Shown: positions 1 through 64,000 of the stretch, one piece after another | Layout: the number at the start of each line of letters is the position of its first letter | Position numbering within the stretch: position 1 is the stretch's first letter | Assembly: GCF_020164595.1 (NCBI RefSeq) | Contig: NZ_JAIQZE010000010.1 | Location: 62,001-126,000 of the forward strand | DNA from: Psychroflexus longus | Lineage (GTDB): Bacteria > Bacteroidota > Bacteroidia > Flavobacteriales > Flavobacteriaceae | Length of the DNA stretch: 64,000 nucleotides | Reading direction: 5' to 3' | Translations under genes and position numbers: made by a program | The notes under the pieces: generated by a model | Databases searched by the model: none | Seen by the model: only the letters and a program-made list of their open reading frames with translations | What the model was told of the DNA's origin: nothing

Positions 1-33
1 GAGTATGCTTTTATTTGTAACAAAATAATTTAG

Positions 34-507
34 ATGATATATAAGAGTCTTTTATTACTGCTTGTACTCACGGGCTGTAAAAGTTCTCAAACTGATTTGC
101 CTGTTTTGCAGAATTGTCCTGGGAATGGGGATTGTGAAGTTCAAGTTTTTAAAGAAACTAAACTATTACTTCAAAAAGAATCATCAGAAATCTCAGATGT
201 ATCTTTTGAAGAGGACAAAGATTTTCAAGTTATTTTTATCAAATACAAAGACTCCAAGAGAAAAGAATATATTGAAGAAATCTATCTTCAAATCCCATCA
301 AGATTTAGAGAAATTCATTCCAAAAATCATAGTCTAAACAATCAGAAGGTAGTGTTTGGTAAAATCTGTGATTGTGAAGAGACTGGATTTACTTATGTAA
401 ATCACGGAGAACTTGTAATTATAAATAACAAGGAAACTATTTCACTTCATTTAGAAATCAAATCAGATAAAAAACATATAATTCAGATTATCGATCTTGA
501 AATCTAA
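34..507 (+). CDS. small lipoprotein, function unknown
   Basis: A 157-residue protein with a short lipoprotein signal: a leucine-rich stretch (residues 5-12) ends in the lipobox L-T-G-C, so Cys15 is probably lipidated and the protein is anchored in an envelope membrane. The rest is hydrophilic with several cysteines (including C-D-C near residue 112), and I recognise no domain. It runs toward the next gene and overlaps its end by four bases (504-507). The ATG at 34 is the only start that keeps the signal sequence. The coding call is well supported; the function is not known. Confidence 0.75.
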   Translation: MIYKSLLLLLVLTGCKSSQTDLPVLQNCPGNGDCEVQVFKETKLLLQKESSEISDVSFEEDKDFQVIFIKYKDSKRKEYIEEIYLQIPSRFREIHSKNHSLNNQKVVFGKICDCEETGFTYVNHGELVIINNKETISLHLEIKSDKKHIIQIIDLEI

Positions 508-1067
508 TTATCAATAACATCCCCAGAAAATGTAGGAACGCCAGGTGAGAAACTCGGTTTTTTTGTATCCTCTTCAGAGTTTAGTTCTATGACATTGTAA
601 GGGAAGTTCCCATTTCTGATCTTCTTTCTTTTCTTACAATCCAAATTGGCGTAAAACGTTTCATACTTTTCCTCAGCAGTCGTATCCCAGGCATACAAAT
701 AAACTTCTCTTACATAGGTTAAAATCAAATCGTAAGAATCGTGTTCTCCATAAGATCCTAACGCAATGATAGCTTGTTTTGAAGAGTCAGCTTTAGTTTT
801 TTCCTTATTAGGATTAGTTATAAAATCATAAACCGTTTCTTTTAATTTAATTTCAGAAATTCCTTCTTTTTTGATACCATTCATCAATAACTTTCCCTCC
901 TGATCAATGATTAGCGTCAACAGATTATTGGATTTTGAAGAGGTATAATCTTCATTTGAAATTTCTATTTCAATTGGGCAGGTGTTGTCAAGCCAGACTT
1001 GACTATGTGCACTACTTAATATTAATAAATATAAAACAGTAGAAAATAGAGTTTTCATAATTTTCAT
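504..1067 (-). CDS. secreted protein resembling the periplasmic domain of ExbD
   Basis: A 187-residue protein with a Sec signal peptide ending near residue 22 (S-A-H-S before Gln). The mature part follows the layout of the periplasmic half of flavobacterial ExbD proteins: a strand such as LLTLIIDQEGKLLMNG, a segment TNPNKEK, an A-I-I-A-L strand, an amphipathic helix with W-D-T-T-A-E-E, and a K-K-I-R-N segment followed by a polar tail. What is missing is the normal ExbD transmembrane anchor; a cleavable signal takes its place. The family assignment comes from remembered pattern, not an alignment. The start could also be the Met at 1058. No exbB or tonB is adjacent. Confidence 0.6.
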   Translation of the reverse strand: MKIMKTLFSTVLYLLILSSAHSQVWLDNTCPIEIEISNEDYTSSKSNNLLTLIIDQEGKLLMNGIKKEGISEIKLKETVYDFITNPNKEKTKADSSKQAIIALGSYGEHDSYDLILTYVREVYLYAWDTTAEEKYETFYANLDCKKRKKIRNGNFPYNVIELNSEEDTKKPSFSPGVPTFSGDVIDN

Positions 1068-1116
1068 CTTTATCTACAGCAAAGATATAAACTTATTCCT
1101 CCAATATCACTAGAGC

Positions 1117-1128
1117 TGATACATATCA
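1117..1128 (+). promoter_or_regulatory. FNR/CRP-like palindrome upstream of ccoI
   Basis: The sequence TGATACATATCA is a perfect TGAT-N4-ATCA palindrome, the core of FNR-type operators. Its centre lies 36.5 bp upstream of the end of a -7-like element (1152-1159), the same distance as at hemN. That fits an activator bound near -41.5. cbb3 operons are known FNR/FixK targets, which makes the site credible, but no regulator gene is in the window. Confidence 0.6.
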
Positions 1129-1151
1129 TTTTTAGTAACAGGCTATTGTGA

Positions 1152-1159
1152 GATTTTTG
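1152..1159 (+). promoter_or_regulatory. candidate -7 promoter element for the cco operon
   Basis: GATTTTTG resembles the Bacteroidota -7 element TAnnTTTG with one deviation (G for the first T). It is 17 bp before the ccoI start codon and correctly placed relative to the FNR-like site. No convincing -33 TTG is present, as expected for an activator-dependent promoter. Confidence 0.4.
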
Positions 1160-1176
1160 TATCCTAATTTAATTTT

Positions 1177-3573
1177 ATGTCAAAGGATAAGTGTTTTCAC
1201 TGTGGTGATGACTGTTCAACCAAGGTTTATCACGATGATAAAGTCTTTTGTTGTAATGGTTGTAAAACTGTTTTTGAGATCTTTTCTGAAAATGACTTGA
1301 CTTGCTACTATGATTTAGAGCAAAATCCTGGGGCAACTCCAAATGAAATCAATGGTAAATTTGATTATCTTGAAAAGGAAGATATCGTAAATAAGCTCAT
1401 TGATTTTCAGGAAGATTCTACTGAAATTGTTACTCTTTATATCCCTCATATTCACTGTAGCTCATGCATTTGGGTTCTCGAAAATCTTCATAAATTAAAT
1501 AAACACGTCGTTTCTTCTCAAGTTGACTTTCCCAAGAAAAAAGTTACGATAACTTACAATACAGAAGAATTTTCTCTGAAGTCATTGGTCGAGTTGATGT
1601 CGAGAATTGGCTACGAACCTTATATCAGTCTTGAAAATTACGGACAAGCCAAGCAAAATTTGGATAGAAGTCTCGTTTACAAAATTGGGGTTGCCGGCTT
1701 TGCTTTTGGTAATGTAATGTTTCTGAGTTTTCCAGAATACTTTGAAGTATCTGAATATTGGTTGGAGCAGTATAAGCCAGTTTTTAGATGGCTCATGTTT
1801 TTCTTCAGTTTGCCGGTGGTTATCTACGCTGGACAAGATTATTTCAAGTCGGCCATCAAGGGTTTGAGAAGTAAAATTCTAAATATTGATATTCCCATCG
1901 CTCTAGGAATTACCGTTTTGTTCTTGAGAAGTACCGTTGATATTCTTTTCAATTTAGGATCTGGATTTTTCGATAGTCTTACGGGTTTAGTATTCTTTCT
2001 GCTTTTAGGTAAAATCGTGCAACAGAAGACGTATAAATTTATGTCCTTCGAAAGGGATTATAAATCCTATTTCCCAATAGCGGTAACGAAAATAAATTCA
2101 GAAGGAAAAGAAGAAAACACGCAGGTTTACGAAATAGAAAGAGGAGATAGGTTACTCATCAGAAATCAGGAACTGCTTCCTGTAGATGGAGTCCTGATGT
2201 CCGCTACTGCAGAAATCGACTATAGCTTTGTTACTGGCGAAGCTAAACTTGTAAAAAAAGTATCTGGCGATAAAGTTTATGCAGGAGGAAAGCAGAGTGG
2301 AAGCGCTGTAGAAATTGTTGCCGAAAAGTCGGTTGAACAAAGCTACCTGACCCAATTATGGAGCAATGATGTTTTTCAAAAAGATTACAATCCAAAATTT
2401 CAAAGTCTTATTGATAAGATCAGTAAGAAATTTACAGTAGCAGTTCTTTCTATAGCTTTTTCAGGCTTGCTTTTCTGGCTGTTTTACGATGCCAGTCTTG
2501 CCTTAAATGTATTTACAGCGGTGCTCATTATTGCATGTCCTTGTGCTATTGCTTTGGCGACACCCTTTGCAATGGGTAACTTGTTGAGGATCTTCGGGAA
2601 GAATGGGTTTTATCTCAAAAACACAAACGTCCTGGAGCAAATGGCAGGCCTAGATGTGTTTGTTTTTGACAAAACAGGAACACTAACAACAAATAAAAAA
2701 AGTGATATTTCCTATTCTGGCCTGACTCTAAGCGAGGATGACAAGATGGTATTGAAAAACTCCTTCAGAAACTCCAATCATCCTTTGAGTAGAGAGTTGT
2801 ATTCCTTTTTAAGCAGTCAGAATATTCAAGATTCAGAATCTTTCGAAGAACACCTCGGAGAGGGGATTATTTCATCTTACAATGACCACACCTACAAGTT
2901 GGGTTCTGCAAAATTTGTTTCGGATCATGTGGAGGATCCGAGTTTGTCAACTGCCGTTCACATCAGTAAGGATGAGACTTACTTAGGCAAGTTTGAATTT
3001 GATACGATTTACAGAAAAGGAGTAGAGCCACTTTTCCGGTCTTTGGACTCGCATTATAAACTGATTATTCTTTCTGGAGATAACGAAGGAGAAAAGCCAG
3101 TGCTTACCAAGATGTTACCCAAAACTACCCAAATGTTTTTTAATCAAAAGCCTGACTCCAAAATGCGTTTGATTGAAAAAATTCAATCTGAAAACAAAAA
3201 TGTCGCCATGGTTGGAGATGGTTTAAACGATGCTGGAGCACTTAAGCAAGCTGATATAGGTATTGCCATTTCAGAAGATGTAAATGTTTTCTCTCCTGCC
3301 TGCGATGCGATAATGGATGCTTCTGAATTTTATAAACTTGATAAGTATGTTGGCATTACAAAAAAAGGAATCAAAATCATTAAACTCAGTTTTGCATTCT
3401 CATTCCTCTATAACGTCATTGGTCTCTATTTCGCCTTGACAGGTCAGCTACAGCCTGTTATTGCTGCAATACTCATGCCTTTAAGCTCAATTTCAATCGT
3501 CATTTTTACAACATTGGCAACACAATACATTTCCAAACCAATTCTTAATGAAAAGCCAAGTAAACATGACTAA
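1177..3573 (+). CDS. ccoI: copper-exporting P1B-type ATPase for cbb3 oxidase assembly
   Basis: A 798-residue inner-membrane P-type ATPase that supplies copper for the CuB centre of cbb3 oxidase. It has an N-terminal cysteine-rich metal-binding domain (C-F-H-C, then F-C-C-N-G-C, residues 6-30), a heavy-metal-associated domain with H-C-S-S-C at 93-97, several membrane helices, the ion-binding C-P-C at 454-456, the phosphorylation motif DKTGTLT from residue 498 and the hinge GDGLNDAGA near residue 681. It is the first gene of the cco operon, followed after 50 bp by ccoS. Length and domain order match CcoI/FixI. A weak 5-bp hairpin with a T-run overlaps its stop codon and might moderate expression of the genes downstream. 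Confidence 0.95.
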   Translation: MSKDKCFHCGDDCSTKVYHDDKVFCCNGCKTVFEIFSENDLTCYYDLEQNPGATPNEINGKFDYLEKEDIVNKLIDFQEDSTEIVTLYIPHIHCSSCIWVLENLHKLNKHVVSSQVDFPKKKVTITYNTEEFSLKSLVELMSRIGYEPYISLENYGQAKQNLDRSLVYKIGVAGFAFGNVMFLSFPEYFEVSEYWLEQYKPVFRWLMFFFSLPVVIYAGQDYFKSAIKGLRSKILNIDIPIALGITVLFLRSTVDILFNLGSGFFDSLTGLVFFLLLGKIVQQKTYKFMSFERDYKSYFPIAVTKINSEGKEENTQVYEIERGDRLLIRNQELLPVDGVLMSATAEIDYSFVTGEAKLVKKVSGDKVYAGGKQSGSAVEIVAEKSVEQSYLTQLWSNDVFQKDYNPKFQSLIDKISKKFTVAVLSIAFSGLLFWLFYDASLALNVFTAVLIIACPCAIALATPFAMGNLLRIFGKNGFYLKNTNVLEQMAGLDVFVFDKTGTLTTNKKSDISYSGLTLSEDDKMVLKNSFRNSNHPLSRELYSFLSSQNIQDSESFEEHLGEGIISSYNDHTYKLGSAKFVSDHVEDPSLSTAVHISKDETYLGKFEFDTIYRKGVEPLFRSLDSHYKLIILSGDNEGEKPVLTKMLPKTTQMFFNQKPDSKMRLIEKIQSENKNVAMVGDGLNDAGALKQADIGIAISEDVNVFSPACDAIMDASEFYKLDKYVGITKKGIKIIKLSFAFSFLYNVIGLYFALTGQLQPVIAAILMPLSSISIVIFTTLATQYISKPILNEKPSKHD

Positions 3574-3623
3574 GGTCATTTTTTAAAGAGAACTACCCGC
3601 GTAATTTTGAAAAAAATTAAACT

Positions 3624-3830
3624 ATGAATGTCATTTACGGACTTCTTGCCATCAGTATTCTTGTAGCCCTTGTGTTTTTTGGGCTCTTTATTTTCTCAGT
3701 TAAAAAAGGCCAATTTGATGATGATTATACACCATCGGTAAGAATGCTATTCGATGACGAATTAGTTAAAGACGATGACGCTAAAGTAAAAGACAAAGAA
3801 AATTCGCCCAATCAACAAAAACAATCATAA
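3624..3830 (+). CDS. ccoS: cbb3 oxidase maturation protein CcoS
   Basis: A 68-residue protein with one N-terminal membrane helix (about residues 4-27) followed by the motif K-K-G-Q-F-D-D and an acidic tail, the signature of CcoS/FixS. CcoS is needed to insert haem and copper into the cbb3 oxidase. It sits between ccoI and ccoNO, with only two bases between its stop and the next start codon, so the two are very likely co-translated. Confidence 0.93.
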   Translation: MNVIYGLLAISILVALVFFGLFIFSVKKGQFDDDYTPSVRMLFDDELVKDDDAKVKDKENSPNQQKQS

Positions 3831-3832
3831 TT

Positions 3833-6028
3833 ATGGAGTTACAGCAATTTCATTACGATAACAAAATCGTAAAAAACTTCCTTTATGCCACAATTATTTG
3901 GGGTGTGGTAGGAATGTCTGTTGGCCTATTATTGGCATTTATGTTTATTTTTCCAAGCGTAACCGATGGTATCTCTTGGTTAAGTTTCGGTCGTTTAAGA
4001 CCATTACACACCAATGCTGTGATTTTCGCATTTGTTGGTAATGCTATTTTTGCTGGGGTATATTACTCTACTCAAAGATTACTCAAAGCTAGAATGTTTA
4101 GTGATGCTTTAAGTAAAATCAACTTCTGGGGATGGCAATTAATCATCGTTGCAGCAGCAATCACATTACCTTTAGGTTTTTCAAGCTCAAAAGAATACGC
4201 TGAATTAGAATGGCCTATCGATATTATGATAGCCATTGTTTGGGTTGTTTTTGGATGGAATCTTATCGGTACAATCCTCAAAAGACGTCAACGTCACTTA
4301 TATGTAGCCATTTGGTTTTACTTAGCCACATTCGTTACCGTTGCCGTGCTTCATATTTTCAATAGTTTGGCCTTGCCTGTTAACCTGTTTAAAAGTTATT
4401 CTGCTTACGCTGGTGTTCAGGATGCTTTGGTACAATGGTGGTATGGACACAACGCGGTTGCGTTTTTCTTGACTACCCCATTCTTAGGTTTGATGTATTA
4501 TTTTGTACCTAAAGCAGCGAACAGACCTGTTTATTCTTATAAATTATCGATCATTCACTTCTGGTCTTTGATCTTTATCTACATCTGGGCTGGTCCACAC
4601 CACTTGCTATACACTGCATTGCCAGACTGGGCTCAAAATTTAGGTGTTACCTTTTCTATTATGTTATTGATGCCATCCTGGGGTGGAATGATTAATGGTC
4701 TTCTTACCCTTCGAGGTGCATGGGATAAAGTAAGGACAGATCCTGTTCTTAAATTCTTCGTGGTTGCTATTACAGGTTATGGTATGGCTACTTTTGAAGG
4801 ACCTATGCTTTCGCTTAAAAATGTAAATGCTATCGCTCATTTTACAGACTGGATTATCGCTCACGTTCACGTTGGAGCCTTAGCATGGAACGGATTCCTG
4901 ACTTTTGGTATGGTTTATTGGTTGGTTCCTAGATTGTTTAAGACTAAATTATTTTCTACTGGGTTAGCTAACTTACACTTTTGGCTGGGTACTCTAGGTA
5001 TTGTCATGTACGCGTTACCAATGTATGTTGCCGGTTTCTTACAGGCTTCAATGTGGAAACAATTCAATCCAGATGGAAGTTTGTTTTACGGTAACTTCTT
5101 AGAAACTGTTACTGAAATTATGCCGATGTATTGGATGAGAGCTATCGGAGGTAGTCTTTATATCATAGGTACTTTTGTAATGATTTACAACGTCATTAGA
5201 ACAGCAAAAGCAGGTTCAAGCGTTGAGGATGAACTTGCAGAAGCAGCTGCTTTAAGCCGCGGTGGTAGAAGAAAAAGAGGAGAGAAATTCCATACTTGGT
5301 TGGAAAGAAAGCCTATCCAATTAACTATCTTGGCAACAATCGCCATTCTTATAGGTGGTATAGTTCAGATCATTCCCACCTTATTGGTAAAATCTAATAT
5401 ACCAACAATTTCTACTGTGAAACCCTATACCCCATTAGAACTTGAGGGTCGTGACCTATACATTCGAGAAGGTTGTGTGGGATGTCACTCCCAGATGGTG
5501 AGACCTTTCAGAAGTGAAGTAGAACGTTATGGTGAATATGCCAAAGCTGGAGAATTTGTTTACGATAGACCATTCCTATGGGGAAGTAAACGAACAGGTC
5601 CAGACTTACTGAGAGTTGGAGGAAAATATTCTGACAACTGGCACTTTAACCATATGTACGATCCGCAAAGTACCTCTTCGGGATCTATCATGCCAAGTTA
5701 CCAGTGGTTAATCAAGAATGAGCTTGATAAATCAAACACTGAAGATAAATTACAAACTATGGCAGATCTTGGAGTTCCATACTCTGATGAAGAAATAGAA
5801 AATGCTCAGGCTTCAATGCTTGCACAGGGAGAGGAGATTCAATCTAACTTGTATAACGATCCGGATTTTGTAAAAGCATATGAAGCTGATAAAGCTTATG
5901 CGGAAGAAAATAATCTCGATTTTGTTGAAATGAAAAACAGAGAGATTGTTGCTCTTATTGCATACCTGCAAAGACTGGGAACTGATATTAAAATAAAGAC
6001 TAACCAAGAAGTCACAACTTCTAATTAA
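3833..6028 (+). CDS. ccoNO: cbb3-type cytochrome c oxidase, fused CcoN-CcoO subunits
   Basis: A 731-residue fusion of the catalytic subunit I (CcoN, about residues 1-490) and the mono-haem cytochrome c subunit II (CcoO, about 510-731). The CcoN part has many membrane helices and the haem and CuB histidine motifs: RPLHTNA, W-Y-G-H-N-A-V, G-P-H-H-L and A-H-V-H-V-G. The CcoO part has a membrane anchor (about 500-525) and one haem site C-V-G-C-H at 548-552, with the downstream methionine region G-S-I-M-P-S-Y. The complex reduces oxygen to water with high affinity and pumps protons. CcoN-CcoO fusion is usual in Bacteroidota. It is followed by ccoQ after 11 bp. Confidence 0.95.
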   Translation: MELQQFHYDNKIVKNFLYATIIWGVVGMSVGLLLAFMFIFPSVTDGISWLSFGRLRPLHTNAVIFAFVGNAIFAGVYYSTQRLLKARMFSDALSKINFWGWQLIIVAAAITLPLGFSSSKEYAELEWPIDIMIAIVWVVFGWNLIGTILKRRQRHLYVAIWFYLATFVTVAVLHIFNSLALPVNLFKSYSAYAGVQDALVQWWYGHNAVAFFLTTPFLGLMYYFVPKAANRPVYSYKLSIIHFWSLIFIYIWAGPHHLLYTALPDWAQNLGVTFSIMLLMPSWGGMINGLLTLRGAWDKVRTDPVLKFFVVAITGYGMATFEGPMLSLKNVNAIAHFTDWIIAHVHVGALAWNGFLTFGMVYWLVPRLFKTKLFSTGLANLHFWLGTLGIVMYALPMYVAGFLQASMWKQFNPDGSLFYGNFLETVTEIMPMYWMRAIGGSLYIIGTFVMIYNVIRTAKAGSSVEDELAEAAALSRGGRRKRGEKFHTWLERKPIQLTILATIAILIGGIVQIIPTLLVKSNIPTISTVKPYTPLELEGRDLYIREGCVGCHSQMVRPFRSEVERYGEYAKAGEFVYDRPFLWGSKRTGPDLLRVGGKYSDNWHFNHMYDPQSTSSGSIMPSYQWLIKNELDKSNTEDKLQTMADLGVPYSDEEIENAQASMLAQGEEIQSNLYNDPDFVKAYEADKAYAEENNLDFVEMKNREIVALIAYLQRLGTDIKIKTNQEVTTSN

Positions 6029-6039
6029 ATCCTTGAACT

Positions 6040-6225
6040 ATGTTGAAATTTATAAAAGGACATATGGAAACGATACAAGGGATAGAGATCTATCCCATCA
6101 TTTCTCTGCTTATTTTCTTCATCTTTTTTGTTGTGCTTTTCTGGTGGGTGTTTACCGCCAAGAAAGACTACGTGGAAGAAGTAAGTCAAATACCATTGGA
6201 ATCTAAAAACGACCATCAATTATGA
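6040..6225 (+). CDS. ccoQ: CcoQ-like small cbb3 oxidase subunit
   Basis: A 61-residue protein with one membrane helix (about residues 18-38, rich in I, L, F and V and ending F-W-W-V-F) and a charged tail, as in the CcoQ/FixQ subunit that stabilises the oxidase. The stop codon overlaps the ccoP start (ATGA at 6222-6225), showing translational coupling. A second Met at residue 9 could be the true start. The assignment rests on size, topology and position between ccoNO and ccoP. Confidence 0.85.
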   Translation: MLKFIKGHMETIQGIEIYPIISLLIFFIFFVVLFWWVFTAKKDYVEEVSQIPLESKNDHQL

Positions 6226-7109
6226 GAAACCTAGCATCTATATTTAGAATCATAGCGCTGGTAGCAATAGCTTGGGGAGGAATTGAACTTCTTTTTGAAA
6301 CAGAACCAGGACAGCTTGCCGTGTTAGCATATCCAAAAACCTTAATTTTCTTAGGAGTCATAGCTCTAGTGTCTATTGCTATTGAAGTTTCTGTTGCTGC
6401 ACTTAGATTTACATTGTTCAAGTCACTTTCAGAAGAGAAACAAGAAAAATTTTTAGCCTTAGAAAATAAGCAAGTAAATCAATTGAAGGCGAAATTTGAA
6501 AACCTTCCAAAACTTTTGACTCGTTCAAGACCTATTGAAGAAGAAGGTGAAATTGAGCTGGATCATGACTATGACGGTATTCGTGAGCTGGACAATAAAT
6601 TACCACCATGGTGGATCTATAGCTTCTATGCGAGTATAATTTTTGCAGCCATTTACTTAGTGAGATTCCATGTGTTTGACGATTACACCCAAGTTGAAGA
6701 ATATAAAGCTGAGGTGGCTCAAGCTGAAATAGACATTGCTCGATATAAAGAAACTGCCAAAGATTTGGTTACTCTGGAAACAGTAACGCTTATGGCAGAT
6801 CCATCAGATCTGGAAGCTGGTAAGCAAATCTACACCAACAACTGCGTAGCTTGTCACAAGGCTGATGCAGGTGGAGGAATTGGTCCTAACCTAACAGATG
6901 AACATTGGATTCTTGGGGGTGGAATTAAGAATGTGTACAGAACTTTACTTGAAGGTGGGCGACCAGGAAAAGGCATGGTGTCTTGGAAAAATGACTTCAA
7001 ACCTTCAGAATTACAGCAGGTAGCGAGTTATGTGCTTTCATTGCAAGGAACTGTCCCAGCTGAACCTAAAGAACCTGAAGGTGAGATTTGGGTAGAAGAA
7101 ATAGAATAA
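6222..7109 (+). CDS. ccoP: cbb3 oxidase cytochrome c subunit III, single haem
   Basis: A 295-residue membrane-bound cytochrome c that passes electrons to CcoO/CcoN. Two hydrophobic stretches lie in the first 65 residues, followed by a charged cytoplasmic segment. The CcoP N-terminal motif G-I-R-E-L-D-N-K-L-P-P-W-W starts near residue 118, a membrane helix follows (about 132-150), and the C-terminal cytochrome domain has one haem site C-V-A-C-H at 208-212 with G-I-G-P-N-L-T and a K-G-M-V-S-W methionine region. CcoP of proteobacteria usually carries two haems; only one C-x-x-C-H is present here. It overlaps ccoQ by four bases. Confidence 0.93.
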   Translation: MRNLASIFRIIALVAIAWGGIELLFETEPGQLAVLAYPKTLIFLGVIALVSIAIEVSVAALRFTLFKSLSEEKQEKFLALENKQVNQLKAKFENLPKLLTRSRPIEEEGEIELDHDYDGIRELDNKLPPWWIYSFYASIIFAAIYLVRFHVFDDYTQVEEYKAEVAQAEIDIARYKETAKDLVTLETVTLMADPSDLEAGKQIYTNNCVACHKADAGGGIGPNLTDEHWILGGGIKNVYRTLLEGGRPGKGMVSWKNDFKPSELQQVASYVLSLQGTVPAEPKEPEGEIWVEEIE

Positions 7110-7126
7110 TTTTAAAATAAAGCAAA

Positions 7127-8542
7127 GTGGATAATAAGCAAGAATTTAGAAACAGCATAGGGACGTTAGACCAGGAGGGAAAGCGTGCCTGGGTATATCC
7201 AAAAAAGCCTAATGGTGTTTTTTATAAGTATAGAAAATACGTTAGTTATTTTCTGTTACTTTTCTTGTTCGCCGCTCCTTTTATTAAAGTCAATGGGAAT
7301 CAATTTTTACTTTTTAATGTATTAGAGCGTAAGTTCAACATTTTTGGATTTCCGTTTTGGCCACAGGATTTTTATCTCTTTGTGATTTCCATGATTATTG
7401 GAGTCGTTTTTATCGCTTTGTTTACTGTTGCTTTTGGAAGGATCTTTTGTGGGTGGATTTGTCCACAGACCATTTTTATGGAAATGGTATTTAGACGAAT
7501 AGAATATGCCATAGAAGGCGATCGAGGCAAACAGATACGCTTAGATAAAGCTCCGTGGAACAAAGAAAAAATATTAAAAAAAGGAAGTAAATGGGCTATT
7601 TTTGCCTTCATCTCCTTTTTGATTGCCAACGTGTTTCTAGCTTACCTGATCAGTAGTGATGAGTTAGTGAAATACATCACCAATGGACCAACTAGTCACT
7701 TAGGAACATTTATACCATTACTCATTTTTACGGCCGTTTTCTACTTTGTATTTGCCTGGTTTAGAGAGCAAGTCTGTATCATAGCTTGTCCTTACGGAAG
7801 ACTTCAAGGTGCGATGCTGGATAAGAAATCTATTGTGGTAGCTTATGATCACAAGCGGGGAGAAAGAGAACTTGGTCGTCAAAAATTTAAGAAAAATCAA
7901 AATAGGGCAGAAGAAGGTGTTGGAGATTGTATTGAATGCTCGCAATGTGTTCAAGTTTGTCCTACGGGGATAGACATTCGAAATGGGACTCAGCTGGAAT
8001 GTGTTAACTGCACCGCATGTATCGATGCTTGCGATTCTATCATGGAAAGCGTGGATTTACCTAAGGGACTTATTCGTTATGCTAGTGAAGAGAATATTGA
8101 GAAAAAAGCCAAATTCGAATTTACACCGAGATTGAAAGGCTATTCAGCAGTTTTGACTATACTCATTGGTTTTTTAATAGGTCTTTTACTTATCAGAAGC
8201 GATATTGAAGCTAAGGTTTTGAGATTACCTGGACAACTTTATGAAATGACAGAAGAAGGTAAAGTGTCCAATGTTTTCACTTATAAATTACTGAACAAAA
8301 CCAATGTGGAAATGGATAGTATTCATTTTAAACTTAACTCTTTTGACGGTGAATTAAAAATGGTTAAAAAAGAGTATTTCAGCATAGATAAAGGCGGAAT
8401 TGCCAAAGGAACCTTCTTCATAGAAATAGAACCAGCTCTGCTTAGCGATTCCAAAAATAAAATTGAAATAGAAGTTTATAGTAAAGACCGAATCATTGAC
8501 CGGGCAACGACTAACTTCATGGGACCACGAACCTTTAGATAA
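7127..8542 (+). CDS. ccoG: cbb3 oxidase accessory ferredoxin-like protein CcoG
   Basis: A 471-residue membrane protein of the RdxA/RdxB/FixG family, reported as a copper reductase in cbb3 assembly. It has several membrane helices in the first half, a conserved G-R-I-F-C-G-W-I-C-P-Q motif in the first half, a 4Fe-4S motif C-I-E-C-S-Q-C-V-Q-V-C-P starting at Cys268, a second cysteine cluster C-V-N-C-T-A-C-I-D-A-C from Cys292, another helix and a C-terminal Ig-like FixG domain. The start is a GTG at 7127, 17 bp after ccoP; the next in-frame ATG would remove conserved N-terminal sequence. Confidence 0.93.
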   Translation: MDNKQEFRNSIGTLDQEGKRAWVYPKKPNGVFYKYRKYVSYFLLLFLFAAPFIKVNGNQFLLFNVLERKFNIFGFPFWPQDFYLFVISMIIGVVFIALFTVAFGRIFCGWICPQTIFMEMVFRRIEYAIEGDRGKQIRLDKAPWNKEKILKKGSKWAIFAFISFLIANVFLAYLISSDELVKYITNGPTSHLGTFIPLLIFTAVFYFVFAWFREQVCIIACPYGRLQGAMLDKKSIVVAYDHKRGERELGRQKFKKNQNRAEEGVGDCIECSQCVQVCPTGIDIRNGTQLECVNCTACIDACDSIMESVDLPKGLIRYASEENIEKKAKFEFTPRLKGYSAVLTILIGFLIGLLLIRSDIEAKVLRLPGQLYEMTEEGKVSNVFTYKLLNKTNVEMDSIHFKLNSFDGELKMVKKEYFSIDKGGIAKGTFFIEIEPALLSDSKNKIEIEVYSKDRIIDRATTNFMGPRTFR

Positions 8543-8548
8543 AAAATT

Positions 8549-8995
8549 ATGAAATTAAATTGGGGAACATCTATAGTAATAGCATTTGTACTTTTCATTG
8601 GATTCATCATGTTTATGGTGGTACAAATGTTGTCAAATAAAGAACTAGAATACGACCTTGTCGTGGAGTCTTATTACCAAAAAGAATTGACTTTTCAGGA
8701 CGATTTGGACTCTGCACAGAATGCGGCAGATTTGGAAAATCAGGTGAATATAGCAATGACATCAGAAGGGCTTCAGATTATTTTTCCTTCAGATTTTGAT
8801 TATTCTGAAATAGAAGGAGAAGTTTTTCTTTACAGACCATCAGATAAGGCATTGGATTTCACAGTTCAGCTTCAATTGGAAAACAGTGAATATGTTTTAC
8901 CAAGATCATTGATGGAGGCTGGGAAATGGGAAGTCAACCTAAAGTTTAATCACAAAGGCGAAGATTATTTTATTCAACAAAAAATTCAAATCTAA
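8549..8995 (+). CDS. ccoH: FixH/CcoH family cbb3 assembly protein
   Basis: A 148-residue protein with one N-terminal membrane helix (about residues 7-28) followed by a periplasmic domain containing the FixH signature Y-Y-Q-K-E-L-T-F-Q-D-D near residue 43 and a C-terminal strand-rich part with G-K-W-E-V. CcoH is required for assembly or stability of cbb3 oxidase. It lies six bases after ccoG and directly abuts the next gene, whose ATG follows its stop codon without a gap. Confidence 0.9.
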   Translation: MKLNWGTSIVIAFVLFIGFIMFMVVQMLSNKELEYDLVVESYYQKELTFQDDLDSAQNAADLENQVNIAMTSEGLQIIFPSDFDYSEIEGEVFLYRPSDKALDFTVQLQLENSEYVLPRSLMEAGKWEVNLKFNHKGEDYFIQQKIQI

Positions 8996-9697
8996 ATGTT
9001 GTGGACAGCTTTCATTTTAGGACTTTTAGGTAGTTTTCACTGCGTTGGCATGTGTGGACCTATAGCCCTTATGCTGCCCGTAGATCGCCGAAACCCATGG
9101 CGAAAAGCCTTCCAGGTTTCCTTATACCATTTAGGCAGAATAACAACCTATGCGCTCATAGGCTTGGTATTTGGCCTTATCGGCGAAAGTTTTGCATTAT
9201 TCGGATTTCAGCAACAACTCTCAATTATCATTGGAGTTATCATGCTGTCTTCTCTTCTTTTTTCTGAATCTATTCTAGGAAAGCTTAATCTGGCCAAACC
9301 ACTTTATAAATGGGTAGGTAAACTGAAGTCCGAGCTTGGCTCTTCGTTAAAGAAAAAGGATCTCGATACATTCTATTATTTAGGCTTTCTGAATGGTTTA
9401 CTACCCTGCGGCTTGGTCTATATGGCAGTTTTTGGATCTATAGCCATCACAGGATTGTTTGAAAGTTCATTGTATATGGCCTTCTTTGGTCTAGGTACAA
9501 TCCCGCTAATGAGCATTGTGATTTATGCTAAAGACTGGCTCAAATCAGTTTTAAAATTCAATCCTAAACGCTTAATTCCTATTGCTATTGCCATAATTGG
9601 CATTCTTTTTATCCTTCGAGGAATGGGGCTTGGTATTCCTTACGTTTCCCCAAAACCTGCCCAAACTCAAGTAACTTCTTCTATGGAATGTCATTAA
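8996..9697 (+). CDS. TauE/SafE-like membrane protein of the cbb3 cluster
   Basis: A 233-residue integral membrane protein with about six helices. It begins with the conserved G-S-F-H-C-V-G-M-C-G-P motif (residues 12-22), whose Cys/His/Met residues suggest metal handling, and has a second motif G-L-L-P-C-G-L-V-Y near residue 138. Proteins of this type are annotated as sulfite exporter TauE/SafE family or urease accessory UreH-like, and in Bacteroidota they close the cco operon. A role in copper supply or maturation is inferred from position and motifs; the substrate is not known. Confidence 0.85.
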   Translation: MLWTAFILGLLGSFHCVGMCGPIALMLPVDRRNPWRKAFQVSLYHLGRITTYALIGLVFGLIGESFALFGFQQQLSIIIGVIMLSSLLFSESILGKLNLAKPLYKWVGKLKSELGSSLKKKDLDTFYYLGFLNGLLPCGLVYMAVFGSIAITGLFESSLYMAFFGLGTIPLMSIVIYAKDWLKSVLKFNPKRLIPIAIAIIGILFILRGMGLGIPYVSPKPAQTQVTSSMECH

Positions 9698-9879
9698 CTT
9701 TGAGATTGACCTTCCTCCATTCTATATTTAATTTCATACACTTACGAAATCGTTTTAGTTTAGCTTATAATCAATTTTAACAAAAATAATGCTTAATTAA
9801 TCTTCTACTACTGATTATTTTCCTCATAATTAACTAGATTTAAGAGTTAATTCTTATAATAACAGTTGAAAATATTTTT

Positions 9880-12800
9880 ATGAAGGGAGAATCAATGTAC
9901 GATAGTAGTTTTGAGCATGACGCTTGTGGAATCGGGTCTGTCATAAATATTGATGGGAAAAGAGAACACCAGCTTATAGTCGATGCTCTCACCATGTTGG
10001 AAAATATGGAGCATCGGGGAGGAACAGGCGCAGACCCGGAAACAGGCGATGGGGCTGGAATTCTTATTCAAATTGATGAAAATTTTATAAAGGAAATTGC
10101 AAAAGAGATTGCTGTTGATATTGATGCCGGAAAACCTGTAGGAATTGGAATGCTGTTTTTTCCAAAAGTTCGAAGCGTTGCCAATCAGTGCAAAGAAATT
10201 TTAGCCAAACATGCAGAGGAACTCGATCTTGAAATTTTAGGATACAGAACGGTTCCAGTAGATTCTAAAGTTCCGGGTATGGGAGCAAAACCTGTGGAAC
10301 CATTAATTGAGCAGGTTTTGATTCAGCCAAAAACTAAAATGTCTAACGAAGAACTGGAAAGAAAACTCTTTGTTCTCAGAAATCATACAACTCATTATAT
10401 AGGTAAAAACATACAAGGTAACAATAAGGCATTTTACGTCTGCAGTATGTCTATCAATACCATCATATATAAAGGGCAACTCAAGACCAATCAACTAAGA
10501 AAATATTTTGAAGATTTAAGAAATCCAAACTTCAAATCTGCTTTTGCGATTATTCATTCACGGTTTTCAACTAACACGTTTCCAAATTGGAAACTGGCTC
10601 AGCCTTTTCATTTTACATCTCATAATGGCGAAATCAATACGATTAGGGGGAATGTGACAAAAATGAAATCTAAGGAGGCAAATTTTAAATCTAAAGTATT
10701 CTCCGACGAAGATCTTCAGCGTTTACTTCCCGTCACTAATCCCGAGCATTCAGATTCGGCTAACTTAGATGCCATGGTAGAAATGCTTGTTCTGGATGGG
10801 CGACCTTTGGAACACGCGATGATGATGCTTGTGCCAGAAGCCTGGCAGGATAATACATCCATAGACCCAGAACGAAAGGCCTTCTACAAATACCATGCTT
10901 CTGTAATGGAGCCCTGGGATGGCCCGGCAGCGCTTATTTTTACAGATGGTAAGAAGGTCGGGGCAACATTAGACAGAAATGGTTTACGGCCTTCAAGGTA
11001 TTGCATTACATCGACCAACCGCTTTATCATTTCTTCTGAAGCCGGCGCACTTCCTGTGGATTCTTCACAAATTATCAAAAAAGGTCGTTTACAACCTGGA
11101 CGTATGATCATGGCAGATCTTGATTCGAATAAAGTCATTTACGACGATGAAATTAAAAATAGAATCGTCAAGGATAAGCAGTATTCGCAATGGATTAAAA
11201 ACCAACGTATCAAATTAAGGCTTCAGCCAATTCCTGAATTTGAAGAAAATAAATTATCAAGTGAAGAGTTACTTCACCTTCAAAATGCCTATGGTTATAC
11301 CTCAGAAGAATTGAAAGTTATTCTTGCCGATATGGCCGTAAGAGCAACAGAGCCAATAGGATCAATGGGTGCTGATACGCCGCTGGCTATATTGAGTAAA
11401 CAAAGTCAACATGTGGCCAACTATTTCAAACAATTGTTTGCGCAAGTTAGTAATCCACCAATAGATCCTATTAGGGAGAGAATGGTAATGTCACTATTTA
11501 CAAGAGTTGGAGAAAGTCTTAATATATTGGATGAATCTGAATTACATACCAAACAGATTCATATTTCACAACCTGTTTTATTGGATTCTGATATTGAAAA
11601 ATTTAAGCATCTAGCAGAAAAAGGCTTTGACTACGGTTTTATAAATTGTGTTTTTAAAGCGGATGGAAAACCTGGAAGCTTAGAGAAGGCTATAGATGAG
11701 GTTTGTAAGGAAGCAGAAAATGCAGTGAAATCTGGTAAAAAGGTTTTGATTTTATCTGATAAAGTTATTGATAAAAACCATGCGCCAATCCCATCTTTGC
11801 TTTCCACTGGAGCAGTTCATCACCATCTAGTCAAACTGAATTTGAGAACTAAAGCTGGTATTTTAGTACAAGCGGGAGACATTAGAGAAACACATCATTT
11901 TGCAACTTTAATAGGCTATGGAGCCAGTGCAGTCAATCCTTATTTAGCTCTACAATCTATCGAACATCTGCAGATCGATGGAAAACTCGATGCAGATATA
12001 AGTGTAGACCAAGCCAAAGCCAATTATCAAGAGGCAATAGGGTATGGGCTCCTAAAAATTCTCTCTAAAATGGGAATTAGCACAGTTCAATCTTATCAAG
12101 GCGCTCAGATTTTTGAAGCTTTGGGCTTGCATACTACCGTGATTGAAAAATGCTTTAAAGGGACCATATCAAGGATAGAAGGAATTGATTTTGATGGACT
12201 TGCTCAAGAAGTTCTAGTCAGACATCATAAAGCTTTTCCGGGAAATGATGAGGTGAAAAAGAGTTTGGAAGTTGGCGGGATCTATCAGTGGAAGTTGAGA
12301 GGTGAAAAACACCTTTTCAACCCGGAAACTATTCATTTGCTTCAGCATTCTTCACAGACGGATAATTTTCCCTTGTATAAAAAGTTTGCTAAAACGGTCA
12401 ATGACCAATTAAAAGATTCATTGACCTTAAGGGGTTTACTGGAGTTCAAGAAAAGAACACCCATACCACTTGCGGAAGTAGAACCGGCAGAAGATATAAT
12501 GAAACGTTTCGCTACTGGAGCCATGTCATTTGGTTCTATTTCGCACGAAGCACATTCAACTTTAGCTATTGCTATGAACAGGATTGGTGCCAAAAGCAAT
12601 AGTGGAGAAGGTGGAGAAGATGAAGCCAGATTTGAAGTCAAGCCAAACGGTGATTGGGAGCGTTCTGCCATAAAACAAGTAGCTTCAGGTCGTTTTGGGG
12701 TGACGAGTTACTACCTCACCAATGCTGATGAACTCCAAATTAAAATGGCTCAGGGAGCAAAACCAGGAGAAGGTGGCCAATTGCCTGGTCATAAAGTTGA

Positions 12801-14391
12801 TGAGTGGATTGGTAGAGTAAGAAATTCTACTCCCGGTGTTGGATTAATATCACCACCACCACACCATGATATTTATTCAATAGAGGATTTAGCTCAGCTT
12901 ATATTTGATTTGAAAAATGCAAATCGCAAAGCCAGAATCAATGTGAAATTAGTTTCACAAGCAGGAGTTGGGACTGTGGCTGCCGGAGTTTCAAAAGCCA
13001 ATGCTGATGTGGTTTTGATTTCTGGAGCCGATGGAGGAACCGGAGCGTCTCCTTTAAGTTCTATACGTCATGCAGGTTTGCCTTGGGAACTTGGTTTGTC
13101 CGAAGCTCATCAAACGCTGGTGAAAAATAATTTAAGAAGTAGAATCACCGTTCAGGCGGATGGTCAATTGAGAACTGGTAGAGACCTCGCCATCGCGACT
13201 TTACTCGGTGCTGAAGAATGGGGAATTTCTACGGCAGCTTTGATTGTGGAAGGCTGTATCATGATGAGAAAATGCCACACTAATACCTGTCCTGTAGGTG
13301 TTGCAACCCAAAATCCAGAATTGAGAAAACTCTTCACAGGGAATCCAGACCACGTGGTCAATTACTTTAGATTCCTGGCGGAAGATTTGAGAGAAATCAT
13401 GTCACAACTTGGGTTCAAGACAGTGAGTGACATGGTTGGTCATTCAGAAGTAATGAAAGTAAGAAAAGACGTACCATTCTGGAAATTGAAAGATTTGGAC
13501 TTGAGTCCAATTTTGTATCAAGAACACATAGCTGAACAAGTAGGTGTTTTCAAACAAATTGATCAGGATCATGAAATTGATGAAGTTTTGGACTGGAAAC
13601 TTTTGGAAGATGCAAAACCAGCTTTCGAAAGTAGTAAATCAGTCAAAAACTCATATTCCATCAGAAATATTGATAGAGCCACTGGTGCAATTTTATCCAA
13701 TGAAATCAGTAAAAAATTTAAAGCTGAGGGATTGAAAGAAGATACAATACATTTCAAATTTGATGGATCTGCTGGTCAGAGTTTCGGCTCCTTCTTAGCT
13801 AAAGGCGTCACTTTTGAAGTTGAAGGCGAATCCAATGATTATTTTGGCAAAGGATTATCCGGTGGAAAATTGATTATTTACCCTCCAAAATCCTCTTCAT
13901 TTGATTCAGCAGAAAATATAATTATAGGAAATGTGGCTTTTTATGGAGCAACATCAGGAACAGCTTATATCAATGGAATGGCTGGCGAACGTTTTGGTGT
14001 CAGAAATTCAGGAGTAGAAGCCGTAGTAGAAGGTGTAGGAGATCATGCTTGTGAATATATGACCGGCGGTAAAATTATAATTTTAGGAGAAACAGGTAAG
14101 AATTTTGCAGCAGGTATGAGTGGCGGAATCGCTTATGTACTCGATGATCACAATGCTTTTGAAAATAACTGTAACAAGGCAATGGTTGGACTAGAAATAC
14201 CTTCAGAAGATAATTTTGAGGAACTTAAAGTCTTGATTGAGAGTCACTATAAATTGACGAGAAGTAAGAAAGCTAAGCACGTTTTAGATCATTTTGAAGA
14301 GATGAAATCTCATTTCGTCAAGATTATTCCACATGATTACAAACGAATTTTAGAAGCGAAAGAAAAACAAGAACAAAAAATAGTAGCATAA
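9880..14391 (+). CDS. gltB: glutamate synthase (NADPH) large subunit
   Basis: A 1503-residue protein catalysing the glutamine-dependent conversion of 2-oxoglutarate to two glutamates with GltD. The N-terminal glutaminase domain starts at the nucleophile in H-D-A-C-G-I-G (Cys16, or 11 if translation begins at the Met at 9895), after which the propeptide is removed. The central and FMN-binding domains follow, with the iron-sulfur motif C-I-M-M-R-K-C-H-T-N-T-C-P-V-G in the second half, and a C-terminal GXGXG beta-helix domain (F-G-K-G-L-S-G-G near residue 1322). The size matches the family. The 182 bp upstream are AT-rich with no clear promoter. The stop overlaps the gltD start (TAATG). Confidence 0.96.
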   Translation: MKGESMYDSSFEHDACGIGSVINIDGKREHQLIVDALTMLENMEHRGGTGADPETGDGAGILIQIDENFIKEIAKEIAVDIDAGKPVGIGMLFFPKVRSVANQCKEILAKHAEELDLEILGYRTVPVDSKVPGMGAKPVEPLIEQVLIQPKTKMSNEELERKLFVLRNHTTHYIGKNIQGNNKAFYVCSMSINTIIYKGQLKTNQLRKYFEDLRNPNFKSAFAIIHSRFSTNTFPNWKLAQPFHFTSHNGEINTIRGNVTKMKSKEANFKSKVFSDEDLQRLLPVTNPEHSDSANLDAMVEMLVLDGRPLEHAMMMLVPEAWQDNTSIDPERKAFYKYHASVMEPWDGPAALIFTDGKKVGATLDRNGLRPSRYCITSTNRFIISSEAGALPVDSSQIIKKGRLQPGRMIMADLDSNKVIYDDEIKNRIVKDKQYSQWIKNQRIKLRLQPIPEFEENKLSSEELLHLQNAYGYTSEELKVILADMAVRATEPIGSMGADTPLAILSKQSQHVANYFKQLFAQVSNPPIDPIRERMVMSLFTRVGESLNILDESELHTKQIHISQPVLLDSDIEKFKHLAEKGFDYGFINCVFKADGKPGSLEKAIDEVCKEAENAVKSGKKVLILSDKVIDKNHAPIPSLLSTGAVHHHLVKLNLRTKAGILVQAGDIRETHHFATLIGYGASAVNPYLALQSIEHLQIDGKLDADISVDQAKANYQEAIGYGLLKILSKMGISTVQSYQGAQIFEALGLHTTVIEKCFKGTISRIEGIDFDGLAQEVLVRHHKAFPGNDEVKKSLEVGGIYQWKLRGEKHLFNPETIHLLQHSSQTDNFPLYKKFAKTVNDQLKDSLTLRGLLEFKKRTPIPLAEVEPAEDIMKRFATGAMSFGSISHEAHSTLAIAMNRIGAKSNSGEGGEDEARFEVKPNGDWERSAIKQVASGRFGVTSYYLTNADELQIKMAQGAKPGEGGQLPGHKVDEWIGRVRNSTPGVGLISPPPHHDIYSIEDLAQLIFDLKNANRKARINVKLVSQAGVGTVAAGVSKANADVVLISGADGGTGASPLSSIRHAGLPWELGLSEAHQTLVKNNLRSRITVQADGQLRTGRDLAIATLLGAEEWGISTAALIVEGCIMMRKCHTNTCPVGVATQNPELRKLFTGNPDHVVNYFRFLAEDLREIMSQLGFKTVSDMVGHSEVMKVRKDVPFWKLKDLDLSPILYQEHIAEQVGVFKQIDQDHEIDEVLDWKLLEDAKPAFESSKSVKNSYSIRNIDRATGAILSNEISKKFKAEGLKEDTIHFKFDGSAGQSFGSFLAKGVTFEVEGESNDYFGKGLSGGKLIIYPPKSSSFDSAENIIIGNVAFYGATSGTAYINGMAGERFGVRNSGVEAVVEGVGDHACEYMTGGKIIILGETGKNFAAGMSGGIAYVLDDHNAFENNCNKAMVGLEIPSEDNFEELKVLIESHYKLTRSKKAKHVLDHFEEMKSHFVKIIPHDYKRILEAKEKQEQKIVA

Positions 14392-15848
14392 TGGGACAAC
14401 ACGACGGATTTTTGAAATATGATAGGGAGTTGCCAAACAGTAGAGCTCCAGAAGTGAGAATTGGTGATTATAAAGAAATTTATGAGCCTTTTCCAGAAGA
14501 GAAGACCAAGAGTCAGGCAGCAAGATGTATGGATTGTGGAGTGCCCTTTTGCCATTCAGGTTGTCCGCTTGGTAATATCATTCCAGAATTTAATGAAGCA
14601 GTTCATAACGAAGATTGGAAAAATGCAGTTTCCATTTTATACTCAACTAATAATTTTCCTGAGTTTACCGGAAGAATTTGTCCAGCACCATGTGAAGCTA
14701 GCTGTGTTTTAGGAATTAATAAAAATCCTGTGGCGATTGAACACATTGAGAAAACAATTGCTGAGAAAGCTCACGAAATGGGATTTATAAAAGCCAATGC
14801 ACCTAAAGTGCGGACAGGCAAGAAAGTCGCTGTTATCGGTTCCGGCCCTGCAGGGCTTGCCGCTGCAGATCAATTGAATAAAGCTGGTCACTGGGTTACT
14901 GTATATGAACGAGAAGCGAAAATTGGTGGATTGTTAAGGTATGGTATTCCAGATTTTAAACTTGAAAAATGGGTAGTAGACCGTCGCATTCAAATCATGG
15001 ATGATGAAGGAGTACGTTTCAAAGTTAATGCTGAAGTCGGTAAAACCGTAAATCCTGATATGTTAAAAGACGATTTTGATTCCATAGTGGTTTGTACCGG
15101 TTCAACGGTTCCAAGAAATCTCCCTATACCTGGCAGAGAATTAAAAGGCATCCATTATGCTATGGATTTCCTTAGTCTTCAGAATAAGGAAATTGATGGA
15201 ATTAAGTTTGACGATAAAATTACTGCAGAAGGCAAAAATGTCGTGGTTCTAGGGGGAGGTGATACAGGTTCAGATTGTATAGGCACTTCTCACAGACAAG
15301 GTGCTGCATCTGTATTGCAACTGGAATTAATGCCGAAACCTCAAAGCAGTCGCGGAATAAATGATCCATGGCCAATGTGGCCAATGACATTGAGAACATC
15401 CTCTTCACACGAAGAAGGCGGTGAGCGTAAATGGAGCACCTTAACCAAGGAGTTTGTTGGAAACGATAAAGGTGAGCTTACTCACATCAAGCTTGTAGAC
15501 CTAGAGTGGGTCAATCAGGGTGGACGACAACAGATGAAGGAAATCGAAGGAACAGAGCGTTTAATACCCTGTGAACTTGCTCTACTGGCGATCGGTTTTA
15601 CCCAGCCAGAAAGCTCACTTTTGAAGCATCTTGGTGTTTCTCAAACTAAATCTGGAACCATAGATTCTAATAATTATTCAACAAATATAGATTTCATATT
15701 TGCTGCAGGAGATGCTAGAAGAGGACAATCGCTTGTTGTCTGGGCTATTTCAGAAGGCCGTGAAGCTGCCAGGGAAGTTGATGAATTCTTAATGGGAACT
15801 ACCGAACTTCCATCCAAAAACGATTCATACTTAAGTTTGGAAGTATAA
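14391..15848 (+). CDS. gltD: glutamate synthase small subunit
   Basis: A 485-residue flavoprotein that takes electrons from NAD(P)H and passes them through iron-sulfur clusters to GltB. The N-terminal part carries cysteine clusters (C-M-D-C-G-V-P-F-C near residue 44 and R-I-C-P-A-P-C-E-A-S-C near residue 95), then an FAD fold G-S-G-P-A-G-L-A-A-A near residue 151 and a second nucleotide fold V-L-G-G-G-D-T-G-S-D near residue 287. It starts on the last base of the gltB stop codon, so the two are coupled in one operon. Confidence 0.96.
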   Translation: MGQHDGFLKYDRELPNSRAPEVRIGDYKEIYEPFPEEKTKSQAARCMDCGVPFCHSGCPLGNIIPEFNEAVHNEDWKNAVSILYSTNNFPEFTGRICPAPCEASCVLGINKNPVAIEHIEKTIAEKAHEMGFIKANAPKVRTGKKVAVIGSGPAGLAAADQLNKAGHWVTVYEREAKIGGLLRYGIPDFKLEKWVVDRRIQIMDDEGVRFKVNAEVGKTVNPDMLKDDFDSIVVCTGSTVPRNLPIPGRELKGIHYAMDFLSLQNKEIDGIKFDDKITAEGKNVVVLGGGDTGSDCIGTSHRQGAASVLQLELMPKPQSSRGINDPWPMWPMTLRTSSSHEEGGERKWSTLTKEFVGNDKGELTHIKLVDLEWVNQGGRQQMKEIEGTERLIPCELALLAIGFTQPESSLLKHLGVSQTKSGTIDSNNYSTNIDFIFAAGDARRGQSLVVWAISEGREAAREVDEFLMGTTELPSKNDSYLSLEV

Positions 15849-15876
15849 AAGTTTATCTTAAATTTGGATAAAAATT

Positions 15877-16275
15877 TTGAAAAAGAATCCTTACGCAGTT
15901 GTAGATCAGACAGCATTTCCTTTAATAACGGTAACATTTACTGGTGAAAGAGGAACGAACGCTAGCTTCAAGTCCTACCTGAAAGAACTAGATGATTGCT
16001 ATTTTGCACAGCAGAAATTGGCAATTGTTTTTGATGCTACAAAGGCCGTGGTGCCTAAAATTTCCCACCAGATTTTGCAAGCTCAATGGTTAAGGGAAAA
16101 TACTACTTTGATGGAAGACTATTGCTTAGGGACAGCTTATGTGATTCCAAATAAAACCATGAGATGGGTGTTAAAGATGATTCTTTTGCTCCAAAAACAG
16201 CCCGTTCCTTTTGAGATATTTTCAACGTATAAAGATGCACAAGTCTGGACCTGGAGTCAAATTCAAAAGAATTAA
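15877..16275 (+). CDS. STAS/SEC14-like protein, function unknown
   Basis: A 132-residue soluble protein with alternating strands and helices. The run L-A-I-V-F-D-A-T-K-A (about residues 48-57) followed by an amphipathic helix resembles the SpoIIAA/STAS-like fold of small flavobacterial proteins annotated as STAS/SEC14 domain. The start appears to be a TTG at 15877, 28 bp after gltD, since no in-frame ATG lies near the conserved N-terminus. It may be read from the gltBD transcript, and a candidate terminator follows it. Function is unknown. Confidence 0.65.
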   Translation: MKKNPYAVVDQTAFPLITVTFTGERGTNASFKSYLKELDDCYFAQQKLAIVFDATKAVVPKISHQILQAQWLRENTTLMEDYCLGTAYVIPNKTMRWVLKMILLLQKQPVPFEIFSTYKDAQVWTWSQIQKN

Positions 16276-16281
16276 TTGGTT

Positions 16282-16308
16282 CACTTCAAAATTTGAGGTC
16301 TTTTTTTT
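16282..16308 (+). terminator. probable terminator after the gltBD transcript
   Basis: An imperfect hairpin (CACTTCAAA / TTTGAGGT with a G-U pair and tight loop) is followed by a run of eight T. The stem is weak, but the T-tract and its place seven bases after the stop codon support it. Confidence 0.55.
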
Positions 16309-16330
16309 ATCAAAAAACCTTTCCAGAAAC

Positions 16331-16342
16331 TGATTGAAATCA
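16331..16342 (+). promoter_or_regulatory. FNR/CRP-like palindrome upstream of the CoA-transferase
   Basis: TGATTGAAATCA is a perfect TGAT-N4-ATCA match. Its centre is 57.5 bp before the end of the -7 element at 16387-16394, exactly 21 bp (two helical turns) further than the equivalent sites at ccoI and hemN. This would place it near -62, a usual class I activator position. Confidence 0.45.
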
Positions 16343-16386
16343 TATAAGCTTTTGTTTAAGCTCAGCCATAGTAGACTTTTGGCTCT

Positions 16387-16394
16387 TATTTTTG
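16387..16394 (+). promoter_or_regulatory. -7 promoter element for the CoA-transferase gene
   Basis: TATTTTTG is an exact match to the Bacteroidota -7 consensus TAnnTTTG, 28 bp before the ATG at 16423. No clear -33 TTG is seen at the usual distance. Confidence 0.5.
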
Positions 16395-16422
16395 TACTTT
16401 AATTTAATATAGAAACAAGTAT

Positions 16423-17709
16423 ATGATTCATCTACTTAATAAAGTGACTGCTGAAGAAGCCGTTTCCAAAGTAACTTCTGGGGATAGAGTTTTTATCCAA
16501 GGTGCAGCGATGACTCCCTTAAAACTTATTGATGCTCTAGTTTCGAGATATAAAACCTTGGAAAATGTTGAAATTATGCACCTTCACACTGAGGGTCAGG
16601 CAGCATATACAGAAAAACCTTATTCTGATGCCTTCAAAATTAATAGTGCCTTCGTTAGTGGAAATGTTAGAAACTCAGTGAGAGAAGGGAACGGTGATTA
16701 TATTCCTATTTTCCTAAGTGAAGTCCACAGACTGTTCAGACGTTCAATCTTGCCTTTAGATGTTGCTTTTATACAAGTTTCACCTCCAGATCGGCATGGC
16801 TATTGTTCGCTTGGTGTCTCAGTTGACATCACAATACCAGCGATCCAAACCGCTAAGTTGGTTATTGCACAAGTCAATCCTCAAGTGCCAAGAACTCATG
16901 GTGATGGTATTATTCATATGAGTGAGTTAGATTTTGCTGTTGAAGTAGATGAGTCCATATTTAGTCATGAACCCGCTCAAGTTTCAGAATTGGAAAGGAA
17001 AATAGGAGCTAATGTTGCAAGTTTGGTCGAGGATGGTGCAACATTACAAATGGGCATTGGAGGAATTCCAAATGCTGCCTTACAAAATCTTGGGGGTCAC
17101 AAAGATCTCGGTATTCATACAGAAATGTTTTCTGATGGAATTTTACCTCTTGTTGAGAGTGGTGTGATCAATGGAAGTCAAAAGGAAGTAAAAACTGGAA
17201 AAATTGTAACTTGCTTTGCTTTGGGTTCCCAAAAACTTTATGATTTTATGGATGATAATCCACTGGTACACATGAAAGAAGCAGCCTATACCAATGATAC
17301 CGCTATTATTAGGCGTAATCCTAAAGTGACAGCTATTAACTCAGCTATAGAGATTGATCTGACGGGTCAGGTCTGTGCAGATACAATCGGAAAAATGCAG
17401 TTTTCTGGAGTGGGAGGTCAGATGGATTTTATAAGAGGAGCTTCCTTGTCTGAAGGAGGGAAAGCTATCATCGCCATGCCATCTGTGACCAGTAAAGGCA
17501 TTTCAAAAATTTCTTCATTCCTGAATGAAGGTGCAGGTGTAACGACAACTAGAGCTCACGTACACTATATAATCACAGAATATGGAGTCGTTAATCTTTA
17601 TGGTAAAAATCTAAAACAAAGAGCAGAAGCCTTAATTTCAATCGCTCATCCAGATCATAGGGAAGATCTTGAGAAAGCAGCTTTTGAACGCTTTAGGTCA
17701 AAAGCTTAA
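16423..17709 (+). CDS. acetyl-CoA hydrolase/transferase family protein
   Basis: A 428-residue class I CoA-transferase related to 4-hydroxybutyrate CoA-transferase and acetyl-CoA hydrolases, moving CoA between acetyl-CoA and another carboxylic acid. Visible motifs are V-S-P-P-D-R-H-G-Y-C-S-L-G in the N-terminal domain, M-G-I-G-G-I-P-N-A, and H-T-E-M-F-S-D-G with Glu234 as the probable catalytic glutamate by family precedent. Near the C-terminus lie F-S-G-V-G-G-Q and the sequence T-E-Y-G-V. The substrate cannot be told from sequence. It stands alone with its own promoter and an FNR-like site, hinting at a role in low-oxygen acyl-CoA metabolism. Confidence 0.88.
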   Translation: MIHLLNKVTAEEAVSKVTSGDRVFIQGAAMTPLKLIDALVSRYKTLENVEIMHLHTEGQAAYTEKPYSDAFKINSAFVSGNVRNSVREGNGDYIPIFLSEVHRLFRRSILPLDVAFIQVSPPDRHGYCSLGVSVDITIPAIQTAKLVIAQVNPQVPRTHGDGIIHMSELDFAVEVDESIFSHEPAQVSELERKIGANVASLVEDGATLQMGIGGIPNAALQNLGGHKDLGIHTEMFSDGILPLVESGVINGSQKEVKTGKIVTCFALGSQKLYDFMDDNPLVHMKEAAYTNDTAIIRRNPKVTAINSAIEIDLTGQVCADTIGKMQFSGVGGQMDFIRGASLSEGGKAIIAMPSVTSKGISKISSFLNEGAGVTTTRAHVHYIITEYGVVNLYGKNLKQRAEALISIAHPDHREDLEKAAFERFRSKA

Positions 17710-17749
17710 TAGATAATTAGTTTGAGTATTAATTTAATAATTTACAATT

Positions 17750-18049
17750 ATGAGTCAGAAATTTAATGAAATTATAAAAAGCGAAACTCCCGTACTTATA
17801 GACTTTTTCGCTGATTGGTGTGGACCTTGCAAAATGCTAGCTCCAATCCTTAAAGAAGTAAAAGAAGAATTTGGTGATGCTATTAAAATCATCAAAATAG
17901 ATGTGGACAAAAACGAGCAATTAGCAGCTAAATATCAAGTGCGTGGTGTGCCAACCATGATTGTTTTCAAAAATGGTGAGCAAAAATGGAGGCAAAGTGG
18001 TGTTCTGCAGAAAGATGAGATCGTTCAAGTCATCAAGTCAAATTCTTAA
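17750..18049 (+). CDS. trxA: thioredoxin
   Basis: A 99-residue thioredoxin with the active site W-C-G-P-C-K at 23-28 and the cis-proline motif G-V-P-T-M near residue 67. It reduces protein disulfides in the cytoplasm, since no signal peptide is present. It follows the CoA-transferase by 40 bp and may share its transcript. A strong bidirectional terminator follows. Confidence 0.94.
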   Translation: MSQKFNEIIKSETPVLIDFFADWCGPCKMLAPILKEVKEEFGDAIKIIKIDVDKNEQLAAKYQVRGVPTMIVFKNGEQKWRQSGVLQKDEIVQVIKSNS

Positions 18050-18066
18050 TGTCTTGGTTTAAAAAC

Positions 18067-18098
18067 AAAAAAGCACCTCAACTTGAGGTGCTTTTTTA
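18067..18098. terminator. bidirectional terminator between trxA and the usp gene
   Basis: GCACCTCA-act-TGAGGTGC is a perfect 8-bp stem, preceded by an A-run and followed by CTTTTTTATT. It can end both trxA (plus) and the convergent universal stress gene (minus). Confidence 0.9.
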
Positions 18099-18115
18099 TT
18101 AATACAAATTATTTA

Positions 18116-18949
18116 TCAAATTTTGAGAGTGAGAACTGGCAATTCTGAATGATTAACCACATCTTCACCGATACTTCCATTGAAGAAATGAGATAAGCCT
18201 TTTCTTCCGTGTGTTGGGATAATGATGAGGTCAGCTTTAAGTTTCTTCGATCCATTTAAAACTCCTTCCTGTATGGTGTAATCATTAAAAATTTCGATAT
18301 GCTCCTTATTTAATGGCATTTGAACCTTATTTAGAAAGACTCGCATTTGCTCATGTATTTCTGTTGTACTGCTGAACTGATTCCCAGGGAGATTCACATA
18401 CAGCATATGCATTTTTGCATCAAAACTATCTGCAAACTTTTTAGCTTTTTGATAGGCTTCAATATTTTCGATTTCAAAATTAGAGGCGAATACTGTATTT
18501 TTAATATTGATACTTTGTATTTCATTTTTGACAACCAATACTGGTACTTCAGAATATCTTACAACTTTCTCCGTGTTTGAACCTATCACAATTTCCTCCA
18601 ATCCTGATGTGCCACTTGAACCCATCACGATCATATCAATCTCGTTTTTACTAACTGTATCTCTAATAGCCATTGCAGCAGATCCTGGTTCAACGTAACT
18701 TTTTACAGTGACATCCTCTAAATAATCTTGTTTTAAAAATTTCTCAAAACGCTTATGAGCAAGTTTCATGAAAAAAATGATTTGCTCGTCGTTGACATTA
18801 AACTGTTCTGCGCCAAACAGAGATTCTGCAAGTTCGACTACATGCAATACATGCACTTCTGCATTATTCTTTTTGGCGAGTTGTGCTGCAACTTTGAGTG
18901 CGTTTTCAGATGGTGTTGAGAAATCTACGGGTACTAATATCTTTTTCAT
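18116..18949 (-). CDS. universal stress protein, tandem Usp domains
   Basis: A 277-residue cytoplasmic protein with two UspA domains. Domain 1 (about 1-145) begins K-K-I-L-V-P-V-D-F-S and holds the nucleotide-binding pattern G-S-S-G-T-S-G near residue 110. Domain 2 (about 150-277) ends with T-H-G-R-K-G-L-S-H-F and G-S-I-G-E-D-V. It starts 11 bp after hemN stops, so the two probably form an operon under the FNR-like site upstream of hemN. Tandem Usp proteins are commonly induced under anaerobiosis or stress in other bacteria, in line with this context. Confidence 0.92.
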   Translation of the reverse strand: MKKILVPVDFSTPSENALKVAAQLAKKNNAEVHVLHVVELAESLFGAEQFNVNDEQIIFFMKLAHKRFEKFLKQDYLEDVTVKSYVEPGSAAMAIRDTVSKNEIDMIVMGSSGTSGLEEIVIGSNTEKVVRYSEVPVLVVKNEIQSINIKNTVFASNFEIENIEAYQKAKKFADSFDAKMHMLYVNLPGNQFSSTTEIHEQMRVFLNKVQMPLNKEHIEIFNDYTIQEGVLNGSKKLKADLIIIPTHGRKGLSHFFNGSIGEDVVNHSELPVLTLKI

Positions 18950-18960
18950 AATATTTGGAT

Positions 18961-20310
18961 TTAAATGGTCATTGAAAATAATTCTGATTCTGTTTGCTTC
19001 GCTTTCAATCTAAGATCAAAGGCCATGCATATGTTTCTAATAAAAGCTTTTCCTGCTGGTTTTACTTGTATCATATCATCTTCGATGTTTATTAAGTCGT
19101 CAGTTTTAAATTCATCCAGACCGCTTTTAATTTCAAGCTGATGACTAATGTCTAATCCATCCAGATCAGTTACAAAGTGACACATTAAATTTAATATTTT
19201 TCTTCTGATAATCAGATCGGTTTTATTCAAAATATGACCCCGGGAAACGGGTAATTCATTTTTGGACAAACTAGTATAGTATTCATTAAGTTTTTTATGG
19301 TTTTGCGAAAATCCATACCAACTATCGCTTATGGCAGAAACTCCTAAACCGATCATTTTGTCAGTTTTGGTAGTGGTGTAGCCCATAAAGTTTCTGTGAA
19401 GATTTTGATTCTGAAAAGCTTTGGTTAAATCATCTTCAGGCAATGCAAAGTGATCCATTCCAATTTCTATGTATCCTTGATCCTCGAGCATTTTTTTTCC
19501 CGTTTCATATTGCTGACGCTTCAAATCCGGAGAAGGTAAATCCTTTTCATCATATCCACGCTGTCCATTTCCTTTGGTCCATGGCACATGGGCATAACTA
19601 TAAAATGCAATACGATCTGGCATTAATTCTATGGTCTTCTCTATGGTTGAAATAACATCTTCAAGGGTTTGTAATGGTAAACCGTAAATAAGATCGTGAC
19701 TCACAGAATTATATCCCAATGCTCTAGACTGTTCAGTAATTCTTTTGACAGTTTCAAAAGACTGAATCCTGTGTATTGCAATTTGAACTTTAGGATTATA
19801 ATCCTGTATGCCGTAACTCACACGATCAAAGCCTAACTGCCGCAATGTTTGCAAGTGATCTGTTGTCGTATTATTAGGATGACCCTCAAAGCTATAGCTT
19901 ACATCTTCAGGAATTTCACAGGTTTTTTTAATTGTTTCCAGTAGATATTCCAGATGTTTTGGATCGAAAAAAGTCGGTGTTCCGCCACCAAGGTGTATTT
20001 CTTTCAGAATAGGTTTATCCTGAAGAATTTCCAAATACATGTTCCATTCTTTAAGAAGAGCGTCTATGTAGGGTAATTCAACTTCATGACGTTTAGTGAT
20101 ACGTTTATTACACGCACAAAACGTGCATAAACTCTCGCAAAAAGGGAGATGAATATACAAGCTTATTTCTCTGGAAGAATTGTCTTGTTGAAGACTATGG
20201 ATCCATGACTTTGTACTGTAAGTGGTTTCATCCCAAAAAGGAACCGTCGGATAACTCGTGTATCTAGGTCCGGGGACATTATATTTCTTTATTAAATTCT
20301 GCATTACCAT
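18961..20310 (-). CDS. hemN: oxygen-independent coproporphyrinogen III oxidase
   Basis: A 449-residue radical SAM enzyme that converts coproporphyrinogen III to protoporphyrinogen IX in haem synthesis without oxygen. The N-terminal G-P-R-Y-T-S-Y-P-T-V motif and the cluster motif C-E-S-L-C-T-F-C-A-C (Cys58, 62, 65) are diagnostic of genuine HemN rather than HemW. It continues with G-G-G-T-P-T-F near residue 110 and a HemN C-terminal domain. Translation may start at 20310 or at the second Met at 20304. A -7 element and an FNR-like site lie directly upstream. It supplies haem in low oxygen, when the cbb3 oxidase is needed. Confidence 0.95.
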   Translation of the reverse strand: MVMQNLIKKYNVPGPRYTSYPTVPFWDETTYSTKSWIHSLQQDNSSREISLYIHLPFCESLCTFCACNKRITKRHEVELPYIDALLKEWNMYLEILQDKPILKEIHLGGGTPTFFDPKHLEYLLETIKKTCEIPEDVSYSFEGHPNNTTTDHLQTLRQLGFDRVSYGIQDYNPKVQIAIHRIQSFETVKRITEQSRALGYNSVSHDLIYGLPLQTLEDVISTIEKTIELMPDRIAFYSYAHVPWTKGNGQRGYDEKDLPSPDLKRQQYETGKKMLEDQGYIEIGMDHFALPEDDLTKAFQNQNLHRNFMGYTTTKTDKMIGLGVSAISDSWYGFSQNHKKLNEYYTSLSKNELPVSRGHILNKTDLIIRRKILNLMCHFVTDLDGLDISHQLEIKSGLDEFKTDDLINIEDDMIQVKPAGKAFIRNICMAFDLRLKAKQTESELFSMTI

Positions 20311-20321
20311 TGCATTTTATT

Positions 20322-20329
20322 CAAAAGTA
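20322..20329 (-). promoter_or_regulatory. -7 promoter element for hemN
   Basis: Read on the minus strand this is TACTTTTG, an exact TAnnTTTG match, 12 bp before the hemN start codon. The FNR-like site is centred 36.5 bp upstream of its end. Confidence 0.55.
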
Positions 20330-20352
20330 ATAGGGAAGTGGCGTATTTAAAA

Positions 20353-20364
20353 TGATATAAATCA
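20353..20364. promoter_or_regulatory. FNR/CRP-like palindrome upstream of hemN
   Basis: TGATATAAATCA is a perfect TGAT-N4-ATCA palindrome in the 78-bp region between hemN and the divergent methyltransferase gene. Its placement relative to the hemN -7 element is identical to that at ccoI, and hemN is a known FNR target in other bacteria. Confidence 0.6.
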
Positions 20365-20388
20365 GCATATAAGATATTACTATTATAT

Positions 20389-20871
20389 GTGCGCGTAAAG
20401 AATGCTAACTTTGAAAATAAAAAGGGAATGCCAAAACTTAAAGATGTTGTTTTAGTTTCTATTCAGTTTTTCTTGATGCTAGTATATTTTCTGAATGTGG
20501 AGTGGTTTTCATTAAACTTTATGGAGCATTTCATATGGTTTTACCTAGGTGTTCTAGGTGTCGCTATTTCAGGAATCGCACTTTTACAGTTAAATGTTAA
20601 CTTATCTCCTTTTCCAACACCTAAAGCTAATTCCAAACTGATTACTAATGGTGTTTTCAAAATCAGTAGACATCCAATTTATACGGGAATTTTAATCTTT
20701 ATGTTTAGTTTTTCGTTCTGGCTTGGGGATGGTTATAAATTAAGTGTAAGTCTGGCGATTTTAGCTTTATTCTATTATAAAACCCGCTACGAAGAATCTT
20801 TACTTGAAAATACATTTGAGGATTATAAATTCTATAAATCCAAAACGGGACGGTTTTTTCCTAAATTCTAA
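20389..20871 (+). CDS. isoprenylcysteine/phospholipid methyltransferase family membrane protein
   Basis: A protein of up to 160 residues with four hydrophobic helices and the motif G-V-F-K-I-S-R-H-P-I-Y-T-G (about 90-102) followed by E-E-S-L-L near residue 135 and F-E-D-Y-K-F-Y. This is the SAM-binding pattern of ICMT/PEMT-type membrane methyltransferases. The substrate is unknown. The 160-residue version starts with GTG at 20389; the ATG at 20428 gives 147 residues, begins just before the first helix and is equally possible. It is divergent from hemN and ends three bases before the convergent SDR gene. Confidence 0.78.
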   Translation: MRVKNANFENKKGMPKLKDVVLVSIQFFLMLVYFLNVEWFSLNFMEHFIWFYLGVLGVAISGIALLQLNVNLSPFPTPKANSKLITNGVFKISRHPIYTGILIFMFSFSFWLGDGYKLSVSLAILALFYYKTRYEESLLENTFEDYKFYKSKTGRFFPKF

Positions 20872-20874
20872 ACT

Positions 20875-21633
20875 CTAACTTCTAAGATAACTAGCTCCAT
20901 TCACATCTATAATTGTTCCAGAGAAATAAGCGGATTCTTCTGAAGATAAAAATAAAATAGCATGAGCAACTTCTTCAGGTTTTGCCATACGATGGAAAGG
21001 AGTTTCTTGCAGCATTTTTTCATTTTCTGATGCAGTGAGTGTTTCCGTTGCCATATCGGTTTCTGTAAACCCAGGCGCTACAACACCAACATGAATATGA
21101 TGAGGGGCAAGTTTTTTTGCAAGGGATTGGCTTAAAGCATTCAACCCTGCTTTACTAGCGCCATATGCGGGCTGATCGGGTTCTCCACGAAAAGCACCTC
21201 TGGATGACACATTAACTATACTTCCACTACCAGCTTTTATCATATGATGTGCCGCTAGGTAGCATAAATGCGCTGGAGCAAAAAGATTGGTTTGAAGTGT
21301 TTTCTCCCAGGCAGAAGTCCAGTCTTCAAAATCAATCTCATCTACTTTATGAGAAATCGCTATTCCTGCATTATTGACCAATACATCTATTTTTCCGTAG
21401 GCATCAATGAAATCATCAATCAGAGCTTTAGCTTCTTCCTTGACAGAAACATCCCTCTTAAAAAGTTGATGTCCACTGCCTGGTAGTTCTGCAAGTGTTT
21501 TTTCTGCTTCACCAATTCGACTTCTAAAGTTGATACCGACTTTGGCTCCTTTAGCGGCAAAAGCGAGAGCAGTAGCTTTTCCAATTCCTCTGGAGGCTCC
21601 AGTGACTAGTACACATTTATCTTTAAAATCCAT
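20875..21633 (-). CDS. short-chain dehydrogenase/reductase
   Basis: A 252-residue SDR oxidoreductase, with start chosen at 21633 because MDFKDKCVLVTG begins the fold directly; a longer reading frame to 21759 adds an uncharacteristic N-terminus. It shows the cofactor motif T-G-A-S-R-G-I-G (11-18), N-N-A-G near residue 88, the catalytic Ser in V-N-V-S-S, and Y-G-A-S-K near residue 155. The ending G-T-I-I-D-V-N-G-A-S-Y is typical of FabG-like SDRs. The substrate is not deducible. It is monocistronic and convergent with the methyltransferase gene. Confidence 0.9.
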   Translation of the reverse strand: MDFKDKCVLVTGASRGIGKATALAFAAKGAKVGINFRSRIGEAEKTLAELPGSGHQLFKRDVSVKEEAKALIDDFIDAYGKIDVLVNNAGIAISHKVDEIDFEDWTSAWEKTLQTNLFAPAHLCYLAAHHMIKAGSGSIVNVSSRGAFRGEPDQPAYGASKAGLNALSQSLAKKLAPHHIHVGVVAPGFTETDMATETLTASENEKMLQETPFHRMAKPEEVAHAILFLSSEESAYFSGTIIDVNGASYLRS

Positions 21634-21788
21634 AGACTTTGTTTGAGTTAAAAATTTATTCGAAATAAAAATAAGGCTTTTTGAAGTTGATAAGCATCTA
21701 AAATGGTTAATAATGCCTGCTTCGCTTTTACTTTGGAATTTAAGGGATTTTTGTGACAAAGGTTACACCTGTAATCGCTTTGAGAGCT

Positions 21789-21796
21789 TAATTTTG
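21789..21796 (+). promoter_or_regulatory. -7 promoter element for the sterol desaturase-like gene
   Basis: TAATTTTG matches TAnnTTTG and lies nine bases before the chosen ATG at 21806. The transcript would begin within a few bases of the start codon, giving a nearly leaderless mRNA. Confidence 0.45.
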
Positions 21797-21805
21797 TGTT
21801 CCGCT

Positions 21806-22675
21806 ATGGAAAAATATATTGACATCTTTTTAAACTCATTTTCAGGGTATTTTAATTACCTGATCAATGAAATTCAAAACCCTTCGCTGACAAATTATTT
21901 TTGGTGGTTGATTGGACTCTCCTTTTTAGTCCTCGCTATGGAAATCATTATCCCTTGGAGAAAAGACCAGAAAATTATAAGAAAAGGATTTTGGCTGGAT
22001 GTATTTTACGTCTTCTTCAACTTTTTTATCTTTTCTCTTATAGGTTATAATGCTGTTTCCAACGTGTTTGTAGAATTGTTTAATGATTTCTTAGGCTTAT
22101 TCGGAATTGATAATTTAGTCGCTTTTCACATTCAGAATTTCCCGATTTGGTCTCAATTTCTTATCATGTTTCTGGTGGCAGATTTCATTCAATGGAATGT
22201 TCACATACAATTGCATAAACGCTCATGGTTGTGGAAGTTTCATAAAGTTCACCATAGTGTAAAGGAAATGGGTTTTGCGGCTCAATTCAGATTCCACTTT
22301 ATGGAAACTATTGTTTACAAGGTGGTACAATACGTTCCACTAGCTATGATAGGTTTTGGAATTCAGGAATTCTTTATCGTACACATGTTTGGTGTTTTGA
22401 TTGGACATCTGAACCATGCTAATGTCGGTTGGGATTATGGACCTTTTAAATATATATTGAATAATCCTAAAATGCATATTTGGCATCATTCCAAAGCTTT
22501 ACCAGAAGAGCGTCCTTATGGAATGAATTTCGGGCTAACTTTAAGTCTTTGGGATTATTTATTTGGCACTGCTCATATTCCTGAAGATGGTAAAAATATT
22601 GAGCTTGGTTTTGATAGCGATGAAGATTATCCTCAGGATTTCTGGAATCAATTGAAAAGGCCTTTCAAGGAGTAA
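21806..22675 (+). CDS. sterol desaturase/fatty acid hydroxylase family protein
   Basis: A 289-residue membrane di-iron enzyme. Four or five helices are present and the histidine clusters of the family are visible: H-I-Q-L-H-K-R, K-F-H-K-V-H-H-S, H-L-N-H-A-N and M-H-I-W-H-H. These bind two irons and hydroxylate or desaturate a lipid; the lipid is not known. A longer frame opens at 21713, but that part crosses the promoter, so the ATG at 21806 is preferred. No partner genes are adjacent. Confidence 0.88.
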   Translation: MEKYIDIFLNSFSGYFNYLINEIQNPSLTNYFWWLIGLSFLVLAMEIIIPWRKDQKIIRKGFWLDVFYVFFNFFIFSLIGYNAVSNVFVELFNDFLGLFGIDNLVAFHIQNFPIWSQFLIMFLVADFIQWNVHIQLHKRSWLWKFHKVHHSVKEMGFAAQFRFHFMETIVYKVVQYVPLAMIGFGIQEFFIVHMFGVLIGHLNHANVGWDYGPFKYILNNPKMHIWHHSKALPEERPYGMNFGLTLSLWDYLFGTAHIPEDGKNIELGFDSDEDYPQDFWNQLKRPFKE

Positions 22676-22683
22676 GCTGATCT

Positions 22684-22908
22684 TTATTCGTCAAACAAGG
22701 CTTTCAAAAGGGTCATAATCCCTTTAAAAATTAGAAAAATAGCTCCAAAACTAATTAAAATTCCAATTATTAAAATTGGCCAGTATAAAGTTTTATCTTG
22801 ATTGTTGAAGGCACTATATAATATTGAAGGTCCAATGAAAATGAGCGGTAAAGCACCTGCCAGATATTTCACGCCTTTGGCTAAAGTATCTTTATTGGTG
22901 TGTTTCAT
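22684..22908 (-). CDS. DUF6095-like small membrane protein
   Basis: A 74-residue protein with two membrane helices (about 14-33 and 42-66) separated by a short N-N-Q-D-K-T loop. Proteins of this kind (DUF6095) lie immediately after murQ in flavobacteria. It overlaps the end of murQ by 17 bp, showing tight coupling. The function is unknown. Confidence 0.8.
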   Translation of the reverse strand: MKHTNKDTLAKGVKYLAGALPLIFIGPSILYSAFNNQDKTLYWPILIIGILISFGAIFLIFKGIMTLLKALFDE

Positions 22909-23713
22909 GATCGATAGCTTTCCTCACACTTCCGTGAATTTTTAATAACTCATCAGCTTTCTTTTCTGAAATATTTAAAGCCTCAGCAATTAGAAGGTTT
23001 CCACGCTGCTTTAGTTTTGCATTGCTAAGCTGCATATCTACCATCTTGTTGTCTTTAACTCTGCCCAGCTTAACCATTACCGAAGTTGAAATCATGTTCA
23101 ACACCAACTTTTGGGCTGTTCCTGCTTTCATTCTGGAACTTCCTGTTACAAACTCTGGTCCTACAATTACTTCAATGGGATAGTCAGATACTCTTGAAAT
23201 TGGTGAGTTTGGGTTACAAACAATACAGCCAGTAATAATTTCTTGCTTTTGGCAAGCTTTCAATCCACCAACCACGTAAGGCGTAGTTCCAGAAGCTGCA
23301 ATGCCTATCACAACATCATCTTTTTGGATATGATGCTCTTTGAGGTCTAACCAGGCCTGTTCGGTATCATCTTCGGCGTGTTCGACTGCTTTTCTGATGG
23401 CTTTGTCACCGCCGGCTATGAGTCCGTTAACCAGTTCTGCCGAAACTCCAAAGGTTGGTGGACATTCACTGGCGTCCAAAATCCCCAATCTTCCGCTGGT
23501 GCCTGCACCAATGTAAAATAATTTTCCTCCCTTCTGAATTTGCTTTACGGTCACGTCAACTAAGCTTTCAATGGCTTGAATTTCCTTCTGAACTGCGAGT
23601 GGAACCTGTTGATCCTCAGTATTTATATGGGTTAAAAGTTCCCGTGTTGACATGGTTTCCAGATCTCTGTACTTGGAAGATTGTTCTGTTATTTTTTCGA
23701 ATGATTTGCTCAT
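22892..23713 (-). CDS. murQ: N-acetylmuramic acid 6-phosphate etherase
   Basis: A 273-residue SIS-domain enzyme that cleaves the lactyl ether of MurNAc-6-phosphate, giving GlcNAc-6-phosphate in peptidoglycan recycling. Motifs are I-G-A-G-T-S-G-R-L-G (residues 68-77), D-A-S-E-C-P-P-T-F, the catalytic glutamate region E-D-D-T-E-Q-A near residue 114 and S-S-R-M-K-A-G-T-A near residue 195, with a C-terminal helical domain. Its ATG overlaps the stop codon of the DUF4249 gene by one base. A NamZ-like gene at 47.8 kb may feed the same pathway. Confidence 0.94.
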   Translation of the reverse strand: MSKSFEKITEQSSKYRDLETMSTRELLTHINTEDQQVPLAVQKEIQAIESLVDVTVKQIQKGGKLFYIGAGTSGRLGILDASECPPTFGVSAELVNGLIAGGDKAIRKAVEHAEDDTEQAWLDLKEHHIQKDDVVIGIAASGTTPYVVGGLKACQKQEIITGCIVCNPNSPISRVSDYPIEVIVGPEFVTGSSRMKAGTAQKLVLNMISTSVMVKLGRVKDNKMVDMQLSNAKLKQRGNLLIAEALNISEKKADELLKIHGSVRKAIDHETHQ

Positions 23714-24525
23714 TATTGAATGGTATAAATGACTTCATCTACTTCTGAAAGTCCAAAATAACCAAAAATTAATTCTTCTGAATCATTTTCATTCTTGATG
23801 TTTCCTCTCACGGTAGCAGGTTGAGTTTCAAAAGGACCACCTGCGCTGCCAGCCTGAGCAAGTAGTATTTCCAAGAAGTTAAAGTACTCTCGTGAAATCC
23901 CATGAATTTGTACACCTATTTCCATTTCCGGCGCTAGGTCTTCTTCCGAAAATAATCCAAATATTCTGTTGCCATCATTGAATTCATCATCGAAAACATT
24001 AAAGTCTGGGAAGGCAAGAAAAGGAGCGAAAAACTTGAATAAATAATAATTTTCTATTCCTTCGGGATCTTTGTAGAATGCTTTTAGTTCGATGTCTTCA
24101 CCAGAAAAACCGCCTTCATCATTTTGTTCAATAGAATCTATGGCAACTACAGGTTTCAGAGTTTCTTCTGCGGTATAGACGCTACCATCAAGTTCTATCG
24201 TTAAGCTGTAAAGTTCATTCAGTTCTGGTTCAAAATTATCAGTGGAATATTCACCTGAAGTGACTTCTTCAAAAATAAATTCTTTACCAGAACTGTTGCT
24301 TACCGCTATACTCGCTCCAGAAACCGGATTGGGTTCTTGCTCAAAAAAACCACGCGTACGAGTCAGCTTTATGGTTTGATTTGCTCCATCAGTACCTTTT
24401 TTCCAACTCAATATAGCATCCACGATAAGTCTTGGCTGTGCTTCTTCCAGATCTACTTCTACCACATCTTCACAAGCGGATAGCAAGCTTACAAGACCAA
24501 GTAAAATAAAGAATTTCCTCATCAT
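23713..24525 (-). CDS. DUF4249 lipoprotein, partner of a TonB-dependent receptor
   Basis: A 270-residue lipoprotein: hydrophobic signal with lipobox L-S-A-C (Cys18), followed by E-D-V-V-E-V-D-L, typical of DUF4249 proteins. The mature part is strand-rich with an early P-R-L-I-V-D-A motif. DUF4249 proteins are encoded directly after CarboxypepD_reg-type TonB-dependent receptors in Bacteroidota and presumably act as surface partners in uptake, as SusD does. Here it starts right where the receptor gene ends (24525/24526) and overlaps murQ by one base. The substrate is unknown. Confidence 0.88.
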   Translation of the reverse strand: MMRKFFILLGLVSLLSACEDVVEVDLEEAQPRLIVDAILSWKKGTDGANQTIKLTRTRGFFEQEPNPVSGASIAVSNSSGKEFIFEEVTSGEYSTDNFEPELNELYSLTIELDGSVYTAEETLKPVVAIDSIEQNDEGGFSGEDIELKAFYKDPEGIENYYLFKFFAPFLAFPDFNVFDDEFNDGNRIFGLFSEEDLAPEMEIGVQIHGISREYFNFLEILLAQAGSAGGPFETQPATVRGNIKNENDSEELIFGYFGLSEVDEVIYTIQ

Positions 24526-26901
24526 TTAAAATTTAAAACTATAACTAACAGATGGAACTATTCCGAAGATAGAAAATCTAACCGCTTCATTTTGCCCTGT
24601 GGTTGTATTCTGCTCAAAATTTAACGATGCGGCGTTTCTTCGGTTATAAACATTATAAATACCAAAATTCCAGGAGGAAGACCAGCTTTTGTTATTCTTT
24701 TCTGGAGTATAAGTCGCTGATAAGTCTAGTCTGTGGAAAGTAGGTAGTCTGTTCAAATTTCTTCCTTCAAAAACTGGAATATCAAGATCCTGAAATTCAA
24801 ATTGGCCGACGGGAAAATTCACAGGTCGCCCAGTTTGTAGTACAAAATTACTATTAATCTGCCATTTTTCATTAAGCTCGTAACTGCTGGTTAAAGACAC
24901 ATCATGTGTTTTATCATAACCATTGAGATACCAATCTCCATTATTGATGCCGATTTCATTAGGTGTTCTTCCAGGTGTGCGCTGCTCACTTCTGGATAAG
25001 GTGTAAGATAGCCAGCCTGTAAGTCTTCCTGTATTCTTTTTGAGATAAAACTCAAGTCCATAAGCTCGGCCTTCGCCATTGAGGATCACCCGTTCAATAG
25101 CATCATTGGCAATGAGGTTGGCCCCGTCTATATAGTCAATTCTGTTATTGATGGTTTTATAAAAAACCTCAGTTTCTAAAGTGAAAGGTATGTTTTCAAA
25201 ATCCTTGAAATAACCAAAAGCAAATTGATCTAGTTTTTGTGGCTTGATGTAAGTGCCACTCGGAGCCCACACGTCAAATGGAGTAGGAGATGAGGTGTTG
25301 GATAGCAAATGAAGGTTTTGAACCATGCGGTTGTAACTTGCTTTTATAGAAGTATTGTCGTCTATGAGGTAAGAAATTCCAGCTCTTGGTTCCAAATTTA
25401 TAAAGCTTTCGTTGACACGAGATGTGTTGCCACTTATTGTTTCCGTAGGAGTTGCTTCGACGTAGATACTTCGATTTTCGTCATATAAAAGCGGATTGTT
25501 ATTGGAATAAATGTCGATGGATTCATCTTCCATTCTTAAAAATGCACTCACTCTTAATCCATATTGAATATTAATCTTGTCGCTTAAAGATTGATTTACA
25601 GACAAAAAAGCTGCATTATCAAAAGCATATTTGTTATTCAATTTTCTTGGGTTGATTCCAGAATCTGCAGTCGTAGGCACGATTTCACCAGGATTTATGG
25701 TATATTGAATGCTGCTCAATCCATATGAGAGATCAAGATTTGGGCTGATAGTATGATTGATCTGATAACTTAAATCGAAATTGGAAATACTATTATCAAA
25801 GTTGAAACCTACCAAAGCCAAATCAAGTTCGTAGTTGTATTGGCTATAAGAAAAATTCAAGTTTGAATTTATATTTTCATTGAACTTGTGTTCCCAGTCT
25901 AAAATCCCAAATGCATTACCGTAAATATTGGTAAAGCTATCGTTGATATTGACGTAATCTAAACCGTAGTAACCAGAAAAGCTCAGCGAATTCTTCTCGT
26001 CAATATTGAAATTCAGTTTGGTGTTTAAATCGTAAAAATAAGCAGAATTAGAATTGTCTGTTAGTTTCAGGAATAAATGTGCATAAGTCCCTCTTCCACT
26101 CAGGAGGAAGAAACTTTTGTCTTTTTGAATAGGTCCTTCCAAAGTGAGTTTACTGGAGATGACTCCAATTCCACCCTCGCCTTTTAATTTTTGTGTATTT
26201 CCTGTTTTTTGTTTGATATCCAAAACTGAGGATACACGTCCTCCATAGTTGGCGGGAATACCACCTTTATAAAGTTTTAGATTTTTGACAGCATCCGGAT
26301 TGAAGATGGAGAAGAAGCCAAAAAGGTGAGAGGAGTTATAAATTAAAGCATCATCTATCAAAATTAAATTTTGATCGGTGGCTCCACCTCTTATATTAAA
26401 TCCAGAAGCTCCTTCACCAGCGTTAGAAACACCAGGGAGTTGGAGTAAAGACTGTATAACATCAACCTCACCAAAGACCACTGGAATTTTCTTAATACTT
26501 GAGGCATCAAGTTTACTCACACTCATTTCCGGATCTCTTATATTAATGCCTTCAATATTATCTGAGACTACAACTTCCTGCAAATCCTCAGTCTGTGGAA
26601 TCAAATTGAAATTTAATGTTTTATCATTATTGAAGGTGATTTGTTGCTCAATAGTTTTAAAACCAAGATAAGTAACTTTGATCGTATAATTACCCTTAGC
26701 AAGTTTTATTGAATACTTTCCATTTTCGTTGGATACCGTTCCTCTATTGCTATCATCGATAATGATATTTGCCCCAGGAATAGGTTGATTATTATCGTCA
26801 AGTACAGTGCCTGAAAGCTCATAGCCTTGTGCTGAAACAATATGAGCATTAATTAAAAAAAAGAGGATGAATAAAAATTTGATAGCTGAAATTTTGATCA
26901 A
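24526..26901 (-). CDS. TonB-dependent outer-membrane receptor
   Basis: A 791-residue receptor with signal peptide (about 1-24), an N-terminal carboxypeptidase-like regulatory domain (G-T-V-L-D-D-N-N-Q-P-I-P-G-A-N, about 28-105), a plug domain (about 115-235, with I-R-G-G-A-T-D-Q-N-L-I-L-I-D-D) and a C-terminal 22-strand-type barrel ending in Phe. It imports an unknown substrate powered by TonB. It is the first gene of a minus-strand operon with the DUF4249 lipoprotein, murQ and DUF6095. Whether it imports cell-wall sugars, as murQ might suggest, is speculation. Confidence 0.92.
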   Translation of the reverse strand: MIKISAIKFLFILFFLINAHIVSAQGYELSGTVLDDNNQPIPGANIIIDDSNRGTVSNENGKYSIKLAKGNYTIKVTYLGFKTIEQQITFNNDKTLNFNLIPQTEDLQEVVVSDNIEGINIRDPEMSVSKLDASSIKKIPVVFGEVDVIQSLLQLPGVSNAGEGASGFNIRGGATDQNLILIDDALIYNSSHLFGFFSIFNPDAVKNLKLYKGGIPANYGGRVSSVLDIKQKTGNTQKLKGEGGIGVISSKLTLEGPIQKDKSFFLLSGRGTYAHLFLKLTDNSNSAYFYDLNTKLNFNIDEKNSLSFSGYYGLDYVNINDSFTNIYGNAFGILDWEHKFNENINSNLNFSYSQYNYELDLALVGFNFDNSISNFDLSYQINHTISPNLDLSYGLSSIQYTINPGEIVPTTADSGINPRKLNNKYAFDNAAFLSVNQSLSDKINIQYGLRVSAFLRMEDESIDIYSNNNPLLYDENRSIYVEATPTETISGNTSRVNESFINLEPRAGISYLIDDNTSIKASYNRMVQNLHLLSNTSSPTPFDVWAPSGTYIKPQKLDQFAFGYFKDFENIPFTLETEVFYKTINNRIDYIDGANLIANDAIERVILNGEGRAYGLEFYLKKNTGRLTGWLSYTLSRSEQRTPGRTPNEIGINNGDWYLNGYDKTHDVSLTSSYELNEKWQINSNFVLQTGRPVNFPVGQFEFQDLDIPVFEGRNLNRLPTFHRLDLSATYTPEKNNKSWSSSWNFGIYNVYNRRNAASLNFEQNTTTGQNEAVRFSIFGIVPSVSYSFKF

Positions 26902-26969
26902 ATATATTTAACAAAACTTACTCTAGCTCTGAATAAAACTTTAAATAAAATAAAATATTTCACAATTTT

Positions 26970-27611
26970 TTATTGCTTCCTTGAAATCGTAAATCCGTCT
27001 CTTATAGGTAATAAAAGGGTTTCGATTCTTGGATCGTTTTTGAGCAGTAAATTATATTCCAGTAAAGCCTTGGTGTCTTTATCTCTAGGATTAAGCTCTT
27101 CAACAACTTTACCGCTCCATAAAACATTGTCGGATAAAATTAGCCCGCCAGGTTTGAGCTTGTTAATAATTAATTCAAAATAACGTGGATAAGATATTTT
27201 ATCGGCATCGATGAAAACCAAATCGAATTCAGCATCAATTTCAGGGATTATTTTTCTTGCATCACCAGTATATTGAAAAATTCGATTTCCGTAGCCGCTA
27301 AGATCGAAATACTTGCGCTGCAGATCATACAGTTCCTCGTTGCGATCGATGGTATGTATTTTCCCTTTTTCTGAAAGACCTTCTGCTAAGCTTAAAGCTG
27401 AGTAACCTGTATAGGTGCCAATTTCTAAAATAGAGTTTGGTCGAACTAATTTTGAAATTAAACTCAACAGCCGGCCCTGGTAATGCCCACTTAGCATTCT
27501 AGGCTGAAGGACCTTTTGCCAGGTTTCTTTGGTTAATTTTTGAAGCAAGTCGGGTTCGTCTTCTGAATGTGCTTCAACATAATTTTGAAGCTTTGATGAG
27601 ATAAAATCCAT
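26970..27611 (-). CDS. class I SAM-dependent O-methyltransferase
   Basis: A 213-residue soluble O-methyltransferase of the catechol/caffeoyl-CoA type. The SAM fold is visible in I-L-E-I-G-T-Y-T-G-Y-S-A-L (about 75-87), with I-H-T-I-D-R-N-E for the ribose site, D-L-V-F-I-D-A-D-K as the metal-binding segment and L-S-D-N-V-L-W-S-G-K-V. It shares one base with the upstream amidohydrolase gene, so the two are co-translated. 3-hydroxyanthranilate-like phenols are possible substrates given the kynurenine genes nearby, but this is only inference. Confidence 0.9.
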   Translation of the reverse strand: MDFISSKLQNYVEAHSEDEPDLLQKLTKETWQKVLQPRMLSGHYQGRLLSLISKLVRPNSILEIGTYTGYSALSLAEGLSEKGKIHTIDRNEELYDLQRKYFDLSGYGNRIFQYTGDARKIIPEIDAEFDLVFIDADKISYPRYFELIINKLKPGGLILSDNVLWSGKVVEELNPRDKDTKALLEYNLLLKNDPRIETLLLPIRDGFTISRKQ

Positions 27612-28696
27612 TAGCTAATGATCTTGTTGACTAAATCTTCTTTTTTCTTCTGATCATCTCCAAACAGCCATTGAAGTACGTTATCCGACCATATTTCGTC
27701 CTTTTCTACTTCGGTGATGACCTCTTGTTCTAAAGCTAAATCTAATATTTTTCCTGGATAAGAGGATTGAGGTTCGCTCTCCATTTCACCAAGCGGATAA
27801 GGATCGTCTAGTCCTGCTAGGATTTGGGAACTTTTTTGATTTTCTAATAGTAGCTTCAAAGATCGCGTATCGTGAACTAAAGTGTCAAAGAAAATATTCT
27901 TATGTCCAACCGATTTTCTTGGGTGAACTTTGCCTTCAAATAAATCTGGACGACCATCAAAACCTTGAATACGTCTCCCTAAATTGATCTGTGCCAATTG
28001 TCCGCCATGGGCGAAACACACCCGCATGTTTGGATATTTATCGGGATAGCCATTCAAGGTTAAAAAGTGATAGGCATCTGCACATTGAGCCAGCATCCAG
28101 ATGAGATGAAAACGCCAGGAGGTATTTTCCAGTTTAATGAACTTTTCGCCATCGTAAGGATGAATTTCTACGGCCAGATTATACTTGCTTGCCAGTTCAA
28201 AAATAGGTTCGTTTTCTTCATCAAAGATGCAACGCCAAGTGCCGATGCTGTCCATATAGTGAGTTGGTAAGCAGAGTAGTTTAAGATCTAATTCTTCAAC
28301 GCAACGCTCGATTTCCCAAAGTGCACCACGCACAAAACCAGGATGAACTACAAATCCACAGGTGAATTTTTTAGGATGATTTTGTTGAATTTTAGCGTTG
28401 AAATCATTTTGAAAGCGCAGCGCTTTTTTCATTTCTTCCACGCGAAGCCCATTTCCGTAAAGTTGAGATAGATTGAGAACAACGGCATGGTCTATTTTGT
28501 AACGTTCCATCCATTCCAGCTTTTCGTTGAGAAAAAAACTAGAATCGGTTACAGGTCTTTTCCAGCCTTTTTGAAGCATGAATTTTTTATCCTCATCGAT
28601 CCAGAAAATTTCCTTCTCACGCATGAAATCGGGAATTTCTTCTGGGTAAGGCAGCAGATGAGAATGGCCATTAATTCTAAGTTTTCGTTTTGTCAT
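27611..28696 (-). CDS. amidohydrolase, ACMSD-like decarboxylase
   Basis: A 361-residue member of the amidohydrolase-2 family that resembles 2-amino-3-carboxymuconate-6-semialdehyde decarboxylase. The N-terminal metal motif N-G-H-S-H (His11, His13), the central E-I-H-P-Y-D-G, F-A-H-G-G-Q and the late metal aspartate in G-L-D-D-P-Y-P-L-G are present. ACMSD acts downstream of 3-hydroxyanthranilate, and genes for kynurenine 3-monooxygenase and kynureninase lie 3-6 kb upstream on the same strand, which supports this assignment. The dioxygenase that would link them is not in the window. Confidence 0.8.
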   Translation of the reverse strand: MTKRKLRINGHSHLLPYPEEIPDFMREKEIFWIDEDKKFMLQKGWKRPVTDSSFFLNEKLEWMERYKIDHAVVLNLSQLYGNGLRVEEMKKALRFQNDFNAKIQQNHPKKFTCGFVVHPGFVRGALWEIERCVEELDLKLLCLPTHYMDSIGTWRCIFDEENEPIFELASKYNLAVEIHPYDGEKFIKLENTSWRFHLIWMLAQCADAYHFLTLNGYPDKYPNMRVCFAHGGQLAQINLGRRIQGFDGRPDLFEGKVHPRKSVGHKNIFFDTLVHDTRSLKLLLENQKSSQILAGLDDPYPLGEMESEPQSSYPGKILDLALEQEVITEVEKDEIWSDNVLQWLFGDDQKKKEDLVNKIIS

Positions 28697-28747
28697 CTCT
28701 ACTTTTGTTTAAATTTTCTGAGGCATTAAGGTAACTAAATTTAATTC

Positions 28748-28786
28748 AAAAAAAATTGCAACCGCTTTAAACAGCCATTGCAATTT
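28748..28786 (-). terminator. terminator after the sulP gene
   Basis: On the minus strand a 9-bp stem AAATTGCAA / TTGCAATTT encloses a 16-base loop that can form a small inner stem, and runs into eight T. It lies between sulP and the amidohydrolase gene and separates their transcription. Confidence 0.8.
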
Positions 28787-28836
28787 AGTAATAAAATAAG
28801 GTATAAAACTGAAGAATTCACTTCAGAAGTATAGGT

Positions 28837-30408
28837 TTATTGTTTTTTCCAAAATTTTGTGGTTAAGCTTCTATCTAGATTTTTGATTTCTAGATCAATG
28901 TTTTTGAACTTGGCCGTTTGCTTAAAATCTTCAATAATTTCAAAAATATCATGATGAACAAATTTCGCATCACTACCATCAATAAGCAGGTGACTTTTTT
29001 CTGGAACATGGTCTAGGTATAACAGAATGTCAGCTTTGTTGAGGAACGTAGTTTCTTGTGAAAGTTTTAAAACATGATTCTTGTTTTCAGCATTGGCCTT
29101 TTCATTGATAAATGCATTTTTATAATTATCTCTCAAGATAAAGAAAACAGCTACCGTACCTCCAACTAAGATTCCAGTAATCAAATCTGTAAACATCACC
29201 ACAAGAATGGTTATGATAAAAGGTAAAAATTGTTTTTTACCTTGTTTATAAACATTTTTATAGATCTCTAGACTTGTCAATTTGTAGCCGACTACAAAAA
29301 GCACTGCAGATAAAGCCGCGAGTGGAATCAAGTTTAAAACGTAAGGAATGGCAAGTACACAAACAAACATGATAATACCGTGGGTTATGGTGGCCGTTTT
29401 GGTACGTCCACCAGCGTTTACGTTTGCAGAAGTTCTTACGATAACAGCTGTAATGGGAAGTCCCCCAATAAAACCTGCTACAATGTTTCCAAGACCTTGA
29501 GCTTTCAATTCTCTGTTGGTAGATGTTCTTCTTTTGTAAGGATCTAATTTATCACCAGCTTCAGTACTCAATAAAGATTCTAAACTTGCAATAAATGCTA
29601 TAGATATTGCGAATGTATAAACCTCCGTATTTCCAATAACTGAGAAATCCGGAAATTGAAAAAATTGGAAAAATTCACCAAGAGAATCTGCTACAGGGAG
29701 ATTTACTAAGTGACTCGTGTCCAAAGCTAGACCAGGAAAAGAGGCTTTGAAATATTCGTTTAATAAAATACTTACAATTACTGCAGCAAGTGCAGATGGA
29801 AAAAATTTAAAAAAGGTGAATTTTTTCATAATAGGCCTGTCCCATCCTATTATGATGAAAAGTGAAACTATTGTGATAATTAAAGCACCATAATTGATGT
29901 GTCCTACAATATTCATTAATCCTGAAAAAGTATTGGTTCCATCGTTGTTTTTGAAACTATCAACGCCTTCAAACACATCGTCAACTCCGAAAGCATGTGG
30001 AATCTGTTTCAGTATTAAAATCAATCCAATAGATGCTAAAATACCTTTAATCATAGCATTCGGGAAGAAGTAAGCTACTGTACCAGCTTTTAGATAACCC
30101 AAACCTACTTGAAAAATCCCTGCAATAATAACAGAAACAAGGACAGCTTCGAAACTACCTAGAACCTGAATAGCCGTGAATATAACTAAAGCAACACTTG
30201 CTGCAGGTCCACTTACGTTTATACTTGAATTACTAGAAATACCAACGACAATACCTCCTATGATACCAGCAATAATTCCAGAAAATAGAGGAGCTCCAGA
30301 AGCTAAGGAAATTCCTAGGCACAAGGGTAAAGCAATTAAAAATACAACTAAGCCGGCTGATAAATCAGTAACAAAATGTTTTTTGATGAACTCGAGATTT
30401 TCCTTCAT
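28837..30408 (-). CDS. SulP family anion transporter
   Basis: A 523-residue inner-membrane transporter with about 12-14 helices. The N-terminal signature D-L-S-A-G-L-V-V-F-L-I-A-L-P-L-C-L-G is that of bicarbonate/sulfate SulP carriers, and F-I-G-G-L-P-I-T-A-V-I-V-R and N-V-N-A-G-G-R-T-K follow in mid-protein. A short C-terminal STAS domain (about 445-520) is present. In flavobacteria such genes often sit beside a carbonic anhydrase, which would suggest bicarbonate uptake; none is present here, so the substrate stays open. Confidence 0.92.
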   Translation of the reverse strand: MKENLEFIKKHFVTDLSAGLVVFLIALPLCLGISLASGAPLFSGIIAGIIGGIVVGISSNSSINVSGPAASVALVIFTAIQVLGSFEAVLVSVIIAGIFQVGLGYLKAGTVAYFFPNAMIKGILASIGLILILKQIPHAFGVDDVFEGVDSFKNNDGTNTFSGLMNIVGHINYGALIITIVSLFIIIGWDRPIMKKFTFFKFFPSALAAVIVSILLNEYFKASFPGLALDTSHLVNLPVADSLGEFFQFFQFPDFSVIGNTEVYTFAISIAFIASLESLLSTEAGDKLDPYKRRTSTNRELKAQGLGNIVAGFIGGLPITAVIVRTSANVNAGGRTKTATITHGIIMFVCVLAIPYVLNLIPLAALSAVLFVVGYKLTSLEIYKNVYKQGKKQFLPFIITILVVMFTDLITGILVGGTVAVFFILRDNYKNAFINEKANAENKNHVLKLSQETTFLNKADILLYLDHVPEKSHLLIDGSDAKFVHHDIFEIIEDFKQTAKFKNIDLEIKNLDRSLTTKFWKKQ

Positions 30409-30426
30409 AGAATGTTTGGTTTTTTT

Positions 30427-30675
30427 TTAAAAGTCGCAAAAATAGTCAAAATAAAAGGTTTGGTCAGTTAAGTCAGCATTAAACTTTGGAAAAAATTTAC
30501 GGATCTTCTTGAGTTTTGAAGAAATCGATGGAGATTCCGTAAAGTTTATGTTTAGAAATACTAACTGCTGAATACCATGATCTGAATTCCAGATTTACAA
30601 CTTATTTCCTAAAACCTTCCATCTATCAATACCGTTTTCAACTTTTCCAGTGGTAAATGTTTCTATGTTCAACAT
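30427..30675 (-). CDS. possible small gene upstream of sulP
   Basis: An open frame of 82 codons begins with ATG at 30675 and stops at 30427, 18 bp before the sulP start. Its first 55 residues look plausible (for example T-T-G-K-V-E-N-G-I-D-R-W-K-V-L-G), while the C-terminal end runs over the probable sulP promoter at 30437-30444. I recognise no family. It may be a small unknown gene, a remnant, or chance. It is the only coding candidate in the 377-bp stretch between sulP and folD. Confidence 0.25.
30437..30444 (-). promoter_or_regulatory. -7 promoter element for sulP
   Basis: On the minus strand this is TATTTTTG, an exact TAnnTTTG match, 28 bp before the sulP ATG at 30408. No -33 TTG at the expected distance is evident. 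Confidence 0.5.
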
Positions 30676-30785
30676 TTTCTTATGCCTTTGACTTGTTAGG
30701 ATAAAGAAATTTTAATACTGAATACTGTGTATGGAATATTTAATATTAGTTACCGATTACTAATTACCTGTCTAATATATATAAT

Positions 30786-31673
30786 CTAGCTTTCAATCAA
30801 ATTTTTCATTTTCCAAGCTTCGAATGTGTTTAGAATCAAACCAGCAATGGTCATGGGGCCAATGCCACCAGGAACTGGAGTGATATAGCTTGCTTTTTTT
30901 GAAAGCTCCTCAAAGTTACAATCTCCAACCAACTTGCCAGATTCCAATCTGTTGATGCCAACGTCGATGACAACCGCTCCTTCTTTGATCATATCTGCCG
31001 TCAAAAAGTTTGGCTGACCTACAGCTACAATAACAATATCTGCTTTTTTAGCTTCTTCTATCAATAATTCTTTAGGAGTATGAATATCGCAAGAAGTCAC
31101 TGTAGAACGTCCCACTTCAAAGTCATTCCCCAACATGATCGCTATAGGTTTACCTACAATATTTGACCTACCTATCACCACAACATGCTGACTGTTGGTA
31201 GGGATGTCGTAATGCTGAAGCAGTTTTAAAATCCCATATGCTGTAGCAGGTCGCATGGACTTCTGGCCTAGAGCCATTTTTCCAAAATTCAGCGGGTGAA
31301 ATCCATCAATATCTTTGTAAGCACTTATTTCGTTGATAATCGGTTTTGGGTCGATATGATCGGGGAGAGGCAACTGAACAATAAAACCATCAAAGTGAGA
31401 TTTATTTAAAATTTTGATTTCAGAAATCAAGTCGAAGGTCGAAATATTGTCTTCAAAACGAATGATTTTGTAATTGATTTCTGCCCTCTCACAAGCTTTA
31501 GTTTTCGCTCGAACGTAAGATTCACTAGCTGCATTATGGCCTACCATCACAATCGCAATACTAGGTCGGGATAAATTATACCCCAGGTGTTTTTGGTCGA
31601 TGTAATGATCGATATCTGCTTTTACGTTTTTTAAAATTTCTTTTGAGACTGCTCGGCCGTCTAGTAAGTTCAT
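30786..31673 (-). CDS. folD: methylenetetrahydrofolate dehydrogenase/cyclohydrolase
   Basis: A 295-residue bifunctional enzyme that interconverts 5,10-methylene-, methenyl- and 10-formyl-tetrahydrofolate. Signature elements are S-Y-V-R-A-K-T-K with the catalytic lysine (near residue 58), V-Q-L-P-L-P-D-H-I, V-I-G-R-S-N-I-V-G-K-P of the NADP fold and P-G-G-I-G-P-M-T near the C-terminus. Ten bp separate it from the kynurenine monooxygenase gene upstream, so it is probably the last gene of that transcript, though its role is one-carbon metabolism. Confidence 0.95.
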   Translation of the reverse strand: MNLLDGRAVSKEILKNVKADIDHYIDQKHLGYNLSRPSIAIVMVGHNAASESYVRAKTKACERAEINYKIIRFEDNISTFDLISEIKILNKSHFDGFIVQLPLPDHIDPKPIINEISAYKDIDGFHPLNFGKMALGQKSMRPATAYGILKLLQHYDIPTNSQHVVVIGRSNIVGKPIAIMLGNDFEVGRSTVTSCDIHTPKELLIEEAKKADIVIVAVGQPNFLTADMIKEGAVVIDVGINRLESGKLVGDCNFEELSKKASYITPVPGGIGPMTIAGLILNTFEAWKMKNLIES

Positions 31674-31682
31674 GACAATAAA

Positions 31683-33074
31683 TTAAAGGTCAAAAATCAA
31701 TTCGTTTTCCTCTGCTTTTTTGGAAACTTCACGCACCAAATTTAATTTTTCTTGAAGATTCATTTCAGGTTTTAGAATGTTTTTTCTTAACATTTCTTGA
31801 ATGACCAGGTCCTGTGCCCGCCCCTGACTTATCGCTTTGGAGTAGGGAAGGTCTTCTCTGAAGGTCACCAGCGAGTATTTTGAATGGTAATCCTTTGGAA
31901 ATTCCTTTTCAAAATCCAGCTCCAGTTTTCTTTTCGCTAGAAAAACCTCTTCAGCCGTATGCGATTTCATTTCATGAAAATTATCCAAAGCCAAATCTGC
32001 AATGGCATCAGCATCTGGTTTTCTGTGCTCACTAAACCGTTTCAAAGCAGCATCAACATCAAAATCAGTTTCCTTTAGAGCTTTATCAAATTCCACAACA
32101 TCTTCAAATGATGCATTCATACCCTGCCCATAAAAGGGCACAATAGCATGAGAAGCATCACCCATCAATAGGGTTTTGCCATAAGTCCACGGTGAACAAC
32201 GGATGGTTCCCAAAGGCGCCGTAGGATTTTCAAAAAACTCAGTTTTTAAATCTGGCATTAACTTGTAAGCATCAGGATAAACCTCTTTAAAATACTCTTC
32301 AACAATAGCCTCAGAAGTCAGATTATTGAAATTATATGTTCCACCTTCATAGGCTAGAAATAAAGTGACCGTAAAGCTTTTATCCATATTTGGCAAAGCG
32401 ATCAGCATGTTTTCCCCTCGTGGCCAAATGTGTAAGGCTCCTTTTTCAGTTGCATAATCCCTAGTTTTGGTCGCTGGGAAAGTTAACTCCTTATACCCAT
32501 GGGTTAGGAAGTCCTGCGAATGACTAAATAAAAAGCCTTTTTCTTTTTCCATTTGCTGTCTTACAATAGATCCCGCACCGTCTGTTCCTATGATATAATC
32601 GGCTTGCAAAGTATATTCTGAATCTGACCCTGCTGACTTAAAACTGGCGTTCGCTTGCTTAAGGTTCACGTCGGTACAAGTGACTTCAAATTGGATCTCG
32701 ACACCAGGATAAGTTTCCAACTTATCTAAAAGTAAGGCGTTAAGACCAGTTCTGGAAATGGAATTGATGTATTCTCCCTCGCGACCGCTGTATTTTGAAA
32801 GTTGAGGTTCTCCCTCTACATTGTGCAACATCCTGCCGTACATCGGGATGCAAAGGCTTTCTACTTCTTTTTCTAAACCTACCAGTTTTAAACCTTTTAA
32901 ACCGCGATTGGACAAAGCCAAATTAATGGAACGTCCAGCGGCAAGCTTGGCTTTTCGCAAATCTGGTCGCTTTTCCGTTAAAGTGACTTGATAGCCCAAT
33001 TGGGTGAGTTGCAGAGCCAATAAAGACCCGCAAAGTCCAGCGCCAATAATCAGTATGTGTTCCTTCTTAGTCAT
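31683..33074 (-). CDS. kmo: kynurenine 3-monooxygenase
   Basis: A 463-residue FAD-dependent hydroxylase converting kynurenine to 3-hydroxykynurenine. The FAD-binding motif G-A-G-L-C-G-S-L-L-A is at residues 11-20; R-S-I-N-L-A-L-S-N-R-G near residue 48 is characteristic of KMO, and M-G-D-A-S-H-A-I-V-P-F-Y-G-Q-G-M-N marks the second FAD motif. It overlaps the kynureninase gene by eight bases. It participates in tryptophan degradation or in NAD synthesis through quinolinate. Confidence 0.94.
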   Translation of the reverse strand: MTKKEHILIIGAGLCGSLLALQLTQLGYQVTLTEKRPDLRKAKLAAGRSINLALSNRGLKGLKLVGLEKEVESLCIPMYGRMLHNVEGEPQLSKYSGREGEYINSISRTGLNALLLDKLETYPGVEIQFEVTCTDVNLKQANASFKSAGSDSEYTLQADYIIGTDGAGSIVRQQMEKEKGFLFSHSQDFLTHGYKELTFPATKTRDYATEKGALHIWPRGENMLIALPNMDKSFTVTLFLAYEGGTYNFNNLTSEAIVEEYFKEVYPDAYKLMPDLKTEFFENPTAPLGTIRCSPWTYGKTLLMGDASHAIVPFYGQGMNASFEDVVEFDKALKETDFDVDAALKRFSEHRKPDADAIADLALDNFHEMKSHTAEEVFLAKRKLELDFEKEFPKDYHSKYSLVTFREDLPYSKAISQGRAQDLVIQEMLRKNILKPEMNLQEKLNLVREVSKKAEENELIFDL

Positions 33075-34335
33075 GTAGACAATGTTTTAAACGTTGTACA
33101 AATTCATAAACATCCGTAAATGAATTATAAAGTGGAGCAGGAGCCACCCGGATCACATCGGGTTCCCGCCAATCGGCAACGACGCCTCTGGTAGTGAGTT
33201 TTTTAAATAAAGAGCGATCGGCATTTTTCATTTGTATGGATAATTGACATCCACGTTCTTCAGGTGATCGAGGGGTTAAAATTGAAATACTGGAATCTTT
33301 CAATTCATCTATCAAAAATTCAAGAAAACCCGTTAATTGGATGGATTTCTCTCTCAACTTATCAAATCCAGCTTTTTCAAAAAGGTCCAAAGAAGATCGC
33401 GTTCCTGCCAAAGATAAAATCGGTGGATTGCTTAATTGCCAGCCATCCGCTGTGGGTGTAGGATCAAATCCCACTCGCATGTTGAATCGTGAGTCTTTGT
33501 TATGTCCCCACCAGCCAACAAACCTATCGATCGTAGTTGATTTAATGTGTTTTTCATGAACAAAGCATCCGCCAATGCTTCCAGGGCCAGAATTGAGGTA
33601 TTTATACGTACACCACACGGCAAAGTCGGCGCCGATGTCGTGTAAGTTAGGCTTAATATTGCCCGCTCCATGGGCTAGATCAAGACCTACCGTGATATTT
33701 TCTTTCTGACAGCGCTTGGCGATTCGTCTCAAATCAAACGCCTGGCCCGAATAGTAATTAGTGCTACCAATCATGACTAAGGCAATTTCATCTTTATGGG
33801 TTTCCAGTAACTCTTCAAAATCTTCATGTCGGCACAGGTGTTCATTTTCCCTTGGCTTCCACAGAATTAAACCGTCTTTGGGGTCGATGTTATGGAACTT
33901 TAATTGAGACTCCACCGCATATTTATCGGAGGGGAAGGCATCGCTCTCAATCAGAATTTTAAATTTTGTTTGAGTCGGTTTGTAAAACGACACCATCATC
34001 AAGTGAAGATTCACCGTCAAAGTATTCATGATGACGACTTCCTCTGGCTTGGCACCCACGATTTTAGCCATAGGCTCAGCTAAATCTTCATGAGAAGTGA
34101 GCCATGGGGTTTTGGCATCGGTATGGCCTTCAACTCCAAAATTTGCCCAATCCTTTAATTCCTGCTGAACATAGTCAGCCGTTTGTTTAGGCTGGAGCCC
34201 AAGTGAATTTCCGCACAGATAAATTTTAGGTGAACCGTCTGCTTTGACCGGGAAGTGAAACTGACTTCTGAAGGGGTTTAGAGGATCGTTTTGATCCTGT
34301 TCTTCTGCAAAAGCCCTGGAATTGATGTATTTCAT
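33067..34335 (-). CDS. kynU: kynureninase
   Basis: A 422-residue PLP enzyme that cleaves kynurenine or 3-hydroxykynurenine to (3-hydroxy)anthranilate and alanine. The motif Y-L-C-G-N-S-L-G-L-Q-P near residue 40, D-L-A-H-G-A-G-N and the PLP-lysine segment W-C-T-Y-K-Y-L-N-S-G-P-G are typical. It is the second gene of a minus-strand operon (lipoprotein - kynU - kmo - folD), starting three bases after the lipoprotein gene. Confidence 0.95.
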   Translation of the reverse strand: MKYINSRAFAEEQDQNDPLNPFRSQFHFPVKADGSPKIYLCGNSLGLQPKQTADYVQQELKDWANFGVEGHTDAKTPWLTSHEDLAEPMAKIVGAKPEEVVIMNTLTVNLHLMMVSFYKPTQTKFKILIESDAFPSDKYAVESQLKFHNIDPKDGLILWKPRENEHLCRHEDFEELLETHKDEIALVMIGSTNYYSGQAFDLRRIAKRCQKENITVGLDLAHGAGNIKPNLHDIGADFAVWCTYKYLNSGPGSIGGCFVHEKHIKSTTIDRFVGWWGHNKDSRFNMRVGFDPTPTADGWQLSNPPILSLAGTRSSLDLFEKAGFDKLREKSIQLTGFLEFLIDELKDSSISILTPRSPEERGCQLSIQMKNADRSLFKKLTTRGVVADWREPDVIRVAPAPLYNSFTDVYEFVQRLKHCLHD

Positions 34336-34338
34336 AAA

Positions 34339-35034
34339 TTAGTTGACGCTTATATCGGTAAAGAAAATTTTAAACTGGCCTTCTTTGGTATCGTGCATCC
34401 GGGCAATTTTGATGCCTTTAAAGTCATCGTAATCTTCCCAGGTGGTCGCCAGTCTTGGTTCGTCGCTACCGCTGGGGGTGTATGACCATTCACGAATCAT
34501 GTTAGTGTCATCCACGTAAACATGGTAGGTGTCGCCAGGGGTATAACCCGCTTTATTTTTATACATGACGGAAATTTCCTGCATCAATTCATCAGAAATC
34601 GGTGCTTTTACTTGTTCGGCAACTTCATAATCAAAGTTATCGTCCCAAACCAAATGGAATGGAAATAGTAACCAGTATTTATCATTTACAAAACCACGAT
34701 CGGCAAAAGCGATTTCTTCTTCAAACTTATTGGTGTTATACGTGAGGGTGGTGTCTTGCGTTTTCATAGTCACCTGACCTGTTTTAGGTTTCCATTTCCA
34801 GGTGCGGCTGGAGATATTATCTCCATTTTGAGCATTAAAGGTATACGATATAGAATCTACTTCAGACCAGTTGTCGTAACCATTGGCATAGGCGATTTCT
34901 TCGAGAAGACTCAGGTCTTTTTTAGAGGTCACTTCAGAAGTTGACGTAGCTTTTGAGTCTTTAGACTTTTCTTTTTTCTGCTGACATCCAACTAGGATGA
35001 GTAGAGATACACATAATAAAGCAAAATGTTTCAT
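34339..35034 (-). CDS. lipoprotein of the kynurenine operon, function unknown
   Basis: A 231-residue lipoprotein with lipobox L-V-G-C (Cys17) followed by a lysine-rich spacer. The mature domain (about 40-231) is strand-rich with many tryptophans (W-K-W-K-P-K-T-G, W-L-L-F-P-F-H-L-V-W-D), reminiscent of LolA-like concave folds, but I cannot assign a family. It is the first gene of the transcript leading into kynU, with three bases between them. Function unknown. Confidence 0.8.
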   Translation of the reverse strand: MKHFALLCVSLLILVGCQQKKEKSKDSKATSTSEVTSKKDLSLLEEIAYANGYDNWSEVDSISYTFNAQNGDNISSRTWKWKPKTGQVTMKTQDTTLTYNTNKFEEEIAFADRGFVNDKYWLLFPFHLVWDDNFDYEVAEQVKAPISDELMQEISVMYKNKAGYTPGDTYHVYVDDTNMIREWSYTPSGSDEPRLATTWEDYDDFKGIKIARMHDTKEGQFKIFFTDISVN

Positions 35035-35099
35035 GGTGTTTATTTTTGAGTAAAGTTAAGCGATGCATAAGGCTTAGACAAATAAAATGAAATGGCAAG

Positions 35100-35118
35100 G
35101 AATTTATTTAACAGCTGT
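35100..35118 (+). repeat. 19-bp direct repeat, left copy
   Basis: GAATTTATTTAACAGCTGT occurs here and again at 36540-36558 in the same orientation. The two copies bracket the GT9 gene and repeat element A, 1,440 bp apart. Confidence 0.85.
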
Positions 35119-35150
35119 CGGAGATCTAAGTATTTGAAATTTTTAAAATA

Positions 35151-35158
35151 TACTTTTG
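35151..35158 (+). promoter_or_regulatory. -7-like element upstream of the GT9 gene
   Basis: TACTTTTG matches TAnnTTTG about 70 bp before the glycosyltransferase start. A TTTG at 35133-35136 is only 14 bp upstream, closer than usual for a -33 element. Confidence 0.35.
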
Positions 35159-35227
35159 TATTTCAAGACCTGAAATTTAAATATTTATTAATTTCAAACC
35201 TTATAAAAATCATAAATTAAATGTGTT

Positions 35228-36283
35228 TTGAGTTTTAAAAAGAAGATTAATGTCTATCGGAAAAAAGCAACCAAGTCTATAACCAAAAATTTACTAGACC
35301 AGCAAAGCATTAATCTATCCGATCGAGAGGATATCAAACGCATTTTAATTACTCGTCCCAATCATCGGCTTGGTAATCAGTTGCTTATTTCTCCTTTAGT
35401 GAAAGAAGTACACCGGCAGTTTCCTGGGGCCAAGATCGATTTATTTCTAAAAGGTAATCTTGGTGAAATCCTTTTTAAAAATTATGAGTATGTAAATCAT
35501 ATCATCAGTTTGCCAAAGAAGCATTTCAAAGAATTAGGTCGTTATCTAATCTCATGGTTTAAGTTGAAACGCCTTAAATATGATTTGGTGATCAATGCGG
35601 AAGCCTCTTCTTCCTCCGGACGTCTGTCGACTAAGGTGGCGAGAGCTAACTATAAATTTTTTGGTTATGAACGGGAGTTGAATCTTTTCGATGTAGCCAA
35701 TGTAGATCATATTTCTAAATACCCCATTTACAGTTTGCGTTACTTTCTGAAGCAATCCCTTACAGAAAAGCCCTTACCCGACTTAGAAATTAAATTGACA
35801 GCTGAAGAATTAAATCACGGAAAAAAAATATTAGCTGAGTATGCTGATTTAGAAAAACCCACAATTTGCTTGTACACGTTTGCTACAGGTCATAAATGTT
35901 TTTCAAAAGCGTGGTGGAACCAGTTTTATACAGCTTTAAAAAATGAGTATCCTCACTATAATATTATTGAAGCATTACCAGTAGAGAATGTATCGTCCTT
36001 AGATTTTAAAATCCCCGCGTTTTACAGTAAAAATATAAGAGAATTGGCTTCATTTATCTCTCACACATCCGTATTTATTACTGGAGATTGTGGTATCATG
36101 CATTTGGCTGCAGCGACAAACACACCTACCATTGGGTTGTTTAATGTCACCGCAAAAGCGATGTACGAGCCTTATAATGTGGCCTGTTCAGGGATAGATA
36201 CCAACCAGAAAAGCGCAGAAGAAATTTGCCAAATCCTGAGGACTCACATAGAGAGTCTGGACTTTGCTGAAAGTGAGATTTGA
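35228..36283 (+). CDS. glycosyltransferase family 9 protein
   Basis: A 351-residue heptosyltransferase-like enzyme of the GT9 family, with the N-terminal pattern R-P-N-H-R-L-G-N-Q-L-L-I-S-P-L near residue 43 and the C-terminal G-D-C-G-I-M-H-L-A-A-A-T-N-T-P-T nucleotide-sugar site near residue 294. The family acts at the cytoplasmic face in lipopolysaccharide or glycan synthesis. The start appears to be a TTG at 35228; the ATG at 35221 is out of frame and no other ATG lies near the N-terminus. It stands alone, with no other glycan genes nearby, between 19-bp direct repeats, which suggests acquisition. Confidence 0.82.
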   Translation: MSFKKKINVYRKKATKSITKNLLDQQSINLSDREDIKRILITRPNHRLGNQLLISPLVKEVHRQFPGAKIDLFLKGNLGEILFKNYEYVNHIISLPKKHFKELGRYLISWFKLKRLKYDLVINAEASSSSGRLSTKVARANYKFFGYERELNLFDVANVDHISKYPIYSLRYFLKQSLTEKPLPDLEIKLTAEELNHGKKILAEYADLEKPTICLYTFATGHKCFSKAWWNQFYTALKNEYPHYNIIEALPVENVSSLDFKIPAFYSKNIRELASFISHTSVFITGDCGIMHLAAATNTPTIGLFNVTAKAMYEPYNVACSGIDTNQKSAEEICQILRTHIESLDFAESEI

Positions 36284-36296
36284 GTTTTTTAAATCA

Positions 36297-36504
36297 GATG
36301 TCAGGGCTCTGCCCCTCAACGCACAGACTGATTACATGTTTTAAGAAGATTTGAGGGCTCTGCCCCCTTCCCTTTTTTTACGATCATAGCCCTGTAATCT
36401 CTGTTTAGAAGTACGGGGAGTAGATATGATAGGGGCGTAGCCCCGCAATCTTCATAGCCAAAGAAGACAGTATATTATATAGGAGGGGCGCTAGCCCTGA
36501 CATC
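36297..36504. repeat. inverted-repeat-bounded non-coding element, copy A
   Basis: About 208 bp starting GATGTCAGGGCTCTGCCCCT and ending in its near reverse complement (GAGGGGC...CCCTGACATC). Inside are further GC-rich palindromic units: GGGCTCTGCCCC at 36304 and 36355 and GGGGCGTAGCCCC at 36432-36444. The right arm (36450-36510) is nearly identical to 45412-45474 in copy B. There is no coding sequence. The structure is like a MITE or a clustered REP-type element, and it fills the gap between the GT9 gene and the first GLPGLI gene. Confidence 0.8.
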
Positions 36505-36539
36505 TTAAAAACTAAGTATTATAGTAGTCTGTGTATCTA

Positions 36540-36558
36540 GAATTTATTTAACAGCTGT
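36540..36558 (+). repeat. 19-bp direct repeat, right copy
   Basis: Exact copy of 35100-35118, just downstream of repeat element A and about 95 bp before the first GLPGLI gene. Confidence 0.85.
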
Positions 36559-36652
36559 AGGAAGGTTTCACTAGCTAAAGTTTCTTAGTTTTAGTGTTTA
36601 ATTGAATTCTAAATCAATTTATTATGACTTATCAGTCTTCAGAACAATACTT

Positions 36653-37414
36653 ATGAAACCATATTTTACGCTTATTTTTTGCCTTTTCATTTCTATAAGC
36701 TTTTCCCAAAGTAATATGCCGACCTACGAAGTGATTTACAAAATTGAATCCCTTTTCGATATGTAAACACTGAAAGATGAAAGACAGGTGTTTAAGGATA
36801 TTATGAAGAAAAGTATGGACTATGCTAAGCGAATGAAATTTGTACTTACCACAAATTCAAAAGCATTCTTTTTTTCTGAGAAAAAACGAGTGCAGTTTGA
36901 AAATCCAACCCTCGTAAATGTATTAAAAAGTACTGTTGCATCTTTTACACGTTTCAACGAAGAAACTTATGCTGATTTTGAGACCTATAGTCTCATCTTT
37001 GTGCAAAATTTAATGTCTGTCGACAGAACGATAAAAACAGGTTTTCATGATTTTGACTGGGAAATTAAAAGTGAAACTAAACCCATTCTAGGCTTTGAGG
37101 CTAGAAAAGCTATAGGAACATATTATAATTTGATATGGGATACAACAACAGATGTGGAAGCCTGGTTTATTCCTGCTATTCCTCTTCGTTCCGGACCTGA
37201 TATTTATATGGGATTACCAGGTCTAGTTGTTGAAGTTCGATTACCTAAAGTAATTGTTACAGCCACTCTTATAGAAGAAAAAGAAAAGGTATCCATTGAG
37301 AAACCAGATGAAGCAACTGCCATGAGTCAGGAAGAATACGAAGACTATGTTTCCAGTTCTAAAAAACAACTAGAAAGCTTAAATCGAGATTACAATTCAT
37401 CCTATTCAATTTAG
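36653..37414 (+). pseudogene. GLPGLI family gene interrupted by a stop codon
   Basis: An ATG at 36653 encodes a good Sec signal peptide (ending S-F-S-Q) and the usual GLPGLI-family beginning (Y-E-V-I-Y-K-I-E-S), but codon 38 is TAA (36764-36766). The same frame then continues without interruption to 37414, including W-E-I-K-S-E-T-K-P-I-L-G-F and Y-M-G-L-P-G-L-V-V-E-V. A GTG at 36788 could start the second half, but the product would lack its signal peptide. One substitution would restore the whole 253-residue protein. The usual cysteine of the G-F-x-C-x-K-A motif is Ala here. Confidence 0.8.
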
Positions 37415-37440
37415 TTTTTTATACTTATTTTATTAAGGGA

Positions 37441-37535
37441 AGCGTATTTTTTTTACAGAAAACCGTACATTTTTGCTTATGACTAAAAATTTAACACTTA
37501 ATATTTTTATATATTAACACTAATCTTTTAGTTTG
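37441..37535 (+). promoter_or_regulatory. promoter module 1 with ACCGTA-type direct repeats
   Basis: AGCGTATTT (37441) and ACCGTACAT (37462) are direct repeats 21 bp apart, and a -7-like TTAGTTTG ends at 37535. The segment 37455-37497 is clearly related to 40315-40357, and in both modules the second repeat starts exactly 73 bp before the end of the -7 element. Direct 9-mers about two turns apart recall LytTR-type operators. It precedes the GLPGLI gene at 37664. Confidence 0.5.
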
Positions 37536-37663
37536 TAGAGTGTGTAATTATCAATTATATCTAATTAAAACTCCAATTACAAAAAAAGAGATTGAATGTT
37601 AAGCTAAAAGAAGGAACAAATTGATTGTTTATGGTAAATAATTCTTCATCTTTAAAAAGAATC

Positions 37664-38458
37664 ATGAAATATATTTTAGGCTTATTAATGTCAGTCACTG
37701 CAGTTTATGGTGTTTACGGTCAAAATAAAGCAGTTAAAATATATGTGGAATATGCTGTCCTAAAGGGTGCTAATGCTAGTTCTGAATATTTGATCGCAGA
37801 CTCAAATCATGCGCTTTACACGACTGATTTTTTGGAAGTAACGAATGATGAACCCATAGCAAAAGAAGGCAATAATCAATTCTCAATTACTCCCACAGAA
37901 GTGAAAATTAATGCGATGAAGTATTACACAACCTCAGATTCGCCAATTTTACACTTTGTTAGTCAGCCTAAAAACAAGCAGAATCCCATAGTAGCTAATG
38001 ATAGTTTGCCTGATTTTTCGTGGAATCTTAATACAGATGAATTCAAAATGATTAGCAGGTTTAAATGTTATAAAGCAACGACAACATTTAGAGGGTCTAA
38101 GATTGTAGCTTATTATACGCCCGAAATTCCGATAGGATTTGGGCCTTTTAAATTTAAAGGACTTCCCGGACTCATCATGGAAGTGTATAATGATGATCAT
38201 GGCTTAAAGTACCACTGGACAGCAACAAAACTAATCATCCCATTTGAAAACGAAGTTGATTTGAAGTTTTCATCAGAACTATATAATACTCCTATTGTGG
38301 CGTATAGAAGTATTGTAGAGAAATTTGATAACCGACTGAAACAGATGGATCAACGGATGACAACCAGAGTATCGAGAGGTGGTTCCATAACATTAAACAA
38401 AACTGAGAGAGTAAGCATAGAAAAAATTTACGAATGGGAAAAACCAGTCCAAGACTAA
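37664..38458 (+). CDS. GLPGLI family secreted protein (2)
   Basis: A 264-residue periplasmic or outer-envelope protein, start chosen at 37664 where a clean signal peptide begins (M-K-Y-I-L-G-L-L, cleavage before Gln at V-Y-G-Q); a longer TTG frame from 37625 adds only polar residues. It carries the two family signatures: F-K-C-Y-K-A with the conserved cysteine, and Y-Y-T-P-E-I-P followed by F-K-G-L-P-G-L-I-M-E-V. GLPGLI proteins (TIGR01200) are Bacteroidota paralogues of unknown function. Its stop overlaps the next start (TAATG), so the two are coupled. Confidence 0.9.
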   Translation: MKYILGLLMSVTAVYGVYGQNKAVKIYVEYAVLKGANASSEYLIADSNHALYTTDFLEVTNDEPIAKEGNNQFSITPTEVKINAMKYYTTSDSPILHFVSQPKNKQNPIVANDSLPDFSWNLNTDEFKMISRFKCYKATTTFRGSKIVAYYTPEIPIGFGPFKFKGLPGLIMEVYNDDHGLKYHWTATKLIIPFENEVDLKFSSELYNTPIVAYRSIVEKFDNRLKQMDQRMTTRVSRGGSITLNKTERVSIEKIYEWEKPVQD

Positions 38459-39195
38459 TGTATGCTGTAGTCAAAAAGAATTTGACATACATTCTATTGC
38501 TTTTTATCAGTCTCAATTCTTTTTCTCAAGAAGGCATCGAAGTGATTTATAAATACGAGTCTGACTTCCAAAAAGAATTGACAGATGGCTTTATGGGAAA
38601 GATGCAAAATAAAACCAGAGCTTTCTTACCAAAAATTGACTTCTTACTGCAAGCCACTCCCAATGAATCTATTTATAAAGCGGACGTTGGATTAGTATCT
38701 GAGGGTTTAAAAGAACAGCTTTTCAATTTAATGATTGGTTCTGCAAAATCCAACGGTATAATTTATAATGACCAGAATAGAAATATTAATTTACATGAAA
38801 AAAATGCCTTTGGCCGGCTTTATATTATCCAGTCTGAGTTTGATGGGTTGGCATGGAAGCTGGAAGAGGAAACAAAAGGCATTTTAGGATTTAACTGTAG
38901 AAAAGCGACTTTAGAATTTTATGTGAGTGAAGAGCAAAGAGCTAACCAAAAAAGAGAGATTGTAGCCTGGTTTACTTCAGAATTGCCATACCCTTATGGG
39001 CCAAGTGTGTATAGAGGCTTGCCGGGACTGATATTAGAACTGGAGGTTCACTGGGATTTTGGCTATATACTGACCGCTGTTGAAATGACTAAAAGCGATA
39101 AAATCGAAATTGAAGAACCCTCGAAAGGAAAAACTATTGATGAGTCAGAATTTAAAGAAATTGGCAGGCAAAGTAGCTTGAGATTTAAGCGATAG
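38458..39195 (+). CDS. GLPGLI family secreted protein (3)
   Basis: A 245-residue protein beginning at the ATG that shares one base with the preceding stop codon; an upstream in-frame ATG at 38434 lies inside the previous gene and is less likely. Signal peptide ends S-F-S-Q. The family core is present: W-K-L-E-E-E-T-K-G-I-L-G-F-N-C-R-K-A, V-A-W-F-T-S-E-L-P and Y-R-G-L-P-G-L-I-L-E-L. Second intact gene of duplicated unit 1. Function unknown. Confidence 0.9.
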   Translation: MYAVVKKNLTYILLLFISLNSFSQEGIEVIYKYESDFQKELTDGFMGKMQNKTRAFLPKIDFLLQATPNESIYKADVGLVSEGLKEQLFNLMIGSAKSNGIIYNDQNRNINLHEKNAFGRLYIIQSEFDGLAWKLEEETKGILGFNCRKATLEFYVSEEQRANQKREIVAWFTSELPYPYGPSVYRGLPGLILELEVHWDFGYILTAVEMTKSDKIEIEEPSKGKTIDESEFKEIGRQSSLRFKR

Positions 39196-39202
39196 CCATT
39201 TT

Positions 39203-39955
39203 ATGATAAAACTATTACCTATGATTAAAATTGCTTTACTGTGCATGTCTTTACTTTTTAGCCTGCTTGGTTATACTCAAAATTATAGAATCACTTATGA
39301 GTTTGAAATTCCACACCCTGAATTTCCAGAGAAAACTGAAGATTATTTAAAACAACATTTCACTAAAGAATATAAAAAATACAATCAGATAAGTGAATTT
39401 TTAAAGATGCACACCATTTCCGATGGTAATGCTTACTATACCTCGTTCAACAAGATCATGGAAAGTGATGAATATGATTCCACGACTTTATCATCGGTAA
39501 AACTTTTGGTGGCTTCGGTATATCCTATTTATTACAATAATGGAACTAGCCTTGCCCACAATCTGCTTTTTTCAGATCGAGTTGTAGAGGTTGATAATGA
39601 GGACTATTTGACATGGGAGATTTTAAATGAAACAAAAACTATTTTAGGTTTTAAATGTTTTAAAGCACTACCAATATTAAATCCCAATAAACCAAATATT
39701 AAGTCAAGTTTTATGCCTGTACATGTATGGTTTGCACCAGGTTTAAATTTTAAGGCTAGCCCAAGTGTATTCGGAGATCTGCCAGGAGCAGTTTTAGAAT
39801 TGGAGAATCATAACTCAACTTTAAGGGCTATTGAAGTTCAAGAGACAAAAGAAAAGCCGCAAATAATAAAATTAAGATCAGGTCAGGAATTAACTACTTA
39901 TGAAGCTTTAGATAAAAGGGCTCAAAAAGCGCATTCAGACTACATGGATAATTAA
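39203..39955 (+). CDS. GLPGLI family secreted protein (4), divergent motif
   Basis: A 250-residue protein, seven bases after the previous gene, with signal peptide ending G-Y-T-Q; the second Met at 39221 could be the start. It keeps W-E-I-L-N-E-T-K-T-I-L-G-F-K-C-F-K-A and V-W-F-A-P but the name motif is degenerate (F-G-D-L-P-G-A-V-L-E-L). It is followed by a truncated copy of the beta-barrel gene. Function unknown. Confidence 0.88.
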   Translation: MIKLLPMIKIALLCMSLLFSLLGYTQNYRITYEFEIPHPEFPEKTEDYLKQHFTKEYKKYNQISEFLKMHTISDGNAYYTSFNKIMESDEYDSTTLSSVKLLVASVYPIYYNNGTSLAHNLLFSDRVVEVDNEDYLTWEILNETKTILGFKCFKALPILNPNKPNIKSSFMPVHVWFAPGLNFKASPSVFGDLPGAVLELENHNSTLRAIEVQETKEKPQIIKLRSGQELTTYEALDKRAQKAHSDYMDN

Positions 39956-39998
39956 AAGCTTTTCCTACCTGCCAGAAATTCATTAACCTAGTCCATAT

Positions 39999-40226
39999 AT
40001 GTTTAAACGTTTTGCATGTTTTTTTATCCTTTCAATATTCACAACTGTTACATCTGCACAATCCTTCCAACTCGAAGGCTTTATCAGCGATAGTCTAGAC
40101 AACCCGCTAGCCAATACCAATGTGATTGCGACACCTTTACAACAGGCCAATTCTCAAATCAAGTTTAGCATCATTACTTCCAAAGGAAAATTTAGACTTG
40201 AATCATTTTTTAGCAAATTGATTTAG
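39999..40226 (+). pseudogene. truncated 5' copy of the outer-membrane beta-barrel gene
   Basis: Encodes 75 residues that match the signal peptide and the start of the regulatory domain of the gene at 42465 (for example Q-L-E-G-F-I-S-D-S-L-D-N-P-L-A-N), then diverges after about residue 67 and stops. At DNA level 40092-40151 is identical to 42558-42617 (60 of 60 bases). The plug and barrel are absent, so it is a remnant of a duplicated receptor gene whose body was lost. Confidence 0.88.
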
Positions 40227-40288
40227 TAAATTTCACCATTATTGCTTTATTGTATAAACTACTTAAGAATTCCATTATTATTGCTAAA

Positions 40289-40396
40289 ATGTACGGTTCA
40301 ACCGTAATTGTGTTACGGGAAAACCGTAAATGTTACCGAATACTTAAATTTTAACATCTGTTTTTACAGCCTACCGTTTTTATTTTTTTAGGTTTG
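40289..40396 (+). promoter_or_regulatory. promoter module 2 with ACCGTA-type direct repeats
   Basis: ACCGTAATT (40301) and ACCGTAAAT (40323) are direct repeats 22 bp apart, with a third unit inverted at 40289-40297. A consensus -7 element TAGGTTTG sits at 40389-40396, 73 bp from the start of the second repeat to its end, as in module 1. It would drive the small secreted protein at 40656 and the following GLPGLI genes with a 5' leader of about 250 nt. Confidence 0.5.
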
Positions 40397-40500
40397 AATC
40401 AACAAACGATAACTCTATTGAATATGAAAGTGTTCTTCTAGCTTCAAAAAAAGGAAGCGCTTTTCGGGATGAAAAGCGCTCCACAGATTCATACCTAAAA
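40386..40500. other. short inverted-repeat element with internal hairpin
   Basis: TTTTAGGTTTGAATC (40386-40400) faces its reverse complement, one mismatch, at 40486-40500. Inside is a perfect 10-bp hairpin AGCGCTTTTC-gggat-GAAAAGCGCT (40456-40480). On the minus strand the hairpin is followed by seven T, making it a good intrinsic terminator there, although no minus-strand gene is nearby. On the plus strand it lies in the leader of the small secreted protein. With 40226-40655 otherwise empty, this is the main structure of that gap. Confidence 0.55.
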
Positions 40501-40655
40501 TGATAATTTGAGTATCTACTTAGGTATAAGACATGAAAAATTCATATCTCAAACGTATTGCAATGATACTAATTTTTCATGAAGATGTGTACAGCCTTGT
40601 GCTGAGACTCGATTTAAAACAATCGAAATTTATTTACATTTTAAAAATTAATATC

Positions 40656-40904
40656 ATGAAAAAGTTTTTTTCAATTATCGCTTTAGGAGCGATGACAATG
40701 AGTTTAAGTAGTTTTACGAATTTGAAAGAAGATTCTAATACTTTACTAAATGCAAATTGTACTCAATTAGCAATGGATGTCCATGATTCTTGGACTAATC
40801 AAGGTTATACAGATCATTTTGCCTCTGGTCGTGCTGATGCTGCATATGATAGTTGTGTTTCCCATTCAGGAACTTCAGGAACTGAAGTAACTATATCTCA
40901 ATAG
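40656..40904 (+). CDS. small secreted protein with two cysteines
   Basis: An 82-residue protein: signal peptide (M-K-K-F-F-S-I-I-A-L-G-A-M-T-M, cleavage around residue 22) and a short mature part with two cysteines about 32 residues apart, which could form one disulfide, and a polar, glycine- and serine-rich tail. A longer in-frame reading from 40533 is unlikely because it would place the signal peptide internally. I recognise no family. It is the first gene of duplicated unit 2 and is closed by a terminator, so it may be a highly expressed exported peptide. Confidence 0.75.
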   Translation: MKKFFSIIALGAMTMSLSSFTNLKEDSNTLLNANCTQLAMDVHDSWTNQGYTDHFASGRADAAYDSCVSHSGTSGTEVTISQ

Positions 40905-40932
40905 ATTAAGATATAAAATTTTAATTTAATTA

Positions 40933-40961
40933 CCCACCATAATTCAATGGTGGGTTTTATT
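40933..40961 (+). terminator. intrinsic terminator after the small secreted protein
   Basis: CCCACCAT-aattca-ATGGTGGG is a perfect 8-bp stem followed by TTTTATT. It separates the small gene from the GLPGLI gene at 40970, whose ATG lies nine bases further, so downstream expression needs read-through or partial termination. Confidence 0.85.
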
Positions 40962-40969
40962 CAAAAAAC

Positions 40970-41659
40970 ATGAAATATTTATTAATTCTTTTAATTTGCT
41001 TTACAGCAAATGCTCAAACTTCTGGTTTAGTAAACTATAAGTCCAAGATATTCTCACAAGTCATTGACACAACAGAAATTAAAGATGATAAGATTAAGAA
41101 ATCAATGTTACAAACCGTCCAAAAAATGAAAAAACAGATGCCTTATGCTTCTTATGTTTTAAAATTTAATTCCAATGAATCTATTTTTAAAATAGCAAAG
41201 AAAATGACTGTTGATGAAATTATTGACTACAATTTAATTGCTGGGTTCTCCGATGCTGATGGTGAATTTTTCAATAGTAAAAACAAAAAAATAAGATTAA
41301 GAAAATTAAAAGCATGGAATAATGAGTATATAATACGATCCAATTTTCCAGAATGGAAAATCTCTAATCAGAAAAAAGATGTTTTAGGTTATCAATGTTT
41401 AAAAGCAACTACAGAAAAAGAGTTGGACAATGGAGATATCATTGAAGTAGTTGCATGGTTTGCGAAAGATATTCCTTTTAATTTTGGTCCTAAAGAATAT
41501 GCAGGGCTTCCAGGTTTAATATTAGAAATAGAAGAACGAGGTATAAAATTTTATGCGACAGAAATTGATTTAAATAATAAGAAACATAATATCAAATTAC
41601 CAGATGTTAAAAAAAGCATCACAAAAAAAGAATTTTTAAGTCAATCTCCTTATAAATAA
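40970..41659 (+). CDS. GLPGLI family secreted protein (5)
   Basis: A 229-residue protein with a signal peptide ending A-N-A-Q. The core is well conserved: W-K-I-S-N-Q-K-K-D-V-L-G-Y-Q-C-L-K-A with the family cysteine, V-V-A-W-F-A-K-D-I-P and Y-A-G-L-P-G-L-I-L-E-I. It is rich in lysine and lower in GC than the barrel gene downstream. It begins directly after the terminator. Function unknown. Confidence 0.9.
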   Translation: MKYLLILLICFTANAQTSGLVNYKSKIFSQVIDTTEIKDDKIKKSMLQTVQKMKKQMPYASYVLKFNSNESIFKIAKKMTVDEIIDYNLIAGFSDADGEFFNSKNKKIRLRKLKAWNNEYIIRSNFPEWKISNQKKDVLGYQCLKATTEKELDNGDIIEVVAWFAKDIPFNFGPKEYAGLPGLILEIEERGIKFYATEIDLNNKKHNIKLPDVKKSITKKEFLSQSPYK

Positions 41660-41723
41660 AGTTTATAAAGAAAAGCCTGTTTTTAACTAATAAATTAGTT
41701 ATATTTGAATTCAAATTTAATTT

Positions 41724-42440
41724 ATGATTTATAAGTTTTTCATTTTCTGTTTTTTGACTTTTAATCTATCCTTTGCACAGAAGTCTTTTATTTATAAAGT
41801 TTCAGCAGATATAGATTATGATAGTATAGAAGTGGCAACAGTTAAAAAACTCATGAAATCAGTAGAAAAAGAACTTAATCAACAAAGCTTCATACTGGTA
41901 TTAAACAAAAACAAGTCACTTTTCAACAGTGAAAAAAGAATCGATAATCAAAATCAAAATTTGAATATTCTAAATATTGCTAAAGCAATGACATATGTCA
42001 ATGAAGAGTGGTTTTATAATGCTGATAAATCTTATTTACAACTTAATACCAAGTTTATGAATAAGCCACTTTCTGTAGAATTTAATGAATTACCTGAATG
42101 GCGAATTGAAAATAATACTAAAGCAATAGGGAACTATAAAGTTATAAAGGCAACCACAAGTCGAAAATTCATAGGTTCTAAAGGTGTGAAAGAAAAAGAG
42201 ATCGAAGCTTGGTTCTGTCCTGATATTCCCATACCTCATGGGCCAATGGGAGCTGTAGGTTTACCTGGTCTTGTTATCCAGTTAAGACTTCAAAACACAA
42301 TCTTTACACTAGATCAAGTTATAGAAGAGGATACATTAGAATTTGATGAACCCGATAAATCTAATACTATGCCTTCTAAGGAGTTTTATACTTTGATAGA
42401 TCAGAAAGTTGGTGACTTTAAATCATCCATTCAAAACTAA
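41724..42440 (+). CDS. GLPGLI family secreted protein (6)
   Basis: A 238-residue protein with signal peptide ending S-F-A-Q. It has W-R-I-E-N-N-T-K-A-I but the cysteine of the core motif is replaced (N-Y-K-V-I-K-A), then E-A-W-F-C-P-D-I-P and A-V-G-L-P-G-L-V-I-Q-L. It lies 24 bp before the beta-barrel gene, so the two are probably in one operon. Confidence 0.9.
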   Translation: MIYKFFIFCFLTFNLSFAQKSFIYKVSADIDYDSIEVATVKKLMKSVEKELNQQSFILVLNKNKSLFNSEKRIDNQNQNLNILNIAKAMTYVNEEWFYNADKSYLQLNTKFMNKPLSVEFNELPEWRIENNTKAIGNYKVIKATTSRKFIGSKGVKEKEIEAWFCPDIPIPHGPMGAVGLPGLVIQLRLQNTIFTLDQVIEEDTLEFDEPDKSNTMPSKEFYTLIDQKVGDFKSSIQN

Positions 42441-42464
42441 TTTACTCGACACTTACTCGTTTTT

Positions 42465-45146
42465 ATGCCAAAACTTTTTACTTCATTCCTCATCTTTATA
42501 CTATTCATAAGTGTTACTTCAGCTCAATCTGTTCAACTTGAAGGCTTTATCACCGACAGTCTAGACAACCCGCTAGCCAATACCAATGTGATTGCGACAC
42601 CTTTACAACAGGCCAATGCTCAAATCAAGTTCAGCATCAGCAGTTCCAAAGGAGAGTATAGATTAAAGCTGGAGGAGAATCAACCCTATTTAATTGAAAT
42701 CACGCATTTGGGGTTTAAAAAAATCACGGATACTGTTCAATTGTCTGAAGATGTATCCAGAAATTTCGTAATGCAAGAAACCACTGAAAGTCTGGAGGAA
42801 ATCCTGATCAAACAGGAAATGGCGGTGATCGTAAAAGAAGATACGATTACTTACAGGACCGACCAGTTCAAAACCGGGGAGGAGCGCAAGCTACGCGACA
42901 TCCTTAAAAAACTGCCAGGTGTAGAAGTAGACCGGGAAGGAAACGTTACCGTGAATGGTAAAGAAGTAACCAAGCTCATGGTAGATGGGAAGGCTTTTTT
43001 TACAGGAGATGAAAAGCTGGGGGTGAATAACATCCCTGCCGATGCGGTGGATGAGGTGGAAGCTCTGGATAATTATAGTGAAGTGGCTTTTCTAAAAGGT
43101 CTGGAAGACAGCGATAAAATGGCCCTGAACATCAAACTCAAAGACGGAAAAAAGAAATTTGTGTTTGGCGATATCGAAGCTGGAGCAGGAGTAGAAGACC
43201 GGTTTTTGCTTCATCCCAAGCTGTTTTATTACAGCCCCAAAACTGCCGTGAATGCGATTGGCGATTTTAACAATACAGGACAAAAGTCGTTTACGATGCA
43301 GGATTATTTAGATTTTGAAGGCGGTATGGCCTTGGCTCTGGAAGATCAGGGGGCCTATTCCCAATTATACTCAGATGATTTTGCCCAATTCCTTAGAGAA
43401 GATGATTTCGTCTTCAATAAAAATGATTTTGGAGCGGCCAGTCTCTCCCAGGAACTTGGCGGTAATTTTAGTCTGGATGCTTACAGTATTTTCAATAAAA
43501 GCAAGATGAGAACACAAACACTTCAGGACATCACTTACCAAACTACAGAGGCGCCAGATGAACTTAGGGAGCAGACCAATCAAAACGATTTGTTGTTTAG
43601 CATCAGTAAAATCAAATTGAGGTACGACAATAATGATGATACCGATCTGCGGGCCAATACCAATTTTAAATACAATACGGCAGAGGCGCAATCGCTTTTA
43701 ACTTCTGAAGTAGGTAATTCTAGTCGGTTCGTCAATACCAACACTCAGCCAGAAAATTTTGAGTTCCTACAAACCTTCAATCTCAATAAACAGTTTTCGT
43801 ACAAACACACCTTAAAGCTGGAAGCTAAAATCAAAAGTGAAGACCAAACCACCAATAGACTCTGGGATTTCAACCAGGCTTTGTTTACTGATATTATTCC
43901 TTTGGTCGACGAAGGCGATGATTTTAGGCTGAATCAACTCAACCAAAAGCAAGTCCATAATCTAAGTGTGAATGCAAAACACTACTGGGTGCTGGAAGAT
44001 TTCCATCATATTTACCCAGTAGCGGGAGTGGATTATTTTAATTATAACTTTAACACCCTCGATGAGCAGATTTTAAACGATGGCAGCACCAATAGTTTTG
44101 AGTCGGCAGGATTCAATAATCAAATGGATTTTGAACTGTTTAAAGCCTCTCTTGGGTTTCAGTACAAAACCCAGATTGGGGAACTGGTGTTGCGGCCTGG
44201 TCTGGTGGTCCAAAATTATAACTGGAACATTTCTCAATTTAATGAAGAACTGGTGAATGACCAGACGGCTATTTTATTACCAGAGCTCTACGTGGAATAT
44301 AAATTCAAATCTTCAGAAAAACTACGACTGAATTATAACCGCTATACCAATTTTGGAAATGCTTCCAGTTATGCCAATAGATTAAGTCTCCAAAGCTTTA
44401 ACCGAATCCAACGTGGGAATGAAAACCTGCAAAACCAGGTGTATCACTCAGCGAGTTTACTTTACAGTCAGTTTAATATGTTCAAAGGCTTATTTTATAA
44501 TGCACGTTTATCCTATACCCATCGCGAAAGCAGTATTCGTAATCAAACCCAGATAGAAGGTATCGATCAGATCAGTACCAGTATTTTTACCGACTTACCC
44601 GAAAATACGTACAGTGTATATGCTACGATCAACAAACGCATTCCAGATTTTACCTTTACTTTAGGAGGAAACACCAACTTGTCTGAATATTCCAGAATCA
44701 TCAATGATGAGGTGCTAGATTATGAAAGCCTCAATTTTGGTTATAACGCCAAAGTAAGAACGCGTTTTGACGACTGGCCCAACCTGGAAGCTGGGGTACG
44801 ACAGAGCTTTTCCAGATTAGATTCAGACGCCATTAATAACAAGTTTACCACGTTGTCTCCCTTTGCGAATTTGGAGTATGATTTTGGTGACTTTATTTTT
44901 GAATTCAATTACGATTACAATTATTTTGAAAACCAGACAACAGGGGATGTTAATCGCTTTGAGCTGGCGGACGCCTCTTTGTTTTATGGCAAAGAAGATT
45001 CAGCCTGGGGCTTTGAAGTCAATGCCACCAATTTATTTGATATCGGCTTCAAACGTCAAAACTCAGTGAATGAGTTTATCGTTTCGGATAGACGGATTTT
45101 TGTACAGCCCAGGATTGTGATGTTTAAGGTGATTTATAAGTTGTAA
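42465..45146 (+). CDS. outer-membrane beta-barrel protein, TonB-receptor type
   Basis: An 893-residue protein with signal peptide (about 1-20), a carboxypeptidase-like regulatory domain (about 23-105), a plug-like domain (about 120-210, with K-L-P-G-V-E-V-D and V-D-G-K-A-F-F-T-G-D) and a long barrel ending in an aromatic-rich strand. This is the family annotated as outer membrane beta-barrel or TonB-dependent receptor-like (OMP_b-brl_3). No clear TonB box is visible. GLPGLI genes are frequently neighbours of such receptors, so the two probably work together at the outer membrane. The substrate is unknown. The repeat element B starts 35 bp after its end. Confidence 0.9.
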   Translation: MPKLFTSFLIFILFISVTSAQSVQLEGFITDSLDNPLANTNVIATPLQQANAQIKFSISSSKGEYRLKLEENQPYLIEITHLGFKKITDTVQLSEDVSRNFVMQETTESLEEILIKQEMAVIVKEDTITYRTDQFKTGEERKLRDILKKLPGVEVDREGNVTVNGKEVTKLMVDGKAFFTGDEKLGVNNIPADAVDEVEALDNYSEVAFLKGLEDSDKMALNIKLKDGKKKFVFGDIEAGAGVEDRFLLHPKLFYYSPKTAVNAIGDFNNTGQKSFTMQDYLDFEGGMALALEDQGAYSQLYSDDFAQFLREDDFVFNKNDFGAASLSQELGGNFSLDAYSIFNKSKMRTQTLQDITYQTTEAPDELREQTNQNDLLFSISKIKLRYDNNDDTDLRANTNFKYNTAEAQSLLTSEVGNSSRFVNTNTQPENFEFLQTFNLNKQFSYKHTLKLEAKIKSEDQTTNRLWDFNQALFTDIIPLVDEGDDFRLNQLNQKQVHNLSVNAKHYWVLEDFHHIYPVAGVDYFNYNFNTLDEQILNDGSTNSFESAGFNNQMDFELFKASLGFQYKTQIGELVLRPGLVVQNYNWNISQFNEELVNDQTAILLPELYVEYKFKSSEKLRLNYNRYTNFGNASSYANRLSLQSFNRIQRGNENLQNQVYHSASLLYSQFNMFKGLFYNARLSYTHRESSIRNQTQIEGIDQISTSIFTDLPENTYSVYATINKRIPDFTFTLGGNTNLSEYSRIINDEVLDYESLNFGYNAKVRTRFDDWPNLEAGVRQSFSRLDSDAINNKFTTLSPFANLEYDFGDFIFEFNYDYNYFENQTTGDVNRFELADASLFYGKEDSAWGFEVNATNLFDIGFKRQNSVNEFIVSDRRIFVQPRIVMFKVIYKL

Positions 45147-45180
45147 TCTGGTTTTAATTTAATTCTTTTACGCGATTTAG

Positions 45181-45468
45181 GTGTCAGGGCTCTGCCCCTC
45201 GGTACATAAACTAGGTGCTTGTTTTACCAAGATTAGTGGGCTCTGCCCCCTCCGTCGGATGAGTATATGTTCGTGTGATGATGATTTAGGAGCTGTGCTC
45301 CCTTTTAAAAGGGCGTAGTCCTAATAGTCTTCATATCCTAAGGGAATGCATGTAAAAATTTTAGTCCCAATATTCTTTATAACGAAAAAAACGCGGAAGG
45401 GGCAGAGCCCCGTCATCTTCTTAGCCAAAGAAGACAGTATATTAAGGAGGGGCGCTAGCCCTGACATC
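45181..45468. repeat. inverted-repeat-bounded non-coding element, copy B
   Basis: About 288 bp beginning TGTCAGGGCTCTGCCCCTC and ending GAGGGGCGCTAGCCCTGACA plus TC, the same borders and orientation as copy A at 36297. Internal GC-rich palindromic units occur at 45187, 45238 (GGGCTCTGCCCC) and inverted at 45399-45411. The middle differs from A and is longer. The pair forms direct repeats about 8.9 kb apart around the whole GLPGLI region. Confidence 0.8.
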
Positions 45469-45515
45469 TTAAAAGCCATGTTCTAGTATCATTATCTAAT
45501 GAGACATAACGCATT

Positions 45516-45613
45516 AACACGTGCTTAGCTTTGTCAACTTGTCCCGTGCTTTGGGACAAGTTGACAAGCCTGGACGTTGAGCTGAAGCCAGCTTTAGTAT
45601 TGAGCTAAGTGTT
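45516..45613. repeat. long perfect hairpin inside a larger inverted repeat
   Basis: TTGTCAACTTGTCCC (45531-45545) and its exact reverse complement (45553-45567) form a 15-bp stem around a 7-base loop. An outer imperfect pair (AACAC...CTTAGC at 45516-45529 with GCTAAGTGTT at 45604-45613) encloses it. No coding sequence and no T-run, so it is not an ordinary terminator. Together with element B and a REP-like TTCTCGACTCCGCTCGAA at 45681 it accounts for the 650-bp gap before metK. Confidence 0.6.
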
Positions 45614-45795
45614 GCTAGGTACTAGTGTTTAACATCGAGCACTTCACTACTTCAGTATAAACTCCGTTGAGATGAATGGGTTCTCGACTCCGCTCGAACT
45701 TAAAACAAAAGTTATGTCGGAATTATAATTATGCTTTCTTATAATTGAAAGCTTTAATTAGAGATATCTGAAATGGTTTAATGATTTGTAGGGTA

Positions 45796-47046
45796 TTACA
45801 AATCGAAAGCTTCTTTCAGTTGATCCACATAATCCAATTTTTCCCATGTGAATAGTTCGACTTCGTGTCTAACTTCTCCTGAGTAATCTGAACGGTAGAT
45901 TTTAGTTTCTAAGCGAGGTTCTTTTCCCATGTGGCCATAAGCGGCAGTTTCTCTGTAGATAGGGTTTCTTAATTTTAAGCGTTCCTCGATCATTCCTGGG
46001 CGCATATCAAAAATCTGTCTGATTTTTCTGGCGATGTCTCCATCGCTCATGTCGATGTGTTTATTGGTGGTGTTCACCAAAATGGACGTAGGTTCGCTTA
46101 CCCCAATAGCATAGGACACCTGGACCAAAACTTCATCGGCAATACCAGCAGCTACCATGTTTTTGGCGACGTGTCTGGCTGCATAAGCGGCAGATCTATC
46201 TACTTTACTAGGATCTTTTCCAGAAAAAGCACCACCGCCATGAGCACCTTTACCACCATAGGTGTCTACTATGATTTTTCTACCCGTAAGTCCAGCATCA
46301 CCGTGAGGTCCACCAATGACAAATTTCCCTGTGGGGTTGATGTGGTAAGTGATATTTTCATCAAACAAAGCTTGAGTCTGCTCATCAAACAAAGCTTTTA
46401 CTCTTGGAATCAAGATGGATTTGATGTCATCGGCGATTTTTTGAAGCATGGTCTCATCTTTATCAAAATCGTCATGCTGAGTGGAGACTACAATTGTATC
46501 TATGCGCTGGGGTACATTATCGTCGGAGTACTCAATAGTGACTTGAGCCTTTGCATCTGGTCGTAAATAAGTTATGTCGTCGTTTTCTCTGCGAAGCTTG
46601 GCTAGCTCAATAAGGAGTTTATGTGAAATGTCCAAAGCCAGGGGCATGTAGTTTTTGGTTTCGTTGGTCGCATAACCAAACATCATTCCCTGGTCTCCAG
46701 CGCCTTGTTCTTCTTTGGAAGCTTTGTCCACACCCTGGTAAATATCCTGAGATTGCTCGTGAATCAAAGAAATTACACCACAGGAATCTCCAGAAAATTG
46801 ATAAGCTCCTTTAGTATAACCTATATCGTTTATAACGTCTCTGGCAATTTGCTGAACGTCTAAGTAAGTATTGCTTCTTACTTCACCTGCCAGAACGACC
46901 TGTCCGGTAGTGACTAAGGTTTCACAAGCCACTTTAGAAGTTTCGTCAAATGCTAAAAAAGAATCGAGTAAAGCATCACTGATTTGGTCAGCGATTTTAT
47001 CGGGGTGTCCTTCAGAAACACTTTCTGAAGTAAATAAATAGGACAT
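45796..47046 (-). CDS. metK: S-adenosylmethionine synthetase
   Basis: A 416-residue enzyme making S-adenosylmethionine from methionine and ATP. Family signatures [13 protein letters not shown] near residue 14, [11 protein letters not shown] near residue 118 and [16 protein letters not shown] in the second half are all present. It is monocistronic and preceded by a SAM-sensing leader (47109-47157), giving end-product control. Confidence 0.96.
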
Positions 47047-47062
47047 AAAAATAAGTTTAAAG

Positions 47063-47157
47063 TTATAGTCGCAAGGAAGGATTTGAAAAGACTATAATCT
47101 CAAAGAGCACTGCTTTAGCATTTTAAAAAGAGGTTGCAATCAGTCAAATCCTTCCTC
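47063..47157 (-). promoter_or_regulatory. SAM-II-class riboswitch and expression platform of metK
   Basis: Read on the minus strand, 47157-47109 has the SAM-II pseudoknot layout: GAGG (P1), GGATTTG, ACTG (P2), TTGCA, CCTC (P1'), a T-A rich stretch with TTTAAAA, TGCTAAAG and CAGT (P2'). P1 (GAGG/CCTC), P2 (ACTG/CAGT) and the inner GCA/TGC pair all close, and the conserved GATTTG, TTGCA and GCTAAA elements are in order. Downstream, 47086-47074 is an exact 13-base complement of 47156-47144, so an alternative helix would destroy the aptamer. A second hairpin, TTATAGTC/GACTATAA (47097-47063), can also form before the ATG at 47046. Confidence 0.75.
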
Positions 47158-47257
47158 AGTGCAAACATAATAAATTTGAGTCATTCTAAATTGTATTAAG
47201 TTATTTTTAGCAGATTTATACTTCAGATTCCTTTGCTTTGTATAAAAATACAGAATC

Positions 47258-47680
47258 ATGAAAATCAGTCTCCATAAGAAACACAACAGCGATGTGCATT
47301 TTGAAGCAGAAAATGCGTTAGGCCATAAAATTGAGCTTTACAATTCTACAGCACCCGACCCCAAGGCCCCGAGTCCTATGGAATTGATATTAATGGGAAC
47401 AGCAGGTTGTAGCAGCATCGATATTGTACATATTCTTAAAAAGCAAAATCTGGAGATTAAAAATTTAGATGTAGAAGTGGAGGGCTTACGTCAGGATACC
47501 GATCCTAAGGTCTTTCACACGATCAAATTACTCGTAAAATTAGAGGGTGATATTCCGGCAAACAAGGCGAAGCGAGCGGCGCAATTGTCTTTCGAAAAGT
47601 ACTGCTCAGTATCTAAAATGTTGGACGCCACCGTGGATATTCAGTACCAGGTGCAGTTGAATGGGGAGTTGTTGGAGTAG
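47258..47680 (+). CDS. OsmC/Ohr family protein
   Basis: A 140-residue protein of the OsmC family, whose members reduce organic hydroperoxides using cysteines. The pattern S-P-M-E-L-I-L-M-G-T-A-G-C-S-S-I-D-I-V (about 41-59, reactive cysteine near 53) and a second cysteine in K-Y-C-S-V-S near residue 114 match. It belongs to the YhfA-like branch. It is divergent from metK across about 210 bp that contain the riboswitch. No operon partners. Confidence 0.88.
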   Translation: MKISLHKKHNSDVHFEAENALGHKIELYNSTAPDPKAPSPMELILMGTAGCSSIDIVHILKKQNLEIKNLDVEVEGLRQDTDPKVFHTIKLLVKLEGDIPANKAKRAAQLSFEKYCSVSKMLDATVDIQYQVQLNGELLE

Positions 47681-47789
47681 TTAGTGAGTCATTGAGTTTT
47701 TGAGTCGGGTAGTAGGTTGTCTGATTTAAAAACCAATTCAAAATTTTTAATTCTTAATTTTAAATTGTCAGTCAACCACTTCACCGAAA

Positions 47790-48989
47790 TTATCGAATAT
47801 ATAACAAATAGGGATTGATCTTTTTCTTATAAGACTTTAGATCAGATTCCCAGTTTTTTCTAATTTCCTGGGCGGTTGTTCCCTGTTGAATTTGCTCCTG
47901 CAAGCTTGCATTTCCAGCCAGTTTATTGAAAAAATCGTTGAAAAATAATGCTTGGTCCTGGGTGTGACGATAGGCCTGAAGTAACCAGTCTAAATTTAAA
48001 TGGTCGAGATCGCTCTGATTTTGAAGGTTCCTGCCGTAGCAAAGCTCGTTCTCATGTTTAGGATATTTAGCCCCTTCTGAGGAAGTAGGTGTGAATTCAA
48101 AATCAAAAATGGAAGCGTCTAAAAATGGCGATCCAAACACCTGAAACTGCATCGATGTTCCTCGTCCGGCATTCACATTGGTGCCTTCAAAAAAGCACAG
48201 ACTTGGATATAAATTGATAGACTTCGCATTGGGCAGGTTAGGCGAGGGTTTAATAGGTAAGTCATAGCTCAATTGCAAGGAGTAGTCCCTCATGCTAATG
48301 ATCACTAAATCACACTGTATTCCATTGGCTAGCCAGCCTTCACCATTTATCATTTTTGCATATTCAGCAATGGTTAATCCATGAACCACAGGAACTGGAT
48401 GCATTCCTACAAAACTTTTAAACTCATCCTCCAAAACAGGTCCGTCGATATAATGACCGTTGGGATTTGGTCGATCCAAGACCAAGAGTGGAATATTTTG
48501 CTCAGCACAAGCTTCCATAATGTAATGCAGACTTGAAATGTAAGTGTAGAAACGAGCACCTACATCTTGTATATCAAACACCATGATGTCTATACCTTCC
48601 AAATCTTTAAGACTTGGTTTTTTTTGGGATCCGTAAAGGGAAATAATAGGAATTCCCGTTTTGGCATCTAGTCCATCTTTGATGAGTTCACCTGCATCAG
48701 CAGTGCCGCGGAAACCGTGTTCGGGTGCAAATACTTTTTGGACCTCGATATCTCGACTCAAAAGTGAATCTACCAAATGAACGTAATCCGTTTCAGAAGT
48801 AAAGATCACCGAGGTTTGGTTACCTACAATTCCAACATTTTTATTCTCAAGCAAACTGAGATAGGTTTCTGTTCGATTGGCAGCAACACCAAGGCTGCTA
48901 AATGAATTAGTTTCATCATCTTGCGCTGTACAAGAAATACATGCCAAAAGAATAAAATAAACTGTATTTTTGAACCACTTTAAAATCAT
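47790..48989 (-). CDS. namZ: DUF1343 protein, NamZ-like exo-N-acetylmuramidase
   Basis: A 399-residue exported protein (N-terminal hydrophobic segment with L-L-A-C or C-I-S-C as possible lipobox). The DUF1343 core is clear: V-G-I-V-G-N-Q-T-S, F-A-P-E-H-G-F-R-G near residue 90, V-F-D-I-Q-D-V-G-A-R-F-Y-T-Y and L-D-R-P-N-P-N-G. NamZ of Bacillus and Tannerella releases MurNAc from peptidoglycan ends, so this enzyme may provide substrate for a MurQ route, although murQ lies 25 kb away. The specific activity is inferred. It starts eight bases from the divergent permease gene. Confidence 0.82.
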   Translation of the reverse strand: MILKWFKNTVYFILLACISCTAQDDETNSFSSLGVAANRTETYLSLLENKNVGIVGNQTSVIFTSETDYVHLVDSLLSRDIEVQKVFAPEHGFRGTADAGELIKDGLDAKTGIPIISLYGSQKKPSLKDLEGIDIMVFDIQDVGARFYTYISSLHYIMEACAEQNIPLLVLDRPNPNGHYIDGPVLEDEFKSFVGMHPVPVVHGLTIAEYAKMINGEGWLANGIQCDLVIISMRDYSLQLSYDLPIKPSPNLPNAKSINLYPSLCFFEGTNVNAGRGTSMQFQVFGSPFLDASIFDFEFTPTSSEGAKYPKHENELCYGRNLQNQSDLDHLNLDWLLQAYRHTQDQALFFNDFFNKLAGNASLQEQIQQGTTAQEIRKNWESDLKSYKKKINPYLLYIR

Positions 48990-48997
48990 AAGTCAAC

Positions 48998-50233
48998 TTG
49001 AATTTTGAATATTTTGTTTCTAAACGGCTAGTCACCAAAACCGATCATAAAAGTAACATATCGGCTCCGATAATTAAAATCGCGATCTCTGCGATAGCGA
49101 TTGGAATCATAATGATGTTTGTAGCGATTAGCACAGGTTTGGGTCTTCAAAATAAGATAAGAGAAAAGATTGCCGCCTTCAACGGGCACATTGTGATCAA
49201 CAACTTTTCCAACAACCAGTCGACGATCACCCAAAATCCCATAACCACCAAGCAGGATTTTTATCCAGAATTTACCGCGGTTCCAGAAATAGAACACATT
49301 CAAAAAGTAGCGACCAAATACGGCATCATCAGAACGGAGACCGATTTTGAAGGTATCGTGGTAAAAGGAGTAGGAGAGAACTACCGCTGGAAATACCTGA
49401 AGGAATATCTAACCAAAGGTCAACTTCCCATCTTTGATGAGGACATAAGCCGAGAGGCGTTGATCTCAAACTACCACGCCAATCGGTTGGGCTTTGATGT
49501 GGGGGATAAGCTCATTGTTTACTTTATAAGAGAAGATCAGGACCGTTTACCGAGATCGGTAGGATTGACGATTTCAGGAATTTTTGATTCTGGCTTTAAG
49601 GAATTTGATGAAACCTACATCATCACCGATTTGAGACAGATCCAGAGATTAAATAACTGGGAAAAAGACCAGATTGGTCAGTTTGAATTGTTTGTTGAAG
49701 ACTTTACAGAAATTCAGGACGTTGGTTATAAGGTCTACGAAGAAGTGGATTCGTTTTTGAATGCCAGCACCATTATTGAATTATACCCTTCTATTTTTGA
49801 ATGGCTCAAGATGTTTGATTTCAATATCATATTGATTATCGGAATAATGATTTTGGTAGCAGGTATTAATATGATTACGGCTTTACTGGTGTTGATTTTG
49901 GAACGTACGCAAATGATAGGCATCTTAAAATCCTTGGGGTCTTCAGATTGGTCCATTCGAAAAATATTTCTTTACAATGCGGGATTTTTGATTTTCAAAG
50001 GTTTGTTTTGGGGGAACCTCATCGGTATTTCACTTTTGCTCATACAGAAGTACCTCAAAGTCATTCCTTTAAATCCAGAAACTTATTATGTCTCTGAAGC
50101 CCCAATTTATTTAAGCTTAGACTATATATTTGTAATAAATATTGGTACACTTTTATTGTGTGTGTTGATGTTATTGGTTCCATCGGTTATCATTACTAAA
50201 ATTTCTCCAGTGAAAGCCATGAAGTTTGAATAA
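48998..50233 (+). CDS. LolC/LolE-type ABC transporter permease
   Basis: A 411-residue inner-membrane protein with one N-terminal helix (about 25-50), a large periplasmic MacB-like domain (about 55-260) and three C-terminal helices of the FtsX type (about 270-405) with R-T-Q-M-I-G-I-L-K-S-L-G-S-S near residue 302. This is the layout of lipoprotein-releasing permeases LolC/LolE. No ATPase gene is adjacent. The start is a TTG at 48998; its probable promoter lies inside the divergent gene. Released substrate is assumed to be lipoproteins by family. Confidence 0.86.
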   Translation: MNFEYFVSKRLVTKTDHKSNISAPIIKIAISAIAIGIIMMFVAISTGLGLQNKIREKIAAFNGHIVINNFSNNQSTITQNPITTKQDFYPEFTAVPEIEHIQKVATKYGIIRTETDFEGIVVKGVGENYRWKYLKEYLTKGQLPIFDEDISREALISNYHANRLGFDVGDKLIVYFIREDQDRLPRSVGLTISGIFDSGFKEFDETYIITDLRQIQRLNNWEKDQIGQFELFVEDFTEIQDVGYKVYEEVDSFLNASTIIELYPSIFEWLKMFDFNIILIIGIMILVAGINMITALLVLILERTQMIGILKSLGSSDWSIRKIFLYNAGFLIFKGLFWGNLIGISLLLIQKYLKVIPLNPETYYVSEAPIYLSLDYIFVINIGTLLLCVLMLLVPSVIITKISPVKAMKFE

Positions 50234-50287
50234 GTAAGATTGGAATTAGTCTAAACTTAATAACATAGTATTTGACTTTTACTTTTT

Positions 50288-50295
50288 TATCTTTG
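50288..50295 (+). promoter_or_regulatory. -7 promoter element for the cysteine synthase gene
   Basis: TATCTTTG matches TAnnTTTG, 18 bp before the ATG at 50314. A TTTGAC at 50271-50276 is about 11-13 bp upstream, somewhat close for a -33 element. Confidence 0.5.
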
Positions 50296-50313
50296 CGCCA
50301 TTAAATTGAAACT

Positions 50314-51294
50314 ATGGATTACGCTGAAAATATCATTGGAACTATTGGTAAAACACCAATGGTAAAAATGAATAAAATAGTTGAAGAGATAGACGCCTTA
50401 GTTCTGGCTAAGTACGAGACCTTCAACCCAGGAAATTCTGTCAAAGACCGGATGGCTTTGCAAATGATTGAAGATGCTGAGGCCTGCGGAGCGCTAAAAC
50501 CTGGAGGAACTATCATTGAAGGAACTTCTGGAAATACAGGTATGGGATTGGCTTTGGTTGCAATCGTGAAAGGCTACAAAGTGGTTTGTGTCTTGAGTGA
50601 TAAGCAAAGTAAAGAGAAAATGGATATTCTTAGAGCTGTAGGTTGTGAAGTACATGTTTGTCCAACCGATGTGGCTCCAGACGATCCAAGGTCTTACTAC
50701 TCTACGTCTGCCAGATTGGCTAAAGAAACTCCTAATTCCTGGTATGTGAATCAGTATGATAATCCATCCAACTGTAAAGCACATTTTAAAACGACGGGTC
50801 CTGAAATCTGGGAACAAACCGATGGTAAAATCACTCATTTTGTGGTAGGGGTAGGTACAGGTGGAACCATCTCTGGAGTGAGTAGCTATTTGAAAATGAA
50901 AAATCCCGATATTAAAGTTTGGGGAATCGATACCTACGGATCGGTTTTTAAAAAATACCATGAAACCAGAGAGTTTGATGAAGATGAAATCTATCCTTAT
51001 GTCACCGAAGGGATTGGTGAAGACATATTGCCACTAAATGTAAGATTTGATGGGATTGATGGTTTTACCAAGGTCACCGATAAAGATGCTGCAGTTTATA
51101 CTCAAAAACTAGCCAAAGAAGAGGGTATGTTTTTAGGAAACTCAGCCGGAGCAGCGGTGAAAGGCTTACTACAACTAAAAGAGCATTTTAAAAAAGACGA
51201 TGTGGTAGTCGTGCTGTTCCACGACCATGGCAGTCGCTATGTTGGAAAGATGTTTAATGACGATTGGATGCGGGAGATGGGATACATTGATTAA
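50314..51294 (+). CDS. cysteine synthase / cystathionine beta-synthase-like PLP enzyme
   Basis: A 326-residue fold-type II PLP enzyme. The cofactor lysine lies in N-P-G-N-S-V-K-D-R (Lys44 by count), followed by the substrate loop E-G-T-S-G-N-T-G-M-G-L and the phosphate loop G-V-G-T-G-G-T-I-S-G near residue 178. The segment V-T-E-G-I-G-E-D-I-L-P resembles cystathionine beta-synthase more than CysK, and there is no C-terminal CBS domain. It makes cysteine from an activated serine or cystathionine from serine and homocysteine; sequence alone does not decide. Single gene with its own promoter and terminator. Confidence 0.88.
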   Translation: MDYAENIIGTIGKTPMVKMNKIVEEIDALVLAKYETFNPGNSVKDRMALQMIEDAEACGALKPGGTIIEGTSGNTGMGLALVAIVKGYKVVCVLSDKQSKEKMDILRAVGCEVHVCPTDVAPDDPRSYYSTSARLAKETPNSWYVNQYDNPSNCKAHFKTTGPEIWEQTDGKITHFVVGVGTGGTISGVSSYLKMKNPDIKVWGIDTYGSVFKKYHETREFDEDEIYPYVTEGIGEDILPLNVRFDGIDGFTKVTDKDAAVYTQKLAKEEGMFLGNSAGAAVKGLLQLKEHFKKDDVVVVLFHDHGSRYVGKMFNDDWMREMGYID

Positions 51295-51320
51295 GCCAAG
51301 ATTAATAAAAATAGAAAAAA

Positions 51321-51349
51321 AGCTCCTGAGAAACCAGGAGCTTTTTTTA
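51321..51349 (+). terminator. intrinsic terminator after the cysteine synthase gene
   Basis: AGCTCCTG-agaaac-CAGGAGCT is a perfect 8-bp stem followed by a run of seven T and preceded by a run of A. Confidence 0.92.
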
Positions 51350-51523
51350 TTATGGTAAAAACCGTGGTTAAAGCATAAAACCTTATCTAAATTCGAAAAA
51401 GCATTTATAAAATAATTAAAGCAATAAATAAAAATTAATAGCTGCTATTTAAATTATATAGCATTTATTGTGTATATTTAGCAATTATTGATAATTTTAT
51501 AAATCTTTAAATCAATAAAGCTT

Positions 51524-51745
51524 ATGGACATACTACTACCAGAACCCCTGATTCATATTTTTCTTATGTCCTTATTTGGATTAAACATTATCTCATCCTT
51601 TCACATACTTGTAGTTCAGAAGAAATTGATGGATAAAGTTATATTCATATCCATAATTTGGATTTTACCTATGCTTGGCATTTTAGCCTACTATGCCTCA
51701 GCTTATGTATTTTTTGATGAAGAAAAAAGAAACCTGACCTCTTAA
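51524..51745 (+). CDS. small PLDc_N-like membrane protein
   Basis: A 73-residue protein with two membrane helices (about 8-27 and 38-60). The second helix pattern I-I-W-I-L-P-M-L-G-I-L-A-Y-Y resembles the PLDc_N domain (I-W-x-x-x-x-L-P-x-x-G-x-x-x-Y) found at the N-terminus of cardiolipin synthases and as stand-alone proteins. The tail is charged. No partner gene. The 230 bp before it are very AT-rich and show no other gene. Confidence 0.65.
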   Translation: MDILLPEPLIHIFLMSLFGLNIISSFHILVVQKKLMDKVIFISIIWILPMLGILAYYASAYVFFDEEKRNLTS

Positions 51746-51793
51746 GTGAAGGTTGTCTTAGCCCTGATTGTATTGAAAAGCCCACACCCCAAA

Positions 51794-51811
51794 TCCCCAA
51801 AGCTTTGGGGA
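51794..51811. repeat. 18-bp perfect palindrome
   Basis: TCCCCAAAGCTTTGGGGA is self-complementary over all 18 bases, inside a short GC-rich stretch between the PLDc_N-like gene and the convergent prfC gene. There is no T-run. Similar CCCCAAAG/CTTTGGGG units are scattered in intergenic regions of flavobacteria, so it may be a REP-like sequence or a hairpin between convergent genes. Confidence 0.55.
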
Positions 51812-51856
51812 AGGGGAGGACTTGAAGTGGAAAGCAGGTTCCCGGCTCCAAAAAAA

Positions 51857-53443
51857 TTAAAATTCTGAGGTAAAGTGAAACCTAATGTTAGGATATTTTT
51901 GCTGAGTCATCTGTAGAGAAAATTCAGAATCGGCTAGAAATACTAATTGGTCAGACTTATCCTTAGCCAAAAATTTCGACTTTACCCGTTTGAATTCTTT
52001 GAACTCTTCACTTTTAGGATCTTTGGGTTCTATCCAACAAGCTTTGTGAACATTGATGTTTTCGTAAGAACATTTGGCACCATACTCGTGTTCTAATCTG
52101 TATTGAATCACTTCGTATTGTAGTGCCCCTACTGTACCTATAATTTTTCTGTTGTTTAGTTCTAAGGTGAATAACTGTGCCACGCCTTCATCCATCAATT
52201 GCTCAATGCCCTTATTAAGTTGCTTGGATTTCATCGGGTCGGCATTATTGATATATCTAAAATGCTCTGGTGAGAAGTTTGGAATGCCTTTGTATTGAAG
52301 TATTTCTCCTTCGGTAAGGGTATCTCCAATTTTAAAAGTACCAGTATCGTGAAGTCCAACGATGTCGCCTGGAAACATCTCATCTACAATTTCTTTTCGT
52401 TCTGCAAAAAAGGCATTAGGGCTAGAGAACTTCAAATTCTTATTACTTCTCACATGCAGATAGGGTTTGTTGCGTTCAAACTTTCCAGACACGACCTTCA
52501 CGAAAGCAAGTCTGTCCCTATGGCGAGGATCCATATTAGCGTGAATTTTAAAGACAAAGCCAGTGAACTTATCTTCTTCAGGCTTAATTTCACGGATGTC
52601 ACTTTGTTTTGGTCTTGGAGGTGGAGCGATTTGAATAAAGCAATCCAGCAATTCACGCACCCCAAAATTATTTAAAGCTGAACCAAAAAATACAGGCTGT
52701 AATTCTCCTCTTTTGTATTGATCTATGTCAAATTCTGGATACACACCTTGAGCAAGCTCAAGTTCTTCTCTTAGTGTGTCAGCAGAATCTGTGCCTATAA
52801 GTTCATCAATTTCGCCTGTAGATAAGTCGCTCACCTTCACGGTTTCTTCGATATCTTTTTTTGGATCACCTGTGAAGAGGTTGACATTTTTCTCCCAGAT
52901 GTTATAAATGCCTTTAAAGTCATAACCCATTCCGATAGGAAAACTTAATGGCGTCACATGAAGCCCAAGTTTTTGCTCTATTTCGTCCAGGAGTTCAAAG
53001 GCATCTTTACCTTCTCTATCCATCTTATTGATGAATACAATAATAGGAATGTTACGCATTCGGCAAACTTTGACAAGTTTTTCCGTTTGCTCCTCAACCC
53101 CTTTGGCAACATCGATCACAACGATAACACTGTCTACAGCGGTTAATGTTCTAAATGTATCCTCTGCAAAATCCTTGTGACCAGGAGTATCAAGAATATT
53201 GATTTTTATGTTTTTATATTCAAATCCTAAAACAGAAGTGGCTACCGAAATTCCTCTTTGGCGTTCAATTTCCATAAAGTCACTCGTAGCAGTTTTCTTT
53301 ATTTTATTGGACTTTACAGCACCCGCTTCCTGTATAGCGCCTCCAAAGAGGAGTAGTTTTTCCGTTAAAGTCGTTTTTCCAGCATCGGGATGAGAGACAA
53401 TACCAAATGTTCTTCGGCGATTGATTTCCTTGTTTATTTTCAT
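51857..53443 (-). CDS. prfC: peptide chain release factor 3
   Basis: A 528-residue translational GTPase that removes RF1/RF2 from the ribosome after termination. G1 motif S-H-P-D-A-G-K-T-T near residue 17, the switch region R-Q-R-G-I-S-V, D-T-P-G-H-K-D-F-A (G3) and N-K-M-D-R-E (G4) are present, followed by EF-G-like domains typical of RF3. Monocistronic; divergent from the adhesin gene. Confidence 0.95.
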   Translation of the reverse strand: MKINKEINRRRTFGIVSHPDAGKTTLTEKLLLFGGAIQEAGAVKSNKIKKTATSDFMEIERQRGISVATSVLGFEYKNIKINILDTPGHKDFAEDTFRTLTAVDSVIVVIDVAKGVEEQTEKLVKVCRMRNIPIIVFINKMDREGKDAFELLDEIEQKLGLHVTPLSFPIGMGYDFKGIYNIWEKNVNLFTGDPKKDIEETVKVSDLSTGEIDELIGTDSADTLREELELAQGVYPEFDIDQYKRGELQPVFFGSALNNFGVRELLDCFIQIAPPPRPKQSDIREIKPEEDKFTGFVFKIHANMDPRHRDRLAFVKVVSGKFERNKPYLHVRSNKNLKFSSPNAFFAERKEIVDEMFPGDIVGLHDTGTFKIGDTLTEGEILQYKGIPNFSPEHFRYINNADPMKSKQLNKGIEQLMDEGVAQLFTLELNNRKIIGTVGALQYEVIQYRLEHEYGAKCSYENINVHKACWIEPKDPKSEEFKEFKRVKSKFLAKDKSDQLVFLADSEFSLQMTQQKYPNIRFHFTSEF

Positions 53444-53447
53444 GCTG

Positions 53448-53455
53448 CAAATTTA
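53448..53455 (-). promoter_or_regulatory. -7 promoter element for prfC
   Basis: On the minus strand this is TAAATTTG, an exact TAnnTTTG match only four bases before the ATG at 53443, implying a leaderless transcript. Confidence 0.4.
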
Positions 53456-53542
53456 AATTTTTATAGTCTGAAATCAATCATATTCACCTATTTATTGATG
53501 ATTTTTGCTTAAAAAAATCAAAATACTTTAATATCTTTAATA

Positions 53543-53550
53543 TATATTTG
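53543..53550 (+). promoter_or_regulatory. -7 promoter element for the adhesin operon
   Basis: TATATTTG matches TAnnTTTG, 18 bp before the ATG at 53569. A -33 TTG at the normal distance is not obvious. Confidence 0.45.
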
Positions 53551-53568
53551 TGTTAAACTATCTACTAC

Positions 53569-56500
53569 ATGAGAATAACTATTTCATCCCTTATATTCTT
53601 TTCTGTATTGATTTTTCAAGGTTTTATTGTGAGTGCACAAGAAGAAAAATCATATCTGCCTAATCCATTTCAGGAACTCATGCAAGTACTCAATGCCTCG
53701 GGTACAGTTGAGGGGTTTATTTATGCAGATCTTAATGGTAATGGGGTTCAAGATAATGGAGAGCTTGGAATTGAAGGCGTTCGAGTTATAATCGTGAATT
53801 CAAATGGAACTGGACAGACGACTTTGACCAACTCAGATGGAATTTGGTCAACACAAGTTGTAGAAGGAAACGCTAATATTATAACTGATTTATCTAGCTT
53901 ACAGCCAGGGTTCTTACAAACTGAAGGCACAGACCCAAGTAACGTATTGGTAATTACAGATGAAACAGTTCAGGCAGAAACCAAAGGTTACGCTTTCCAA
54001 GGGGATGCTACCGGTCATTTATATTTTGACACCAATGGAAATGGTGTTCAGGATTCTTTGGAGCTGGATATGCCAGATGTGGATGTGCTTATTACAGATC
54101 AATATGGAAATTCACAAATTATATCTACAGATGTTAATGGGGATTGGTTAGCGACAGTTTTATTTGGTCCGGTTCAAGTAAATGTTGAAGTGGGCGATGC
54201 TGATTTTCCTACTGGAGCTTTCCAGACTGAAGGTGATAATCCATCAAATCATGAAATTCCTAATGGGGAGGTGACTTTTACGGAGAACGATGGTTTTTTT
54301 GAATCAGGAATTCTTTCAGGAATTTTATATTTTGACGATAATGGTAGCAGTGACCAAGATCCTGGAGAACAAGGAATTGCTAACGTTTTAGTGGAAATTT
54401 CAACCTCTCTGGGAGATACTATAAGTTTAACTACAGGTGGAGATGGATCATGGAGTGCTAGAGTTCCAGTGGGAACAACCGTTTCTCTCATTGATGAAGC
54501 AGATCCTGATTTTCCTATTGGATCTTCACAAACTGAAGGAGATAACCCAACTTCAACTGATGTTTTAAATGGTGAAACCTATGAAGAGTTTGATGGTTTT
54601 TTAGGTTCTGGAATTCTGAGAGGTCACCTGTACTTTGATGAGAATGGTAATGGAATTCAGGATGTTGGAGAACCAGATATGCCAGATGTTGATGTTGAAA
54701 TTATAGATTCTTTTGGTGACGTAACTTTATTAGAATCAGATGTCAATGGTGATTGGGAAATTGAAGTCCCAGCTGGAAATACATTTTCTAATATTATACA
54801 ACAAGATCCAGATTTTCCTCAAGGAGCTACTCAAACTGAAGGTACTGATCCTTCTTTAACACAAGTTATTGCTGGTGAAAATATTTTATCTGATAATGAT
54901 GGGTGGTTTGAGGTAGATCCAGAATTAGAGGGAACACTTCTCGGACATTTATATATAGATACTAATGGAAACGGAACTCAGGATGTTGGAGAACCAGATT
55001 TGCCAAATATAGATGTTCAAATCACAGATGTTTTTGGAGAAATTACAGTTTTGCAGACAGATGCTAATGGAGACTGGTCAATTCTGGTTCCATCTGGGAA
55101 TACAACTTCAGACATTCTTCAGAATGATCCAGATTTCCCTCAGGGGGCTGTTCAGACTGAAGGTACAGATCCAACAACAACGTTTGTCCCTGTCGATGAA
55201 ACTACACTATCTGATAATGATGGTTTTTTTGTTCCAGATCCAAATTTATTTGGAATACTGGAAGGTCACCTTTATTTTGATGACAATGGGAATGGAATTC
55301 AGGATGTTGGTGAACCAGATATGCCTAACGTAGATGTTGAAATTATCGACGTCTTTGGAGACGTCTCACTTTTAGAAACAGATATTAATGGGGATTGGTC
55401 AATAGAAGTTCCAGCTGGTAATACTTTTTCTAATATAGATCAACAAGATCCAGATTTTCCGACTGGAGCAACACAAACTCAAGGAACTGATCCTTCTTTA
55501 ACTCTAGTTATTGCAGATGAGATAACTGTTTCAGATATCGATGGATTCTTTAATCCAGATCCAAATTTGTTAGGGACTTTACTGGGGCATTTATACTTCG
55601 ATACCAATGGAAATGGGAGCCAGGAAATTGGTGAACCAGACATGCCAGATATAGAGGTTGAGATCACCGATGCCTTTGGTAATGTTACGGTTCTTACAAC
55701 AGATGCCAATGGAGATTGGTCTATTGAAGTTCCAGCTGGAAATACAATATCAGATATAAATCAAGATGATCCAGATTTCCCAGTAGGTGCAGTTCAGACT
55801 GAAGGAACAGACCCAACAACAACTTTTGTACTTGCTGATGATACAGTATTATCCGATAATGATGGTTTTTTCAATAATGATCCTAATTTATTAGGCACGC
55901 TTTCAGGTCATCTTTATATAGATACCAATGGAAATGGAAATCAGGATCCTGGTGAACCTGATTTAGGAAACATTGAAATTGTAATAACAGATTCTTTTGG
56001 AGATACAGATTCAGTAATTACAGACGCAAATGGAAACTGGTCAATCCAGGTGCCTGCTGGAAACACTATTTCAGATATAAATCAACAGGATCCAGATTTC
56101 CCGCAAGGAGCTACACAGACTCAGGGTACAGATCCTACTACAACCTTCGTAACTGTTGGAAATACAACATTTTCTGAAGATGATGGTTTTTTTGTCCAAG
56201 ATTCGAATTTAAACGGAATCCTTACAGGTCACCTTTATTTTGACGATAATGGTAACGGAATACAAGACGTTGGAGAGCCAGATATGCCTGACGTAGATAT
56301 AGAAATTATAGATGTTTTTGGCGTTGTTACTTTGATCTCAACAGATGTAAATGGTGACTGGTCCATAGAGGTTCCGGCAGGAAACACATTTTCTAATATA
56401 GATCAGCAAGATCCAGATTTTCCATCTGGTGCTGTACAAACTGAGGGAACAGATCCTTCGTTGACATTTGTAATTGCAGATGCCGTAACATTATCTGATA

Positions 56501-57771
56501 ATGATGGTTATTTTGTGCAGAACCCTGATGTAACTGGAACACTTTCGGGTCACCTTTATTTTGATAATAATAATGACAGTATTCAAAACAACGATGAACC
56601 TAATATGCCGAATGTTTCAATTCAAATTGTTGATGGTGACGGAGTTTCTCAAAATATAGTTACAGATGCTAATGGTGATTGGTCGACTACTGTTGCTGAA
56701 GGTGAAGTGATATCTACGATTGATGAGGAAGACCCAGATTTTCCAGTAGGAGCAACACAAACCCAAGGAACAAATCCAACCCTCACGCAAGTCAACGCTG
56801 GTGAAGATATTTCTGAAGAACCAGACGGTTTTTTCACTTCAAATCAAACTGGAACTTTAAGCGGTATTGTTTATGAGGATCTTAATGGTGACGGAACTCA
56901 AGACAATAATGAAATTGGTATAGAAGGTATTGAGATTGAAATTCTAGAATCTGACGGTGAAATCACAATTGTTACAACCAATGAAAACGGTCAATGGTCA
57001 ACTTTAGTCAAAATTGGACAAACAACATCAACCATAGATGAAAGTGGCTCTAACTTTCCAATAGATGCCATTCAAACTCAAGGCACCAATCCTACGACCA
57101 CATTTGTAGCATCAGATTCAAATATTAATGAAGTTCCGGACGGATTTTTTGTTGAAGAAACTACAGGTACCTTGACAGGTCGTCTTTATTATGATGATAA
57201 CGCTAATGAAACCCAAGATGATGATGAAGAGGGTATTCCTAACGTAAGTATTATGATAACCGATGTGAACGGAGATGAATTTGAGGTTGAGACTAATATT
57301 GATGGTAACTGGTCTATAGAAGTTATAGCCGGTGAAACTATTTCAAAAATTGACACTGATGATATTGATTTCCCAACAAATGTTTCTCAAACAGAAGGAA
57401 CCGATCCAACAGCGACCTTAGTCCTTGCTGGTGAAATTATCAATTCTGGTAATGATGGTTTTTTTATTGATGACATTGAAATATTTAATGCGGTTGGCTC
57501 TGAAGGAAATCAATTAAATGAATTTTTCAGAATAAAAGGAATCGAGAATTATCCAGAAAATTCAGTTCAAATATTCAATAGGCAAGGAGTGAAGGTATAT
57601 GATGCCGAAGGTTATGACAATGGAGAAGTGAAATTCAACGGTTTTAGTGACGGGAATGTCACAATACAGAAAGATAAAAGACTTCCAACCGGCACCTATT
57701 TCTACATTCTTAATTATGTGAATAGACTGGGTGAACCTTTAAGGAGAAACGGATATTTACATTTAAATTAA
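53569..57771 (+). CDS. large SprB-like adhesin with 12 SdrB-type repeats and T9SS sorting domain
   Basis: A 1400-residue exported protein: signal peptide (1-23), 12 tandem domains of about 105 residues (residues 45-1302) and a C-terminal sorting domain (1303-1400) with I-F-N-R-Q-G-V-K-V-Y and L-P-T-G-T-Y-F-Y-I-L, the gliding-motility type (type B) signal for type IX secretion. Each repeat opens with a pattern like G-H-L-Y-F-D-D-N-G-N-G-I-Q-D, an SdrB-like calcium-binding loop. It is followed by sprF-like and OmpA-like genes, the standard partners of SprB-type surface adhesins. A role in surface attachment or gliding is inferred. Confidence 0.9.
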   Translation: MRITISSLIFFSVLIFQGFIVSAQEEKSYLPNPFQELMQVLNASGTVEGFIYADLNGNGVQDNGELGIEGVRVIIVNSNGTGQTTLTNSDGIWSTQVVEGNANIITDLSSLQPGFLQTEGTDPSNVLVITDETVQAETKGYAFQGDATGHLYFDTNGNGVQDSLELDMPDVDVLITDQYGNSQIISTDVNGDWLATVLFGPVQVNVEVGDADFPTGAFQTEGDNPSNHEIPNGEVTFTENDGFFESGILSGILYFDDNGSSDQDPGEQGIANVLVEISTSLGDTISLTTGGDGSWSARVPVGTTVSLIDEADPDFPIGSSQTEGDNPTSTDVLNGETYEEFDGFLGSGILRGHLYFDENGNGIQDVGEPDMPDVDVEIIDSFGDVTLLESDVNGDWEIEVPAGNTFSNIIQQDPDFPQGATQTEGTDPSLTQVIAGENILSDNDGWFEVDPELEGTLLGHLYIDTNGNGTQDVGEPDLPNIDVQITDVFGEITVLQTDANGDWSILVPSGNTTSDILQNDPDFPQGAVQTEGTDPTTTFVPVDETTLSDNDGFFVPDPNLFGILEGHLYFDDNGNGIQDVGEPDMPNVDVEIIDVFGDVSLLETDINGDWSIEVPAGNTFSNIDQQDPDFPTGATQTQGTDPSLTLVIADEITVSDIDGFFNPDPNLLGTLLGHLYFDTNGNGSQEIGEPDMPDIEVEITDAFGNVTVLTTDANGDWSIEVPAGNTISDINQDDPDFPVGAVQTEGTDPTTTFVLADDTVLSDNDGFFNNDPNLLGTLSGHLYIDTNGNGNQDPGEPDLGNIEIVITDSFGDTDSVITDANGNWSIQVPAGNTISDINQQDPDFPQGATQTQGTDPTTTFVTVGNTTFSEDDGFFVQDSNLNGILTGHLYFDDNGNGIQDVGEPDMPDVDIEIIDVFGVVTLISTDVNGDWSIEVPAGNTFSNIDQQDPDFPSGAVQTEGTDPSLTFVIADAVTLSDNDGYFVQNPDVTGTLSGHLYFDNNNDSIQNNDEPNMPNVSIQIVDGDGVSQNIVTDANGDWSTTVAEGEVISTIDEEDPDFPVGATQTQGTNPTLTQVNAGEDISEEPDGFFTSNQTGTLSGIVYEDLNGDGTQDNNEIGIEGIEIEILESDGEITIVTTNENGQWSTLVKIGQTTSTIDESGSNFPIDAIQTQGTNPTTTFVASDSNINEVPDGFFVEETTGTLTGRLYYDDNANETQDDDEEGIPNVSIMITDVNGDEFEVETNIDGNWSIEVIAGETISKIDTDDIDFPTNVSQTEGTDPTATLVLAGEIINSGNDGFFIDDIEIFNAVGSEGNQLNEFFRIKGIENYPENSVQIFNRQGVKVYDAEGYDNGEVKFNGFSDGNVTIQKDKRLPTGTYFYILNYVNRLGEPLRRNGYLHLN
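53701..57474 (+). repeat. coding tandem repeats, 12 units of about 315 bp
   Basis: Twelve in-frame units, each with an acidic D-x-N-G-N-G-x-Q-D loop, a W-S-I-E-V-P-A-G-N-T type centre and a D-P-D-F-P...Q-T-E-G-T-D-P end. Units 4, 6 and 9 are the most alike (all with G-N-G-I-Q-D-V-G-E-P-D-M-P), while units 1, 3 and 10-12 are more divergent, so the array seems to have expanded from the middle. Confidence 0.9.
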
Positions 57772-57777
57772 TAATGA

Positions 57778-58716
57778 ATGATGACTAAAAGTCAATTTAT
57801 ATATACAAGCCTAGCAGTTTTTTTCCTTTTATTAGGTCTTAAAGTCCATGCGCAACAAGATCCAAACTTTACTCAATACATGTATAATACCATGAGTATA
57901 AATCCAGCTTACGCTGGATCAAGAGATGTGTTAAGCGCAAGTGTTTTACACAGGTCCCAATGGCTTGGGTTTGACGGTGCACCAACCTCCCAAACTTTAT
58001 CTGCGCATTCACCCATAAAAGATGGACAAATGGGGTTGGGCTTTAATATGGTAAATGATAAGATTGGTGTTATGCAAGAAACTGATATCAATGCAGTTTA
58101 CAGCTATGCAATCGAAGTTTCAAGATATACTAAACTTTCATTTGGTATAAATGCTGGTGTCAATATGTTGAATGTTGACTATAATGATTTAAACAGATTT
58201 GACAACACAGATCCTGAATTTTTAAATAATATTGAAAATAAATTTTCACCACAAGTAGGTCTGGGAGCATTACTTTATAATGATCAATATTTTGTTGGTC
58301 TTAGCGTTCCTGCCTTATTAAGAACAGATCGATTTTCTGATAGTAATACTGCCGATGCAACTGTAAGAGATCGCTTACATTATTACTTAACAGCTGGATT
58401 AGTTTTTGATATCAGTCCTTCACTAAAATTTAAACCATCAATTTTGATGAGACATGTAAGTGGATCTCCTTTGTTGGCTGAATTGTCTTCAAACTTCTTA
58501 ATAAATGATAAATTTACAGCTGGCGTTGCTTATAGGTTGAACTCAGCATTCTCAGGACTTTTTGCTTTTCAAGTCAGTGATTCTATATTGTTAGGTTTAG
58601 CCTATGATAGAGATACGTCAACATTTTCAAGCTACAATGATGGATCGCTTGAATTTTTCGCGAGGTTCGAGCTTTTCAAAAAGTATAAAAGGATGTACAC
58701 CCCAAGATTTTTTTAA
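57778..58716 (+). CDS. sprF: PorP/SprF family outer-membrane protein
   Basis: A 312-residue outer-membrane protein of the PorP/SprF family. Signal peptide ends V-H-A-Q, followed by the hallmark Q-D-P-N-F-T-Q-Y-M-Y-N-T-M-S-I-N-P-A-Y-A-G-S and a predicted barrel ending in Phe-Phe. SprF-type proteins are needed for secretion or surface attachment of their cognate SprB-like adhesin. It starts six bases after the adhesin gene and two bases before the OmpA-like gene. Confidence 0.93.
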   Translation: MMTKSQFIYTSLAVFFLLLGLKVHAQQDPNFTQYMYNTMSINPAYAGSRDVLSASVLHRSQWLGFDGAPTSQTLSAHSPIKDGQMGLGFNMVNDKIGVMQETDINAVYSYAIEVSRYTKLSFGINAGVNMLNVDYNDLNRFDNTDPEFLNNIENKFSPQVGLGALLYNDQYFVGLSVPALLRTDRFSDSNTADATVRDRLHYYLTAGLVFDISPSLKFKPSILMRHVSGSPLLAELSSNFLINDKFTAGVAYRLNSAFSGLFAFQVSDSILLGLAYDRDTSTFSSYNDGSLEFFARFELFKKYKRMYTPRFF

Positions 58717-58718
58717 TT

Positions 58719-61016
58719 ATGAAATTTAACTATAAATATTTTATTCTTATTGCTGCATTTTTTGTTGGGAGTGCAACTTATTCTCAAGTTGATAAACTTA
58801 AAGAAGCTGATAAGATGTTTGAAGGTTATGCTTTCATCGATGCTCAAAAAATATATCTTGAGGTAGCTAAAAGCGGTTACGAATCTGAAAACCTTTTTAA
58901 GAAGCTAGGGGACTCTTATTATTTCAATAACGATCAGGAGAGCGCATTGGAGTGGTATGAAAAATTGTATCAATTAAATCCAAATCAACCTAAAGAATAC
59001 TTATTCAGATACGCACAATCGCTCAAAAGCGTTAAAGAATACGATAAATCCGACCAAATAATGCTTGAGTTTGATGCATTAAACGATTCAGATAGTAGAG
59101 TTTCAAAATTGAAAAGAGAACGGAATTATTTGGAACTTATTGATATGCAATCAGGAAGGTTCAGTATCACTTCACTTCCCATTAATTCTGAATATTCCGA
59201 ATTCTCTCCTTCTTTTTATGGAGATGCAAAATTAGTGTTCGCATCAAACAGACCAGTTTCTTCCTCAGTAAAACGCGTGCATGAATGGAATAATCAACCT
59301 TATCTAAATTTATATAGCGTTGACATATCCGATTCTTTAGATTTAGAATCAGAACCTGTTAACTTTTCAGAAACTTTAAATTCTAAATTTCATGAGTCCT
59401 CTGCTGTATTTACAAGCGATGGAAAAACAGTTTACTTCACAAGAAATAATTTTTCAGGAAATAAATTGAATCGTGGTGAAGACGGTGTTAGTTATTTGAA
59501 ATTATTTAAATCAAATTTAAACTCAGAAAATGAGTGGACTAAGCCTCAGGAGCTTCCTTTCAACAGTGATAATTATTCTGTTGCTCATCCCTCTCTAAGC
59601 AATGATGATCAAACATTGTACTTTTCCTCAGACATGCAGGGTACTCGAGGAATGTCAGATATTTTTAGAGTCAATATTTTAGGAAATAATACTTACAGCG
59701 AGCCTGAAAATTTAGGCGACCTGATCAATACCGAAGGTCGGGAAAGTTTTCCATTTATAAGTAGAGATAATTTGCTTTACTTTTCATCGGATGGCCATCT
59801 AGGATTAGGTGGATTGGATGTTTTTGTTGCTGTTATAAAAAATAACGGAGAATTAGGTGACGTTTTCAATTTAGGGAGGCCTATTAATAGCAACAAAGAT
59901 GATTTCAGCTTTATAATTAACTCAAGACTTAAAAAAGGATTTTTTGCTACCAATAGGGGAGAAGGCGATTCTAACGATAATCTTTATTCAGTCACTCAAC
60001 TTCAAAAGCTTATGACCGCTTGTTCTCAGTTGCTTAACGGTAAAATCTTTACAACAGATGGAGAAGACGCTCTTGCAGATGCTAAAGTTGAACTCTTTGA
60101 TGAAGATTTAAATTTATTAAAAACAACTACTACAGATTCCGAAGGCTTCTATCAATTTGAAGTCGATTGTGATACCCGCTATGTAGTGAGAGTTTCTAAA
60201 GATGGATTTGCCACAATTGAAGAATTAGTAAGTACAAATTCTGATTTTAGAACCGAGAACTCACTTGATTTCAATGCTGAAGCAGGAGATGAACTTGGCA
60301 TTACTAAAGCTGATAAGGGTGATGATTTGAGTCAGTTATTGCAATTAGACCCTATTTATTTTGACATTGATAAATTCCAGATTCGTCAAGATGCTGAGGT
60401 TGAATTACAAAAAATTGTAGCAGTTTTAAAGTCTTATCCTGAAATGCGAATAGATGTAAGGTCACATACTGATAGTAGAGCTGGAGATGCCTATAACCAA
60501 ATCTTATCCGATAAGCGTGCTACCGCAACACAAGATTACATTATTGAAAAAGCAGGAATAAGTAGGGACAGAATTTCAGGAAGGGGTTATGGAGAAACCG
60601 AGCTTGTTAATAACTGTTCTAACGGTATTGATTGCTCAGAAGAAGAGCATGCCCTTAACAGAAGATCGGAATTTATAATACTAAACGATAACGAAACCCC
60701 TAAAGATATTCGTAATGAAATTTTAGCTTCAGAAAATAAAAAAATAGATAGTCTTAAAAAATCTTCTTACTATGATTTTGAAAATTCCAATGAAGAAATT
60801 TATACAGTTCAAATAGGAGCTTTTGGTAAGAATTCCAACGTAGAATTCGATAATGTAGAAAACGTTTTCAGCCATGTTTATAGTGATGGTTACAAACGAT
60901 ATTTTTCTTCAGTTTTTTCAACAAGGAAAGAAGCTGACGCTTACAAGATGGAATTAAGGAATAAAGGAGTGGAAGGTGCTTTTGTTGTTGGTCTTCGGGG
61001 CAAAAGTCGATTTTAG
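58719..61016 (+). CDS. OmpA family protein with PD40 repeats and SPOR-like end
   Basis: A 765-residue protein with signal peptide (about 1-22), TPR-like helices (about 25-125), PD40/WD40-like beta-propeller repeats (about 150-420, for example L-Y-F-S-S-D), a carboxypeptidase-like regulatory domain (about 435-510), an OmpA peptidoglycan-binding domain (about 543-655 with H-T-D-S-R and R-R-S-E-F) and a C-terminal SPOR-like domain (about 692-760, Y-T-V-Q-I-G-A-F-G). It likely anchors the adhesin and SprF complex to peptidoglycan. The SPOR addition is not part of every homologue. A terminator follows. Confidence 0.9.
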   Translation: MKFNYKYFILIAAFFVGSATYSQVDKLKEADKMFEGYAFIDAQKIYLEVAKSGYESENLFKKLGDSYYFNNDQESALEWYEKLYQLNPNQPKEYLFRYAQSLKSVKEYDKSDQIMLEFDALNDSDSRVSKLKRERNYLELIDMQSGRFSITSLPINSEYSEFSPSFYGDAKLVFASNRPVSSSVKRVHEWNNQPYLNLYSVDISDSLDLESEPVNFSETLNSKFHESSAVFTSDGKTVYFTRNNFSGNKLNRGEDGVSYLKLFKSNLNSENEWTKPQELPFNSDNYSVAHPSLSNDDQTLYFSSDMQGTRGMSDIFRVNILGNNTYSEPENLGDLINTEGRESFPFISRDNLLYFSSDGHLGLGGLDVFVAVIKNNGELGDVFNLGRPINSNKDDFSFIINSRLKKGFFATNRGEGDSNDNLYSVTQLQKLMTACSQLLNGKIFTTDGEDALADAKVELFDEDLNLLKTTTTDSEGFYQFEVDCDTRYVVRVSKDGFATIEELVSTNSDFRTENSLDFNAEAGDELGITKADKGDDLSQLLQLDPIYFDIDKFQIRQDAEVELQKIVAVLKSYPEMRIDVRSHTDSRAGDAYNQILSDKRATATQDYIIEKAGISRDRISGRGYGETELVNNCSNGIDCSEEEHALNRRSEFIILNDNETPKDIRNEILASENKKIDSLKKSSYYDFENSNEEIYTVQIGAFGKNSNVEFDNVENVFSHVYSDGYKRYFSSVFSTRKEADAYKMELRNKGVEGAFVVGLRGKSRF

Positions 61017-61050
61017 AATATAAAGTTTAATTACTAAATAAATCATAAAT

Positions 61051-61079
61051 AGCACCTTTTGAATCAAGGTGCTTTTCTT
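61051..61079 (+). terminator. intrinsic terminator of the adhesin operon
   Basis: AGCACCTT-ttgaatc-AAGGTGCT is a perfect 8-bp stem followed by TTTCTTATTT, 34 bp after the OmpA-like gene. Confidence 0.85.
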
Positions 61080-61080
61080 A

Positions 61081-61114
61081 TTTGTACCCAGATTCAAGTT
61101 ATTTTGTATTTTTG
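61081..61114 (+). promoter_or_regulatory. promoter of idi with -33 and -7 elements
   Basis: TTTG at 61081-61084 and TATTTTTG at 61107-61114 match the Bacteroidota -33 and -7 elements with 22 bp between. The -7 element ends five bases before the ATG at 61120, so the mRNA would be leaderless or nearly so. Confidence 0.55.
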
Positions 61115-61119
61115 GTTTT

Positions 61120-61647
61120 ATGACAGATAATACTTCAAATTACGTAATCCTGGTGGATGAAAATGATAAGCCACTAGGTACCATGGAAAAAATTGAGGCA
61201 CACGAAAAAGCTAAGCTTCATCGTGCATTTTCAGTATTTATATATAATTCCAAAAATGAATTAATGCTTCAACAAAGAGCTTTGTCAAAATACCACACAC
61301 CAGGTTTATGGACAAACACATGTTGTAGTCACCAAAAAATAAATGAAACTAATATAGAGGCTGGGAAAAGACGACTTCAAGAAGAAATGGGTTTTAGCAC
61401 GGATCTCCAAGAAACAATATCCTTTATTTATAAAGCTCCATTCGAAAACGGTTTAACCGAGCACGAATATGATTATATACTTGTCGGTGAATACAATGAT
61501 GAACCACAACCTAATCCCGATGAGGTCAATGCTTGGAAATGGATGAAACTTGAAGACATTGAAATAGATATAAAAAAAAATCCAGGTAATTATACTGAGT
61601 GGTTCAAAATTATTTTTGCGAAGCATAAAAATGAAATGATAAAATAA
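61120..61647 (+). CDS. idi: isopentenyl-diphosphate isomerase, type 1
   Basis: A 175-residue Nudix-fold enzyme interconverting IPP and DMAPP. The catalytic cysteine segment W-T-N-T-C-C-S-H and the glutamate segment L-T-E-H-E-Y-D-Y are present, with the Nudix-like R-R-L-Q-E-E-M-G. A frame opening at 61069 would start within the terminator and promoter, so the ATG at 61120 is chosen. Type 1 Idi is essential where isoprenoids come from mevalonate. It starts a probable operon with the next genes. Confidence 0.93.
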   Translation: MTDNTSNYVILVDENDKPLGTMEKIEAHEKAKLHRAFSVFIYNSKNELMLQQRALSKYHTPGLWTNTCCSHQKINETNIEAGKRRLQEEMGFSTDLQETISFIYKAPFENGLTEHEYDYILVGEYNDEPQPNPDEVNAWKWMKLEDIEIDIKKNPGNYTEWFKIIFAKHKNEMIK

Positions 61648-61660
61648 TCAACATAAGCGT

Positions 61661-62071
61661 ATGAAAGTTACAGTACACCGCAAAGCTCATTTTAATGCTG
61701 CGCATAGATTATACAGGAAAGATTGGACCTTTGAGAAGAATGAAGAAATCTTCGGTAAATGTAATAACCCACAGTATCATGGTCATAATTACGAGCTTAT
61801 AGCTTCTGTAACTGGTGAAATTGATCCAGAAACCGGATACGTTATAGATGTTAAAATTTTGAAGGATTTAATCAAATCTGAAGTTGAGGATGCATTTGAC
61901 CATAAAAATTTAAATGAACAAGTTCAGGAATTTGAGAACTTAAATCCAACTGCAGAAAATATAGCAGTAGTCATTTGGAACAAACTGAAACCAAAATTGA
62001 AAGAGGGGCATGAGTTAGAAATTACACTTTATGAAACACCTCGAAATTTTGTAACTTATAAAGGAGAGTAA
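61661..62071 (+). CDS. 6-pyruvoyl-tetrahydropterin synthase / QueD family
   Basis: A 136-residue zinc enzyme. Zinc ligands His15, His40 and His42 (F-N-A-A-H and Y-H-G-H-N) and the catalytic Cys34 in G-K-C-N-N-P are visible, plus D-H-K-N-L-N near residue 86 and a C-terminal glutamate in L-Y-E-T-P. It converts dihydroneopterin triphosphate to a carboxy- or pyruvoyl-tetrahydropterin; QueD (queuosine pathway) is the usual role in bacteria. Thirteen bases after idi, one base before bcp. Confidence 0.88.
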   Translation: MKVTVHRKAHFNAAHRLYRKDWTFEKNEEIFGKCNNPQYHGHNYELIASVTGEIDPETGYVIDVKILKDLIKSEVEDAFDHKNLNEQVQEFENLNPTAENIAVVIWNKLKPKLKEGHELEITLYETPRNFVTYKGE

Positions 62072-62072
62072 G

Positions 62073-62528
62073 ATGTCATTAGAAAAAGGAGAAAAAATAC
62101 CACATTTTGAACTTAAGGATCAAAACGGAAATGATTTTGATTCAAATGAAATTATTGGTAAAAAACCTGTTGTGATTTATTTCTATCCAAAAGATTTTAC
62201 TCCTGGTTGCACAAAAGAGGCATGTAACTTCAGAGATAGTTACGAAGATTTTAAAGAAGCTGGAGCAGAAGTAATTGGTATAAGCAATGACTCAGAAAAG
62301 TCCCATTCAAAATTTGCAAAAAAACACAATCTTCCTTTTATTTTACTTTCAGACTCCAATGGTAAAGTGAGAAAGAAATTTGGCATAAAGAAAAGTCTGC
62401 TTGGATTGGTTCCTGGTAGAGAAACATTTGTCATCGACGGTGAGGGCAAAGTGATTTTTAAATTCAATAGCCTAGATGCTTCAAAACACATGAAAAAAGC
62501 ATTGAATGCGGTTAAAAAAATAGATTAG
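62073..62528 (+). CDS. bcp: thioredoxin-dependent peroxiredoxin, BCP type
   Basis: A 151-residue peroxiredoxin reducing hydroperoxides. The peroxidatic cysteine lies in F-T-P-G-C-T-K-E-A-C (Cys46) and the resolving cysteine is Cys51, the atypical 2-Cys spacing of BCP/PrxQ. Its stop codon TAG shares its last base with the GTG start of manA. Confidence 0.94.
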   Translation: MSLEKGEKIPHFELKDQNGNDFDSNEIIGKKPVVIYFYPKDFTPGCTKEACNFRDSYEDFKEAGAEVIGISNDSEKSHSKFAKKHNLPFILLSDSNGKVRKKFGIKKSLLGLVPGRETFVIDGEGKVIFKFNSLDASKHMKKALNAVKKID

Positions 62529-63496
62529 TGTTATATCCCTTAAAATTCACACCTATTCTAAAAGAAAAAATTTGGGGAGGTCACAGATTTCATTCCAAAA
62601 CCAATCAAAACTTAGGGGATAAGAAAATAGGTGAAAGTTGGGAAATAAGCGGTGTTAAGGATGAAATTTCCATTGTTGAAAATGGTAGCTTAAAAGGCGA
62701 AGTACTTGAAGATTTAATCATCGAATTTAAAGACCAATTACTTGGCAAATCTGTTTACGAAAGATTCAATGCTCAATTTCCAATTTTAATAAAATTTATT
62801 GAAGCTAGAGATAATCTTTCGGTCCAATTGCATCCTGACGATCAACTTGCTAAAAAACGTCACAACAGTTTCGGTAAAACCGAGATGTGGTACATCATAG
62901 AATCTGAAAATAATGCTAAATTAATATTAGACTTCAAAGATAATCTTTCAGCCAAAAAACTTAAGGATTTAATAAACTCAGGAAAAATTGAAAACTCCCT
63001 GAATTCAATCAGCGTAAAAGAGGGAGATGCCTTTTTTATAAAGCCTGGTTTGGTTCATGCCATTGGAGCAGGAGTATTGCTTGCAGAAATCCAACAGACC
63101 TCAGATATTACTTATCGTATATATGATTGGAATAGAGTTGATGAAGAAGGAAATACTAGAGAACTACATACAGATCTTGCGCTTGAAGCTATTGATTTTG
63201 ATAATACATCAGATTATAGAATACGATATGATTCTGTGCTGAATACCAAAGTTCCTTTAGCAGACACACCCTATTTTAAAACTAAATTTTTGGAAATCAA
63301 TAAGGATTTAAACCTTGATTATTCAAAAGTTGATTCTTTTATAATTTTCATGAACGTAGGCCACAGCTCAGCTACAATTAGTCATAAAAATATTCACTAT
63401 TCAATCCTTTCAAAAGAAACAATTCTTATTCCAGCTTGTATTGATACTTTAGAAATAAAATCAGCAGGCACCAAACTTTTAGAAATCAGCATTTAG
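62528..63496 (+). CDS. manA: mannose-6-phosphate isomerase, class I
   Basis: A 322-residue cupin enzyme interconverting mannose-6-phosphate and fructose-6-phosphate. Features are E-K-I-W-G-G near residue 13, the metal site Q-L-H-P-D-D (about residues 98-103), K-T-E-M-W-Y and a second histidine in L-V-H-A-I-G-A-G. It is the short form found in Firmicutes and Bacteroidota. The start is a GTG at 62528 overlapping the bcp stop codon. Confidence 0.92.
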   Translation: MLYPLKFTPILKEKIWGGHRFHSKTNQNLGDKKIGESWEISGVKDEISIVENGSLKGEVLEDLIIEFKDQLLGKSVYERFNAQFPILIKFIEARDNLSVQLHPDDQLAKKRHNSFGKTEMWYIIESENNAKLILDFKDNLSAKKLKDLINSGKIENSLNSISVKEGDAFFIKPGLVHAIGAGVLLAEIQQTSDITYRIYDWNRVDEEGNTRELHTDLALEAIDFDNTSDYRIRYDSVLNTKVPLADTPYFKTKFLEINKDLNLDYSKVDSFIIFMNVGHSSATISHKNIHYSILSKETILIPACIDTLEIKSAGTKLLEISI

Positions 63497-63511
63497 TTTT
63501 TTAAATTAGTT

Positions 63512-63519
63512 TACTTTTG
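63512..63519 (+). promoter_or_regulatory. -7 promoter element for the small conserved gene
   Basis: TACTTTTG matches TAnnTTTG, 20 bp before the ATG at 63540, in the short gap after manA. Confidence 0.45.
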
Positions 63520-63539
63520 CAGAAATTAATTTTTATAAA

Positions 63540-63806
63540 ATGGCTAGTAAGAAGCAACTAAAAAAAGACCTTAATGACCGTTTCGGTGAAATCATCGACG
63601 GAGCATTAATCAACCAAGAGGCAAGTTCAGAAGACTTTAAAGAGAAAACTGAAGAACTTGTAGACGATGTCATATCAGAATTTGATCAATTTGTTGAGCA
63701 AATCAACAAAAAAGATATTGAAGACAGAGGTAAGCATTTAAAATCTGTAAAAGAATCAATCAACACTAAAGCTGATGAGTTTATAAAAAGACTCAATAAC
63801 TTCTAA
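63540..63806 (+). CDS. small charged helical protein, function unknown
   Basis: An 88-residue, strongly charged and mostly helical protein without cysteine, signal peptide or membrane segment. Two amphipathic helices (about 1-45 with K-K-Q-L-K-K-D-L and 50-88) suggest a small coiled-coil or helical bundle. Similar small proteins are common in flavobacteria but I know no function. Own promoter and a strong terminator show it is a separate transcript. Confidence 0.8.
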   Translation: MASKKQLKKDLNDRFGEIIDGALINQEASSEDFKEKTEELVDDVISEFDQFVEQINKKDIEDRGKHLKSVKESINTKADEFIKRLNNF

Positions 63807-63867
63807 TTCCTTATTCAAGATTTAATTTCTTGACCTTCTAGGTTGAAAGTTAAATTCTTTTCTTATT

Positions 63868-63898
63868 AACCTCGTAGTGATTTCTACGAGGTTTTTTT
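63868..63898 (+). terminator. intrinsic terminator after the small conserved gene
   Basis: AACCTCGTAG-tgattt-CTACGAGGTT is a perfect 10-bp stem followed by TTTTT. It lies between this gene and a convergent gene at the window edge. Confidence 0.92.
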
Positions 63899-63935
63899 AT
63901 TTAAATTATTTAAATCTAAATTATTGTAATCCTTA

Positions 63936-64000
63936 CTAGGGTAGTTCTTCGATAACTTCAGTTTTCATACTCTCATTATCATTCTTCCTTCTTGCTTCGA
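63936..64000 (-). CDS. 3' end of a minus-strand gene cut by the window edge
   Basis: Only the last 20 or so codons are inside the window: a polar, glutamate- and lysine-rich tail ending V-I-E-E-L-P and a TAG stop (63938-63936). The other two minus-strand frames contain early stops. The amino acid composition and the terminator placed between it and the preceding plus-strand gene support a real C-terminus. The product cannot be named. Confidence 0.4.
   Translation of the reverse strand, partial: EARRKNDNESMKTEVIEELP

Follow-up and report, generated by a model that had tools for sequence, protein, structure and literature searches.

The metK gene of Psychroflexus longus, which encodes S-adenosylmethionine (SAM) synthetase, is preceded in the window (the whole stretch of 64,000 nucleotides that was analysed) by a SAM-II aptamer and by a downstream strand that is perfectly complementary to part of that aptamer. 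The chances are judged about even that this leader is a SAM-OFF SAM-II riboswitch with a strand-exchange platform that needs neither a Shine-Dalgarno (SD) sequence nor an intrinsic terminator. Leaders of this kind have no excess of intrinsic terminators and belong to a phylum without SD sequences, and anti-aptamer pairing offers a testable route by which a riboswitch could act in them. The anti-aptamer strand, backed by sister-pair covariation, is a precise and mutable target, and Flavobacterium johnsoniae is an established model in the window's family.

The metK leader, its aptamer and its promoter

The metK leader and start codon occupy minus-strand positions 47157-47044 (Table 1). The initial annotation assigned SAM-II conserved elements to this leader and proposed a covariance search with the Rfam SAM-II models, which upheld the assignment. 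RF01726 (SAM-II, long loop) scores 61.7 bits where its gathering score is 44, and the match spans all model positions (E 1.9e-9 for the window). No other Rfam family reaches its gathering threshold in the window, and at E≤0.001 the match at metK is the sole RF01726 match in the genome. The core GGATTTGACTGATTGCAACC is present in the leader as had been described, and the conserved core letters GATTTGACTGATTGCAACC and the P1 strands GAGG/CCTC are both found in the cmscan alignment. The printed structure of the Rfam model holds no pseudoknot, and the P2 pairs given here were read by eye and are unscored. By its sequence, the leader carries a SAM-II aptamer that belongs to the long-loop family of Bacteroidota. 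The aptamer is placed before a SAM-related gene with Pfam S-AdoMet_synt domains, and it would be expected from its riboswitch class to bind SAM. A further Rfam match, to a snoRNA (E 0.57), fell under its gathering score and was set aside.

The aptamer class is already known. In the part of Weinberg et al. (2010, PMC2864571) that was covered, RF01726 shares with the window its aptamer sequence, P1, conserved 3' strand, Bacteroidota host and association with a SAM-related gene. The RF01726 model differs in that it stops after the aptamer (60 positions), without an anti-aptamer strand, and the window differs from the long-loop family in having a short loop (10 nt) from P1 to the 3' strand. True long loops, in which extra sequence between P1 and the 3' strand folds into at least one hairpin, are present in leaders L052, L071, L076, L077, L082, L083 and L101.

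Upstream of P1, TATGTTTG is presumably the -7 element of the promoter, based on the Bacteroidota consensus TAnnTTTG. In 149 of the 158 leader clusters described below this motif lies no more than 40 nt before P1, compared to 4.75 expected from mononucleotide shuffles. The gap between the element and P1 is 4 nt in the window, and the transcript therefore probably begins at P1, with the first base of P1 or an adjoining base as the likely transcription start. Because a fixed offset was used to position P1 in the leaders, a few of its starts may be off by one base. A hairpin that extended into TTATGTTTG, obtained in the first fold of the window, was rejected because TTATGTTTG holds the likely promoter element, which would not be transcribed. 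The neighbours of metK encode an OsmC-like protein (47258-47680, plus strand) and a NamZ exo-beta-N-acetylmuramidase (47790-48989, minus strand), followed by an FtsX/MacB-type permease (48998-50233, plus strand) and a PALP enzyme (50314-51294, plus strand).

Table 1. Features of the metK locus (positions in the window)
Feature	Position	Strand	Remarks
metK, S-adenosylmethionine synthetase, 416 aa	45796..47046	-	Pfam PF00438, PF02772, PF02773
Likely -7 promoter element TATGTTTG	47162..47169	-	TAnnTTTG upstream of P1
SAM-II aptamer, RF01726 (SAM-II, long loop)	47105..47163	-	61.7 bits, model positions 1-60 of 60
P1 5' strand GAGG	47154..47157	-	Pairs with CCTC 47133-47130; Rfam consensus structure
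P1 3' strand CCTC	47130..47133	-	Rfam consensus structure
P2 5' strand CTGATTGC	47136..47143	-	CTG/CAG and GC/GC pairable with 47119-47110, by eye
P2 3' strand GCTAAAGCAG	47110..47119	-	Conserved in RF01726
Aptamer segment targeted by anti-aptamer strand, AGGAAGGATTTGA	47144..47156	-	13-nt perfect complement downstream
Anti-aptamer strand TCAAATCCTTCCT	47074..47086	-	13 perfect pairs; complements recur in relatives
Alternative hairpin, 5' arm TTTGAGATTATAGTC	47090..47104	-	Folds with 47070-47056 when aptamer is left out
Alternative hairpin, 3' arm GACTATAACTTTAAA	47056..47070	-	-24 to -10 from AUG; same fold

Anti-aptamer strands in the window and its relatives

The targeted aptamer segment and the anti-aptamer strand, 58 nt downstream, form 13 perfect pairs, in agreement with the initial annotation. 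When the downstream segment was dinucleotide-shuffled 10,000 times, no match exceeded 10, a length reached 7 times, and the window leader has the longest perfect match among 225 unique leaders. As had been proposed, the downstream strand is thus an alternative pairing partner for P1 and the GGATTTGA element. The minimum-energy fold from P1 to the AUG is a long hairpin (-28.8 kcal/mol, z -5.09) that none of 200 shuffles equals in stability. The long competing hairpin had thus been anticipated, but a second hairpin had been missed. When folded alone, the downstream segment forms the 14-bp alternative hairpin of Table 1, which holds the anti-aptamer strand in its 19-nt loop and whose stability (-8.5 kcal/mol, z -3.10) is equalled by 2 of 200 shuffles.

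RF01726 is nearly universal across the window's family, where a draw of 298 genomes gave matches at E≤0.001 in 291 (280 over the cut-off); the genus gave 24 of 27 (22 over the cut-off). In a class-wide draw it was present in 29 of 197 genomes, 7 of them from the window's family and 1 from the window's order. A total of 271 loci were examined, of which 32 were without an aptamer by the script's pattern and 2 were without a metK start, and the remaining 237 leaders (225 unique) come mostly from the window's family. The sampling took 100 family leaders, hand-picked among the best-scoring matches listed and thus under-sampling low-scoring aptamers, and 20 of the 22 earlier matches that lacked a locus. 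Leaders with at most 125 nt between aptamer and AUG and with no N (217) were grouped into 158 clusters, and phylogenetic groups were assigned by hand on the basis of kinship and record titles. The subsets used for folding and access were 208 leaders for the window-state comparison, 214 for the sister-pair test and 146 of 158 for the access test. One genome (G030) has two RF01726 copies (L002 and L031), neither of them followed by a metK start as called by the script; L002 has a TCAAATC strand, and the N-terminus of its gene presumably resembles that of an O-acetylhomoserine sulfhydrylase.

The anti-aptamer strand had been regarded as distinctive of this leader, but complements recur in relatives, in different registers and against targets that vary by leader (P1, the L1 element, P2 5' or P2 3'). 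Over the 225 unique leaders, the longest perfect match between the aptamer 5' part and the downstream sequence has a mean of 7.32, compared to 5.65 when shuffled, with p≤0.05 in 37%. An unbiased count of 6-mers between aptamer and AUG in the 158 clusters gave the same picture, as five of the seven most enriched are exact complements of the consensus aptamer: CAAATC (47 clusters, 6.25 expected), GCAATC (24, 2.7 expected), GTCAAA (31, 4.5 expected), CTTTAG (27, 5.5 expected), and TCAAAT (43, 12.3 expected). In the aptamer their counterparts are GATTTG, GATTGC, TTTGAC, and CTAAAG; the other two of the seven, CGTCAA and TCGTCA, overlap the same strand, and the top 7-mer is GTCAAAT (28 clusters, 1.4 expected). 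A coarse motif rule found no complement motif in 34 of the 158 clusters.

Folding of the 158 clusters points in the same direction. Whole leaders exceed in stability the versions whose downstream segment was shuffled (mean z -2.33). Of the 158 minimum-energy folds, 140 have 10 or more of the first 21 aptamer bases paired downstream, compared to 267 of 474 shuffled folds. By group, the longest match is 7.16 vs 5.58 shuffled in the window's family (109 clusters, mean fold z -2.68), 8.41 vs 5.73 in other named loci (17 clusters, z -3.34), and 6.71 vs 5.60 in Bacteroidales (17 clusters, z -1.95). In the other Flavobacteriales families (15 clusters) it equals the shuffles, at 5.60 vs 5.57, with a fold z of -1.97. 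Of 26 loci from the class-wide draw, 14 were readable (5 from the window's family and 9 from outside), and these 14 leaders gave a longest match of 5.9 vs 5.4 shuffled, with one at p<0.05. Therefore, a simple long match characterises mainly the window's family, while imperfect hairpins of greater length may be distributed more widely.

Covariation between the aptamer and the anti-aptamer strand

If the complement were a passive effect of base composition or shared ancestry, it would have no regulatory meaning. In favour of this reading, neighbouring clusters are related and, within the window's clade, column covariation is weak, indeed nearly absent. An alignment of 10 leaders (the window and 9 relatives of the same genus, chosen by eye for similar leaders) shows a double change in only 1 of the 14 pairs of the anti-helix, in which 82.5% of cells pair compared to 42-61% when slid, a value that letter shuffles reach in 113 of 500 trials. 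For the alternative hairpin the same alignment shows a double change in 0 of 14 pairs, 4 of which never vary, and 77.9% of cells pair compared to 27-43% when slid (reached by 387 of 500 letter shuffles). There is little column covariation in the 13-bp helix because its aptamer side hardly varies.

Support for the anti-aptamer strand comes instead from the wider swap and sister-pair tests. Native pairing has a mean of -16.6 kcal/mol, compared to -14.3 kcal/mol for swapped pairing (z -13). As a control for ancestry, 101 disjoint sister pairs were taken from 214 leaders with metK identity above 70% and different aptamers; the native combination was better in 70, worse in 22, and tied in 9 (p 5e-7). 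Two control regions gave null results in the same test, with 49/44/8 for the first 75 nt of metK and 51/45/5 for the upstream region. The initial annotation had proposed to look for covariation in the 13-bp helix among relatives. Covariation of aptamer and downstream segment is seen in sister pairs across the family, but hardly any in the columns of the clade. The opposite outcome named at that stage, with neither a SAM-II match nor covariation, is not what was found, since the match is present and the covariation is family-wide. The dinucleotide shuffles, the sister-pair swap test and the two null control regions all contradict a passive complement, which is considered very unlikely.

Proposed switch and its possible outputs

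The downstream strand can pair with the aptamer and this potential is conserved; the two folds would then presumably exchange. When SAM is bound, the nascent 5' end would fold into the SAM-II pseudoknot, with binding expected from the class. Without SAM, the anti-aptamer strand would pair with the aptamer 5' strand to form a hairpin at the 5' end that stops about 27 nt short of the AUG, so that the region before the start codon would be open and metK translated. With SAM, the anti-aptamer strand would probably be released and, in the window's clade, the two arms of the alternative hairpin would close, the 3' arm covering the region before the AUG. Reduced 30S loading would then lower SAM synthetase when SAM is plentiful. 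This putative OFF hairpin is specific to the clade and generalises poorly.

To model the SAM-bound state, upstream pairs were forbidden and the pseudoknot was left unfolded. In the window, positions -24..-12 then shift from largely open to largely paired. Folds that include 60 nt of coding sequence show the AUG triplet mostly paired in either state (unpaired 0.25 and 0.29), and it is therefore not itself switched. According to the part of PMC6847099 that was covered, members of the phylum lack SD sequences, and so does F. johnsoniae, in which structure close to the start codon tunes translation; translational OFF control is therefore favoured for the window. A broader proposal, which is held tentatively and at somewhat less than an even chance, is that a fast-evolving anti-aptamer strand co-evolves across the family with the P1, L1, and P2 strands, and that SAM switches the openness of an unstructured landing zone before the AUG, not the hiding of an SD sequence.

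Among relatives, access to the start region changes only a little. At -15..+15 it falls from 0.576 to 0.542 in 146 leaders once upstream pairing is forbidden, whereas with one shuffled segment each it rises from 0.511 to 0.531 (native vs shuffled p 2.5e-6). At 0..+20 there was no change beyond that of shuffles in the 146 leaders (p 0.60). Folded on its own, the downstream segment hardly exceeds shuffles in structure over the 158 clusters (mean z -0.40, p 0.02). The switch could also have the opposite sign, with the anti-helix blocking expression and SAM relieving the block: a structure within some 30 nt of the AUG could impede the loading of ribosomes, and some leaders have a released segment with almost no structure. 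However, a metK activated by SAM would amount to positive feedback, the anti-helix stops a median of 24 nt before the AUG (158 clusters), and -15..+15 is more accessible with native than with shuffled segments, which makes an ON switch highly improbable.

The minimum-energy fold pairs the aptamer 5' strand to the downstream segment in six of seven named Flavobacterium leaders (L128 is the exception), and L071, L076, L082, L083 and L101 pair via the P1, P2 5' and P2 3' strands at once. The released segment of the seven folds at only -0.3 to -3.2 kcal/mol, and a weak hairpin that reaches the AUG is seen in L083 alone. These leaders argue against translational OFF control as a general rule.

With the same aptamer and the same exchange, the output here could be Rho-dependent termination or mRNA decay, in which SAM would expose to Rho or an RNase a C/U-rich, G-poor strand that is hidden without SAM. 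Such exposure, for which riboswitch control of Rho in the covered part of PMC12121620 provides a likeness, would explain the sign without an OFF hairpin and would suit leaders with an unstructured released segment; it may fit the Flavobacterium leaders as well as translational OFF control does. Forbidding upstream pairing opens -40..-20 from 0.359 to 0.548, compared to 0.517 to 0.535 for shuffles, and in the 158 clusters the segment has C 0.198 vs G 0.112, compared to 0.127 vs 0.124 upstream. However, the C excess follows partly from complementarity to a purine-rich strand, and the C minus G value of the window leader, above 24 of 28 comparable 5' regions in the window (metK's included), is not exceptional. 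Composition thus supports Rho only weakly, and an output through Rho or decay is regarded as plausible though rather unlikely.

The proposed translational OFF switch can be compared to SAM-II platforms known from other bacteria. Sinorhizobium meliloti metA and metZ share with it the SAM-II aptamer and the OFF logic (here proposed); in the covered part of PMC9373788, the SD sequence of metA is sequestered in the pseudoknot and metZ has a predicted intrinsic terminator. In the window the aptamer 3' strand ends at position -64 from the start codon, away from a metA-type arrangement with the SD sequence in a pseudoknot near the start codon, and a metZ-type stem and U-tract before the gene is absent from the leader region (46900-47400). 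Intrinsic termination is the commonest predicted SAM-II platform in alpha- and beta-proteobacteria, as given in the covered parts of PMC2258182 and PMC9373788. Attenuation of this type is extremely improbable here, as terminator-like sites occur in 3 of 158 leader clusters against 2.2 expected from shuffles and number 0 in 46900-47400.

In P1 strand-exchange platforms, as treated in the covered part of PMC2258182, RNA without ligand likewise has part of its aptamer paired to the expression platform. That source has SAM-II acting via its distal pseudoknot, whereas here the P1, L1, and P2 strands are the targets, and the output, unlike that of P1 strand-exchange platforms in general, must work without an SD sequence. 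That aptamer and platform strands exchange is standard among riboswitches (PMC2258182, in the same part), and the present platform therefore counts as a variation on a known theme. No description of an expression platform or anti-aptamer strand for Bacteroidota SAM-II was found in the literature listings searched or in the passages covered of PMC2864571, PMC13273304, PMC1273637, PMC12121620, PMC7366714, PMC9373788, PMC6847099 and PMC2258182.

Two further patterns were observed in and around these leaders. The motif TGTAAAC, which is not complementary to the aptamer, lies just 3' of it in 12 of 158 clusters (0.8 expected), with L183, L211, L225 and L259 among the leaders that carry it; in L211 and L225 a local GACG/CGTC hairpin overlaps the anti-aptamer strand. 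Additionally, codons for SESVSE at the start of metK (47028-47011, minus strand) can form a hairpin, as they can in other metK genes. Of 108 distinct variants with TCN for both the first and the last serine, 51 have Watson-Crick partners at the third bases of these two codons, compared to 35.8 of 108 expected from the margins, a figure without ancestry correction.
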